This document shows, in pieces, positions 1-49,843 of a stretch of DNA of 49,843 nucleotides. The translations under genes and the position numbers were made by a program. Within the stretch, counting starts at the first letter, position 1. Each line of letters begins with the position of its first letter. The DNA comes from Flavobacteriales bacterium (lineage in GTDB: Bacteria > Bacteroidota > Bacteroidia > Flavobacteriales_F > PHOS-HE28). Below the pieces are notes generated by a model. That model had not been told where the DNA came from and made no database searches. It was given only the letters and a program-made list of their open reading frames with translations. Where the stretch lies: NCBI GenBank assembly GCA_023382455.1, contig JAHDVX010000024.1, positions 1-49,843 of the forward strand. Direction: 5' to 3'.

Positions 1-260
1 AACCATCCTCGCAAAGGGACAGGGTTGTCACAAGTGGCCCCGCCGGGTTTTGAGATCACCGGTTGGCGGGAACACTTGCGATAAAATCGGTGAAGCCAGG
101 GGAATGATCTGGGGAAACACGAGTGTGCGTGCTTGTGATCGGCAATGGGTGAACGCACGTGACAGGCTTGAACACTGGCGCCAATGACGTTACAAACCGG
201 CATTTCGCGCTGGTAGAGCGTAGCGGGAAGCGGTAGTTTCGCGCCGCCATCGGGCAAGCC

Positions 261-1244
261 ATGCACCTGATCGAAGCGCCAGCCTCCACCGATCCCGCCT
301 TCAATTTGGCGATGGAGGAGCAGTGCCTGCTGAACCTGCCGATGGACCGGGACTACCTGCTCCTGTATGTGAACGGGCCGAGCATCGTGGTGGGCAAGCA
401 CCAGAACGCGGTGCAGGAGATCAACACGGACATCGTGGAGGATCAAGGGATCCCCGTGCATCGGCGCATCTCCGGCGGTGGTACGGTCTACCACGACGAG
501 GGGAACCTCAACTTCAGCATCATCCGCCGCTACGAAACAAGGTACTTCAACAACTACAGCCTATCCACCGGGTTGGTGGCCGAGGCCCTGCGCCGCATGG
601 GCGTGCCCGCCGGGCTGAACGGGCGCGGCGACATCCTGGTGGATGGCCGCAAGGTGTCCGGCAATGCGCAGGCCGTGCGCCGGGACCGCATGGTGAGCCA
701 CGGCACGCTGCTCTTCCGCAGCCGGCTGGACCTGATCGGTCCGGCGCTGCACCCGAAGCCGGGCACCTTCACCTCCCACGGCAGGCCGTCGGTGCGCAGC
801 GCGGTGGCGAACATCGGCGACCATCTGCCGGCGGCCATGACCATGGCGGAGTTCCGAGCTGCACTGCTGGCCGAACTTTTCCGGGGAACGACCATGCAAA
901 CCACGCCGGCACTGGACCTGGCCGAACAAGCGGAAGCCTTGGCAACCGACAAGTACCGCACGTGGGAATGGAACTACGGCCGCTCACCGGATTTCAGCCT
1001 GGAGCGGGAAAAGCGGATCGGCAACTGCGAGGTGGGCCTGCAACTGCGCGTGGAGAAAGGTCGTGTAGCAGCCATCGGCATCAGCGGCGACCTGCCCGAC
1101 AAGGACCGGCTTCGCCATGTGGAACAGGTACTGCACGGCGTGCGCTACCGCCGGGACGAAATACTTGGCGCCCTGACAGAAGCGGGCGCGGATAAGTTGA
1201 CGCAAGGTGCCACCCCAGGGGATTGGGCGCGGCTGGTGTATTGA
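261..1244 (+). CDS. lplA: Lipoate-protein ligase A family, copy 1
   Basis: Predicted cytosolic enzyme that attaches lipoate (or octanoate) to the lysine of lipoyl domains in 2-oxoacid dehydrogenases and GcvH. The 327-residue protein has the BPL/LplA fold signatures: the lipoyl-AMP binding motif RRISGGGTVYHD (residues 68-79) and GDILVDGRKVSGNAQ (123-137), whose Lys131 matches the catalytic lysine of the family. A C-terminal accessory region (about 240-327) is present, so it resembles full-length LplA rather than a LipB/LipM transferase. The ATG at 261 gives the expected N-terminus. A TAnnTTCG-like box (TAGTTTCG, 234-241) lies just upstream. A close paralogue follows after 98 bp on the same strand. 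Confident for the family; substrate preference cannot be read. Confidence 0.93.
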   Translation: MHLIEAPASTDPAFNLAMEEQCLLNLPMDRDYLLLYVNGPSIVVGKHQNAVQEINTDIVEDQGIPVHRRISGGGTVYHDEGNLNFSIIRRYETRYFNNYSLSTGLVAEALRRMGVPAGLNGRGDILVDGRKVSGNAQAVRRDRMVSHGTLLFRSRLDLIGPALHPKPGTFTSHGRPSVRSAVANIGDHLPAAMTMAEFRAALLAELFRGTTMQTTPALDLAEQAEALATDKYRTWEWNYGRSPDFSLEREKRIGNCEVGLQLRVEKGRVAAIGISGDLPDKDRLRHVEQVLHGVRYRRDEILGALTEAGADKLTQGATPGDWARLVY

Positions 1245-1342
1245 CCGGCCGGCGAACCGGGCCACCGCGACCGTGGCAACCTGACGTTGGACAGCCCGTC
1301 CACCGCGGTGTTCCATAGCTTCGCGGCCGAATTCCGAAAGCC

Positions 1343-2332
1343 ATGATCTTGATCCAGGACCAACAGAACCACGATGCCTCCTTCAACCTGGCGCTGGAGG
1401 AATACTGCCTGCTGAACCTGCCGATGGACAGCAGCTACCTGTTGTTCTACGTGAACGCCCCGTCCATCATCATCGGCAAGCACCAGAACACGGTGGAGGA
1501 GATCGACACGGATTTCGTGCAGGAGCGCGGCATCCGCGTGGTGCGGCGGATCAGCGGCGGCGGCGCGGTGTACCACGACCTGGGCAACCTCAACTTCAGT
1601 TTCATCCGCCCCTACCGCCCGGAGCATTTCAACAACTACCGCGAGTTCACCGCGCCGGTGGTGGCCGCCTTGCAGGAGCTTGGCGTACCTGCCGAGCTCA
1701 CCGGCCGCAACGATATCGTGGTGGACGGGAGGAAGGTCTCCGGCAATGCGCAGGCACGGCGCCGCGACCGCATGTTCAGCCACGGCACGCTGCTCTTCCG
1801 CTCCAACCTGGAGGATGTGGTACGGTCGTTGAAACCCAAGCCGGGCAAGCTCGAATCCAAGGGCATCCAAAGCATCCGCAGCCGCGTGGTGAACATCGGC
1901 GACTTCCTGCCCGGCACCACCGGCATGGAGGAGTTCAAGGCCGCCCTGGTCGCCCACCTCTTCCCCGGCCAAGGGGGCGCCGCGCAATACGTGCTCACCG
2001 CGCAGGACCTGGCGGCGGTGCAGGCCTTGGCGGACAGCAAATACCGCACGTGGGAATGGAACTACGGCTCCTCCCCTTCCTTCAACTTGCAACGCGTGCA
2101 GCGCTTCCCCATCGGTGAGGTGGACGCCCGGCTCCTGGTGGAAAAGGGCCATGTGCACAGTGCCAAGATCTACGGCGACTTCTTCAGCGACCGCGAGATC
2201 GGCGACCTGGAGCAGGCCCTCACCGGCATCCGTTACGAGCAGGAGGAGCTGCGCAAGGTCCTCTCCGCCAGCCGCGCCGATGAGATCCTCGATGGCGTGG
2301 GCGTGGACGATTGGGTGAAGCTCTTGTACTGA
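1343..2332 (+). CDS. lplA: Lipoate-protein ligase A family, copy 2 (tandem paralogue)
   Basis: Second LplA-family protein (329 residues), alignable end to end with the gene just upstream and clearly a tandem duplicate. It keeps RRISGGGAVYHD (68-79) and NDIVVDGRKVSGNAQ with the putative catalytic Lys131, plus the C-terminal accessory region, so both copies look active. By eye, the region around the first motif is about two-thirds identical between the copies, so the duplication is not recent. The pair may have split roles, for example different acceptor domains or octanoate versus lipoate, but nothing in the sequence decides this. It ends 10 bp from the convergent bshB1-like gene. Confidence 0.93.
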   Translation: MILIQDQQNHDASFNLALEEYCLLNLPMDSSYLLFYVNAPSIIIGKHQNTVEEIDTDFVQERGIRVVRRISGGGAVYHDLGNLNFSFIRPYRPEHFNNYREFTAPVVAALQELGVPAELTGRNDIVVDGRKVSGNAQARRRDRMFSHGTLLFRSNLEDVVRSLKPKPGKLESKGIQSIRSRVVNIGDFLPGTTGMEEFKAALVAHLFPGQGGAAQYVLTAQDLAAVQALADSKYRTWEWNYGSSPSFNLQRVQRFPIGEVDARLLVEKGHVHSAKIYGDFFSDREIGDLEQALTGIRYEQEELRKVLSASRADEILDGVGVDDWVKLLY

Positions 2333-2342
2333 GCGCCCGCTC

Positions 2343-3068
2343 CTACCGGAGTTTCAGGGCATCATCAACCCCCACCGGGCGTTCCACGGTGAAGCCCTCG
2401 CCGTACTTCACCCCGATCAGGCGGCCTGTTTCCAGCGCCCTACCCTCCAATGTGGGCAGGAACTCGGGCACGCTGATGGGCGATACCGGTTCGGTGCTCT
2501 TCGGGTCGTAGAACTGGCTCTTGAAGCAGGCCAGCGCCTTCATCTTCCCTTCCCAGAAATCGGTGACATCGAACACGATGTCGGGATCGATCCACCGGTC
2601 CTGGATGCAGTGGTACACGGCTTGGGGCCGCCATGCTTCCTGCGGATTCCCCGCATGCCCGGTGGCGATGCGCCGCAGGCCGCTGAGGAAACACGCGCGG
2701 GAAACCAGCCTGCTCCCACGCCCGTGGTCCGGGTGGCGGTCGCGCACGGCATTGGTGAACACCACGCGGGGCCGATGCCTGCGCAACACGGCGACCACCT
2801 TCAGCAGATTCGCCTCATCCACCTCGAAAAACCCGTCGGGAAGGCCCAGCTGGTAGCGCACCTCCACGCCCAGCACCTTGGCCGCGGCAGCGGCTTCCTG
2901 AACGCGCAGTTCGCCGGAGCCACGTGTGCCCAGCTCACCCACGGTGAGGTCCACCACGCCGACGCGATGCCCCAGATGGATGTGGCGAAGTACGGTGCCT
3001 CCCATGCCGATCTCCGTGTCATCCGGATGCGCCGTGATGCACAGGATGTCCAGTTCCTCCCCGCTCAT
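2343..3068 (-). CDS. bshB1: Bacillithiol biosynthesis deacetylase BshB1-like (PIG-L/LmbE family)
   Basis: Predicted zinc-dependent N-deacetylase of the LmbE/PIG-L family. In Bacteroidota the BshB1 type removes acetate from N-acetylglucosaminyl-malate during bacillithiol synthesis. The protein (241 residues from the chosen start) opens with ITAHPDDTEIGMGGT, containing the metal-binding HPDD, and later has RDRHPDHGRGS with the second metal-binding HPDH. Length and motifs fit BshB1 rather than larger LmbE proteins. The ATG at 3068 was chosen because the longer frame adds 36 atypical residues that overlap the upstream peroxidase. The ATG overlaps that gene's stop (ATGA, 3065-3068), implying translational coupling. 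No bshA or bshC is visible in this window. Confidence 0.86.
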   Translation of the reverse strand: MSGEELDILCITAHPDDTEIGMGGTVLRHIHLGHRVGVVDLTVGELGTRGSGELRVQEAAAAAKVLGVEVRYQLGLPDGFFEVDEANLLKVVAVLRRHRPRVVFTNAVRDRHPDHGRGSRLVSRACFLSGLRRIATGHAGNPQEAWRPQAVYHCIQDRWIDPDIVFDVTDFWEGKMKALACFKSQFYDPKSTEPVSPISVPEFLPTLEGRALETGRLIGVKYGEGFTVERPVGVDDALKLR

Positions 3069-3640
3069 TTGTTTTCCACCCAATTGATGACCGGGTCGCT
3101 CAACGGCTCCTGCGCGCTCGGAAGCACCGTGACCAGCCGCCCATCCTCGTCGATCAGGTACTTCTGGAAATTCCACTTCACCTCGCTGTCCAGCTTGCCG
3201 TTCAAGTCCTTCCGCGTTAGCCAGGCATAGACCGGGCTTTGGTCCGGTCCCTTGGTGTGCACCTTGGCCATCATGGGGAAGGTGACGCCGTAGTTCTTCT
3301 CGCAGAAGGCGGCGATGGCCTCCTCATTGCCCGGCTCCTGCTTGCCGAAATCGTTGCTGGGGAACCCGATCACCACCAGGCCGTCATCCTTATACTGCTC
3401 ATAGAGCTCCTGCAGCTGTTTGTACTGCGGGGTGTAGCCGCACTCGCTGGCGGTGTTCACCACCAGCACCTTGTGGCCGGCCAGCCGCGCCATGTCGAAC
3501 GGATTGCCGTTGATGTCGGTGGCCTTCAGTTGATGGAAGCTCATGGTCGGGGATTCTTGGGCATGGGTGAGGCAGGCGCTCATGGCGACCGCACCGGCGA
3601 ACAACACCGGCATCAGGCGGAACAAGCGTGGGCTGCGCAT
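3065..3640 (-). CDS. Secreted or lipid-anchored glutathione peroxidase-like peroxidase
   Basis: Thiol peroxidase of the Gpx family, expected to reduce hydroperoxides outside the cytoplasm. From the ATG at 3640 the protein has 191 residues: a signal sequence (about 1-28) with a possible lipobox MSAC (Cys23), then the Gpx core. It has NTASECGYTPQY with peroxidatic Cys67 (cysteine, not selenocysteine), GFPSNDFGKQEPG with catalytic Gln101, and KWNFQKYLID with Trp156-Asn157, completing the family tetrad. A longer start at 3664 exists, but Met9 gives a better signal peptide. It is translationally coupled to the bshB1-like gene (4-nt overlap). Bacterial Gpx proteins usually take electrons from thioredoxin; a bacillithiol link is only suggested by the neighbour. 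Confidence 0.9.
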   Translation of the reverse strand: MRSPRLFRLMPVLFAGAVAMSACLTHAQESPTMSFHQLKATDINGNPFDMARLAGHKVLVVNTASECGYTPQYKQLQELYEQYKDDGLVVIGFPSNDFGKQEPGNEEAIAAFCEKNYGVTFPMMAKVHTKGPDQSPVYAWLTRKDLNGKLDSEVKWNFQKYLIDEDGRLVTVLPSAQEPLSDPVINWVENK

Positions 3641-3756
3641 GGTTTGCGGGCAAAGTTCGTCCAAAGATCCCGGGGATGGAACCGGGCGCGGCCGGATCCC
3701 GTATGATGAAAGGCTTCATCCGTCCGATACCTTTAACCCCACCCAGCCTTCGACCC

Positions 3757-4581
3757 ATGCGTACCGCGTCCCTGCTCGCCTTCCTGCTGTTGCTTCCCCG
3801 CTTGTTCGCCCAGGAGGAAGTACGGATCACGGACCCGAAGGCCATGGAGCATGCGCGTGATGTGCGGAAAACGAAAGGGGCCGAGGAAGCCCTGCTGGCT
3901 GCAGGCCTCAACGAGCTGGAGATCGGCGTGATCCGTGAGTACGGGGACCGCGAAGACCGGCCCCAAGGCATCCGGGGCGGCGACAGTACCTACGCAGCAA
4001 ACGCACCCTACATCATCAACTATACGGCCTTCAAGCTCTGCACCTTCCAGGCGGACACCCAGCAACTTGCCGTGGTGATGCTGCCTGCGGCCAGCAACAT
4101 CCACATGCCGGAGGACATGCGGCCGCTGGCGGACTTCTACGTGGTGGTACCGGACCGTGCGCTGAAGCAGGCGGACCGCCCCAAGCCCCGGCCCGAGGTG
4201 AGCCGTGGGCCGCGCTGGAAAACTCGTGCGCAGGTGAAGATCATCAAGCCGGACGAGCTGTATGCGGCGTACAACCTGGCTGCGGACAGCGCAGGCCTGT
4301 CCGCCCTGGCCCGCACAGGCATGAGCCGCGCGGAAGTGGACGCGGTGGTCTTCCGCAGCACGGAGCGCAATTGGCCTGAGGGAATCGACAGTTTCGAGGA
4401 CCGCTACCCGCGGATCGGCAAGTTCACCAAGTACCGCGCCTACCTCGGTGCCCGGTGGGGAGACAAGGTGCTGCTGATCATCCCCGTGGAAAAGAACCGC
4501 CGGATGCCTACGGCCATGCGCCCCTATGTGGACCTGTACTTCGTGTACAACGCGAGCTCGGTGAAGATCCTGGGCCGGTAA
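3757..4581 (+). CDS. Secreted protein of unknown function
   Basis: Not recognised. The chosen ATG (3757) starts a clear signal peptide, MRTASLLAFLLLLPRLFAQ, with cleavage likely after the AQ typical of Bacteroidota exports; the mature part is about 255 residues. A longer open frame (to 3628) has no signal-like N-terminus and overlaps the divergent peroxidase. The mature protein looks like two related halves, each with an Asp/Glu-Arg-rich stretch, a tyrosine-rich strand and a similar block: LAVVMLPAASNIHMPEDMRP in the first and LLIIPVEKNRRMPTAMRPYV in the second. This suggests an internal duplication. A TACCTTTA box (3728-3735) could be the -7 element. It is convergent with the DUF4442 gene, 17 bp away. 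Confidence 0.75.
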   Translation: MRTASLLAFLLLLPRLFAQEEVRITDPKAMEHARDVRKTKGAEEALLAAGLNELEIGVIREYGDREDRPQGIRGGDSTYAANAPYIINYTAFKLCTFQADTQQLAVVMLPAASNIHMPEDMRPLADFYVVVPDRALKQADRPKPRPEVSRGPRWKTRAQVKIIKPDELYAAYNLAADSAGLSALARTGMSRAEVDAVVFRSTERNWPEGIDSFEDRYPRIGKFTKYRAYLGARWGDKVLLIIPVEKNRRMPTAMRPYVDLYFVYNASSVKILGR

Positions 4582-4598
4582 CGGTGCCCGCTCCGGTG

Positions 4599-5102
4599 CT
4601 ACCGGGTACGCACTTTGTCCCACGGCTTCAGCTGCCAGGTGATGTGCCCGGTGGCCAGATGGTTGCCCAGCACATCGTGCAACGGTACCACGGCGGTATA
4701 AAGCACCGGCCCGCCTGTTTCCAAGGGCCGCAGCAAGCCGCTCTCCACCTCCTGCCTGGAAGGCGAGAACTCGGCATGGGCATCGGCCTTGGCCTGGAAG
4801 CGGTACTCCATGGCCAAGGACTTCATGATGATGCGGAAGCGCCCGGCGTCCAGCAGTTCCATCAGGGCCAAGCCGCTGCACAGCTCCGCCGCCGTGGCCA
4901 GGCAACAGGCGTGGATGCCCCGGATGTGGTTCATGTTCAGCCGCCGGTAGGGCACCAGCACCCGGAAGCCTCCTTGCGGCAGCGGCTCCACCCGTAAACC
5001 ACGCCGACGGTTGAAGGGGATGGCCCATGAAATGGCGATGTTCAGCAACCACCGGTGGAATGCGGAGCGGCGGGAGCGGTGGAGCAGCAGGGCGAGGTCC
5101 AT
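4599..5102 (-). CDS. DUF4442 hotdog-fold protein, putative thioesterase
   Basis: A 167-residue protein matching the DUF4442 group of hotdog-fold proteins, relatives of PaaI-type acyl-CoA thioesterases. The recognisable signature is the central NHIRGIHACCLATAAELCSG (about 58-77), corresponding to the start of the long hotdog helix, followed by beta-strand-like segments ending in GHITWQLKPWDKVR. The N-terminus has a basic amphipathic stretch and a hydrophobic segment (about 17-29) that may contact membrane. The substrate is unknown. It starts 10 bp after the stop of the MazG-like gene and is probably co-transcribed with it. Confidence 0.78.
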   Translation of the reverse strand: MDLALLLHRSRRSAFHRWLLNIAISWAIPFNRRRGLRVEPLPQGGFRVLVPYRRLNMNHIRGIHACCLATAAELCSGLALMELLDAGRFRIIMKSLAMEYRFQAKADAHAEFSPSRQEVESGLLRPLETGGPVLYTAVVPLHDVLGNHLATGHITWQLKPWDKVRTR

Positions 5103-5112
5103 GGATCGGGGT

Positions 5113-5505
5113 TCAGCGCCCTAGCACCGAGGCGATGTCCGGGCGGAAGTAGTGCGCTCCCTTGAGCACTTTGCCGTCGGCGCGGTAGATCGCCTTGCCG
5201 CCGGCGCCCAATTTGCTCATGTTGCTGCGCTGGATCTCGCGGAACACCTCAACGATCTTGTGCTCCAGGCCATGCTTCAGGATGGTTCCGCATAGGATGT
5301 ACAGCATGTCGCCCAGGGCATCGGCCACTTCCACCAGGTCGCCCCGTACGGCCGCGGCCAGGTATTCATCGTTCTCCTCGCGCATCAGCTCATGGCGCAG
5401 GTTGACCTCCTTCTCCCCGATGGCGGCGATGGGTGCAGCGGCATTCACGATGCCGAACGCGTCATGAAATTCACGCACTTGTCCAATGGCTTCCTCGATG
5501 GTCAT
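5113..5505 (-). CDS. MazG-like / PRA-PH-type nucleotide pyrophosphohydrolase
   Basis: Small (130-residue) all-alpha NTP pyrophosphohydrolase-type protein, predicted to hydrolyse a nucleoside triphosphate or a related phosphorylated nucleotide with Mg2+. Metal-binding signatures are LRHELMREENDEYLAA (Glu39, Glu43, Glu44, Glu47) and DLVEVADALGDMLYI (Glu59, Asp62, Asp66). The C-terminal part (KLGAGGKAIYRADGKVLKG) is typical of the phosphoribosyl-ATP pyrophosphohydrolase-like group found as single-domain proteins in Bacteroidota. The natural substrate cannot be told from sequence; house-cleaning of abnormal nucleotides is the usual inference. It is divergent from the moxR gene and heads a two-gene unit with the DUF4442 gene. 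Confidence 0.82.
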   Translation of the reverse strand: MTIEEAIGQVREFHDAFGIVNAAAPIAAIGEKEVNLRHELMREENDEYLAAAVRGDLVEVADALGDMLYILCGTILKHGLEHKIVEVFREIQRSNMSKLGAGGKAIYRADGKVLKGAHYFRPDIASVLGR

Positions 5506-5541
5506 GCGGATGGTGTCCCCTCAGTTTGCGGACTACCGGTC

Positions 5542-5549
5542 CGAAGATA
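5542..5549 (-). promoter_or_regulatory. Possible -7 box (TATCTTCG) for the MazG-like gene
   Basis: On the minus strand TATCTTCG lies about 36 nt before the ATG at 5505 and resembles the Bacteroidota -7 consensus TAnnTTTG with one change. No convincing -33 TTG was found at the expected distance, so this rests on a short match only. Confidence 0.3.
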
Positions 5550-5650
5550 CTTTCACCTCCGCTCCCGGTTAACACATCTTAACCCCGAAAACCCGGCAAA
5601 TCCGCGCCCATACCGGCAATTTTGCATTCCCCACCATTGAGCGACCCTTC

Positions 5651-6685
<1,035 letters not shown>

Positions 6686-6766
6686 GCAAGCTGAAAGCCG
6701 ACCAGGCGGGAAACGGAACGCCGAAAGACGGTCCGTCCTGACGGAAAATTCCCGCCGTTACCCGCC

Positions 6767-7669
6767 GTGCATGCCCTAAGACCCAAGACCATCGCCAGTC
6801 AACAAGATACCAAGGACCTCATCAAGAAGGTGCGCCTGATCGAGCTGAAGACCCGCGGGCTGAGCGACCACATCTTCAGCGGCGAGTACCACAGCGCCTT
6901 CAAGGGGCGGGGCATGGCCTTCAGCGAGGTGCGCGAGTACGTGCCCGGTGATGAGGTGCGCGCGATCGACTGGAACGTGACCGCCCGGCTGGGGCATCCC
7001 TTCATCAAGGTGTTCGAGGAGGAGCGCGAGCTCACGGCCATGCTGGTAGCGGACGTGAGCGCCAGCGGCGAATTCGGAACGACCGGCCAATTGAAGCGCG
7101 AACTCATCACCGAGGTGTGCGCCACCATCGCCTTCAGCGCCCTGCGCAACAACGACAAGGTGGGCCTGATCCTCTTCAGCGACCGCGTGGAGCTCTTCAT
7201 TCCGCCCAAGAAGGGGCACAGCCACATCCTGCGCATCGTGCGCGAGCTGCTCGAGTTCCGGCCGCAAGGGCGGGGCACCGACATCACCGGGGCGCTGAAA
7301 TACCTGAACAGCGTGATCAAGAAGCGCAGCATCGCCTTCCTGATCAGCGACCTGATGGACGAGGGCTACGAGGATGCCCTGAAGATCGCCAACCGCCGCC
7401 ACGACCTGATCGTGCTGCGCACCACCGATGAGCGCGAAACCGAGCTGCCGAACATGGGCCTGGTGCAGTTCATGGACCCCGAGACGGGTGAAGCACTTTG
7501 GGTGGATACCCGCAGCAAGGCCGTGCGCGGGCATTACCGCGCCGAGGCGCTCAAACGCCAGGCCCAGGCCCGCGATGCCATGCGCCGCGCCGGCGTGGAC
7601 CATGCGGTGATCTCCACCGGCGATGGCTACGTGCGGCCCCTGATGAACCTGTTCCGCCAACGCGACTGA
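6767..7669 (+). CDS. DUF58 domain protein of the Bat operon
   Basis: Cytosolic DUF58 protein (300 residues) with the diagnostic GEYHSAFKGRGMAFSEVREY (39-58) and PGDEVRAIDWN (60-70), followed by a VWA-like fold with a MIDAS-type DVSAS (96-100). Such proteins are the constant partner of MoxR ATPases and are thought to be MoxR-linked adaptors; no biochemical activity can be stated. The frame opens with GTG at 6767 and has no in-frame ATG until residue 50, so GTG or another rare start must be used; homology begins around residue 12. It lies 81 bp after moxR and 6 bp before the next gene. Confidence 0.92.
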   Translation: MHALRPKTIASQQDTKDLIKKVRLIELKTRGLSDHIFSGEYHSAFKGRGMAFSEVREYVPGDEVRAIDWNVTARLGHPFIKVFEEERELTAMLVADVSASGEFGTTGQLKRELITEVCATIAFSALRNNDKVGLILFSDRVELFIPPKKGHSHILRIVRELLEFRPQGRGTDITGALKYLNSVIKKRSIAFLISDLMDEGYEDALKIANRRHDLIVLRTTDERETELPNMGLVQFMDPETGEALWVDTRSKAVRGHYRAEALKRQAQARDAMRRAGVDHAVISTGDGYVRPLMNLFRQRD

Positions 7670-7675
7670 TCGACC

Positions 7676-8677
7676 ATGGGGAAGCCGGGCATGTTCCACA
7701 CATGTAGCCGCAGCCGGGCGGCCGGGATTCTGCTGCTCGCCCTGGGCTGCACCAGCCCCTTCACCCCCGCCGTGCATGCCCAGTCCATCAAGCCCGTGGC
7801 CAAGTTGGACAGCGCCTCCATCCTCATCGGCCAGCAGGCCCACCTGGACCTGAGCGTGACCTACCGTGCGGACCAGGGTGCGGTGACCATCCAGTGGCCG
7901 TTGATCACGGACACGGTGACCGGCAAAGTCCCCATCCTGCACGACAGCCATGTGGACACCATCCTGCCGGACAAGCAGCGCGACCCCTTCCTGTTCCGCC
8001 AGGAGCGCCGCCTGACCATCACCTCCTGGGACTCGGGCTACTGGGCCATCCCGCCGTTCTCGTTCGTGATCAACGGCGACACGGTGGATACCGACCCCTT
8101 GCTGCTCACCGTGAACACCGTGCCGGTGGACACCACGCAGGCCATCCGCGACATCAAGGACATCTATACCGTGCCCTTCAGCCTGGCCGATTGGCTGAAG
8201 GACCATTGGCAGGCCATCGCCGGCGGGCTGGCGGCCATCCTGGCCATCGTGGCCCTGTTCCTCTACTTGCGGCGCCGCTCCCGCAGGCCGCCCCCTCCCC
8301 CGCCGGCGGCACCGCCCGTGCCGTTGCACGCCCGCACGCTGCTGGCGCTGGAGGCCCTCGGGCAGAAGAAGCTCTGGCAACAGGACAAGGCCAAGCAATA
8401 CCACACTGAGCTCACCGAGATCGTGCGCGGCTACCTGCAGGAACGCTACGGCGTGCCGGCCATGGAACAGACCACCGACGAGCTGCTCGCCGCCCTGCGC
8501 CTGAGCTCCATGCCGAATGCCCAGCAGGAGCGCCTGGCCCGCATGCTCCGCCTGGCGGACATGGTGAAGTTCGCCAAGTGGAACGCACTGCCCGCGGAGA
8601 ACGAACAAGTGCTGGACCATGCCGTGCGCCTGGTGCAGGAAACCGCCGATACCCGTCCCGATGCGCCGCTCGCGTGA
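7676..8677 (+). CDS. DUF4381-like membrane protein of the Bat operon
   Basis: A 333-residue protein with an N-terminal signal sequence (hydrophobic 15-25, cleavage likely after ...VHAQ36), a beta-rich periplasmic domain (about 37-165), one transmembrane helix (about 178-198) followed by the basic RRRSRR stop-transfer, a proline run, and a helical cytoplasmic tail (about 215-333). This layout resembles the C-terminal half of BatD and the DUF4381 proteins found between DUF58 and BatA genes in Bacteroidota. Role inferred from context: membrane anchor or substrate-sensing partner of the MoxR/Bat complex. Its end overlaps the likely batA start by 17 nt. Confidence 0.8.
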   Translation: MGKPGMFHTCSRSRAAGILLLALGCTSPFTPAVHAQSIKPVAKLDSASILIGQQAHLDLSVTYRADQGAVTIQWPLITDTVTGKVPILHDSHVDTILPDKQRDPFLFRQERRLTITSWDSGYWAIPPFSFVINGDTVDTDPLLLTVNTVPVDTTQAIRDIKDIYTVPFSLADWLKDHWQAIAGGLAAILAIVALFLYLRRRSRRPPPPPPAAPPVPLHARTLLALEALGQKKLWQQDKAKQYHTELTEIVRGYLQERYGVPAMEQTTDELLAALRLSSMPNAQQERLARMLRLADMVKFAKWNALPAENEQVLDHAVRLVQETADTRPDAPLA

Positions 8678-9743
8678 CATGATCATCCTGATCGTGCTGC
8701 TGGTGCTGGCGCACGCGGCGGTGGCGGTAACGGCCTGGTGGCTGGCGCAGCACTATGAACTGGCCTCGCCGCGCCTGCTTTGGGGCCTGGCGCTGCTGCC
8801 GTTGGCCAGCCTCTGGTACACCGTGCGCCGGAACCGGAGGCGGCCCTTGGCCACGCTGAGCACCCTTTCCGCCCTGCAGCGCGGGCCCACCGGACTGATG
8901 GCCCGCCTGCGGCACCTCCCCTTCGCCCTGGCCCTGCTCGGCCTGGGCCTGATGCTGCTTGCCATGACCCGGCCCCAAAGCAAGGACAGCTGGCAGGACG
9001 TCACCCATGAAGGCATCGACATCGTGATCGCCATGGACTACAGCGCCAGCATGCTGGCCAAGGACTTCCAGCCGGACCGCCTGGATGCCGCACGTGACGT
9101 GGCCCTGAAGTTCATCGACGACCGCCCCAATGACCGCATCGGCCTCGTGGTGTACGAGGGGGAAGCCTTCACCCAATGCCCGCTCACCACGGACCATGCC
9201 GTGCTCAAGGAACTCTTTCTGAAGGCCCGCTCCGGCATGATCACCGGCGGCACCGCCATCGGGCTGGGCCTGGCCACCGCCATCAACCGCCTGCGCGAAA
9301 GCCCGGGCAAGAGCAAGGTGGTGATCCTGCTCACCGACGGCATGAACAATGCCGGCAGCATCCAACCCGTGGACGCCGCCCAGATCGCACAAGGCCTCGG
9401 CATACGCGTGTACACCATCGGCGTGGGAAGCCGCGGCCGTGCGCTCTCGCCCGTGGCCATCTACCCCAACGGGCAGTACAAGTTCGACTGGGTGGATGTG
9501 GACATCGACGACGCCATGTTGCAACGCATGGCCGAAATGACCGGCGGGCGATACTTCCGCGCCACCGATGAGAAAAAGCTCCATGCCGTGTACCAGGAGA
9601 TCGACCGCCTGGAAAAGACACGCATGAAAGTGACCGAGCACAGCAGCCGCACCGACGAATACTTCAGCCCCCTGCTCGCCGGCTGCTCCCTGCTCTTCCT
9701 CTCCCTCCTGCTGGGCAACACCGTGCTGCGCACCACACCATGA
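8661..9743 (+). CDS. batA: BatA: membrane-anchored VWA-domain protein
   Basis: Aerotolerance-type VWA protein, 360 residues from the ATG at 8661. Two N-terminal transmembrane segments (about 7-27 and 38-53), a third at about 87-103, then a VWA domain with a complete MIDAS: DYSAS (126-130), the Thr of GGTAIG (196-201) and TDG (225-227). A C-terminal hydrophobic helix ends the protein. An alternative ATG at 8679 avoids overlap with the preceding gene; 8661 adds a basic MRRSRD lead that suits a membrane insertion signal. It overlaps batB by 4 nt (ATGA). In the family these proteins are periplasmic or membrane metal-ion-dependent binding modules; the ligand is unknown. Confidence 0.92.
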   Translation: MRRSRDMIILIVLLVLAHAAVAVTAWWLAQHYELASPRLLWGLALLPLASLWYTVRRNRRRPLATLSTLSALQRGPTGLMARLRHLPFALALLGLGLMLLAMTRPQSKDSWQDVTHEGIDIVIAMDYSASMLAKDFQPDRLDAARDVALKFIDDRPNDRIGLVVYEGEAFTQCPLTTDHAVLKELFLKARSGMITGGTAIGLGLATAINRLRESPGKSKVVILLTDGMNNAGSIQPVDAAQIAQGLGIRVYTIGVGSRGRALSPVAIYPNGQYKFDWVDVDIDDAMLQRMAEMTGGRYFRATDEKKLHAVYQEIDRLEKTRMKVTEHSSRTDEYFSPLLAGCSLLFLSLLLGNTVLRTTP

Positions 9744-10891
9744 GCACCCCGGGCACATACCGCATCGGCGCCATCGCCGCCGTGGTGCTGGCCACGGAGG
9801 CCATCGCCTGGGGTGTGGGGCTCGCCTTCTGGTTCTCCGCCGCCCACTACCTGCCGCAGTTCCGCGTGCAGCGACCCGATGTCCTGTGGGCCTTGCTGGC
9901 CGGGCCCGTGCTGGTGGCACTCTTCCTGGGGGCGCTGGCCCTGAAGAACAGGTCGCTTCACCGGTTCAGCGCCGCGCCCATGATCGGCCGCATGGTGCCC
10001 GGCATCTCCTCCTGGCGCTCCACTGCCAAGTTCCTGTTCCTCCGCCACGGCTTCTCCTTCGCCCTCTTCGCCCTGGCCGGCCCGCAGATGGGCACGCGCC
10101 TGGAGGAAGTGACCGCACAGGGCGTGGACGTGATGGTGGCCCTGGACGTGAGCAACAGCATGCTGGCCGAGGACATCAAGCCGGACCGCATGGAAGCCGC
10201 CAAGCGCGCCCTCTCCCAGCTGGTGGACCGCCTGGGTGGCGACCGCCTGGGCATCGTGGTCTTCGCCGGGGAGGCCTACATGCAGATGCCCATCACCGCG
10301 GACCGCAGCGCGGCGAAGATCTTCCTCTCCACCCTGGGGCCCGGGCTCGTACGCGCCCAAGGCACCGCCATCGGCGCCGCCATCGACCAGGCACGCCGGA
10401 GCTTCGGGCCCGATGCCGCCAAGGGCAAGGCCATCATCGTGATCAGCGACGGGGAAAGCTTCGACGACGACGCCGTGGGTGCCGCTGCCCGTGCCGCCGA
10501 GGACGGCATCGTGGTGCACGCCATCGGCATGGGCACCCCGCAGGGAGCGCCCATCCCCGTGCGCGTGGGCGGCCGCATGGTCGGCTTCAAGAAGGACAAG
10601 GACGGGCAGACCGTGATCACCAAGCTCGACCCCGCCATCCTCGCACGCGTGGCCGACGCCGGGCACGGCGAGTACATCCAGGCCACGCCCAGCGACCCCG
10701 GCGTGAGCGCGGTGATCACCAAATTGCGCGGCATGGACCAGAGCAACCTGGGCACCTTCACCTTCGCCGGCCACGAGGACCGCTACCAGTACTTCCTGGC
10801 CGTGGCCTGCGCCTTGGTCCTGTTCGGCCTGCTGATCGGTGAACGCGGGCTGCGGCTAACTTGGAACTCATTCCTGCCATGGAACGCCTGA
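9740..10891 (+). CDS. batB: BatB: second membrane-anchored VWA-domain protein
   Basis: VWA protein (383 residues) paralogous to the upstream BatA. Hydrophobic segments at about 8-33 and 48-68, and a third near 103-115, precede the VWA domain with MIDAS motif DVSNS (136-140), GTAIG and SDGES. A C-terminal helix (about 355-370) re-enters the membrane. Translation is coupled to batA through a 4-nt ATGA overlap. BatA and BatB are commonly adjacent and proposed to form a heteromeric complex with the TPR proteins downstream; that partnership is inferred from gene order. Confidence 0.93.
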   Translation: MSTPGTYRIGAIAAVVLATEAIAWGVGLAFWFSAAHYLPQFRVQRPDVLWALLAGPVLVALFLGALALKNRSLHRFSAAPMIGRMVPGISSWRSTAKFLFLRHGFSFALFALAGPQMGTRLEEVTAQGVDVMVALDVSNSMLAEDIKPDRMEAAKRALSQLVDRLGGDRLGIVVFAGEAYMQMPITADRSAAKIFLSTLGPGLVRAQGTAIGAAIDQARRSFGPDAAKGKAIIVISDGESFDDDAVGAAARAAEDGIVVHAIGMGTPQGAPIPVRVGGRMVGFKKDKDGQTVITKLDPAILARVADAGHGEYIQATPSDPGVSAVITKLRGMDQSNLGTFTFAGHEDRYQYFLAVACALVLFGLLIGERGLRLTWNSFLPWNA

Positions 10892-11604
10892 TCCCCTTCC
10901 TACTGGTGATGTTGCCGCTGGCCCCGCTGCATGCGCAGGACGCGGACCGCGCGCTGCGCAAAGGCAACGCCGAATACCGCGCCGGCCGCATGCAGGCCGC
11001 CGAACAGGCCTACTCCCTCGCGGAACAGGATGAGCGCGGCATGTTCAACCTGGGCAACGCCCTTTTCCGCCAGGACAGCATTGCCGACGCCGCCCGTTCC
11101 TATGAGAATGCCGCCTCCATGGCCAAGACCCCGGAGGCCCAGGCACGCGCCTACCACAACCTGGGCAACACCTGGATGAAGCAGAGGAATTACGCGGAGG
11201 CCGTGAATGCGTACAAGGAAGCCCTCAAGCGTACGCCGAGCGATGGGGACACGCGCTACAACCTGGCCTATGCCCAGAAGATGCTGGCCCGGGAACAACA
11301 GCAGCAACAACAGCAGAACGGGGACAAGAACAAGGACCAGAACAAGGATCAGGACGGCCAGCAGAACAAGGATCAGGATAAGGAGCAGGACAAGGATGGC
11401 CAGCAGAAGCAGGATGGCCAACAGGACCAACAGCCCCCGAAGCAGGACCAGGGCGACAAGGGCAAGGGGCAGGAACAGCGCATCGACCCGCAGGACGCGA
11501 AGCGCATGCTCGATGCCGCACAGCAGCAGGAAAAGGACGTGCAGGAAAAGGTGCGCCAACTGATGCTGCCCAAACCCAAGCAACCCGCGGAGAAGGATTG
11601 GTAA
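10879..11604 (+). CDS. batC: BatC: TPR protein with a D/K/Q-rich low-complexity tail
   Basis: Exported TPR protein, 241 residues from the ATG at 10879; a TTG at 10861 is in frame but less likely. The signal peptide is about 1-20 (MERLIPFLLVMLPLAPLHAQ). TPR-like repeats occupy about 24-135 (for example FNLGNALFRQ and YHNLGNTWMKQRNYAEAVNA). An extreme low-complexity segment of Gln, Lys, Asp and Asn (about 139-199, with repeated DGQQ and NKDQ blocks) is followed by a short helical end (KRMLDAAQQQEKDVQEKVRQ). The start overlaps the batB end by 13 nt and batD follows after 1 nt. Likely a periplasmic scaffold for Bat proteins. Confidence 0.9.
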   Translation: MERLIPFLLVMLPLAPLHAQDADRALRKGNAEYRAGRMQAAEQAYSLAEQDERGMFNLGNALFRQDSIADAARSYENAASMAKTPEAQARAYHNLGNTWMKQRNYAEAVNAYKEALKRTPSDGDTRYNLAYAQKMLAREQQQQQQQNGDKNKDQNKDQDGQQNKDQDKEQDKDGQQKQDGQQDQQPPKQDQGDKGKGQEQRIDPQDAKRMLDAAQQQEKDVQEKVRQLMLPKPKQPAEKDW

Positions 11605-11605
11605 A

Positions 11606-13348
11606 ATGAACTTCCGCACCCTCATCACGGCGCTCTTCCTCCTGCCCGCCCTCCTGGTGCAGGCCCAGGAGATTTCCTTCCAGGCCCTCGTGGACCGCAA
11701 CGAGATCGCCACCGGCGAGGCCTTGAAGCTCACCATCGAGCTGACCAACGCCAGCTCTGCCGGCAACATCAACGCACCGGACCTGGGCGGCCTGGCCGTG
11801 CTGCAAGGCCCCATGCAAAGCAGCAACTTCTCGAGCATCAACGGCCGGATCAGCCGATCATCCTCCATCTCCTGGTACCTCACCGCCACCCGGCCCGGCA
11901 CCTACACCATCGGCGCCGCCACGGTGCGCGTGGGCGGTGGCGTGCTGCAGACCGAGCCGCTCACCATCAAGGTGACCCAGGGTGCTTCCTCCAGCGGCAC
12001 CAGCGCCGCCGCGGAGCAGGCCCAGAAGCGCGACCCGAACCTCTTCTGCACCATCACCCTCAACAAGAACAAGGCGTACGTAGGCGAACAGATCATCGCC
12101 ACCTACACCCTCTACTCCCGCTACAATTCCTTGCGCTCCTTGGAAAGCGAGATGCCCAAGCTCAACGGCTTCTGGGCCGAGGACGTGGAACTGGAAGGCA
12201 ACTGGGAACCCGAGCTGCGCACGGTGAACGGCTTGCGGTACCGGGTGGCCACGCTCAAACGCCAAGTGCTGATCCCCCTCCACAGCGGCACGCTCACCCT
12301 GGCCCCCATGACCTTGAGCTACCTGGTGAACGCGAGCATCTTCAACAGCGGCACCACCGTGACCATCCAGAGCGGGGCCACCGAGGTGAACGTGAAGGAG
12401 CTGCCCCCCGGCAAGCCGGCCGATTTCATCGGTGCCGTAGGCGACCTGCAGTTGGAAGTAAAGACCGCCAACACCGAGGTGAAGGCCAACGAGGCCATCG
12501 ACCTCAACATCCGCTTCTCCGGCCGCGCCAACCTCAAGCTGGTGGATGCCCCCACGCTCAACCTGCCGCCCGGCTTCGACAGCTACGACCCCAAGATCGA
12601 CGACCAGATCACCGTGAACTCCTCCGGCATGAGCGGCAGGCGCGAGTTCCAGTACCTGTTGATCCCCCGGCACGAGGGCACGTACGATCTCGGCGCACTC
12701 TCCTTCAGCTACTTCGACCCCTCCTCCGGGACCTACAAACAATTGCGTTCAGGCGAGATCACCTTCCACGTGAAGCCCGGCGATGGCGGAACCGCTACCA
12801 ATGGCGCTCCCGCCAAGGTGGACGTGCAACGCCTGGGGTCCGACATCCGCTATATCCGCACCGGCGACCTGGACCTGCAGCCCAAGGGCAAGCACCTCTT
12901 CGGATCGCTGGCCTATGTGTTGGGCATGATCGCCCCGCCGCTGCTGCTGTTGCTGTTCTTCCTGTGGAAGCGCAAGCGCGATGCGTGGGCCGGAGATGCC
13001 GACCTGCAACGGCGCCACGGCGCGGACCGGGCCGCAAGGCAACGCCTGGCGTTGGCCGCCAAGGCCCTGGAGAAGGATGATCGCGAGGCCTTCCATGATG
13101 CGCTGGGCAAGGCCCTGGAAGGCTACTTCGCCGATAAGTTCAACCTGGGCGTGGCCGAGGTGAACGCCGCCATGATCCACCAACACCTGGACGCCATGGA
13201 CGAGGGCCGCACCGCCAACGAGCTCATCGCCATGATCGCCGATGCCCAGATGGCTCGCTTCGCCCCGGTGGAAGGCAAGCCCCGCAAACAGGCCTATGAG
13301 GAGGCCCGCGCCATCATCCACCGCATCGAAACCCGGCACGGAAAATGA
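11606..13348 (+). CDS. batD: BatD: membrane protein with BatD-type beta domains
   Basis: A 580-residue BatD-family protein. Signal peptide MNFRTLITALFLLPALLVQA, several immunoglobulin-like beta domains (about 22-400) with the hallmark early strand ISFQALVDRNEIATGEALKL, one transmembrane helix at about 431-453 followed by KRKRDAW, then a helical cytosolic tail (about 465-580). The tail region resembles that of the DUF4381-like protein earlier in the operon. It starts 1 nt after batC and overlaps batE by 4 nt. Function within the aerotolerance system is known only genetically; no catalytic residues are evident. Confidence 0.93.
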   Translation: MNFRTLITALFLLPALLVQAQEISFQALVDRNEIATGEALKLTIELTNASSAGNINAPDLGGLAVLQGPMQSSNFSSINGRISRSSSISWYLTATRPGTYTIGAATVRVGGGVLQTEPLTIKVTQGASSSGTSAAAEQAQKRDPNLFCTITLNKNKAYVGEQIIATYTLYSRYNSLRSLESEMPKLNGFWAEDVELEGNWEPELRTVNGLRYRVATLKRQVLIPLHSGTLTLAPMTLSYLVNASIFNSGTTVTIQSGATEVNVKELPPGKPADFIGAVGDLQLEVKTANTEVKANEAIDLNIRFSGRANLKLVDAPTLNLPPGFDSYDPKIDDQITVNSSGMSGRREFQYLLIPRHEGTYDLGALSFSYFDPSSGTYKQLRSGEITFHVKPGDGGTATNGAPAKVDVQRLGSDIRYIRTGDLDLQPKGKHLFGSLAYVLGMIAPPLLLLLFFLWKRKRDAWAGDADLQRRHGADRAARQRLALAAKALEKDDREAFHDALGKALEGYFADKFNLGVAEVNAAMIHQHLDAMDEGRTANELIAMIADAQMARFAPVEGKPRKQAYEEARAIIHRIETRHGK

Positions 13349-14097
13349 GACGCCCCACGCTACTTGCACTCCTGCTCGCCGCCCTGCCGGTGTTCGCCTC
13401 CGGCGATGCCCGACAGTTGGTCCAACAGGCGGAGCAGGCCTATGCCAACGGCGACCACAAGCTGGCGTTGGCCTTGTACGATTCCGCCCATGCAACCAGC
13501 ACCTCGGCAGGCCTGCTGTACAACATCGGCAACTGCTACAGCAAGCTGGGCGACGTGCCCCACGCCATCCTCTACTACGAACGCGCACTGCGCCTTTCGC
13601 CGGGAGCGGAGGACGTGCAGGCCAACCTGGACCTGGAACGAACCCGCCTCGTGGACCGCGTGAGCCAATTGCCAGGCTTCACCCTGGGCTCCGCCTGGGA
13701 CAGGCTTCGCGGCGGGAAGGATGTGGACCAATGGGCCCGGCGCTCCTTGTGGGCCTGCGCCATCATGGCCTTGGCCGCGGCGGGCGGGCTTGCCACCCGG
13801 AAACCGGGTCTTCGGCGTGCCTTGTACGGCGTGGCGGCCGCAGCCGCAGTGGCCACCGTGACCTCCACGGCCCTGGCAGCCTACCGCGTGCAGGAAGCCA
13901 CCACCTCCTCGGAGGCCATCATCATGGCCCCTTCGGCGGAGATACTGGGCGAACCGCGGAAAGGAGCTACGCGCCTTTTCATCCTCCACCAGGGCACCAA
14001 AGTGGGCCTGATGGGGACTGAAGGGGATTGGCGGGAAGTGCGACTGGCGAACGGATCGGTGGGGTGGATGCCCGCCGCCCAGATCGAGGAGATCTGA
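13345..14097 (+). CDS. batE: BatE: TPR and SH3-domain membrane protein
   Basis: Last gene of the Bat run (250 residues). Signal peptide about 1-19 (ending in FASG), TPR region about 22-95 (LLYNIGNCYSKLGDVPHAIL), two hydrophobic helices (about 133-148 and 155-176), and a C-terminal bacterial SH3-like domain (about 190-250) ending VRLANGSVGWMPAAQIEEI. Coupled to batD by an ATGA overlap. The SH3 part may bind cell-wall peptides, an inference from similar domains elsewhere. It is convergent with the beta-helix gene, 11 bp away; no terminator was seen in that gap. Confidence 0.9.
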   Translation: MRRPTLLALLLAALPVFASGDARQLVQQAEQAYANGDHKLALALYDSAHATSTSAGLLYNIGNCYSKLGDVPHAILYYERALRLSPGAEDVQANLDLERTRLVDRVSQLPGFTLGSAWDRLRGGKDVDQWARRSLWACAIMALAAAGGLATRKPGLRRALYGVAAAAAVATVTSTALAAYRVQEATTSSEAIIMAPSAEILGEPRKGATRLFILHQGTKVGLMGTEGDWREVRLANGSVGWMPAAQIEEI

Positions 14098-14108
14098 GGC
14101 GGAACCTG

Positions 14109-17100
14109 TCAGGGCATCGCCTCGTACCGCACCGCCGTGCTGTTACCACCGCCGGTGTTGAGCAGCACCGGCTCGCGGTCATTGTCCGGGCCGGTGTAGG
14201 ACACCCGGCCGTTCAAGTTCACATCGGCCAGCCTGTAGCCCGTGACCTGCTCGGTAGGTGCGGCGCCGCCGATGACCACCAGCACCGCATCCCGGTCGTT
14301 GCCATTGCCCGTGTACTTCAATACGCCGTCATTGTTGGCATCGCCCGGCCACAGCGCCATGCGGCTGCCATCCAGGGTGCGGGCCTCCGTGCCGAAGGTG
14401 GGCAGGTCGCTGCGGGTGAAGTCCACCAGTTCCGAATTGCCGGTTGCCGGCGTGGTGCACAGCACACTGAGGTGGTTGCGGTGGCCCACCGAGATGTACC
14501 GGCCGGCGGCGGTGGTCCCGAAGGAGATCACCTCGTTCCCGTCGGGCATCACCACCTTTCCGTTCCGCAGCACCAGTGCCGCACGCCTGGCGGCCACGGT
14601 GTATCCGGCATTGTTCTCGTGCAATTGCACCACCACCCAATCCACCACGGCATTGGCACCGGTCGTCTGCATCAGTGCCGCGCTGACCGATACCCCGGCG
14701 TTGCCCACCGAGTAGCCCAGTGCCGTGTACGGCTCCGTGGCGGGGAGCAGGCCTTGCGTGCGCAGGTCATCCCGCATCAGCGCATCACCGGGGACCACCG
14801 CCCCCCCCAGCACCATCTTCACCTTCACACCGCCGGTGGGCACTAGCACGCAATCCGGACCGTCCACTTGGTAGGCCACCTTGGATGAGTACGGCTGCAC
14901 GGTGATCGGACCCTCCAGGAAATTGCCGTCCACATCCTTCCAGCAACCCTCGGGGAGGGCGAAGCTTTGCGCGCCCGGTTGGTCGTTCACGAAGATCTTG
15001 TGCCGCACCACGGGATCCAAAGCGGTCACGTTCACCTTGGTGACCTCCACGTTGTCCAGGTAGTACATCGGGTCGGTCCAAGCGTTGATCAGCTGCACCT
15101 GGGCCTGGTCCGTGCGGTCGCTTTGGAAGTACATCTCCAGGTCGCGGCGCTCAGGGCTGAAGGGCACCTTCCGCTCCCAGATGGTGTAGGGGTTCGATAT
15201 CTGTGACTGGCCCTTGATGCCCACGACCACCTCCCCTTGCGCATTGCTCTGCAGGCTGACACGCACACGGTACCAGGCCTGGGACTGCAGCGGGAACAGG
15301 TCCGGGTTGCGCAGGCTGAATGAAGGATAGACGCTATTGTCCGGCAGGTAGGCCTTGAGGGCCCCATTGTCAAGGTGGGTGGTCACGCGGCTCACCTGCG
15401 CGTTGGTGGGCCAGCCGGTCCAGCCGTTCACGTTGTTGGTGAAGGTCCCGTTCTGGACCAGGTTCCCGCTGTTCTCCTGCAAGGTGGCGAAGGCCACCAG
15501 GCGGAGCGGGCTGCGCGTGCTTCCGGCATCCTCACCGCGCTCCTGCTGCCACCGCTCCAGGGAGTACACCTTGGCCCAACCGGCGAAGAGGTTGCGCACC
15601 CGGATGCTCAGCTCATTGTAGGGGTTGAAGTAGTAGTTGTTCGTGAACGTACCGAAATCCACCGGCGTGGCGCCGTAGAGGTTCAACTGCTGCATGCACA
15701 GCTGGTCCTTGGTCAGGCAGTACATCACGTTCCCGCTGTACACGTCATTGTAGTTGGCAACGTAGTAGGGTGGCACCGCACCGGACCCCGTGTTGTTCGA
15801 GTAGTCCGACATGGTGATCTGGCACCCGTTGTTGAACAGGATATTGTCCTTCACCTGGATCCCGCTGGTGACCATGGTGTGGTCCACGTGGATACCGGCC
15901 TGCGGACAGTTGTACACCGTGTTGCGCAGCACGGAGGTGTTCGTGATGTCCGTGTTGCCGAAGTAGATGCCGATGCTGATCGCCTCATTGTAGGGCAGGG
16001 TGTCCGGTGATCCATTGGTGATCGTGCCCAGCACATCGCTCACGATATTGTCCTGGATGATCATTCCGTTGGCATGGTCAAAGGCGATGCCGCCCCCGTC
16101 GTTCAACGTGGCCAACGTGTGCCGCACCACGTTCTTCTCCACCAACGCGTTGTTCTCCGCGCTGATGCCGATGTAGCCGATGCTGTCCAGCACGTTTCCG
16201 CGGATCACGTTGTTCTGGCCAAGCGAGCGGATGCCGAAGTAGCCCCAGGTGCTTTCGCCCGCACCGTCGATCATGGCTATGCTACGGAGTGTGTTGTCGG
16301 TGATGGTGGTGTTTCCCTGGATCGCCAGGATGCCCGTGGCGTAGGTGTTGCGGAACTGGTTGCCGCTGTATGTGTCATACGGGCCGCTGCTGCGGATGCC
16401 GTGATGGAGCCATTGGAAGTCGCAGCCCGTGACGGTGACGTGGTTGGCCCCGTCGTTGAGCACGCCCGCGATGCGCTGGTGGCGGAACGCGATGTTCTCC
16501 ACCTTCAGGTAGGCGCGCTGCCAGTAGCAGTTGATGCCGTTCTTGTACACTGCGGCCTCCACGGTCAAGTTGTTGGGGTTGCCGCTGTTCGGCGCCCAGA
16601 GGTAGAGCACCTGCGTCTGCGGATCCCAATACCACTCGCCGGGGCTGTCCAACTCGGACAGCTTGCCCTGCATGAAGAAGCCCCACCGGTTGGTGCCGAG
16701 GTTCAGCGTCTGGGTGGCCAGGTTGAGCGTGCCGTTGGCGTAGGTGGTGATGTTGATCGTGTCGAAGGAATGCGGGGTGGTGCGGAAGATCATCTTGGCC
16801 CCGTTCCAATAGCCGTTCCCTTGGGTAAGGTCGGCACTGTGCACCTGCCAGCCGTTGCATTGGTCATTGAACAGCCAGCCCGTGTTGGGGTAGCGCGCCG
16901 GGGTGAGCCGGCTTCCACCGATGTACACCTGGTCCACGCGCCCGGTGGTCACGCTGGCCTTCCAGATCTGGCCTTGGTGGTTGGTCCACCCGGTGACCTG
17001 CGTGCTGCCCTTGATCACCGGAAGAGCACCGGATCCGTAGGCCCCCACCGTAATGGGCTGCGCTGCCGTGCCGGAGCTGCCCAGGATGAGCTCTCCGCGC

Positions 17101-17306
17101 CAGGTACCTCCCCGCTCGAAGAGCACCTTGTCCCCCGGTTGGAAGGAATAGGTCGCCTGGTTCACCCGGGCAATGGTCTTCCACGCCGTGGAGGGCGAGG
17201 TGCCGTTCTGGCTGTCATTGCCGTTGGGGGAAACGTAGTAGTTGGCCGGCCGGGCGTGCAGGGCCGCCATCAACACGGCCAGCAGGAGGGAAATGCGCAA
17301 GGACAT
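14109..17306 (-). CDS. Large secreted right-handed beta-helix protein with duplicated calcium-loop-like C-terminus
   Basis: Secreted protein of about 1065 residues from the ATG at 17306; the frame extends to 17351 but residue 16 begins the signal peptide MSLRISLLLAVLMAALHA. The N-terminus (NYYVSPNGNDSQNGTSPSTA) is the usual opening of DUF1565/right-handed parallel beta-helix proteins. Beta-helix rungs with repeated IxxNxI patterns fill about 280-540. A carbohydrate-binding-like beta domain follows (about 620-760), then a second beta region. The end carries two copies of a motif like DxNxDGxxxYTGxxNDR (about 988-1010 and 1030-1048), resembling dockerin or EF-hand-type Ca2+ loops. No typical type IX secretion C-terminal domain is obvious. 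Probably a surface polysaccharide lyase/epimerase or adhesin; no catalytic residues could be assigned. Confidence 0.82.
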   Translation of the reverse strand: MSLRISLLLAVLMAALHARPANYYVSPNGNDSQNGTSPSTAWKTIARVNQATYSFQPGDKVLFERGGTWRGELILGSSGTAAQPITVGAYGSGALPVIKGSTQVTGWTNHQGQIWKASVTTGRVDQVYIGGSRLTPARYPNTGWLFNDQCNGWQVHSADLTQGNGYWNGAKMIFRTTPHSFDTINITTYANGTLNLATQTLNLGTNRWGFFMQGKLSELDSPGEWYWDPQTQVLYLWAPNSGNPNNLTVEAAVYKNGINCYWQRAYLKVENIAFRHQRIAGVLNDGANHVTVTGCDFQWLHHGIRSSGPYDTYSGNQFRNTYATGILAIQGNTTITDNTLRSIAMIDGAGESTWGYFGIRSLGQNNVIRGNVLDSIGYIGISAENNALVEKNVVRHTLATLNDGGGIAFDHANGMIIQDNIVSDVLGTITNGSPDTLPYNEAISIGIYFGNTDITNTSVLRNTVYNCPQAGIHVDHTMVTSGIQVKDNILFNNGCQITMSDYSNNTGSGAVPPYYVANYNDVYSGNVMYCLTKDQLCMQQLNLYGATPVDFGTFTNNYYFNPYNELSIRVRNLFAGWAKVYSLERWQQERGEDAGSTRSPLRLVAFATLQENSGNLVQNGTFTNNVNGWTGWPTNAQVSRVTTHLDNGALKAYLPDNSVYPSFSLRNPDLFPLQSQAWYRVRVSLQSNAQGEVVVGIKGQSQISNPYTIWERKVPFSPERRDLEMYFQSDRTDQAQVQLINAWTDPMYYLDNVEVTKVNVTALDPVVRHKIFVNDQPGAQSFALPEGCWKDVDGNFLEGPITVQPYSSKVAYQVDGPDCVLVPTGGVKVKMVLGGAVVPGDALMRDDLRTQGLLPATEPYTALGYSVGNAGVSVSAALMQTTGANAVVDWVVVQLHENNAGYTVAARRAALVLRNGKVVMPDGNEVISFGTTAAGRYISVGHRNHLSVLCTTPATGNSELVDFTRSDLPTFGTEARTLDGSRMALWPGDANNDGVLKYTGNGNDRDAVLVVIGGAAPTEQVTGYRLADVNLNGRVSYTGPDNDREPVLLNTGGGNSTAVRYEAMP

Positions 17307-17476
17307 GGAAAAAGATCGTTCCGGAAAAAGCGGCGCAAAGGTCCGGTGCAACCAATTGTGTCACACGGATTTTACGCGAAAAAGATCAACAATTCGACAG
17401 GTCCCCCCATACGCCCGACCAGCCTCCCTTCAGGCCGACGAGCGGCAGATCTGCATATGATCAGTCAAGCGGCCGA

Positions 17477-18844
17477 TCACTCCCCGGCACGCTCCCAGTC
17501 GATTTTCCGGCTCACCGCCATCACAATGGCCAGCACGATGAAGAGGCCGATGCTGCCGATCAGCAGGGCATAGTCCTCCTGGTTGATCACGGTGAACATG
17601 AAGCCGAACACCAGCAGCATCACCAGCCCCAGGAGTTGCGTGGCCTTCACCTGCCGGAACACGCTGCGGGCGTAGAACACCACCAGGCCGATCACGGCCA
17701 CGGCCGAGGTGATGTACGCGGCACTGAAGCCGATGTGCTCGCTGAGCGCGATGAGCAGGGTGTAGAAGATGCACAGTGCAAAGCCCACCAGCAGGTACTG
17801 GATGGGATGGATCCGCAGCTTTTGCAGCACCTCCACGAAGAAGAACACCAGGAAGACCAGCACGATCAGCATCACGCCATACTTGGCCGCCCGGTTGCTC
17901 TTCTGGTATTCGTCCATGGGCAGGATCAGGTCCGGTCCGAAGGCGCTTTCCTCCAGTTGCGAGTTGCGGCTGCCGCTGAACTGCTGCGGATAGGGCCGGT
18001 TGAGGTGCAATACGCGCCAATGGGCGGTGAAGCCGGTCTTGGTGACGTCCGATTTATCCGGCAGGAAGGCTCCCTGGAAGCTCGGGTCAGGCCAGGCGGA
18101 GGAGATGGTGGCCGTGGTGGTGCGGCCCATGGGTACCATACGGAAGCTGTTGCTGCCGTTGAGGTCCAAGACAAAGTCCAGGTTGAACGGCCGGGCCAGC
18201 GACCCGCTGTCCAGCGGCAGCGGCACGCTGATCCCGGAGGCCATCAGGTCGTCGCTTGGCAGGCCGGGCTCGAAGGCCAGTTTGGTCCCGTTCCATTGGG
18301 CTTCCACCTGCTGCTTGATGCTGCGCAGGTCCGAGATGCCCAGGCACAAGGTGGCCTCCTTCCAGCGCAGCGTGGCCGTGGTGACAGGCGACAAAGCCTT
18401 CATGGCAGGGAACTCGGCCTGGATGCGCAGATGTCCCTTGTACACCACCACATCATAGATGCCGCGGTGCCGCTTCTCGGGATCGAGCTGCCCGGTGAAG
18501 TCCAGTTTTTCCGGCAGGAAATGGGCGTACTGCGTCACATTGCGCATCTCGCTCTTTCCATCGCCGAGGTCCACCCGCACGGTGGCTGCGTACGGCACGC
18601 TGATCACCGGCCCGGTGATGGTCTGGCTTCCGCCCCAGGTGCTGCCCACCTCCTGCACGGCCTCCTCCTTGCGCCATTCCCGCTCACGCACCAAGCTCTC
18701 CACCATCGCCAGTGGGATCAGCAGCAACAGCACCAGCACGGCCACCACCACGGCCCGGAAGGTCATGGACCGGCGGAACCAGCTCATCTTCTCCGGGGCC
18801 TTGGCCAATGGTGCGGATGCGGACTGTTCGATGGGCTGCTGCAT
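17477..18844 (-). CDS. creD: CreD family inner-membrane protein
   Basis: CreD (cell envelope integrity, Cet/inner-membrane) family, 455 residues from the ATG at 18844; the longer frame to 18907 adds an unlikely lead. One N-terminal transmembrane helix (about 32-48, RAVVVAVLVLLLLIPLAMV), a large periplasmic domain including GSQTITGPVISVPY and RHRGIYDVVVYKGHLRI, and a C-terminal block of about five helices starting near RAAKYGVMLIVLVFLVFFF. All these are family signatures. In enterobacteria creD responds to CreBC; no such two-component system is visible here. It is upstream of and co-directional with the beta-helix gene, with a 170-bp gap. Confidence 0.9.
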   Translation of the reverse strand: MQQPIEQSASAPLAKAPEKMSWFRRSMTFRAVVVAVLVLLLLIPLAMVESLVREREWRKEEAVQEVGSTWGGSQTITGPVISVPYAATVRVDLGDGKSEMRNVTQYAHFLPEKLDFTGQLDPEKRHRGIYDVVVYKGHLRIQAEFPAMKALSPVTTATLRWKEATLCLGISDLRSIKQQVEAQWNGTKLAFEPGLPSDDLMASGISVPLPLDSGSLARPFNLDFVLDLNGSNSFRMVPMGRTTTATISSAWPDPSFQGAFLPDKSDVTKTGFTAHWRVLHLNRPYPQQFSGSRNSQLEESAFGPDLILPMDEYQKSNRAAKYGVMLIVLVFLVFFFVEVLQKLRIHPIQYLLVGFALCIFYTLLIALSEHIGFSAAYITSAVAVIGLVVFYARSVFRQVKATQLLGLVMLLVFGFMFTVINQEDYALLIGSIGLFIVLAIVMAVSRKIDWERAGE

Positions 18845-18970
18845 GGTGGATGGCGGAATTGGATGGAAACGGATGAACGCGAAGATCGTGAGCCGCAGTA
18901 TCCACACCGGGCAAGGCGATGACTTTTTTCCATGAGCATGATGGAAAGCCCTTTCTTTGCAGCCCGATCT

Positions 18971-19047
18971 CGGGGGGGTAGCGCCGTCCGGCTAGCGTTT
19001 CCCGCCTCCCTTCGGCTCCGCTCAGGGTGGCGGGATGGTGGCAGGTC
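18971..19047 (+). repeat. tRNA-Pro-like repeat A with a palindrome in place of the anticodon arm
   Basis: The 5' part (18971 to about 18999) follows the acceptor strand and D-arm of the real tRNA-Pro, with a few changes. At 19000-19035 a 36-nt palindrome sits where the anticodon arm should be, followed by a GGCAGG block similar to the T-arm start. The downstream spacer, with GATTGCAGTTCTGGTGGCAG and then CTTTGGAAATACAGTTC, leads directly into the true tRNA-Pro at 19094. The start-to-start distance is 123 nt. No functional tRNA can be formed. Confidence 0.75.
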
Positions 19048-19093
19048 GGGATTGCAGTTCTGGTGGCAGGGAAGGTTCTTTGGAAATACAGTT

Positions 19094-19168
19094 CGGGGTG
19101 TAGCGCAGTCCGGTTAGCGTACCTGCTTTGGGAGCAGGGGGTCGCAGGTTCGAATCCTGCCACCCCGA
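19094..19168 (+). tRNA. tRNA-Pro (UGG anticodon)
   Basis: 75-nt cloverleaf: acceptor CGGGGTG pairs with CACCCCG and discriminator A; D-arm GCGC...GCGT; anticodon arm CCTGC-TTTGGGA-GCAGG (19122-19138) with anticodon TGG; variable loop GGGTC; T-arm GCAGG-TTCGAAT-CCTGC. The 3' CCA is not encoded. It is embedded among three tRNA-Pro-like repeats. Confidence 0.96.
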
Positions 19169-19234
19169 CAAATGAAGGGGTCATGGATAGGCATGGCCCC
19201 TTTTGCGTTCAATGAACAGGCCGGTCAACGGCAA

Positions 19235-19310
19235 CCAGGTGTAGCGCAGTCCGGTCAACATATCCCGCCTCCCTTCGGCTCCGCTCAGGGTGGCGGGAGG
19301 GTCGCAGGTC
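19235..19310 (+). repeat. tRNA-Pro-like repeat B with a palindrome in place of the anticodon arm
   Basis: Degenerate acceptor (CCAGGTG), then TAGCGCAGTCCGGT matching the tRNA-Pro D-arm, the same 36-nt palindrome at 19263-19298, the exact variable loop GGGTC and T-stem start GCAGG, then divergence into the spacer also seen after repeat A. The spacer (19311-19356) is almost identical to that before the true tRNA-Pro, with one base difference noted around CAAGGAAGG versus CAGGGAAGG. Confidence 0.75.
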
Positions 19311-19356
19311 GGGATTGCAGTTCTGGTGGCAAGGAAGGTTCTTTGGAAATACAGTT

Positions 19357-19445
19357 CGGGGTGTAGCGCAGTCCGGTTAGCGTATCCCGCCTCCCTTCGG
19401 CTCCGCTCAGGGTGGCGGGAGGGTCGCAGGTTCAAGCATACCCGT
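19357..19445 (+). repeat. tRNA-Pro-like repeat C: exact tRNA 5' half, palindrome instead of anticodon arm
   Basis: Positions 19357-19384 are identical to the first 28 nt of the real tRNA-Pro (acceptor, D-arm, base 26). The 17-nt anticodon arm is replaced by the 36-nt palindrome (19385-19420). The variable loop and T-stem start (GGGTCGCAGGTTC) then resume exactly. The T-stem 3' side is lost, and a weak acceptor remnant ATACCCG follows. The replacement falls precisely on the boundaries of the anticodon arm. Confidence 0.8.
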
Positions 19446-19499
19446 ACAGCCCAGGCTGGTCTTGATCGTGCGGACAGCCCTACTTTCGCCCGCAGCAAT

Positions 19500-19573
<74 letters not shown>

Positions 19574-19592
19574 CAGAATTGGATCGGGCGGC

Positions 19593-19600
19593 TATATTTG
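19593..19600 (+). promoter_or_regulatory. -7 box TATATTTG for tRNA-Ser
   Basis: Exact match to the Bacteroidota -7 consensus TAnnTTTG, ending 11 nt before the mature 5' end of tRNA-Ser, a sensible start-site distance. No TTG was found at the usual -33 spacing. Confidence 0.45.
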
Positions 19601-19611
19601 CCGCCCGAATT

Positions 19612-19703
<92 letters not shown>

Positions 19704-19744
19704 AAGCGAACGCCTCACGAAAGTGGGGCGTTCTTGCATGCGGC

Positions 19745-20233
19745 CATCCGCCGAAGCTTGCTTCGAGGCGGGTGGCCGCATGCAAGAACAGGGCTGCGTG
19801 GCGGCCGTTCGCTTTGAAGCCTCCCCCAATAGGGATAGCGCGAATCCGCCGCCAGGCGGAGAGCGCAATCCCCTCCGAAGCTTGCTTAAAGGCGAATGTC
19901 CCGAATGCAGAACCCGGCCGTGAAGCGGCCGTTCGCTTTGAAGCCTCCCCCAATAGGGATAGCGCGCCTCGCGCAATCCCCTCCGAAGCTTGCTTCGAGA
20001 CGGGTGGCCGCACGCAAGAACAGGGCCGCGTGAAGCGGCCGTTCGCTTTGATGCCTCCCCCAATAGGGATAGCGCGCCTCGCGCAATCCCCTCCGAAGCT
20101 TGCTTCGAGACGGGTGGCCGCACGCAAGAACAGGGCCGCGTGAAGCGGCCGTTCGCTTTGATGCCTCTTCGCCTCGCCGTGGCCATGCGGAGGCGTGCCC
20201 CCCAATAGGGATAGCGCGCCTTGCGCAATCCCC
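19745..20233 (+). repeat. 110-bp tandem repeat array with nested palindromes
   Basis: Four consecutive units start at about 19745, 19874, 19982 and 20092; the shared block GTTCGCTTTGA recurs at 19807, 19931, 20041 and 20151. Each unit ends in a palindrome GGGATAGCGCG-CCT-CGCGCAATCCC (for example 19957-19981). In the first unit the palindrome loop is replaced by another palindrome, TCCGCCGCCAGGCGGA (19845-19860). In the last unit a segment of about 31 bp with CGCCTC...GAGGCG ends (20168-20198) is inserted. Open frames here, on either strand, only translate the repeat and show no protein family. With its flanks this fills the gene-free stretch between tRNA-Ser and the thiolase. Confidence 0.85.
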
Positions 20234-20256
20234 TCTGCTTTTTCAAATGGACATTC

Positions 20257-20298
20257 ATGGATGTTGGTGGACGCTTGGGCGCGTCCACCAACATCCAT
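20257..20298. repeat. Perfect 18-bp inverted repeat with 6-nt loop
   Basis: Arms 20257-20274 (ATGGATGTTGGTGGACGC) and 20281-20298 are exact reverse complements around loop TTGGGC. No T-tract follows, so it is not a standard terminator. It sits just upstream of the thiolase -7 box and could isolate or regulate that promoter. Confidence 0.8.
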
Positions 20299-20320
20299 CC
20301 AACCCCTCACCGCGCATTCG

Positions 20321-20328
20321 TACCTTTG
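20321..20328 (+). promoter_or_regulatory. -7 box TACCTTTG for acetyl-CoA acetyltransferase
   Basis: Exact TAnnTTTG match, 27 nt before the ATG at 20356. The expected -33 TTG is not evident; the region 19 to 21 nt upstream is the edge of the 18-bp inverted repeat. Confidence 0.42.
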
Positions 20329-20355
20329 CGGCCCAATTGGAAAACACCGTTGATC

Positions 20356-21534
20356 ATGGCCCGTGAAGTCGTTATCGTTTCCGCAGTACGCACCCCCATC
20401 GGCTCCTTCGGGGGCAGCCTTTCCACCGTGCCCGCCACCGAACTGGGTGCCACGGCCATCAAGGCCGCCCTGGAGAAGGGCGGCGTGAAGCCCGAGGCGG
20501 TGAACGACGTGATCATGGGCAGCGTGCTGCAGGCCAACCTCGGCCAGGCCCCCGCCCGCCAGGCCGCCAAGTTCGCCGGGCTGCCCGACGCCACCCCCGC
20601 CACCACGGTGAACAAGGTGTGCGCCAGCGGCATGAAGGCCATCATCTACGCCACCCAGGAGATCCTGCTCGGCGATGCCGACGTGGTGGTGGCCGGCGGC
20701 ATGGAGAGCATGAGCCGCACCCCGTACTACGTGGAGAACGGCCGCTACGGCTACCGCTTCGGCGACGGCAAACTGATCGACGGCATCGGCAAGGACGGCC
20801 TCACCAACGTGTACGACCAGAAGGCCATGGGCGTGTGCGCGGACCTCTGTGCCACGGAGAACAAGATCAGCCGCGAGGAGCAGGACGCCTTTGCCATCGA
20901 GAGCTACACCCGCAGCGCCAATGCCTGGAAGGAGGGCCGCTTCAAGGAGGAGGTGGTGCCCGTGACCGTGAAGGGCCGCAAGGGCGACACGGTGGTAAGC
21001 GAGGACGAGGAGTACAAGAACGTGGATTTCGCCAAGCTGAAGGCGCTGAAGCCCGTGTTCACCAAGGAAGGCAGTGTGACCGCCGGCAACGCCAGCACCA
21101 TCAACGACGGCGCGGCCGCCCTGGTGCTGATGAGCGCCGACAAGGCCAAGGCCCTCGGCCTGAAACCGCTGGCCAAGGTGATCGGCTACGCCGATGCCGA
21201 GCAGGCCCCGGAATGGTTCACCACCAGCCCCGCCAAGGCCGTGCCCATCGCCGTGAAGAAGGCCGGGCTGAAGATGGAGGACATCGACCTGGTGGAATTG
21301 AACGAAGCCTTCTCCGTGGTGGGCATCGCCAATACGAAGATGCTGGGCCTGGACCCTGCGAAGGTGAACGTGAACGGCGGTGCTGTGTCACTTGGCCACC
21401 CGCTGGGCTGCAGTGGCGCCCGCATCATCGTCACCCTGGTGCACGCCCTGAAGCAGCGCGGCAAGAAATACGGCGCGGCCGGCATCTGCAACGGCGGCGG
21501 TGGTGCCAGCGCGATGGTGATCGAGGCGCTGTGA
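20356..21534 (+). CDS. atoB: Acetyl-CoA C-acetyltransferase (thiolase)
   Basis: Type II thiolase, 392 residues, condensing two acetyl-CoA to acetoacetyl-CoA or running in reverse during degradation. The acyl-accepting Cys89 lies in [11 protein letters not shown]. The other catalytic residues are His348 in [13 protein letters not shown] and Cys378 in [22 protein letters not shown] is also present. The open frame extends to 20221 through repeat DNA, but the ATG at 20356 ([16 protein letters not shown]) gives the canonical N-terminus. It stands alone, preceded by a hairpin and -7 box and followed by a palindromic repeat cluster. Substrate length (acetoacetyl-CoA versus longer 3-ketoacyl-CoA) is inferred from overall similarity. 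Confidence 0.95.
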
Positions 21535-21548
21535 GGCACGGGGCCACA

Positions 21549-21820
21549 GGAGCCCTTGCATTTCGCAAAGCAGGAATGGCGTGACCCTGCCGGGGGAAAC
21601 CGCAGGGTCCGCTGTTGTTCGCAGATCCAGCTAGGCGAGACCCTGCGGGAGCTTGTGAATCCGCAGGGTCCGCTGATGTTCGCAGATCCAGTTAGACGAG
21701 ACCCTGCGGGAGCATGAGGAGCCCTTGCATTTCGCAAAGCAGGAATGGCGTGACCCTGCCGGGGAAACCGCAGGGTCCGCTGTTGTTCGCAGATCCAGTT
21801 AAGCAAGATTCTGCGGGAGC
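21549..21820. repeat. Hairpin repeat cluster between thiolase and TonB-receptor genes
   Basis: This holds almost all of the roughly 300-bp gene-free gap. Two near-identical copies (21549-21636 and 21717-21806) contain GCCCTTGCATTTCGCAAAGC and the hairpin GACCCTGC...GCAGGGTC. A shorter version lies between them (about 21639-21700), and a decayed end (ATTCTGCGGGAGC) follows. The phrase GTTCGCAGATCCAG recurs three times. All copies can form CCCTGC/GCAGGG stems, so the cluster may end transcription of the two convergent genes. Confidence 0.8.
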
Positions 21821-21842
21821 TTGGGGATGGTTCAATGCCCCA

Positions 21843-24218
21843 TCAAAAGCGTAGGGTGTATTGCACCACCGGCAGGATGGCCAGTTGCGGCACGTCCTTG
21901 ATGGTCTCCGTGCGACGATCGTAGTAGCGCAGCACGGTGGTTTGCGCATTCAGTACGTTCTGCACGTCCAGCTTGAATTCGTGGCTGGCCTTGGGGCGGC
22001 CCAGGCGGTAGCTCACCACCACGTCGGCCTTGTGCACAGCGCTGCCCTTTTCGTTCCACGCGTCCGCGATCTCCTTCTGCTCACCCGCAGCGATGCTGGC
22101 CTGCAGGTCGATGGGTGTGGCGTAGCGGCCGCCCATCACGCTGTAACGCACGCCGGTTGTGAGCACGCGATCCTTGCCTTCGGGCCCCAGCTTCCATTCC
22201 TTACCGGCCAGCACGTTGGCCACGGGGCCCATGTTGAAGCGCGAGTTGCGCCACACGCCGTCCAGCGCCTTGTAGCGCGCATCCACGTACGAGGCCGTCG
22301 CCAGGAAGTGCCAGCCGCGCGTGAAGTATTTCTCCAAGGAGACCTCCGCGCCCAGGTTCCGGCCCACGCCTTCGTTCACCAGCGGCCGGTCGGTGAACCA
22401 TTCGCTCTGGTTGGAGAGGCTGAAGGCACTGTGCGGGTCGTTCTCCACCGGCACGTCGTAGAGGTGCTGCCAGTAGGCTTCCGCCGTGAGGCGCAGGTCT
22501 TCCTTCAGCCTGCGGTCGTAGCCCAGCACCAGGTGCGCGGCCTTGGTCATGCGCAGGCCGGTGTTGGGCTGGATGGTCCGTCCCTCTTCGTCGGTACGCT
22601 GCGTCAGGTAGGTCATCAGGGCTTCCTCGCGGGAGTGCAACCCCGCGCCGAAGGTGAAGGCCTGGTCCGGCCGCTGCTGGAAACGCAGGCCCATACGGGG
22701 CTCCACGCTGGTCTCACCATTGAGGCCGAAGTGCAGCACGTGCAGCCCCGAGGTCATGCTCCAGCGTTCGTTCCAGCGCCATTTCCAACTGGCGAAGGCC
22801 TGTACCGTGGCGGCATCGCCACGCGCGGCCAACTGCGTCTCCATGCGCTGCTGGGCGATGACCCAACTGCTGGAGCCAAGCCGGAAGTTGTCCAGCGAGA
22901 TGATCACGCCCGTGCGCAGTTTGTTCTTCGCGTCCAGCTTGGTGTTGAGCGTGGTGGCCAGGCGCGTGGCCCAGTGCCGCAGTTCGTCGTTGTGGCGGTC
23001 CACCAGCGCCGTGGATGTCAATTCGGGCAGTTCATCGTAGTCCGTGGCGCTGCCATTGCCGCTGAGCGAAATGCTGCTGTGCACGTAGCTGTTGGTGCCG
23101 AGGGTGCGCGTGTGCTCCAGGCCCAGCACGCCCATGCGCGAGCCGAAGTCCGCACGGCTGAACACCGTGTCGCCCCCTACGCCCTTGTCTTCATCGATGA
23201 TGTGGCTGATACCGCCCAGCCCGAAGAGCGTGAAGGTGCCGGCATTCCCAGTGGGCACCTTCACCTTGAAGGCCCCGTCGGTGTAGGTGGGCACGCCGCC
23301 GTAATCCACGATGCCCGCCTGGTCCAGCAGGGAGAGCGTGGAGTAGCGGAAGTTGGCCAGGTAGGATCCGCCCTTCACGCCGGGCAATGGGCCTTCGGCG
23401 GTGAGGTCGGTGCCGAGCACGCCCACCTTCAAGGTGTACTCGCGTTTGCTGTCGTTCCCGTCGCGCAGGTGCATGTCGTACACGGCGCTCAATGCGTTGC
23501 CGTATTCCGGCGCGAAGGCCCCGGTGTAGAACTCGGAGTTGTCCAGCATGTCGCTGTTGAGCACGTTGATGGGGCCGCCGGTGCTGCCCTCGTCGCTGAA
23601 GTGGTTGGGGTTGGGGATCTCGATACCTTCCAGCCTCCAGAGCACGCCGGTGGGCGAGTTGCCGCGCACCACGATGCTGTTGTCGCCCATGGGGTCGCCC
23701 GCCACGCCGGGGAAGGCGCTGACCATGCGGGCCGGGTCATTGATGCTGCCGGCGATGCGCGAGGTCTCTTCCACACCGATGGTGCGCGCGCTGAGCGTGG
23801 CCATGTCGTTGCGCACCTCGCCGCGCGGACGGTCAGCGGTGACGGTGACGGCGGTCATCTCCGTGACGGAGCCGGAGAGCATGATGTTCAGCACGAGCTC
23901 CTTGGCGGAGGTGAGCAACAGGTTCTCCAAGGCGGCCTCCTCGTAGCCGATGGCGCGCACCCGTAGGGAGATGCGGCCCACGGGTACGCCGCTGATGGCG
24001 AAGCGTCCCTCTTCGTCCGCCACGGTGCCGAGGGGCGGGTCGGTGGCCAGCACGGCGATGGCCGCGCCAGGCACGGGCTGGCGGGTGTCCGCGTCCAGCA
24101 CGGTACCACGCACGGTCTGGCGGTTGCCCACGGGATCGCCGGTGCGGGCCTGGACGGCGGTGATGGCCAGGAAGTGGAAAAGCAGAACAAGGGTGGAAAG
24201 CAGCTTGCGGTTCATCAT
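21843..24218 (-). CDS. TonB-dependent outer-membrane receptor with carboxypeptidase-regulatory-like domain
   Basis: 791-residue outer-membrane receptor. Signal peptide about 1-24; CarboxypepD_reg-like beta domain about 35-120 (VRGTVLDADTRQPVPGAAIA); plug domain about 125-245 with SINDPARMVSAFPGVAGDP and SIVVRGNSPTGVLWRLEGIE; then a 22-strand-type barrel ending in the aromatic C-terminus QYTLRF. It would import a scarce nutrient using TonB energy; the substrate cannot be read. There is no N-terminal STN signalling domain; that domain is on the protein encoded just upstream. Two adjacent ATGs (24218, 24215) are equally possible. Last gene of the sigma-FecR operon. Confidence 0.92.
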   Translation of the reverse strand: MMNRKLLSTLVLLFHFLAITAVQARTGDPVGNRQTVRGTVLDADTRQPVPGAAIAVLATDPPLGTVADEEGRFAISGVPVGRISLRVRAIGYEEAALENLLLTSAKELVLNIMLSGSVTEMTAVTVTADRPRGEVRNDMATLSARTIGVEETSRIAGSINDPARMVSAFPGVAGDPMGDNSIVVRGNSPTGVLWRLEGIEIPNPNHFSDEGSTGGPINVLNSDMLDNSEFYTGAFAPEYGNALSAVYDMHLRDGNDSKREYTLKVGVLGTDLTAEGPLPGVKGGSYLANFRYSTLSLLDQAGIVDYGGVPTYTDGAFKVKVPTGNAGTFTLFGLGGISHIIDEDKGVGGDTVFSRADFGSRMGVLGLEHTRTLGTNSYVHSSISLSGNGSATDYDELPELTSTALVDRHNDELRHWATRLATTLNTKLDAKNKLRTGVIISLDNFRLGSSSWVIAQQRMETQLAARGDAATVQAFASWKWRWNERWSMTSGLHVLHFGLNGETSVEPRMGLRFQQRPDQAFTFGAGLHSREEALMTYLTQRTDEEGRTIQPNTGLRMTKAAHLVLGYDRRLKEDLRLTAEAYWQHLYDVPVENDPHSAFSLSNQSEWFTDRPLVNEGVGRNLGAEVSLEKYFTRGWHFLATASYVDARYKALDGVWRNSRFNMGPVANVLAGKEWKLGPEGKDRVLTTGVRYSVMGGRYATPIDLQASIAAGEQKEIADAWNEKGSAVHKADVVVSYRLGRPKASHEFKLDVQNVLNAQTTVLRYYDRRTETIKDVPQLAILPVVQYTLRF

Positions 24219-24281
24219 CGGGTTTGCGTTGCCCTGTTGACAGCGCGGTGCCCCTTCACCCCTATCCGACCCGGAAAAAAA

Positions 24282-26192
24282 TCAGAAACGCACCCCGATG
24301 CCGGCGGTGTAGCCCAACCAGCCCGCCAGCAGCACGTTGCCCTCGGTGCCCCGCACCCAGGGATCGCGCGGGGGCAGCGCACTGCGCCATTCACCGGTCT
24401 CCCGGTTGCGCCAATCGCTGACCAACAGGTTGAACGCTGGACCTGCGGAGAGCACGATATGCTTGCCGAAGGTGTGGGCATAGGCCAGCGTGAAGCGGCC
24501 CAGCAGGTTCACCGCACCGATCCATTCCTCCTGTTCGTTGATGTGGTCCGCGGTGAGCTCGATGTTCACCACATCCTGCTTACCCGCCTTCCGTTCGCTG
24601 CCGAAGCCATAGCCGTAGGCCCAGGCGCCGGAGGCCTGCACCGGCGGTGATGCCGAGAGCACGTTGTAGATGTGGCGCGTGCCCGTTCGGAACTCCACGG
24701 AGAGCGGCATCACGTCGCGATGGACGGCATCGAGGCGGTGATAGCCGCGCCAGGCGAAGCTGAAGAGGCCAAAGCTGGCTCCCGCGATGGTATCGCTGAT
24801 GTTCACGATGCCCACTTGGCCGCCCAGCACCACGCGGGCGATGTTCACCACGCCCACCTGCCCGCCGCGCACGGTGTCCACGGCCAGGTTCAGGCCGCCC
24901 GCCACCTGCCCGCCGGTGACCTGCCGCGCCAGGTTGAGCGCACCGGCCACCTGCCCGCCACCCACTTCACCCAGCACCACGTTCACCCCGCCAGCTGCCT
25001 GTGCGCCGTACACGTTCCGGCCGTAGTTGAAGGCCCCGGCCACTTGCGTCTTCCGCACGTCCTTCACCGAAACATTGAAGCCGCCCGCCACCTGTGCACC
25101 GTCGCAATCCTGCGTGGTGAGGTTGGCCAGGCCGGCGATCTGGGTGCCGAGCATGCCTCCCTTCACCACGTTCACCGCACCGGCCACTTGCACGCCGGTG
25201 AGCGTGTCCCACACGGTATTGCCCAAACCGGCCAATTGCAGGCCCTCCGCGGAGCGCAACGTGTGGTTGAAGGCCCCGGCGATCTGCACGCCCCGGGTGT
25301 CGCGCCCCACGAGGTTGGCGAGCCCGGCGACCTGCGCGCCCTTTACATCCCGACGCTCCAGATTGGCCACACCGGCCAGCTCAAATCCGTCCAACCCGCG
25401 GGAGTAGCCGGCCAGCACGTTGAAGGACCAGCGGTTCACCACCGCCCCGGAGATCGGTCCGTTGGTGCCCACGGAAGGCAGCAGCGACACCTGCCAGTTG
25501 CGGCGCTCGCCCAGGCCCAGGTTGTCCGCCTGCCCCATTTGCTCCGACGACACGAGCAAGCGAGCCAAGCCCAGCTCGTCCAGGGTGACGCATCGGTCGT
25601 TCAGGCAGATCGGCTCCAAGCGGTCCACGCGCTCCAATGGCCGCAGCGTGAAGGTGCCGGACGGCGCATCGCGCGGCACGTACACCACGGTATCGCGGAA
25701 ATCCTTGCAGGCCAGGAGCAGCGGTACGGGATCACGCTTGCCGCTGGCCTCCAGCGTGAACGCACCGCCGACATCCGTGCGCGTGGCGGCCTTTTCGCGC
25801 AGCTCGTACACCGTGGCATGCACCACCGGAGCGCCGGTCACGGCGTTGATGATGCTGCCACGCAGCTGCACCGGGTTCCTGGCGCCAGCATCATCCAGCA
25901 GGATCACGTGTTCGCCGCTTTCCTTCAGCACTACGCGGTGGCCCACCAGCTGCCGAAGGGCCTGCTTCGCCGTGGCCTTCACCTGTATGGACACCACGCT
26001 GTCGTCGTTCAACAAGGCGGCGTTGTAGCTGAGCTTGAAACGGCCATCGCGTGCCACCAAGGCCAGCGCCTCGGAGAGCCGCACATGATCGGCATGCACT
26101 TCCACTGGCCGCTGCAAGATGGACTGTGCCCGCGCCCCAATGCCGAAGGCCACCAGGAACAGCAAGATGGCCCAGTGCCGTTCAGCAACCAT
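24282..26192 (-). CDS. STN-domain outer-membrane protein with about thirteen GxQ[VI]AGxxN repeats
   Basis: 636 residues from the ATG at 26192; a GTG one codon earlier is in frame. Parts in order: signal peptide about 1-22 (ending ARAQ); STN domain about 27-100 (VRLSEALALVARDGRFKLSY), as in secretins and TonB transducers; a CarboxypepD_reg-like domain about 107-185; a linker; then about 269-475 made of about thirteen 15-16-residue repeats of the form GxQ[VI]AGxxN; and a C-terminal region (about 480-636) with barrel-like strands ending in GIGVRF. Each repeat could be a beta-solenoid turn or part of a barrel. It overlaps fecR by 11 nt and precedes the TonB receptor by 63 bp. Role inferred: it receives or relays the surface signal to FecR. 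No characterised match is recalled for the repeat part. Confidence 0.85.
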   Translation of the reverse strand: MVAERHWAILLFLVAFGIGARAQSILQRPVEVHADHVRLSEALALVARDGRFKLSYNAALLNDDSVVSIQVKATAKQALRQLVGHRVVLKESGEHVILLDDAGARNPVQLRGSIINAVTGAPVVHATVYELREKAATRTDVGGAFTLEASGKRDPVPLLLACKDFRDTVVYVPRDAPSGTFTLRPLERVDRLEPICLNDRCVTLDELGLARLLVSSEQMGQADNLGLGERRNWQVSLLPSVGTNGPISGAVVNRWSFNVLAGYSRGLDGFELAGVANLERRDVKGAQVAGLANLVGRDTRGVQIAGAFNHTLRSAEGLQLAGLGNTVWDTLTGVQVAGAVNVVKGGMLGTQIAGLANLTTQDCDGAQVAGGFNVSVKDVRKTQVAGAFNYGRNVYGAQAAGGVNVVLGEVGGGQVAGALNLARQVTGGQVAGGLNLAVDTVRGGQVGVVNIARVVLGGQVGIVNISDTIAGASFGLFSFAWRGYHRLDAVHRDVMPLSVEFRTGTRHIYNVLSASPPVQASGAWAYGYGFGSERKAGKQDVVNIELTADHINEQEEWIGAVNLLGRFTLAYAHTFGKHIVLSAGPAFNLLVSDWRNRETGEWRSALPPRDPWVRGTEGNVLLAGWLGYTAGIGVRF

Positions 26193-27147
26193 CACCCTTC
26201 AGGATGTATTGCCCGCGCCCCGGCTGTTCCAGCGTGAGGCCGAAGGTCTCGGCCACCACGCCAAGCACACGGCCGATGTCCTCGTTGTCGAAATCCGCGG
26301 TGAGCCTGCACCTGCCGATGGCCGCCGTGCCGAGCTCGATCCGCACCCGGTACATGTCCTCCAAGCGCTGCACCACTTCATCCATCGGCGCATCCTTGAA
26401 CTGCACGATGCGGTCGCCCCACACCGCCGACGAAGGCAAGGCCATGCGCCGCAAGCGGCCGGTGCCGCGCTCGAAGCCGGCCACTTCCCCCGAGAGCAAT
26501 TCCAATGTATCGCCGGGTGCTGCCACGCGGACGTGGCCGTGACGCACCGCCACGCGCACCACCTTCGACGTGTCGTAGGCGCTCACCTCGAAACCCGTGC
26601 CCAGCACGGTGACCAGCACGGGGCCGGCCTCCACGGTGAACGGCCGCGCTACATCCCGCCTCACCTCGAAGTAGGCCTCACCCCGGAGCGTGATCGCCCG
26701 GCGGCCGTCCATGGCAGCCTCCAGGCGGCTGTGCGGGGAGAGCACCACGGTGGAGCTGTCTGCCAGGGTGGACGCGAGGAAATCGCCGGAAGAGCTGAAC
26801 TCCTGGCCCTGGGACATGAAGAGCAGACGGGCCGCCAGCACCAGTCCCGCAGCCACGGCGGCCGCGGCCAACCAGCGCACCGGTCGGCGCATGGGCAGCA
26901 CACGGCCCTTGGCCGGAAGGGCCTCGGCCTTGCGCAGCACCCGCTGCCACGCGGCATCCACATCCACCTCCGGCAACGACGGCTCCTGCCCGGCCCATTG
27001 CCAGGCGCGTTGCAGCGCCTCCAGCTCCTTGGCATGGGCCGGATCGGCCTGGGCCCAACGCTCCACGGCGGCGCGCAGCGCGGCATCCGCCTCGCCCGAG
27101 ACGTAAGCGGCCAACGCCCCGCTGTCCATGTCCGTGGTACCGTTCAT
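26182..27147 (-). CDS. fecR: FecR family anti-sigma factor
   Basis: 321-residue inner-membrane anti-sigma regulator. A cytosolic N-terminal domain (about 1-88) would bind the ECF sigma encoded upstream; one transmembrane helix (about 91-111, following the basic RRPVR) anchors it; the periplasmic FecR domain (about 115-220; LRGEAYFEVRRDVARPFTV) is followed by the DUF4974-type C-terminal domain (about 250-318; QFKDAPMDEVVQRLEDMYRV), which in Bacteroidota contacts the STN domain of the partner. It lies 32 bp after the sigma gene and overlaps the STN-protein gene, so all three are probably made together. Confidence 0.93.
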   Translation of the reverse strand: MNGTTDMDSGALAAYVSGEADAALRAAVERWAQADPAHAKELEALQRAWQWAGQEPSLPEVDVDAAWQRVLRKAEALPAKGRVLPMRRPVRWLAAAAVAAGLVLAARLLFMSQGQEFSSSGDFLASTLADSSTVVLSPHSRLEAAMDGRRAITLRGEAYFEVRRDVARPFTVEAGPVLVTVLGTGFEVSAYDTSKVVRVAVRHGHVRVAAPGDTLELLSGEVAGFERGTGRLRRMALPSSAVWGDRIVQFKDAPMDEVVQRLEDMYRVRIELGTAAIGRCRLTADFDNEDIGRVLGVVAETFGLTLEQPGRGQYILKGDGC

Positions 27148-27179
27148 CGCTTCCTATGGCATGACAATGATCCCATCCG

Positions 27180-27737
27180 TTACCCCCATCCGCCCCTGAC
27201 AATTTCCCAGAGCCCCCAACCCAGCAAGGCCAACGGCAACAGGTCGGCCAATTCCTGCCGCAAGGTCTTCAGCGCGTGCCCCATCTGGTTCTCCACCGTC
27301 TTCACCGAGAGCCCGAGGCGTTCGGCGATCTGTTGGTACTTCAGCCCCTCGTTGCGGCTCATGCGGAAGATCCTTCGGCGCTCGGGCGGCAGCCCCTCGA
27401 TGGCCGCCAGCACCCGCGCCGACCGCTCGGCGTGCTCCTCCTCCCCCTTCACGTCCTCCTCCGGCAGGCGGTCCAGCTCTTCGTTCAGCGGGCGCATCCG
27501 CTTCCCGGCGGCCAGCGCGTTCAGGCAGCGGTTGCGCACGGCGGCGAAGAGGTAGGCCTTGGGCGAAACCTTGAATTCCAAAGTGTCCCGCTCCTGCCAC
27601 AGCTTGGCGAAGAGCTCCTGCACCAGGTCCTCGGCCTGGGCTGCATCCTTCAGGTAGCCGAAGGCCGCGCCGCACAGCGCCCGGTAGTGCAGGCGGAACA
27701 GCCCTTCGAGGTCGAGGGGGCCGCTGCTCTCAGCCAT
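27180..27737 (-). CDS. ECF sigma-70 factor of the Bacteroidota FecI-like group
   Basis: 185-residue ECF sigma factor from the ATG at 27737; the frame can be extended to a TTG at 27764. Region 2 spans about 11-78 (AQAEDLVQELFAKLWQERD, binding core and the -10 region). Region 4 spans about 112-162 (LPPERRRIFRMSRNEGLKYQ, then the helix-turn-helix around LGLSVKTVENQMGHALKTLR). A hydrophobic C-terminal tail (LLPLALLGWGLWEIV) is common in this group. Together with fecR and the STN and TonB-receptor genes it should form an autoregulated surface-signalling unit. A weak TTTCTTTG box lies upstream on the same strand. Confidence 0.94.
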   Translation of the reverse strand: MAESSGPLDLEGLFRLHYRALCGAAFGYLKDAAQAEDLVQELFAKLWQERDTLEFKVSPKAYLFAAVRNRCLNALAAGKRMRPLNEELDRLPEEDVKGEEEHAERSARVLAAIEGLPPERRRIFRMSRNEGLKYQQIAERLGLSVKTVENQMGHALKTLRQELADLLPLALLGWGLWEIVRGGWG

Positions 27738-27854
27738 GGGCGGTGCGGTGCATGAGGGATGCAAAGAAAGCGCCGGGCTCCATCAACCTTGCCCCGCGCA
27801 TAACTCGTGGCAACCGCTGTTCCCACCGGAAGGCCGCCGGGCCACCTTCGCCCC

Positions 27855-28634
27855 ATGAGCCCCATGGATCAAGCCATCTGCCCACTGAGCATCGTGCCCG
27901 TGCGCAAGGAACCCGACGACCGCGCCGAGCAGGTGACGCAATGGCTGCTGGGCGAGACCGCCGATGTGCTGGAACGCACCGCGAAGTGGACAAGGCTCCG
28001 CTTCCACCACGATGGTTACGAAGGGTGGGCGGACAACAAGCAGGTCGCGGTGCCGGAAGGCGCACCGGAAGCGAAGCCGGTGCGGTCGGTGGAGCAGTTC
28101 GTCCATGTGAACTCATCGACCGGCGCGATGCTCGTGCCCTTCGGCGCCGTGCTTCCCGGCTATGACCAAGGCCGCTTCCACATCGGCCCGGAGGAGCTCA
28201 CCTTCCCCGGCCGCACCACGGCCAATGCCAACGGCACCGCCGTGATGCGGATCATGGCCCTGAAGGACCAATGGATGAACACGCCCTACCTCTGGGGCGG
28301 CCGATCACCCTTCGGCGTGGATTGTTCCGGCCTCACGCAGATGCTCTTTCTCGCCGGTGGCATCCGCCTGCCGCGCGATGCCTGGCAGCAGGCGGAGCTG
28401 GGCACGGAGGTGGAACACATCGGGCTGGCCACCACCGGCGACCTCGCCTTCTTCCACAATGATGCGGGCCGGGTCATCCATGTGGGCATCGTGCTGGAGG
28501 GCCGGCGCATCCTGCACGCCAGCGGCCGCGTGCGCGTGGACACCCTGGACAGCACCGGCATCTACAACCGGGAGGAAGGACGCCATTCGCACAAGCTGGG
28601 ACCGATCAGGAGGATCATGCAACTTCGCCCGTGA
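27855..28634 (+). CDS. NlpC/P60 cysteine peptidase with N-terminal SH3-like domain
   Basis: 259 residues from the ATG at 27855 (27864 also possible). The N-terminal SH3-like region is about 8-75 (CPLSIVPVRKEPDDRAEQVT); an NlpC/P60 catalytic domain is about 130-255 with Cys157 in VDCSGLTQM, His209 in VIHVGIVLEG and His221 in ILHASGRV, a complete triad. The family cuts D-Glu/diamino-acid bonds in peptidoglycan fragments, often in recycling as a dipeptidyl-peptidase VI-like enzyme. No signal peptide is seen, which favours a cytosolic recycling role. It is divergent from the sigma-factor gene. Confidence 0.92.
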   Translation: MSPMDQAICPLSIVPVRKEPDDRAEQVTQWLLGETADVLERTAKWTRLRFHHDGYEGWADNKQVAVPEGAPEAKPVRSVEQFVHVNSSTGAMLVPFGAVLPGYDQGRFHIGPEELTFPGRTTANANGTAVMRIMALKDQWMNTPYLWGGRSPFGVDCSGLTQMLFLAGGIRLPRDAWQQAELGTEVEHIGLATTGDLAFFHNDAGRVIHVGIVLEGRRILHASGRVRVDTLDSTGIYNREEGRHSHKLGPIRRIMQLRP

Positions 28635-28669
28635 ACAGTACCTTCACGGCCCACCAAATCCATTTTGAA

Positions 28670-29116
28670 ATGATCCGGAAACTCCTTCTCTTCTGCCTTG
28701 CGCTCGCCGCCACCATGGACCTGGCCGCCCAACAGTACAAGGTGATCACCATCGTGGAAAGCATCGTGCCCATGGGCATCGGCCGCTCGCGCATGATCGA
28801 AAGCACATCCACGGTGAACGTGGATGAGGCCACCACTGAGCGCACCGACGGCAAGAAGAGCGACCAAGACGATGTAAAGCGCGGCGACCTGAAGATCGAC
28901 AACTTCAAGGAGACCAAACTGCTCAACTTCTACAGCGGCGTGGGCATCAATTTCCAGAACATCGCCAGCAACGATGCGATGATCGCGGACAAGATCAACA
29001 AGCTTTCCGCGGAAGGCTGGAACCTGACGTTCGTGACCAGCGGCGTGGAAAGCGACGGCGGTAAGGACGACGGCAACGGGATCTTCATCACCCGGCTGTA
29101 CTTCAACAAGAAGTGA
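28670..29116 (+). CDS. Small secreted protein of unknown function
   Basis: Not recognised. From the ATG at 28670 (a GTG at 28631 overlaps the previous gene and is rejected) it has 148 residues: signal peptide MIRKLLLFCLALAATMDLAA with cleavage near AQ/QY, an acidic-lysine-rich middle (KKSDQDDVKRGDLKID), and a C-terminal part NKLSAEGWNLTFVTSG...FITRLYF that resembles DUF4177-like short proteins with a GWxL core. It begins 35 bp after the NlpC/P60 gene and is followed by a hairpin terminator. Confidence 0.75.
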   Translation: MIRKLLLFCLALAATMDLAAQQYKVITIVESIVPMGIGRSRMIESTSTVNVDEATTERTDGKKSDQDDVKRGDLKIDNFKETKLLNFYSGVGINFQNIASNDAMIADKINKLSAEGWNLTFVTSGVESDGGKDDGNGIFITRLYFNKK

Positions 29117-29135
29117 CCCCTGACCCCATTCGAGG

Positions 29136-29171
29136 GCGGGCGGAGGCAGCTGCTTCCGCCCGCTTCATTTT
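29136..29171 (+). terminator. Rho-independent-like terminator
   Basis: Stem GCGGGCGGA (29136-29144) with TCCGCCCGC (29155-29163), followed by TTCATTTTAT. It lies about 20 bp after the stop of the small secreted protein gene. Confidence 0.7.
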
Positions 29172-29270
29172 ATGTGGTCCTGACGTAATCGTGGCCATGA
29201 ATGGATCGGCCTAGGTGCCAGCAACCCCACGAAAGCCCCTACACTTGTTCCCGGCCACGGTGCCCGACCG

Positions 29271-30650
29271 ATGGAGGAATACAAGGTCTACACCCTCAAG
29301 CAGGTTGCAGCGGCGATCAAGCAGCGGATCGACGAGGCCACGGGCCATGCCGCTTTCTGGATCAGGGCCGAGATCGCCACGATCAACCAGAACCGGCATG
29401 CCTACCTGGAACTGGTGGAACATCAGGGTGGTATCCGGGTGGCGGTGATGCGCGGGGTGATCTGGGAGTCGTCCTTGCAGGCGATCCAGCAGCAGCTCGG
29501 CACCGAAGGCCCCAACATCCTGAAAAGCGGGGTGGAGATCTTGTTCCGGGCCCGCGCCAACTTCCATTTGGTCCACGGGCTCAGCTTGTCGATCGAAGCC
29601 ATCGACCCGGGCTTCAACCTCGGCGCCATGGAGCGCCGCAAGCAGGAGGCCATCGTCGCGCTGAAGAAGGAGGGCCTCTTCCACCTGCAACGCTTCGTGC
29701 ACATGCCACCCGTGGTGCAACGCATCGCCTTGGTGGCCTCGCCCGGCACGGCCGCGTATGCCGACTTCATGAAGCATTTGGAGGAGAACGAGCACGGCTA
29801 CCGCTTCCATGTCCGCCTCTTCCGCTCCTCCGTGCAGGGCGATGGCGCCGCCGCCAACCTGCGCATGGCCCTCTCGGCGATCAACCCTGCGCGCTTCGAT
29901 GCCGTGGTGGTGGTCCGCGGTGGCGGATCCAAGCTGGACCTGGAGCCCTTCAACGACCTGGAGCTGGCGCGCATCGCGGCCCGGCTGCCCATACCGTTGC
30001 TCACCGGCATCGGGCACGACGTGGACATCTCCGTACTGGACCTGGTGGCCCACACCCCCCACAAGACCCCCACCGCCGTGGCCGACTTCCTCGTGGACCG
30101 GAGCCTCTACTTCGAGACCGCCCTCGGCGGAATGCTCGTGCAGGCACACAACCACCTACTTACCGTGTTCTCCGCCCAGCATGAGCTGTTGGGATCCCAT
30201 GCCGAAACCATCCAGCTGCGGCCGGTGATACGCTACCAGGCCGAACGCGGCAACCTGAACAACATGGCCCACCAGCTCAATCGGCAGGTGGCCGGGCAGC
30301 TCACCGCGAAGCGCAAGGAGCTTGACGCGCATGCGCAGCTCCTCGCCACGGCCCCCGTGCAGAAACTGACACTGGTGGAGGCCGCCAGGATCCGGGAGCA
30401 CAAGACGACCTTGGCCGCTGCGGCAAGGCGCGGATCCCAGGAGCTGCTCGCGCGCCTGGAAACCATGCGGCAGGCCGTGCACCTGCTCCATCCCGACCGG
30501 CTGCTGGAGCGCGGGTTCAGCATCACCCGGAAGGACGGACATGCCCTGCTGAACCTCGACGGCGTGAAGCCGGGCGACGAGATCGAGACCAGCCATCACG
30601 GTGGGCGCACATGGTCCACCATCAACAGGATCGAACGACATGGGAACTGA
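29271..30650 (+). CDS. xseA: Exodeoxyribonuclease VII large subunit
   Basis: 459-residue large subunit of exonuclease VII, which degrades single-stranded DNA together with XseB. An N-terminal OB-fold (about 1-105) binds DNA; the catalytic region includes VVRGGGSKLDLEPFNDLELA (about 224-243) and LLTGIGHDVDISVLDLVAHT followed by PHKTPTAVADFLV (about 243-277); a long coiled-coil (about 300-410) and a C-terminal segment LLERGFSITRKDG complete the family plan. The ATG at 29271 starts just after a weak TACACTTG box (29240-29247). Its end overlaps the xseB start by 11 nt, the usual arrangement. Confidence 0.95.
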   Translation: MEEYKVYTLKQVAAAIKQRIDEATGHAAFWIRAEIATINQNRHAYLELVEHQGGIRVAVMRGVIWESSLQAIQQQLGTEGPNILKSGVEILFRARANFHLVHGLSLSIEAIDPGFNLGAMERRKQEAIVALKKEGLFHLQRFVHMPPVVQRIALVASPGTAAYADFMKHLEENEHGYRFHVRLFRSSVQGDGAAANLRMALSAINPARFDAVVVVRGGGSKLDLEPFNDLELARIAARLPIPLLTGIGHDVDISVLDLVAHTPHKTPTAVADFLVDRSLYFETALGGMLVQAHNHLLTVFSAQHELLGSHAETIQLRPVIRYQAERGNLNNMAHQLNRQVAGQLTAKRKELDAHAQLLATAPVQKLTLVEAARIREHKTTLAAAARRGSQELLARLETMRQAVHLLHPDRLLERGFSITRKDGHALLNLDGVKPGDEIETSHHGGRTWSTINRIERHGN

Positions 30651-30843
30651 AAAAACCACCTACACCAAGGCCTACGCCGAGCTGGAACAGATCATGAAGG
30701 ACCTCCAGGAGGACAAGATCTCCGTGGACGACCTGTCCAAAAAAGTGAAACGCGCCGTGGAGCTGATCACGTTCTGCAACGACATGCTGCGTTCCACCGA
30801 GGAGGAGGTGAGCAAGCTGGTGAAGCAACTGGGCCTCGCCTGA
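30640..30843 (+). CDS. xseB: Exodeoxyribonuclease VII small subunit
   Basis: 67-residue XseB with the typical helical hairpin: YTKAYAELEQIMKDLQEDKI (about 8-27), then SVDDLSKKVKRAVELITFC, and an end helix STEEEVSKLVKQLG. It binds the coiled-coil arm of XseA. The ATG at 30640 was chosen; the GTG at 30601 gives an unlikely extension inside xseA. It overlaps xseA by 11 nt and is 10 bp before the transporter gene. Confidence 0.93.
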   Translation: MGTEKTTYTKAYAELEQIMKDLQEDKISVDDLSKKVKRAVELITFCNDMLRSTEEEVSKLVKQLGLA

Positions 30844-30853
30844 ACCGAACGCC

Positions 30854-32212
30854 ATGCCGGGACCGAACGCACCTTCCGTGGCCTTCATGCGCCCGATCAA
30901 CCGCCTGCTTGAGCGGTGGATCCCCTCATCGCTCACCTTCGCCATCGTGCTCACCGTGGTGGTGGCGCTGCTGGCCCTGCTGCTCACCGATGCGGGCCCC
31001 CTGGACGTGATCCACGGCTGGGGCGACGGCCTTTCGGGCCTGCTGGCCTTCATGACCCAGATGTGCCTGATCCTGCTGTTGGGCCACATCCTGGCCAACA
31101 CGGTACCGGTGCGGCGCTTGCTCACCACCTTGGCCAAAGTGCCCTCCACGGCGGCCGGAGCCTACGTGTTCGTGTTCGTGGTGGCGGCGTTGACGAGCCT
31201 GCTGAACTGGGGCCTCGGCCTGGTGACCGGCGCGCTGCTCGCGCGCGAGGCCGCGGTGCAGGCCCGCCGGAAAGGCCTCAAGGTGCACTTCCCGCTGATC
31301 GTGGCGGCGGGCTATTCCGGCTTCGTGGTGTGGCACATGGGCTATTCCGGTTCCGGGCCGCTTACAGCCGCCACCCCGGGCTCCTTCCTGGCTGATGCGC
31401 TGGGCGGAAGGACGGTCCCCGTATCGGAGACCATGTTCGCGCCGTGGAACATCCTGGCTGCACTGGGCGTGATCGCGGCCTGCGCCCTGCTCTTCCGCCT
31501 GATCGCCCCCAAAGGCGATGCCGCGGTACACGAGCTGCCCGCCGATGTGAACTCGGGATCCCTTGCCGATGAGCCGGACGAGGTGGCGACGCCGGCGGAC
31601 CGGATCGATGCCTCGCGCCTGCCCACGCTGGTGGTGGGGCTGGCGCTCACGATATACCTGGTGATGCATTTCCGTGCGGGGGGCAGCCTCACCCTGGACG
31701 TGGTGAACTGGACCTTCCTCTCGCTGATCCTCCTGCTGGTGCGCAGCCCCTTCGAACTGATCCGCCTCACCCAGCACGCGGCATCGCATGTGGGCGAGAT
31801 CCTCCTGCAATTCCCGCTCTACGCCGGCATCATGGGGATGATGGCCTCCACGGGCCTGATCGCCGTGTTCTCCAACGCCTTCGTGGCCATCGCCGGGCCG
31901 CATTCCTTCGGCGTGCTCGCGCTTCTGTCGGCCGGGCTGGTGAACTTCTTCGTGCCATCGGGCGGCGGGCAGTTCGCGGTGCAAGGGCCCATCATGCTGG
32001 ATGCGGCCGCCAAGCTGGGCGTGGACCCCAGCATCGCCATCATGGCCGTGGCCTACGGCGACCAGTGGACCAACATGCTGCAACCCTTCTGGGCCCTGCC
32101 GGTGCTGGCCATCGCGAAGATGAAGATGCGCGACATCCTGGGCTACACCTTCCTGACCACGGCGGTTTCCGGCGCGGTGATGGCGTTGGCCCTGTGGCTG
32201 GCTTCGTGGTGA
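30854..32212 (+). CDS. atoE: AtoE-type short-chain fatty acid transporter
   Basis: 452-residue polytopic membrane protein with about a dozen hydrophobic segments. Recognisable family stretches are LTSLLNWGLGLVTGALLARE, WHMGYSGSGPLTAATPGS, and near the C-terminus FFVPSGGGQFAVQGPIMLDA with AYGDQWTNMLQPFWALP. These match AtoE/TIGR00366 proteins, proposed to carry short-chain fatty acids such as acetoacetate or butyrate. The thiolase 10 kb upstream is a possible metabolic partner but is not linked. It sits 10 bp after xseB, probably a fortuitous read-through unit. Confidence 0.9.
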   Translation: MPGPNAPSVAFMRPINRLLERWIPSSLTFAIVLTVVVALLALLLTDAGPLDVIHGWGDGLSGLLAFMTQMCLILLLGHILANTVPVRRLLTTLAKVPSTAAGAYVFVFVVAALTSLLNWGLGLVTGALLAREAAVQARRKGLKVHFPLIVAAGYSGFVVWHMGYSGSGPLTAATPGSFLADALGGRTVPVSETMFAPWNILAALGVIAACALLFRLIAPKGDAAVHELPADVNSGSLADEPDEVATPADRIDASRLPTLVVGLALTIYLVMHFRAGGSLTLDVVNWTFLSLILLLVRSPFELIRLTQHAASHVGEILLQFPLYAGIMGMMASTGLIAVFSNAFVAIAGPHSFGVLALLSAGLVNFFVPSGGGQFAVQGPIMLDAAAKLGVDPSIAIMAVAYGDQWTNMLQPFWALPVLAIAKMKMRDILGYTFLTTAVSGAVMALALWLASW

Positions 32213-32959
32213 GTTTACCGCGGAAGCCGCTCGCAGGCTCGCTCATAGGGAGCCACGGATGCACACCAATGAATACGGATAAGCCGTCGTCCATCCGTAT
32301 CCATCGGTGTCCATGGGAAGAAGCACCGGGCAGGCCCACGCACCAAAGGGACCCGCAGCCCCGCCCGGGATAGCAGCGGCAGCCCGCCGCAGGGGAAGGC
32401 CAGCCACGCACGCAGCATGCCGACGCCGAAGGCTAAGGCATGCGATGCGAGGAGGCGACCACTTCGCGTCGCCGTAGCCCAGCGAAGGCGCGGGAAGCCA
32501 CCGGAGCGCGATGCGGGGCGGCCTGGACCCAGGCGGCCATTACCAATTGGACATTCAAGATCATCCGATTTGCTTGCCCTTTTTCCGCATTGCTTCTCCG
32601 TGGATAACGTTCCGTAGGCACCCGCTACGCAACGCCATCCTCGGATCGCCCTGCGAAAAAATCGCGGCGCAACTTTGGCCGCCTTTGAATATCCAATTGG
32701 TAAAGCGGATAGCCCGATAGGCGGCCAAAACGTCGGGAAGACCTTGGTGCCGTTGGACTTTTTGGCATTTATGAACCCCATCATGCTGCCACTTGTTCCG
32801 TTATACCTTCACGGTGCGGGGCTTGCGTGGCCGTTGCCGGTTGACGGTTGTTAGTTGCCAGGGCACGCGAGCGAGGTAAGCATACTGAACCCGATCTACA
32901 CACCCGAGCAACGGACAACCGACAACGAACAACCGATAACCCGGAACAGACAACACCAC
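32213..32959. other. Gene-free region before clpB with two inverted repeats
   Basis: About 750 bp without a credible gene. It holds an imperfect inverted repeat, 19 of 23 positions paired (32258-32280 and 32293-32315, 12-nt loop). A GC-rich stretch (about 32330-32530) includes GGGATAGCAGCGGCAGCCCG and looks like dispersed repeat remnants. An AT-richer stretch with GGCCGCC/GGCGGCC ends spans 32688-32735. A CAAC-rich inverted repeat (32831-32860 with 32909-32943) lies directly before the clpB start. No heat-shock operator such as CIRCE was found. Confidence 0.6.
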
Positions 32960-35611
<2,652 letters not shown>

Positions 35612-35851
35612 GGAGCTGCCCGTTCCAAGGGCGCTGGATTAAGGGGGAACTGAAATGCACAGGGCCATCGAAAGGTGGCCTTGTGTGGTTCTGGGGGTAT
35701 CCTCCATCATCGAGAAGCAATTCCACTTCCTTCATCCAAGTTGGGAGAGCCCGCTGATCCCCGATCTTCGTCCCATGGCCCCTATCGCCCACGTTCCGCT
35801 TGGTGCCTCGCGACAGGTCATTCCATCTGAATGGTGGTCTGTCTTATCCAG

Positions 35852-36727
35852 ATGAGCAACAAGATCTCCATCCGTTTCTTCGACGACCGCGAGGTGCGGG
35901 CCTTATGGGACGAGGTGAACACCAAGTGGTGGTTCAGCGTGGTTGACATCGTGGGCATCCTGAACGAGGAGAATGACCATATTAAGGCGGGCAACTACTG
36001 GCGTTGGCTCAAACGCAAGCTGCTGAAGGAAAAGGTCCAGTTCGTGAGTGGCACTCACAAACTGAAATTGACCGCAGCGGACGGGAAAAAGTACCTGACC
36101 GATACGCTGGACAGCGATGGCATCATCGCGCTGGCCAAGCACTTCCCCAACAACAGGGCAACCCGGTTCCTCGACTGGTTCCTGTACAGCGAGAACAGCC
36201 TGGACGGGCAAAGCCGGAAAAAGGCGTACACCCTGTTTGAAAGCGGCCTCATCGACAGCATCGAGGTGGGCACCGCCAAGGGCCTGCAGCAGATCCATGC
36301 CTACCTGTTCGGTGGCCTGTACCCTTTCGCGGGCCAGATCAGACAGAAGAACATCTCGAAGGGCGGCTTCCAATTCGCGACATCGCACTTCCTAGGTGCC
36401 ACGCTGAAGAAGATCGATCAAATGCCCGAAGACACGTTCGACGCGATCGTGGACAAGTACGTGGAGGTGAACGTGGCCCACCCGTTCATGGAAGGCAACG
36501 GCCGCAGCACACGGATCTGGCTTGACCTGATTTTCAAGAAGTGCCTGCAGAAGTGCGTGGACTGGAGCCGGATCGGCAAGAAAGAGGACATGAGCGCGAT
36601 GATGCAAAGCGCCGTGGATACCCGTCCATTGAAAAGGTTGTTGAAGGCCGCCTTGACCGACGATATCCACAGTCGCGAAATGTTCATGAAGGGGATCGAT
36701 CACTCCTACTACTACGAAGAGGAGTGA
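35852..36727 (+). CDS. Fic-domain protein with N-terminal BRO-N-like domain
   Basis: 291 residues from the ATG at 35852. Residues about 5-115 ([32 protein letters not shown]) resemble the BRO-N/DinD-like domain of phage antirepressors and DNA-damage-inducible proteins. Residues about 125-290 form a Fic domain with a complete active motif [12 protein letters not shown] (210-221), so AMP (or other NMP) transfer to a target protein is predicted. [18 protein letters not shown] (about 155-172) is the Fic flap region. No clear inhibitory [S/T]xxxE[G/N] helix and no adjacent antitoxin gene was found. Could be a stress-response modifier or a stand-alone toxin. It is preceded by 240 bp in which nothing is seen, and followed by a strong inverted repeat. 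Confidence 0.85.
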
Positions 36728-36754
36728 CCGGAACCTAAGCCGTTCCCTGCGCAT

Positions 36755-36813
36755 CAACCGTGGAGACGCGGAGGGCGCTGAGACCTTCTTTGCGCCCTCC
36801 GTGCCTCCACGGT
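36755..36813. repeat. 23-bp near-perfect inverted repeat
   Basis: Arms 36755-36777 and 36791-36813 pair at 21 of 23 positions around a 13-nt loop. The arms carry CGTGGAGACGCGGAGGGCGC and its near-complement, a sequence style I associate with dispersed palindromic repeats. It follows the Fic gene by 28 bp and may end its transcript, although no T-tract follows. Confidence 0.78.
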
Positions 36814-36927
36814 TTCTCATCTCCAAGCCCCCGGATCGTGGGATCGATCGTGCATAACCCGATCCGGGGTGGTGCGTTCCGCATGGAGAGGACAGGTAGT
36901 TTGCGTGCCATCAGAGTCGACGTGAAC

Positions 36928-37371
36928 ATGACCTTTACTTCCCAATTGGACGAAATGCTGGTGGCCCTGCGCCAGACCCAATCCCGGTTGCTGGCCCCCA
37001 TGGACCACCAGCAGTTGCTGCTGCCGGAGGACCCGGAGATCTTCGTGGAGGACGTGCTCGGCTACGTGATGGACGAATGGCGGCAAGACCTGCTCAAGGA
37101 AGGCCATGTGCTGGAAGAGGTGACCTCCTGGAAGGATCCCGTGAGCCACTATCCGCGGTTCGAATTGCGCCTGCGCGGCGGCGCCATGGTGGACCTGCTC
37201 TTTGCCGGGGTCTACCCTGAAAGTCTTCACCTGCACATCAGCCGCTCCATGGCGAGCAAGATGCAGTTCAGCGACGCCCATGCCGTGGAAGTGCCGCTGC
37301 TGGTGAGCAACGACCCCAATGCGCTGCTCTACTCCATCGTGGGCGGCCTGCGCGATTTCGTGAGGCGCTGA
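36928..37371 (+). CDS. Conserved-looking small protein of unknown function
   Basis: Not recognised. The frame opens at 36760 inside the inverted repeat, but the protein most likely starts at the ATG 36928 (147 residues) or 36883. It is acidic, with no signal peptide or membrane helix: a helical start TFTSQLDEMLVALRQTQSRL, then DPEIFVEDVLGYVMDEWRQD, and alternating strands FELRLRGGAMVDLLFAGVYP. Codon use matches its neighbours. It is followed after 70 bp by the SixA-like phosphatase, suggesting possible co-expression. Confidence 0.68.
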   Translation: MTFTSQLDEMLVALRQTQSRLLAPMDHQQLLLPEDPEIFVEDVLGYVMDEWRQDLLKEGHVLEEVTSWKDPVSHYPRFELRLRGGAMVDLLFAGVYPESLHLHISRSMASKMQFSDAHAVEVPLLVSNDPNALLYSIVGGLRDFVRR

Positions 37372-37441
37372 ACAGGGACCGACGCGTCGTTGTTTCAAGA
37401 ACCAAAGGGCTCGTGCGGCGAAGGAGACGACCCGTTCATCC

Positions 37442-37927
37442 ATGCGCACCTTCTACATCACACGCCACGCCAACACCCTGCCGGCCACCGGCCGCATGCG
37501 TGACTTCGACCGCCAACTAAGCGAACGAGGCTTGGCCGATGCACCGATGATGGCGCAACGCTTTGCGGCACGGAAGGAACCGTTGGACTTCCTGATCGCC
37601 AGCACGGCGGTGCGAACGCAGGCTACGGCCCGTGTCTTTGCCCAAGCGATGGGCCACATGAAGTTTGAATCCGCACCGAGCCTCTACGCGGCAAGCCTGG
37701 ATACGCTCATGGGCATCATCGCCGGATTCAAGGATGAGTTGCGGAGCGCCATGATCGTGGGCCACAACCCCGGTGTGAGCCAATTGGTGGACCATCTCAG
37801 CGGAGGCGTCGGCACGCACCTGATCCCGTGCACCACCGTACGCATCGACCTGCATGTGGAGCGTTGGAGGGAAGTGGCCGGCGGGATCGGTACGGAGGTG
37901 TGGCGGGATGCGCCGCCCTCCCGCTGA
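37442..37927 (+). CDS. SixA-like histidine phosphatase
   Basis: 161-residue histidine phosphatase of the short SixA branch. The phosphate-accepting His9 lies in ITRHANT, Arg58 in STAVRTQATA, and the second catalytic His108 in IVGHNPGVSQ. SixA in E. coli removes phosphate from phosphohistidine proteins such as PtsO/ArcB; the target here is unknown. It is convergent with the large secreted protein gene, 4 bp apart. Confidence 0.88.
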   Translation: MRTFYITRHANTLPATGRMRDFDRQLSERGLADAPMMAQRFAARKEPLDFLIASTAVRTQATARVFAQAMGHMKFESAPSLYAASLDTLMGIIAGFKDELRSAMIVGHNPGVSQLVDHLSGGVGTHLIPCTTVRIDLHVERWREVAGGIGTEVWRDAPPSR

Positions 37928-37931
37928 TCGA

Positions 37932-39269
37932 TCAAATCCGCTCGCGGTAGATCGTCCGCTTCTGCAAGGAGCCGCGCGGACGCCAGATGTAGAAAGCCCA
38001 TCCTCCCTGCACCTGGACGCGCTCCGGGAATTCGTGCTGCAAGCGGTGCCGTGGCCCGAGCAGTCCGGTCACCGGATCGATGGCACGCAACCAAGTGTTG
38101 CCGCCCTTCCTGAAGTGGGCATAGACCTGTCCCGTTGAACGATCCTGTGAAAGGCGGTCCGCCCACAGCCGCTCCTCCCCTTCCGCCTGGTAGATGATCG
38201 GCACGGAACCGTTCTCATGGAAATCGCGATCGAACTTGCGGATCCGCTTGCGGGGATGGTCGAAGACCAGCAGTGTATCACCCACCACGAACAACGGCGC
38301 ATACAAGGGCTTGAACCAGACGTTCCGGCTGAAGCCGCGCATGTAGGCCGCCACCACTTCCTTGTCCACGCCCAGCTGCGCGGCCAGGTTCATCGCCGTC
38401 ACTTTCTCATCCCCCTTCATGTACTTGTATTCGCTGCGCAGCAGGTCCATCAGGAAGGTGTCCGTCACGGTGCAGATGCGTGCCAAGCTGTCGGCCAGCG
38501 GATCCAGCGCCAAATGGTCCAAGGCCGGATAGGTATCCTCTACGTTCGAGCCCACCACCCAGCCGGGGATGGAATCGGTCCATGGCAACACCGAGCGCCG
38601 CAACTCCTCCGATCCGAAGGGAAACAGCACTAGCTCCTCGCCCTTCCGGCCCACGCCAAAGGCCCGCGTGGTGCCCTCGATCACCACATCGTTGCGCAGG
38701 TCGTGCCGAAGGCCGAACACATCCTCGGGCACCGGGCATGAGACCACTTCGTTGAACAGGGTATCCAACAGCACCAAACGCACATCCCGCAGGATCTCCT
38801 TGCTTGCATCGGCTTCGGCGCGCACATGACGCGGCCGTTCGTATGCCAGCACCCACAAGCCGGCATCGTTCACCAGCAGGTCGGCCGCATGCAGGTCCTC
38901 CCGCCGGAACACTTCCTCCGGCTTGGCCCACCCGACCGCAACCGGGTCCAGTATCCGATCACGTGAGACCAGATGCATCGTCCATGTTCCGCTGACCGGC
39001 GCCATACGGGCCGGGACCGTACGCGTTTCATAGCCCAAGTGCTCAACCCGAAGCATCGACCCGGCATTCCATGCCACGCGCAGGCGGCCATCATCATCGG
39101 TCACACCGGCCATGCGGCCATCCACCTTCACCACCACTTCCGGGATCGGCCGCCGGTCCGTGCTGTCCAGCACCTGTACCAATCGCAAATCCTGCGCACC
39201 GGCTGTCAGGGTACACAGCAACAGCATGCCCCAAGCCCAGAAGCGCATCATCATCCCGGCGGCCTTCAT
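37932..39269 (-). CDS. Secreted protein with carboxypeptidase-regulatory-like N-domain and propeller-like body
   Basis: 445 residues from the ATG at 39269 (ATGs at 39254, 39251 and 39248 are also plausible; the frame extends to 39389 through the upstream terminator). Signal peptide ending LLLCTLTAGAQ; a CarboxypepD_reg-like beta domain (DSTDRRPIPEVVVKVDGRMA) of about 75 residues; then a body with repeated strand pairs ending in Asp-rich turns (VVGDTLLVFDHPRKRIRKFD), like the 6-bladed propeller proteins of Bacteroidota. The exact family is not certain. Probably surface or periplasmic; function unknown. It is downstream of ilvE but separated from it by a terminator. Confidence 0.75.
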   Translation of the reverse strand: MKAAGMMMRFWAWGMLLLCTLTAGAQDLRLVQVLDSTDRRPIPEVVVKVDGRMAGVTDDDGRLRVAWNAGSMLRVEHLGYETRTVPARMAPVSGTWTMHLVSRDRILDPVAVGWAKPEEVFRREDLHAADLLVNDAGLWVLAYERPRHVRAEADASKEILRDVRLVLLDTLFNEVVSCPVPEDVFGLRHDLRNDVVIEGTTRAFGVGRKGEELVLFPFGSEELRRSVLPWTDSIPGWVVGSNVEDTYPALDHLALDPLADSLARICTVTDTFLMDLLRSEYKYMKGDEKVTAMNLAAQLGVDKEVVAAYMRGFSRNVWFKPLYAPLFVVGDTLLVFDHPRKRIRKFDRDFHENGSVPIIYQAEGEERLWADRLSQDRSTGQVYAHFRKGGNTWLRAIDPVTGLLGPRHRLQHEFPERVQVQGGWAFYIWRPRGSLQKRTIYRERI

Positions 39270-39317
39270 TCCCTTTGACAAGATGCAACAACGAGGCCAA
39301 CTGCACAATCCAGCTGC

Positions 39318-39360
39318 ATAAAAAGAGAAAGGCCGTGATGGGTTCCCACCACGGCCTTCT
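39318..39360 (-). terminator. Rho-independent terminator of ilvE
   Basis: On the minus strand a stem AAGGCCGTGGTGGG / CCCATCACGGCCTT (39329-39358, one mismatch) is followed by CTCTTTTTATG. It begins about 20 bp after the ilvE stop. Confidence 0.8.
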
Positions 39361-39378
39361 TCTTCGATCATCCTGTCC

Positions 39379-40449
39379 TTACGCCACACGCACCACCCAG
39401 CCGTGCTTGTCTTCCACGCGGCCCCGGCGGATATCGTCCAGCATCTTGCCGATCAGGTTCACCTCGCTGTCCGCGCCGAGGTCCGGCAGCTCGTGGTCGG
39501 TACCGTCATGCCCGATCACCTTGATGGGTGCTATGGTGGCCGCGGTGCCCGCACCGAACGCCGCAGTGACCTTGCCGTTGTGCAGGCCGGCCACCACTTC
39601 CTCCACGCTCACCTTGCGCTCCTCCACGGGCAGGCCCCGCTCACGCGCCAAGGTGAGGATGCTGTCCCTGGTGATGCCCGGCAGAATGGTGCCGTCCAGG
39701 CTGGGGGTGGTGAGCACGCCATTGATGATGAAGAAGACGTTCATGGTGCCGCTCTCCTCGATGTACTTGTGTTCCATCGCATCGGTCCACACCTGTTGAT
39801 GGTAGCCTTGGTCCTGCCGCAGCTTGGTGGGGTACAGGCCGGCAGCGTAGTTCCCGCCGCACTTCACCTCACCCGTTCCGCCGGGGAAGGCGCGGCTGTA
39901 TTTCATTTCGAGGTACACCCGCAACGGCTCCTGGTAGTAGCCGCGGACCGGGCACATGAAGATCATGAACCGGTAGTCACCACTGGGCTTCACCCCGATG
40001 TACTCATCCGAGGCATACATGAACGGACGGATGTACAGGGCGGCATCGGGTCCATCCGGCAGCCAGTTGGCATCCAGCCGAGCCAGCTCCTTCAGCCCCT
40101 GGAGGAAAAGGTCTTCCGGGATATGCGGCATGCACATGCGCTTGGCGCTGCGGTTCATGCGTGCGATGTTCGCTTGCGGCCGGAAGAGGGACACGCCGCC
40201 GTCGCCGTTGCGATAGGCCTTCATGCCCTCGAAGATGGTCTGCGCATAGTGCAGCACCATCGTGGCCGGGCTCAACTCCAGATCGGCATACGGCATGATG
40301 CGCGGCCGCTGCCAGGCACCGTCCGTGTGATCCATCACGAACATGTGGTCCGTGAACACGCGGCCGAACTTCAGGTGCTCCAGGTCGGTCTCCTGAAGAC
40401 GTGAACGTTCGACGCGTTGGATATCGATCCCGGGAGCGGTACTGATCAT
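39379..40449 (-). CDS. ilvE: Branched-chain amino-acid aminotransferase (class IV PLP enzyme)
   Basis: 356 residues from the ATG at 40449; the frame extends to 40503 beyond the likely promoter. Type II BCAT features: HYAQTIFEGMKAYR (67-80), RMNRSAKRM, IRPFMYASDEYIGV, the PLP lysine Lys196 in GEVKCGGNYAAG, EESGTMNVFFIING and LPGITRDSIL. It moves the amino group between glutamate and the 2-oxoacids of valine, leucine and isoleucine, with pyridoxal phosphate as cofactor. A -7 box lies 18 nt upstream and a terminator follows, so it is probably a single-gene unit. Confidence 0.95.
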   Translation of the reverse strand: MISTAPGIDIQRVERSRLQETDLEHLKFGRVFTDHMFVMDHTDGAWQRPRIMPYADLELSPATMVLHYAQTIFEGMKAYRNGDGGVSLFRPQANIARMNRSAKRMCMPHIPEDLFLQGLKELARLDANWLPDGPDAALYIRPFMYASDEYIGVKPSGDYRFMIFMCPVRGYYQEPLRVYLEMKYSRAFPGGTGEVKCGGNYAAGLYPTKLRQDQGYHQQVWTDAMEHKYIEESGTMNVFFIINGVLTTPSLDGTILPGITRDSILTLARERGLPVEERKVSVEEVVAGLHNGKVTAAFGAGTAATIAPIKVIGHDGTDHELPDLGADSEVNLIGKMLDDIRRGRVEDKHGWVVRVA

Positions 40450-40823
40450 GGCCCTGGTGTTTGCCCCAAAGGTAACCCTTGTGGCACGGACGCGCCCGCG
40501 CAAAGTTCAAGCCGCCCTTCGCGCAACGCCGGGCCACCTGCGATCGCCCGCCTGTCAACACCAACGAATCCATGAACTTGAACGGGTTGGAGGGGACCGA
40601 CCGTGGCACCGGGAAGACACCAAGGACCAAACAATGACAAGGATCATGTTTCCCCGGCCCCCGGGATGGCGGGTGCAACAACAGAGGAACACCTCCCCCA
40701 CCCCATGGACCGGCAACGGTGAACCCGGTGCTCCCCTGGCAGCATCCGTTCGGACCGCACGACCGGGGCATGGCCAACGCAGGATCGCCATGGCACGGAA
40801 CTGGGCCGTATCCTTGTGGCACC
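40450..40823. other. Gene-free divergent region between ilvE and recQ
   Basis: 374 bp. The only signal seen is the ilvE -7 box at 40467-40474. Open frames entering it from either side lack family features. No clear promoter for recQ, no repeats and no RNA gene were found. Confidence 0.5.
40467..40474 (-). promoter_or_regulatory. -7 box TACCTTTG for ilvE
   Basis: Exact TAnnTTTG on the minus strand, ending 17 nt before the ATG at 40449. The closest upstream TTG is 26 nt away, longer than the usual 19 to 21. Confidence 0.42.
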
Positions 40824-42611
40824 ATGGCGCGCGACATCCATGAAGTGCTCCGCTCGGTGTGGGGCTTTCCCACCTTCCGGCCCATGCAGGAGGAGGTAGT
40901 GCGCACCGTACTGGGCGGTGAGGACATCCTGGCATTGATGCCCACTGGCGGGGGCAAAAGCCTTTGCTTCCAAGTGCCCGCGCTGGCCATGGGCAAGCTG
41001 TGCATCGTGGTTTCACCGCTGATCGCGCTGATGAAGGACCAGGTGGAGCGCCTCAAACGCCTCGGCGTGCGCGCCAAGGCCATCGCCAGCGGCATGGCGC
41101 CCGTGGAGATCGACAACGCCCTGGAGAGCGCCGCCGTGGGCAAGGTGGACTTTCTCTATGTGTCACCCGAACGGCTCGGGTCCGACCTCTTCAAGGCACG
41201 CCTGCCACGCATGCCCGTGGGGCTCATCGCCGTGGACGAGGCGCACTGCATCAGCCAATGGGGCTTCGATTTCCGCCCGGCCTACCGGCTGATCGGCGGC
41301 TTGCGCGAAGTGCATCCGCAGGTGCCCGTGCTTGCGCTCACCGCCTCGGCCACGCCGGAAGTGGCGGCCGACATCATGGAGCGCCTCGCCTTCCGCAAAC
41401 CCCGCATCCTGCGCGGCTCCTTCCTCCGGCCCGAGCTCACCTACTGGGTGAACCATGCCGAGGACAGGCTCGGCCTGCTGCTGCGCATCGCCCAAAGGCT
41501 CCCCGGCAGCGGCATCGTCTACCTGCGCGAACGCCGCGGCACCGTCCGCATCGCACAGTTCCTGCAACACCACGGCATCAGCGCCGAAGCATACCACGCC
41601 GGCCTGGAGATCGCCGAACGCGACCGCGTGCAACGCCAATGGACCGAGGGCTCCGTGCGCTTCGTGGCCGCCACCAACGCCTTCGGCATGGGCATCGACA
41701 AGCCCGACGTGCGGTGCGTGGTGCACCTGGAGCCGCCGCCCGATCTGGAGAGCTACTATCAGGAGGCCGGACGCGCCGGGCGCGACGGCAATAAGGCCTA
41801 TGCTTTCCTGATCACCCACCACACGGACGGGGACCGGTTGCGCGAGCGCCTCGAATCCACCTACCCTTCCCTGGCCGAGGTGCGCCGCGTGTACCAGGCC
41901 TTCGCGGACCAGCACGCCATCGCTTTGGGGTCCGGCGAATTCGAGCCCTACCCGCTCGACCTGCAGCAACTCGCCCGGCGCACCGCGCTGCCACAAGGCA
42001 CCGTGAACAATGCCTTGAAGGCACTGGAGCTGGGCGGCTGCCTCGCGCTTTCCGAAAGCGCCCGCACCCCGTCGCGGCTCATGGTCCGCGCTTCGGGCAC
42101 CGACGTGCACCACCTCCGCACCAGCGACCCGGTGAACGGGCCGCTCCTGGAGGCCTTGCTGCGCCAGTACGGCGGCCTCTTCGAGGAGCCGTCCATCATC
42201 GACGAGGAGCAGCTTGCCCACACCACCGGCCGTTCCGTGGTCTCGGTGCGCAAGCTGCTTGCCGGGCTGGACCGCAACGGCGTGGTGTTCTACCGGCCCC
42301 GGAGCAATGAACCCATGGCCACCTTGCTCACACCACGGCAGGACGCGGCCCGCCTCACCTTGGACCCCATGGCGCTGAAGGAGCGCAAGCAACGGTCGTC
42401 CGTGCGACTGGAGGCCATGCTGGATTTCTGCCGGGACACTTCCGATTGCCGCGAGTCCATGCTGCTGCGGTATTTCGGCGAGCCGGCCCGGGAACGTTGC
42501 GGCCGCTGCGACCGCTGCGTTGCCATGGCCAAGGCCAACACCGTGGCCGGGCCGCCCGCGCGATGGCTGAAGGATGAGGTGCCGATGATCAACGCACCCG
42601 ACCGACCATGA
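40824..42611 (+). CDS. recQ: RecQ-family DNA helicase
   Basis: 595-residue 3'-5' DNA helicase of the RecQ family, acting in recombination repair. Start MARDIHEVLRSVWGFPTFRP at 40824 (the frame extends to 40719). Motif I MPTGGGKS (39-46), motif II VDEAHCISQWGFDFRPAY (DEAH at 138-141), motif VI YQEAGRAGRDG. After a winged-helix-like part, the C-terminus has a cysteine set (Cys in LDFCRDTSDC and CGRCDRC) like the zinc module, but placed near the end rather than directly after the helicase core. No HRDC domain follows. This resembles the shorter Bacteroidota RecQ paralogues. It overlaps mpg by 4 nt. Confidence 0.93.
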   Translation: MARDIHEVLRSVWGFPTFRPMQEEVVRTVLGGEDILALMPTGGGKSLCFQVPALAMGKLCIVVSPLIALMKDQVERLKRLGVRAKAIASGMAPVEIDNALESAAVGKVDFLYVSPERLGSDLFKARLPRMPVGLIAVDEAHCISQWGFDFRPAYRLIGGLREVHPQVPVLALTASATPEVAADIMERLAFRKPRILRGSFLRPELTYWVNHAEDRLGLLLRIAQRLPGSGIVYLRERRGTVRIAQFLQHHGISAEAYHAGLEIAERDRVQRQWTEGSVRFVAATNAFGMGIDKPDVRCVVHLEPPPDLESYYQEAGRAGRDGNKAYAFLITHHTDGDRLRERLESTYPSLAEVRRVYQAFADQHAIALGSGEFEPYPLDLQQLARRTALPQGTVNNALKALELGGCLALSESARTPSRLMVRASGTDVHHLRTSDPVNGPLLEALLRQYGGLFEEPSIIDEEQLAHTTGRSVVSVRKLLAGLDRNGVVFYRPRSNEPMATLLTPRQDAARLTLDPMALKERKQRSSVRLEAMLDFCRDTSDCRESMLLRYFGEPARERCGRCDRCVAMAKANTVAGPPARWLKDEVPMINAPDRP

Positions 42612-43189
42612 GAAAGCTGCCCCGTGAATTCTACGGTCGGCCCGATGTGCTGGCCGTGGCCCGCGAACTGCTGGGCAAGGTGCTCGTCACGCGAATCAAG
42701 GGTGTCATCACCGCCGGTGTGATCACCGAGACGGAAGCATACATGGGCGCGGTGGACAAGGCGTCGCACGCCTATGGCGGAAAGGTGACGCCGCGCAACC
42801 GCGTGATGTACGGCAAGGCGGGCGTGGCCTACGTCTACCTCTGCTATGGCATCCACCACTTGTTCAACGTGGTGACCAATGCGGAGGGCACCGCACACGC
42901 CGTGCTGGTGCGCGCCATCCATCCTGTGCAGGGCCAGGATGTGATGATGGCCCGGCGCAAGACCAAGGTGCTCACCACTGCAGGGCCCGGAACGCTGACG
43001 CAAGCGCTGGGGATCCGCACCGAGCACAATGGCACCGACCTGCTGGGCAACCTGATCCATATCGAGGACCGCGGCATCCTGATCCCCGACGGGGTAGTGT
43101 CCACCGGGCCACGCATCGGCGTGGACTATGCCGGGGAGGACGCCCTACTGCCCTACCGGTTCCTCTTCAACCCCCGCATCCTTGCATGA
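42608..43189 (+). CDS. mpg: 3-methyladenine DNA glycosylase (AAG/Mpg family)
   Basis: 193-residue alkyladenine glycosylase that removes 3-methyladenine and related damaged purines. Family signatures: ELLGKVLV near the start, ITETEAYMG with the catalytic-position Glu43, DKASHAYGG, RNRVMYGKAGVAYVYLCYGI and GPGTLTQALGI. Coupled to recQ upstream (ATGA at 42608) and fmt downstream (ATGA at 43186). The pairing with a helicase suggests a small repair unit, with fmt joined by position. Confidence 0.95.
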   Translation: MRKLPREFYGRPDVLAVARELLGKVLVTRIKGVITAGVITETEAYMGAVDKASHAYGGKVTPRNRVMYGKAGVAYVYLCYGIHHLFNVVTNAEGTAHAVLVRAIHPVQGQDVMMARRKTKVLTTAGPGTLTQALGIRTEHNGTDLLGNLIHIEDRGILIPDGVVSTGPRIGVDYAGEDALLPYRFLFNPRILA

Positions 43190-44145
43190 CACCGAACAAG
43201 CGCATCCTCTTCATGGGCACACCGGCCTTCGCGGTGGCCTCGCTCAACGCCCTGATCGACGCCCACCTCGACGTTGCCGCCGTGGTGACCGCGCCCGACA
43301 GGCCGGCGGGGCGCGGAAGGCAACTGCGCATGAGCCCCGTGAAGGAACGCGCCATCCAGCTCGGCCTCCCCGTGCTGCAGCCGGTCAACCTGAAGGATCC
43401 CGCATTCCATGCAGCGCTGGATGAGATCAATGCCGCGCTCTTCGTCGTCGTCGCTTTCCGCATGCTGCCCGCCGCTGTTTGGCAAAGGCCCGGGCTCGGC
43501 ACGGTGAACCTGCACGCTTCCCTGCTTCCGGATTACCGCGGGGCCGCACCCATCAACTGGGCGCTGATCAACGGGGAGACCCGCACCGGCCTCACCACAT
43601 TCCTGATCAATGGCAACATCGACACCGGCGACATCCTCCTGCGCGAGCACATCAAGATCATGCCGGAGGACAACTTCGGCACACTGCATGACCGCATGAT
43701 GAACGAAGGGGCCGTATTGCTGGCGCGCACCGTGAAGGACATCCTGGACGGCACGACTTCCCCGATACCCCAGGCCCGGTTCGAGGGCGAGCGCCTGCAC
43801 GATGCACCGAAGCTCACCCCGGCGAACTGCAAGATCGATTGGGCCAAGGATGCCACGCACATCAACGACCAGGTCCGCGGCCTCGCCCCGGCCCCCGGTG
43901 CCTGGGCATGGTGGCAAGAGGAAGGACAGGAACGCAAGCAGGTGAAAGTGTTGCGCTCTCGGCCAAGTGCGGCACATCACCACCATGCGCCCGGCACGGT
44001 CACCATTACAGGCGATCGACTTACCGTGCAGTGCGGCACCGGATCGCTCGAGGTGACCGAGCTGCAGATGCCAGGCAAGAAGGCGATGGATGCCGGTGCT
44101 TTCCTGCGTGGATTGCATCGCCGCACGGGGATCATCCTCGGGTGA
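43186..44145 (+). CDS. fmt: Methionyl-tRNA formyltransferase
   Basis: 319-residue enzyme that formylates Met-tRNAfMet using 10-formyltetrahydrofolate. N-terminal formyltransferase domain with ILFMGTPAFAV (7-17), the catalytic residues Asn108 and His110 in VNLHASLLPDYRGAAPINW, and Asp146 in NIDTGDIL; C-terminal tRNA-binding domain from about 210 (GLAPAPGAWAWW). Start overlaps mpg by 4 nt. The deformylase gene often beside fmt is absent here. Confidence 0.96.
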   Translation: MTPNKRILFMGTPAFAVASLNALIDAHLDVAAVVTAPDRPAGRGRQLRMSPVKERAIQLGLPVLQPVNLKDPAFHAALDEINAALFVVVAFRMLPAAVWQRPGLGTVNLHASLLPDYRGAAPINWALINGETRTGLTTFLINGNIDTGDILLREHIKIMPEDNFGTLHDRMMNEGAVLLARTVKDILDGTTSPIPQARFEGERLHDAPKLTPANCKIDWAKDATHINDQVRGLAPAPGAWAWWQEEGQERKQVKVLRSRPSAAHHHHAPGTVTITGDRLTVQCGTGSLEVTELQMPGKKAMDAGAFLRGLHRRTGIILG

Positions 44146-44291
44146 GCCTGGATCGATAGGCCAACGCCCTCAAGCTTGGTGATCCGGGCGGGGCAGGTTT
44201 TCTGAAACCCTTGCTACCAGTACATATCCGGCGGACTTATGAACAAACACCCCCATTTTTCAACATTTCCCGGGCATCCCTCCGGAAACCC

Positions 44292-44321
44292 TTGACAGCA
44301 GGGCCTTTCCGGATACATTTG
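44292..44321 (+). promoter_or_regulatory. Consensus Bacteroidota promoter upstream of HU
   Basis: TTG (44292-44294), 19-nt spacer, TACATTTG (44314-44321): a full match to the TTG-N19-TAnnTTTG pattern known for Bacteroidota sigma factors. The HU ATG is about 40 nt downstream, leaving a leader of roughly 30 nt. Confidence 0.75.
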
Positions 44322-44361
44322 CGTCGAGTCCCTAACAAACACTCTAAACCAACAAACGAAC

Positions 44362-44640
44362 ATGGGCCTGAACAAAGCAGAACTGATCGAGTCGATCGCC
44401 GCCGAGGCGAAGATCTCCAAGGCTGACGCCAAGCGTGCCTTGGACGCCTTCGTGAACAACACCACGAAGGCCCTGAAGAAAGGTGACCGCGTTGCCCTCG
44501 TCGGCTTCGGTACCTTCAGCATCAGCAAGCGTGCCGCCCGCAAGGGCCGCAACCCCCAAACCGGCAAGGAGATCAAGATCGCTGCCAAGAAGGTGGTGAA
44601 GTTCAAGGCCGGTGCCGACCTCGCCAAGAAGGTGAAGTAA
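44362..44640 (+). CDS. hup: HU family DNA-binding protein
   Basis: 92-residue HU-type nucleoid protein. [20 protein letters not shown] (dimer helices), [21 protein letters not shown] (family signature with the DNA-binding arm), and [20 protein letters not shown]. It bends and compacts DNA as a dimer. It has its own promoter and a strong terminator, indicating a separate, probably highly expressed transcript. A histone H1-like gene lies 1.4 kb downstream. Confidence 0.96.
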
Positions 44641-44657
44641 GCCGAACAACCTGCTGG

Positions 44658-44692
44658 AAAGGTCCTCCGCTGAGCGGGGGACCTTTTCTTTT
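44658..44692 (+). terminator. Rho-independent terminator of HU
   Basis: Stem AAAGGTCCTCCGC (44658-44670) and GCGGGGGACCTTT (44674-44686), loop TGA, followed by TCTTTTG. About 18 bp after the HU stop. Confidence 0.88.
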
Positions 44693-44710
44693 GTACCCCA
44701 ATCGTATGCC

Positions 44711-45415
44711 ATGGCCTCCGACGCAGAACGCTACACACAGCTTGCCGCCTTCATCTCCGACAACAAACGGAGCCTCTTTGACCGCATCGCCCCCGAGCGC
44801 ACACGCCATGTCACCGTGGTATTGGAGGACATCTACCAGCCCCACAACGCCAGCGCCGTGGTGCGCACAGCCGAGCTCCTCGGCGTGCAGGACATCCACA
44901 TCATCGAGAACCGGAACAAGTACACGCTCAACCCGGATGTCACACTCGGCTCCTCCAAATGGACCGACATGCACCGGTACCGGGACCGTACCAAGGACAA
45001 CGCCCAGGCGTGCATCGATGCGTTGAAACAAAAGGGCTATCGGATCGTGGCCACCTCGCCTCGCGCCGATGCCTTCACCCCGGCGACCATTCCCCTCGAC
45101 CGGCCGATGGCCTTCTGCTTCGGCACCGAGCTCACCGGCCTCAGCGATACGTTCATGGGCCAGGCCGATACGTTCCTGCGCATCCCGATGTACGGATTCA
45201 CCGAGAGTTACAACATCTCGGTGTCCGCGGCCATCGTGCTCTATACCGTGATGGAGCGCTTGCGCGCGAGCGGTGTGGAGTGGAGGTTGCCTCCTGCCGA
45301 ACTCGATGCGCTCAAGCTTTCCTGGGCACGCAAGACCGTGCACTCCGCACAACACCTCGAAGCCCGGTTCGATGCCGAGGCGGACCAAGGTGCGGAAGCA
45401 GATCCCCTGCCGTGA
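44711..45415 (+). CDS. trmH: TrmH-type RNA 2'-O-methyltransferase
   Basis: 234-residue SPOUT methyltransferase. Motif 1 PHNASAVVRTAELLGV (about 44-59), motif 2 FCFGTELTGLS (about 136-146), motif 3 IPMYGFTESYNISVSAAI (about 158-175). The N- and C-terminal extensions, ending near WARKTVHSA, match TrmH (Gm18 of tRNA) better than RlmB. It uses S-adenosylmethionine and acts in the cytosol. It begins just after the HU terminator; nothing suggests co-expression with HU. Confidence 0.9.
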   Translation: MASDAERYTQLAAFISDNKRSLFDRIAPERTRHVTVVLEDIYQPHNASAVVRTAELLGVQDIHIIENRNKYTLNPDVTLGSSKWTDMHRYRDRTKDNAQACIDALKQKGYRIVATSPRADAFTPATIPLDRPMAFCFGTELTGLSDTFMGQADTFLRIPMYGFTESYNISVSAAIVLYTVMERLRASGVEWRLPPAELDALKLSWARKTVHSAQHLEARFDAEADQGAEADPLP

Positions 45416-46078
45416 TCCACGGCCGATCATTCCATCACCTCCGAACTTCAGGGGTGAGACCGGCGCAAGCGGTTCGGGACACCGCGCTGCCGGATGATGT
45501 GGCCGGCATGATCCACTCCAGATCCATCATGCTCCATCGGACGGAACCCGTTCACATCAGGCGAGCCGGCCATCGCCGTGTGCTCCTTCCTGCTTCGCGC
45601 GACCATTCACTTCCATGCCGCAATCCCTGAACAACCCGTACCGGGATCCACATGCGGATCCATTGCACCAAGCGGATGTAAACTGCACTTCCACATGCTG
45701 ATCGGATCGGCTTCATGAAGAACGAACAACACCACTGCACATCGGTCCCAAGTCACGTTCCTCCACCCGATGCATGCACTTGTTCCGATCATGTTCATCA
45801 TGGCAGGGTGCTGTTGCAACCACGGATCGATCGCGCATTGACCGAACGGCATTGAGCATCCACCGCTGTGCTCAACGGATCCATGCACTTCAATTTACCC
45901 AGTATTGACGGCACCTTCAGAACACATGCATCAGTTCTGCATGAACTGCCGATCGATCACAAGTGTTGCGACGCGCCCTGGTTCTTAACATGGACACGTG
46001 GAGAAATGAAACACATGCAACGATGTCTGCGTTACAGTGCGCGGATAGATTTGGATCAAATCCTAAACACTCCAAACA
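45416..46078. other. Gene-free GATC- and ATGCA-rich region
   Basis: About 660 bp with no credible gene; the longest open frames show no family features and atypical codons. GATC occurs about 15 times, against about 3 in each of the other two large gene-free spacers. Words GATCCA and ATGCACTT recur. Small hairpins: TTGAGCA/TGCTCAA (45852-45858 and 45869-45875) and CAGTTC/GAACTG (45932-45937 and 45943-45948). The H1-like gene's likely -7 box is at the right end. Confidence 0.55.
46046..46053 (+). promoter_or_regulatory. -7 box TAGATTTG for the H1-like gene
   Basis: Exact TAnnTTTG 25 nt before the ATG at 46079. The -33 position has TGT rather than TTG at 19-nt spacing. Confidence 0.42.
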
Positions 46079-46315
46079 ATGGGTAAAGGTGACATGAAAA
46101 CGAAGAAAGGGAAGCGCACCGCCGGCAGCAAAGGCAAGAGCCGCCCCGCAAAGCGCACGGTAGCCGCCGCCAAGAAGGCCGCTGCCAAGAAGGCCGCCCC
46201 GAAGAAGAAGGCCGCCCCGAAGAAGAAGGCCGCCGCCAAGAAGGCTGCCCCGAAGAAGAAGGCCGCCGCCAAGAAGGCTGCCCCGAAGAAGAAGGCCGCT
46301 GCCAAGAAGAAGTAA
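46079..46315 (+). CDS. Histone H1-like Lys/Ala/Pro-rich DNA-binding protein
   Basis: 78-residue, almost wholly basic protein. N-terminal MGKGDMKTKKGKRTAGSKGK, then repeats of AAAKKAAPKKK-type units from about residue 33 to the end, like the C-terminal tail of eukaryotic histone H1 and of bacterial H1-like proteins. It has no folded domain and would coat DNA or RNA through charge. The repeat is encoded by nearly identical DNA blocks, so length may vary by slippage. An internal ATG (Met6) is an alternative start. A bidirectional terminator follows. Confidence 0.88.
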   Translation: MGKGDMKTKKGKRTAGSKGKSRPAKRTVAAAKKAAAKKAAPKKKAAPKKKAAAKKAAPKKKAAAKKAAPKKKAAAKKK

Positions 46316-46330
46316 GCAACAAGCCTACAG

Positions 46331-46370
46331 AAGCAAAGACCCCCGATCACTCGGGGGTCTTCTGCTTTTG
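46331..46370. terminator. Bidirectional terminator between the H1-like gene and pdxH
   Basis: Stem AGACCCCCGA (46337-46346) and TCGGGGGTCT (46351-46360) with loop TCAC; the flanking AAGCA and TGCTT extend pairing. On the plus strand TCTGCTTTTG follows, and the minus strand has a T-rich stretch too, so it serves both convergent genes. Confidence 0.85.
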
Positions 46371-46386
46371 TACCCTGCCAAGTGCA

Positions 46387-47043
46387 TCAAGGCTGCAACC
46401 GCATCCGTTGCCAGCTTCCGTCGCTGTACCGCTCGTATGCCAAGCGGTCGTGCATGCGGCTTGCGCGGCCTTGCCAGAACTCGATGCGCACCGGGCGCAC
46501 CAGGATGCCGCCCCAATGCTCCGGCCGTGGCACCTCCTGTCCCTCGAAGCGCTCACTCCATCGCGCGTATCGTTCCTCCATGGCCTGGCGATCCTCCACC
46601 ACACGGCTCTGGTCACTGCTCCAGGCGCCGATGCGGCTCTCCCGCGGCCTGCTCGCGAAGTAGGCATCGCTCTCGGCCGCATCCAACCGCTCCGCCCTGC
46701 CCTCCACGCGCACTTGCCGTTCGAGCGCAGGCCAGTAAAAGTTGAGCGCCGCACGCGGGTCACGCTCCAGGTCCATGGCCTTCCGGCTGTTGTAGTTGGT
46801 ATAGAACGTGAAGCCACGAGGCCCCACATCGCGCAGCAACACCACGCGTGCACTGATGCTCGCACTGCCCGCGGTGGAAAGCAGCATGGCGTTGTGGTCC
46901 GGAAGGCCGGCATGCTCCGCATCATCCAACCATTGCATGAACAACCGGATCGGGTCCATGCCCGCCTGCTCCTCCATGAGGTGCCCTTTCACATAATCGT
47001 TGCGTTCCTGTGGTTTGCGCTCGTCGCCCATGGTTCCTGCCAT
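46387..47043 (-). CDS. pdxH: Pyridoxamine 5'-phosphate oxidase
   Basis: 218-residue FMN enzyme that oxidises pyridoxine or pyridoxamine phosphate to pyridoxal phosphate, the cofactor of the two class IV aminotransferases in this window. Signatures: ARVVLLRDVGPRGFTFYTNY (about 65-84), NSRKAMDLERDPRAALNFYW, and the C-terminal VRPVRIEFWQGRASRMHDRL with the substrate-binding Arg-Met-His-Asp. ATGs at 47043 and 47031 are both possible. It is divergent from the yqgE gene. Confidence 0.94.
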   Translation of the reverse strand: MAGTMGDERKPQERNDYVKGHLMEEQAGMDPIRLFMQWLDDAEHAGLPDHNAMLLSTAGSASISARVVLLRDVGPRGFTFYTNYNSRKAMDLERDPRAALNFYWPALERQVRVEGRAERLDAAESDAYFASRPRESRIGAWSSDQSRVVEDRQAMEERYARWSERFEGQEVPRPEHWGGILVRPVRIEFWQGRASRMHDRLAYERYSDGSWQRMRLQP

Positions 47044-47092
47044 TTTCCGGCCGGGGCGAAGTTACCCGTTGCCACGTCCAACACGGAAGGCC

Positions 47093-47100
47093 TACCTTTA
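47093..47100 (+). promoter_or_regulatory. Possible -7 box TACCTTTA for yqgE
   Basis: One mismatch to TAnnTTTG, 12 nt before the ATG at 47113, with TTG at 47069-47071 and a 21-nt spacer. The closeness to the start codon would leave a very short leader. Confidence 0.35.
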
Positions 47101-47112
47101 GTCCAGTATCCC

Positions 47113-47700
47113 ATGGCATCCGACCCGCTCGAACTCGATCCGCCCAACCCGATGCCGCCGCGCAGTGGTGCATTGCTGGTCAGCGGACCTTACTTGGCCG
47201 ATCCCTATTTCAGGAGATCGGTGGTGTTGCTTTGCATGCACGACAGGGACGGCTCCTTCGGCCTGGTGCTGAACCGGCCCATTGAAATGGGTGTGGCCGA
47301 CCTGATGGACGGCATGCCCCAATTGGATTCGCCCGTGGGCATCGGCGGGCCCGTGCAAAGCAGCAACCTGTTCTTCCTCCACACCCTCGGCGATCGCGTG
47401 GAGGGAAGCCTGCATGTGGTGGACGACATCCACATGGGCGGTGATTACGAGCAACTGCGGTCCATCCTGGTTGCCGCACCGGAACTGTCCCGGCATGTCC
47501 GGTTCTTCGTGGGGTACAGCGGCTGGGCCGAGGCCCAACTCGATGCGGAGATCGAGCAACGCTCCTGGCTGATCCACCCCGCGAACAAAAAACTGGTGAT
47601 GGGCCATGACATGGAGACCCTGTGGGCCCGCACCCTGCGCATGATGGGGCCGGCGTACGCTCCGCTGGCCAACTTCCCGGAAGATCCCTCGCTGAACTGA
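47113..47700 (+). CDS. YqgE/AlgH family protein
   Basis: 195 residues of the YqgE/AlgH (DUF179) family. GALLVSGPYLADPYFRRSVV (about 19-38), then HDRDGSFGLVLNRP, GGPVQSSNLFFLH and VRFFVGYSGWAEAQLDAEI are the family blocks. The molecular role is not known despite wide conservation. The ATG at 47113 is the natural start; the open frame runs far upstream opposite pdxH. Confidence 0.92.
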   Translation: MASDPLELDPPNPMPPRSGALLVSGPYLADPYFRRSVVLLCMHDRDGSFGLVLNRPIEMGVADLMDGMPQLDSPVGIGGPVQSSNLFFLHTLGDRVEGSLHVVDDIHMGGDYEQLRSILVAAPELSRHVRFFVGYSGWAEAQLDAEIEQRSWLIHPANKKLVMGHDMETLWARTLRMMGPAYAPLANFPEDPSLN

Positions 47701-47845
47701 CTTGCGGAAAGGCCCGACTGAACGGCCTGCGAGCCTTGCTTGCACGTGATGGGTACGTGTGCGCTCACCGCTAGCACGCCATCATCCGTCTTTTCACCGT
47801 GCAAGCGCCGAACGGGACCGGAACACCGACGTAGTGGTCACGGCT

Positions 47846-48688
47846 TCAACCGGATACTTTCTTCACCAGCAGGTCTTGCAGCCGCAAAGCCATGCGGTGG
47901 CCATAGCGTTTGGTCCGGTAGGTCGCAACCCACTGCACACCCAAGGCTGCGTTGGTGAAGAAGAGCTCATCGGCCACCAGCAGGTTCTGCGGGTTCAACG
48001 AACTCTCGTACACCTTGATCCCGTTCTCCAACGCGATGTTGATCACCTGCATGCGCATGATACCGGCCAGGCAGCCATCCGTAAGTGGTGGCGTGTACAA
48101 CACCCCGTTGCTCACAATGAACATGTTGCCGGTATTGCCCTCGATGATGTTGCCGCGATCATTCTGCAGCAGGCAATTGTCCAAGTGGCGATCGATGCAC
48201 CACAGGCTCGCCATCACGAACAACTGCGCACCCAAGGTCTTGTGCACCGATAGCAGGTTCACCGGCTTGCGCATTTCGGGATAGATGTCCACGGTGAAGC
48301 CCCGGTCATTCAGGATGTACGTGGCATGGTCCATCGGGTGGAGCTCAAGCGTGAAGGCGCCGGCATTCCCTTCGGGCCGGTACAGGCCGGGGGCATCCCT
48401 GTACACGGTGAGGCGGCAACGCCCTTGGGGCATGGCGTTGCGCTCGGCCAACTCGGCAATGGCCTTCTCCAGGGCCTCCCGCCCCAGGCCGGAAGGCATG
48501 GCGATGCGCAGCACGCGCAGTCCTTCCATCAAACGCGCCCAGTGGGCATCGAGGAAACAGCCCCGGCCTTGCGCCACGCGGATGGTCTCGAACACCCCGT
48601 CCCCATAGTGGAACGCCCGGTTGGCCATGGTCAGCACCGGCGCGTCCGAGGGATGAAGTTGGCCATTGATGTTCACAACATTTCCCAT
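47846..48688 (-). CDS. Class IV PLP aminotransferase (aminodeoxychorismate lyase / BCAT-like)
   Basis: 280-residue fold-type IV PLP enzyme. NRAFHYGDGVFETIRV (23-38) is the N-terminal signature, Lys150 in LLSVHKTLGAQLF is the expected PLP lysine, and IIEGNTGNMFIVSNG with CLAGIMRMQVI are the later blocks. It could be 4-amino-4-deoxychorismate lyase (PabC) in folate synthesis, D-amino-acid or branched-chain aminotransferase; the short size and VHKTL context slightly favour PabC. Its ATG overlaps the stop of the GmhB-like gene by 1 nt. Confidence 0.82.
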   Translation of the reverse strand: MGNVVNINGQLHPSDAPVLTMANRAFHYGDGVFETIRVAQGRGCFLDAHWARLMEGLRVLRIAMPSGLGREALEKAIAELAERNAMPQGRCRLTVYRDAPGLYRPEGNAGAFTLELHPMDHATYILNDRGFTVDIYPEMRKPVNLLSVHKTLGAQLFVMASLWCIDRHLDNCLLQNDRGNIIEGNTGNMFIVSNGVLYTPPLTDGCLAGIMRMQVINIALENGIKVYESSLNPQNLLVADELFFTNAALGVQWVATYRTKRYGHRMALRLQDLLVKKVSG

Positions 48689-49185
48689 CAGATCACTCCT
48701 TCGGTTACAAGTATCGGCAGAAGAGGTTCGTTGGCGGGAACCAGAACGCCGCGCACGCCCACCGCCTCCGCTGCGTCCACATCGCGTTGACGGTCACCGA
48801 CCATCAGTGAACGCGCGGGATCGACCCGGAAGCGGGCCATGGCCCGCTCCAGCAACAGGCTCCCCGGTTTTCGGCACAGGCAGCGGCCCTGCTGCGGATG
48901 GTGCGGGCAGTAATACACGGCATCCAGCCACGCTCCTTCCCGCCCAAGCCCTTCGCGGAGCTGCGCATGCAGCCGTTCCACGTCGGCATGTCCGTACAGG
49001 CCGAGGGCGATCCCGCTCTGGTTGGTCACCACGATCACCCGCAGCCCCTTGGCATGGGCGGCGTTGACGGCTTCCGCAACGCCCGGCAGTATCTCAAAAT
49101 CCTGTGGATGCCACGTGTGCTCGCCACGTTCGCGGTTCACCACCCCGTCGCGGTCCAGGAAAAGGGCGCCCGTGGATCCTTCCAT
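48688..49185 (-). CDS. gmhB: HAD-family phosphatase, GmhB-like
   Basis: 165-residue HAD phosphatase of the D,D-heptose 1,7-bisphosphate 7-phosphatase type. FLDRDGVVNRE with nucleophile Asp11 and Asp13, VVTNQSGIALGLY (motif II), a zinc loop with Cys93, His95, Cys102 and Cys104, RKPGSLLL (motif III), and VGDRQRDVDAA with Asp131 (motif IV). It would dephosphorylate heptose bisphosphate for LPS core or a related sugar. No other heptose gene is near, so the sugar is unsure. It sits between the rhomboid gene (1-bp gap) and the aminotransferase (1-nt overlap). Confidence 0.85.
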   Translation of the reverse strand: MEGSTGALFLDRDGVVNRERGEHTWHPQDFEILPGVAEAVNAAHAKGLRVIVVTNQSGIALGLYGHADVERLHAQLREGLGREGAWLDAVYYCPHHPQQGRCLCRKPGSLLLERAMARFRVDPARSLMVGDRQRDVDAAEAVGVRGVLVPANEPLLPILVTEGVI

Positions 49186-49186
49186 G

Positions 49187-49798
49187 TCACATGCCCGTCA
49201 CCTGGATGAAGTGCGCCACGGCCCTTGGCTCGATCATGGCCGTGAACGCGATACCGTACAGCGCGCCGAAGTAGTGTGCATCATGCGCCACACCGTCGCC
49301 CCCGCGCTTGCTCATGTACCATTCATAGGCCAGGTACAGGCCGCCGAAGATCCATGCGGCCATGGGGATGGGCAGGAAGATCAGCATCAGCTTGGTGTCC
49401 GGGTGGAGCAGGATGAAGGAGAACACCACGGCCGAAGTGGCCCCGGAAGCACCAACCGCACGGTACGCGGGATCGTAGCGGTGCTTGAAATAGCCCGGCA
49501 CCGAGCTGAGGACCACCCCGCCGATATAAAGGATGAGATAAGGAAGCAGTGCACTTCCCCCGTTGACCTCCACAAAAGCCTCTTCCACCGCGGTGCCGAA
49601 CATCCAGAGCACGTACATGTTCACCAGCAGGTGCATTACGCTTCCATGCAGCAAGGCATGGGTAAGGAAGCGGTACCAATCCTTCCGCTCGTGCATCACG
49701 AAGGGTTGGAAGAGCAGGTTCTCAAACAGGGCGCGGTTGTTCAGCGCAGCCATGGATACCAGGACCGTTACCGCGATGATGGCCAAGGTGATGGACAT
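49187..49798 (-). CDS. Rhomboid family intramembrane serine protease
   Basis: 203-residue membrane protease with about six helices. The catalytic Ser118 lies in AVGASGATSAV (GxSG) and the catalytic His175 in AHDAHYFGALYG. The HALLHGSVMHLLVN stretch (47-60) supplies the His and Asn that stabilise the oxyanion. All key residues are present, so an active protease is expected; its substrate is unknown. It begins a minus-strand run rhomboid-gmhB-aminotransferase; the 45 bp upstream in the window include TAACTTGC, a weak -7-like word. Confidence 0.93.
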   Translation of the reverse strand: MSITLAIIAVTVLVSMAALNNRALFENLLFQPFVMHERKDWYRFLTHALLHGSVMHLLVNMYVLWMFGTAVEEAFVEVNGGSALLPYLILYIGGVVLSSVPGYFKHRYDPAYRAVGASGATSAVVFSFILLHPDTKLMLIFLPIPMAAWIFGGLYLAYEWYMSKRGGDGVAHDAHYFGALYGIAFTAMIEPRAVAHFIQVTGM

Positions 49799-49843
49799 GG
49801 GCGCAAGTTAGGCCGGGGCCGTCCTGCGAAAGGCTGACGCTAG

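Follow-up and report, generated by a model that had tools for sequence, protein, structure and literature searches.

Hairpin-swapped tRNA copies beside working tRNA genes in Bacteroidota: candidate satellites of small GIY-YIG-linked mobile elements

Transfer RNA genes are classic landing sites of mobile DNA, and most of the elements known there rely on the 3′ end of the gene and on an integrase; insertion of an integrative element at an att site within a tRNA gene leaves a working tRNA and, at the far end of the element, a tRNA fragment. Free-standing homing endonucleases of the GIY-YIG type, SegB among them, occur in the T-even phages (PMC2988022; PMC13096335). In phage T6, tRNA genes are cut internally by SegB, which promotes the amplification, in tandem, of the segment that carries the tRNA and segB, and the 5′ end of the tRNA shares microhomology with the 3′ end of segB (PMC13096335). 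A literature search, conducted mostly outside subscription journals, returned no prior description of bacterial GIY-YIG genes at tRNA genes or of tRNA copies in which an arm has been replaced.

The window considered here, a stretch of 49,843 nt from a Flavobacteriales bacterium (contig JAHDVX010000024.1), carries a functional tRNA-Pro(TGG) gene surrounded by three tRNA-like copies, termed satellites A, B and C (Table 1). The original prediction, that an identical 36-nt palindrome stands at the anticodon-arm place in all three, was borne out by the sequence and a repeat finder: the palindrome (TCCCGCCTCCCTTCGGCTCCGCTCAGGGTGGCGGGA) occupies the segment from base 26 to the variable loop, the place of the 17-nt anticodon arm in the tRNA. 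Identity of the first 28 nt of satellite C with nucleotides 1-28 of the tRNA was confirmed as well. Identity to C amounts to 92% for satellite A (74 nt compared) and to 96% for B, and a 147-nt duplication that spans the locus has its right edge precisely where the anticodon arm begins. ARAGORN and Rfam both pass over the three satellites, in none of which the cloverleaf with anticodon that marks a functional tRNA is recognized; the Rfam matches are real tRNAs only, with no Rfam family for the satellites. As with tRNA-integrative elements, one working tRNA is left together with a tRNA fragment; unlike those elements, the units here and in relatives measure only ~76-460 nt, those read by eye carry either a GIY-YIG open reading frame (ORF) and no integrase or no ORF, and the arm of the fragment is a hairpin. 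Within the 17-21 kb region of the window, a search for a GIY-YIG ORF at the tRNA-Pro(TGG) locus found none. A strong inverted repeat with 23-nt arms (96%) lies at 19730-19789 of the window, right behind tRNA-Ser(GCT).

Table 1. Features of the tRNA-Pro(TGG) locus, with positions in the window
Feature	Position	Strand	Basis
Functional tRNA-Pro(TGG)	19094..19169	+	ARAGORN; Rfam RF00005, 69 bits
Satellite A, "upstream type": tRNA-Pro-like 5′ half, 36-nt hairpin, variable loop and T-stem start; 3′ part lost	18973..19046	+	Sequence, repeat finder
36-nt palindrome of A, at the anticodon-arm place	19000..19035	+	Sequence; core at 19009-19026
Satellite B: tRNA 5′ half, hairpin, variable loop and T-stem start	19238..19309	+	Sequence, repeat finder
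36-nt palindrome of B	19263..19298	+	Sequence; core at 19272-19289
Satellite C: 28-nt tRNA 5′ half, 36-nt hairpin, variable loop, broken T-arm	19357..19431	+	Sequence comparison
36-nt palindrome of C: TCCCGCC/GGCGGGA (the recurring hairpin) around a loop that holds the REP-like core	19385..19420	+	Sequence; relatives' hairpins without core
REP-like core (TCCCTTCGGCTCCGCTCAGGGT) in hairpin loop of C; also elsewhere in the genome	19392..19413	+	Pattern search
147-nt duplication, left member (A, spacer, tRNA 5′ half); right member (B, spacer, C 5′ half) at 19238-19384	18975..19121	+	Repeat finder, 93% identity

On comparison with its relatives, the 36-nt palindrome is a composite, in which a recurring hairpin of about 18 nt, TCCCG-N-CGGGA, harbors another palindrome (CCCTTCGGCTCCGCTCAGGG) within the loop, since in species of the same genus the copy 5′ of tRNA-Pro(GGG) consists of TCCCGCC, a short loop and GGCGGGA, with the inner part absent. 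The 36-nt unit of the original prediction is therefore real in A, B and C, but what recurs is its ~18-nt hairpin. The core (CCTTCGGCTCCGCTCAGG) is found three times in the window against 0.07 expected from shuffles and, within two mismatches, at 13 places in the genome (reversed control, 0), five of which are tRNA-linked copies, the rest having no tRNA flanks and lying in some cases within genes. Within a hairpin loop it occurs in the window genome and in one relative (G031), there twice, once in the opposite orientation. Like the Rickettsia palindromic elements (RPEs), the core is also present inside genes with the frame apparently open, although sequence and phylum differ, and we know of no RPEs that act as arm replacements in tRNA duplicates. 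Two places where the core sits in a reading frame without obvious break are G000:C1 ~235269 (L038; peptide PFGSAQG, DNA polymerase III alpha-like) and G000:C8 58223 (L039; peptide ALGSAQG, Ile-tRNA synthetase-like).

Short GC-rich palindromes are also typical of REP/REPIN sequences and their RAYT (Y1) genes, and the dispersed palindromic core in the hairpins of the window is alike in this respect. It had been suggested for this locus that a REP-like element targets anticodon hairpins, which would have a palindrome of this kind moved by a Y1/RAYT transposase. Consistent with such an origin are the dispersed core in the hairpin loops of the window genome and G031, the genome-wide count of ATCCCGCY-N-RGCGGGA, which far exceeds that of the reversed control, and one RAYT gene, in G005, that the hairpin adjoins. 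However, a PF01797 search with a scan of the flanks for the TCCCG hairpin (as distinct from the CCTTCGG core) placed it near only ~3 of the 33 Y1/RAYT loci of the genus, and in relatives the arm is substituted by a hairpin of about equal length, not merely interrupted. The satellite hairpin thus differs from REP/REPIN sequences in that it takes the place of a tRNA arm and is not generally found near RAYT genes, being linked to GIY-YIG genes instead, and of the suggestion only the involvement of a REP-like core stands; we consider movement by a RAYT transposase unlikely. A different, CTTCCCGTTAGGGCCGGGAACACTGGC-like palindrome near three RAYT-type genes of the genus (L414, L421, L430) looks like their own REP. 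Across the genus the TCCCG hairpin is present in roughly 0-19 copies per genome, many of them at tRNAs. Because dispersed hairpins and terminators also occur in the genus, the hairpin alone is not diagnostic of a satellite; the tRNA flanks are.

Two further loci of the same genome carry such copies. On contig C18, tRNA-Pro(GGG) (11546-11620) is preceded by copy D and followed by copies E and F. Copy D joins the 5′ half of the local tRNA, the palindrome with one base changed and the local variable loop; its halves match tRNA-Pro(GGG) and not tRNA-Pro(TGG), so that the same hairpin stands in two different tRNA backgrounds. Between this tRNA and copy E lies a GIY-YIG remnant with an internal deletion. 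On contig C22, an upstream copy of tRNA-Val(TAC) has the 18-nt form, TCCCGCTTTCAGCGGGA, at the arm position. The alternative of a scattered palindrome without tRNA flanks, with the copies of the window as one-off duplications, is thereby only half supported: the core is indeed scattered, but the unit of tRNA and hairpin recurs at these two loci and widely in relatives. Tandem repeats are error-prone in assemblies, and copy E abuts a run of N; nevertheless, the same structure is seen in many independent assemblies, cultured isolates included, and an assembly artefact or one-off local duplication is very improbable. Elsewhere in this genome, one GIY-YIG gene lies directly 3′ of the tmRNA gene (G000:C2:78272, L183) and another (L182, C27) adjoins tandem TGTCAGTCCGAGCGCAGCC-type repeats.

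The swap extends well beyond this genome. Over the loci analyzed, a match to a tRNA half was obtained at 80 distinct hairpin places (the 5′ half in 49, the 3′ half in 18 and both in 13), the hairpin fitting precisely into the interval from base 26 to the variable loop, upholding the earlier view that the swap follows arm boundaries and does not stem from random decay. The hairpins measure 15-21 nt, with the single exception of copy D (36 nt). Their sixth pair is complementary in 80 of 80 copies (C-G in 65, A-T in 15) and the inner stem pairs covary; the constancy of the outer five bases, which belonged to the search pattern, is partly by construction, and the apparent constancy of the motif as a whole is biased, most copies having been found through it. 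In the genus, satellites were detected with an RNA model and hairpin patterns at tRNA-Pro(GGG), Pro(TGG), Val(TAC), Val(CAC) and Arg(TCT), the RNA model of the copy returning strong copies in many species; among relatives at large, the tRNAs concerned include Pro, Val, Thr, Arg and others. A search of 45 genomes for the hairpin between tRNA-like flanks gave 54 places with a first pattern, ~40 of which were judged to be tRNA satellites on reading the loci (few matches in the reversed control), and 22 with a second (G at base 26), for which the control gave about as many chance matches and only tRNA-adjacent matches count.

In the phylum sample, 12 of 395 genomes match, these belonging to 12 genera, with none in the reversed-pattern control, and here too the inner stem pairs covary. 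Among the matches listed in a scan of named genomes are Perlabentimonas gracilis, Agriterribacter humi, Sediminibacterium soli and Flaviaesturariibacter flavus, as well as members of Taibaiella, Flammeovirgaceae and Flavobacteriaceae. A class-wide search with the RNA model was dropped as evidence of spread; it returned mostly ordinary tRNA-Pro genes, and the real tRNA-Pro of the window genome itself scores 44.6 bits with that model. Many named-genome matches in Actinobacteria, Proteobacteria, Archaea and other groups have no tRNA nearby and were set aside as chance. Hairpin-bearing tRNA copies were also seen outside the Bacteroidota in a Lentisphaerae MAG (L359; Thr(CGT) with a GIY-YIG ORF) and a Roizmanbacteria MAG (L296; Arg(TCT)), which could reflect transfer or binning errors.

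Satellites sit beside a functional tRNA and come in two forms: in upstream copies the leader and the 5′ half remain and the 3′ part is gone, while in downstream copies it is the 5′ part that is gone, the 3′ half and the terminator remaining. Arrays occur on either side: G066 has four upstream copies and G028 at least four, and in G005 four downstream copies follow one another at a 122-nt period. In G655 one copy is an almost complete hairpin-tRNA that retains the two acceptor strands; in most copies half of the acceptor stem is missing, and in many the T-loop is broken. The T-arm is also replaced in some copies, in one Chitinophagaceae genome and in G167 again by TCCCG...CGGGA. Nor is the swapped segment always exactly the anticodon arm: at L123 (G125) a hairpin, TCCCGCTAAGAGCGGGA, lies between the anticodon loop and the T-stem, one segment further on, and its flanks are the same in both the upstream and downstream copies. 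The presence of satellites is patchy even between close species, and their number and side vary. In G023 and G026, for example, the DNA just 5′ of tRNA-Pro(GGG) is similar; in G023 the 5′ half runs on into the normal arm, and in G026 into a hairpin right after base 26, followed by a second 5′ half. This difference is consistent with a single unit having been inserted at the arm, or having been lost when the repeated 5′ halves recombined.

At tRNA-Pro(GGG), the promoter and the tRNA are separated by the upstream copy, which at least eight species share in well-conserved form, and GCGGGACAAG right before this tRNA is retained even where the hairpin has changed. Together with the covarying inner stem, these features could indicate a functional tRNA-derived RNA, the satellite serving as a leader or decoy that regulates the adjacent tRNA, in line with the earlier idea of a tRNA-shaped RNA with a new function. 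That idea finds little support, given that most copies, short of an acceptor-stem half and often with a broken T-loop, are unable to form a cloverleaf and belong to no Rfam family, while the patchy presence and the varying copy number and side also argue against it, and the association with nuclease genes is better explained by mobility. A regulatory RNA is possible for the tRNA-Pro(GGG) leader; as a general explanation, in view of the patchy occurrence, it is quite unlikely. A AATGCGGGACAAG-like motif 6-8 nt 5′ of tRNA-Pro(GGG) is kept across species of the genus despite a complete change of the hairpin (L108, L109, L114, L156, L157, L167 and the tRNA-Pro(GGG) copies of the genus).

At many loci and in different families, a GIY-YIG ORF starts or ends within ~60 nt of the hairpin. 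These small ORFs (PF01541; roughly 70-110 aa) often lie between the working tRNA and the satellite, and the residues of catalytic type (Y..Y.G, R, E) are retained in those of relatives. In the phylum sample, where genomes were chosen by the hairpin alone, 8 of the 12 hairpin-bearing genomes have one at the locus; several satellite loci have none. The ORF and the copy can be closely interlocked: in G015 the stop codon (TAG) of the GIY-YIG gene lies inside the D-loop of the downstream copy, and Perlabentimonas carries three tandem units of 456 nt, each comprising a GIY-YIG ORF, the hairpin, a 3′ half and a terminator. In a tree of 58 GIY-YIG sequences, the label "hairpin-linked" requires four changes against a mean of 18.5 after shuffling (as low in 0 of 500 shuffles), and 21 of the 24 unlinked sequences fall into a separate supported group. 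The hairpin-linked proteins thus appear to form a group distinct from the others of the genus, although the tree rests on 90 columns and its details should be interpreted with caution. GIY-YIG genes stand beside tRNA genes in relatives, the tRNA being their putative target.

The resemblance to SegB lies in the placement of a GIY-YIG gene at tRNA genes; here an ORF may run as far as the D-arm of a tRNA copy, where it stops, and its units may be repeated in tandem. Read from the sequences, this likeness has its limits: the present genes are found in bacterial chromosomes, have ORFs of roughly 70-110 aa and are set apart from the phage system by the dead tRNA halves with a conserved hairpin at the position of the anticodon arm, a hairpin that is spread over many tRNA types.

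Much of this could also arise if tRNA genes were duplicated passively by ordinary recombination, the dead transcribed copies were selected to lose their anticodon arm (and T-arm), and GIY-YIG genes settled in a spot where they are tolerated. The copies do retain halves of the local tRNA and terminators, the T-arm is broken or replaced in many of them, and free-standing GIY-YIG genes are also found beside tmRNA and other tRNAs. Independent neutralization, however, would not be expected to yield the same TCCCG/CGGGA at different tRNAs and in different families, nor does it sit well with the distinct group of hairpin-linked GIY-YIGs, and we give passive duplication a small but real chance.

The arm-exact swap, the two architectures, the tandem arrays, the GIY-YIG domain with its linkage and the presence or absence of copies between related species are all seen directly. 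We suggest, with a probability of roughly 60%, that the copies are satellites left by small, homing-like, tRNA-dwelling mobile elements of the Bacteroidota that are linked to GIY-YIG genes, their movement and cleavage being what we infer from these patterns. A full element would comprise one or two TCCCG-N-CGGGA hairpins that replace the anticodon arm of a dead tRNA half or halves, together with an intact copy of the same tRNA; autonomous members would add a GIY-YIG endonuclease gene abutting the hairpin. The nuclease would break a tRNA gene, and repair from a homologous, element-bearing tRNA would insert or multiply the unit without loss of the one working tRNA; the hairpin might be either the conserved end of the element or a form of the site that the nuclease is unable to cleave. 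Such behavior has a precedent, as phage SegB, likewise a GIY-YIG enzyme, makes cuts within tRNA genes and brings about the amplification of tRNA and segB in tandem. The window would then hold GIY-less derivatives at tRNA-Pro(TGG), further elaborated by a 147-nt tandem duplication and, within the loop of the hairpin, by a REP-like palindrome that is dispersed in the genome.

Several points count against a homing-like origin. The intact tRNA keeps its anticodon arm, although an element-bearing locus would have to escape its own nuclease; only the hairpin and the GIY-YIG gene look foreign, because the tRNA halves of the satellites match the local tRNA; the GIY-YIG gene is missing at the window locus and at several other satellite loci; and the swap at L123 lies off the anticodon arm. 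More tentatively, and somewhat short of an even chance, the homing-like elements may be undescribed minimal mobile elements spread across the phylum, with a palindromic TCCCG...CGGGA end at the anticodon-arm position, an intact copy of the occupied tRNA that they carry along, by which the host stays alive, and a dedicated group of very small GIY-YIG nucleases that drives them, their non-autonomous forms multiplying as tandem satellites.

Hairpin-swapped copies complicate the annotation of tRNA genes, and elements of this kind could account for many of the tRNA fragments and small GIY-YIG genes of the Bacteroidota that so far have no explanation. If the proposed origin is true, the nuclease-linked replacement of an arm in a dead copy, with a live copy kept beside it, would represent a new way to parasitize an essential gene.
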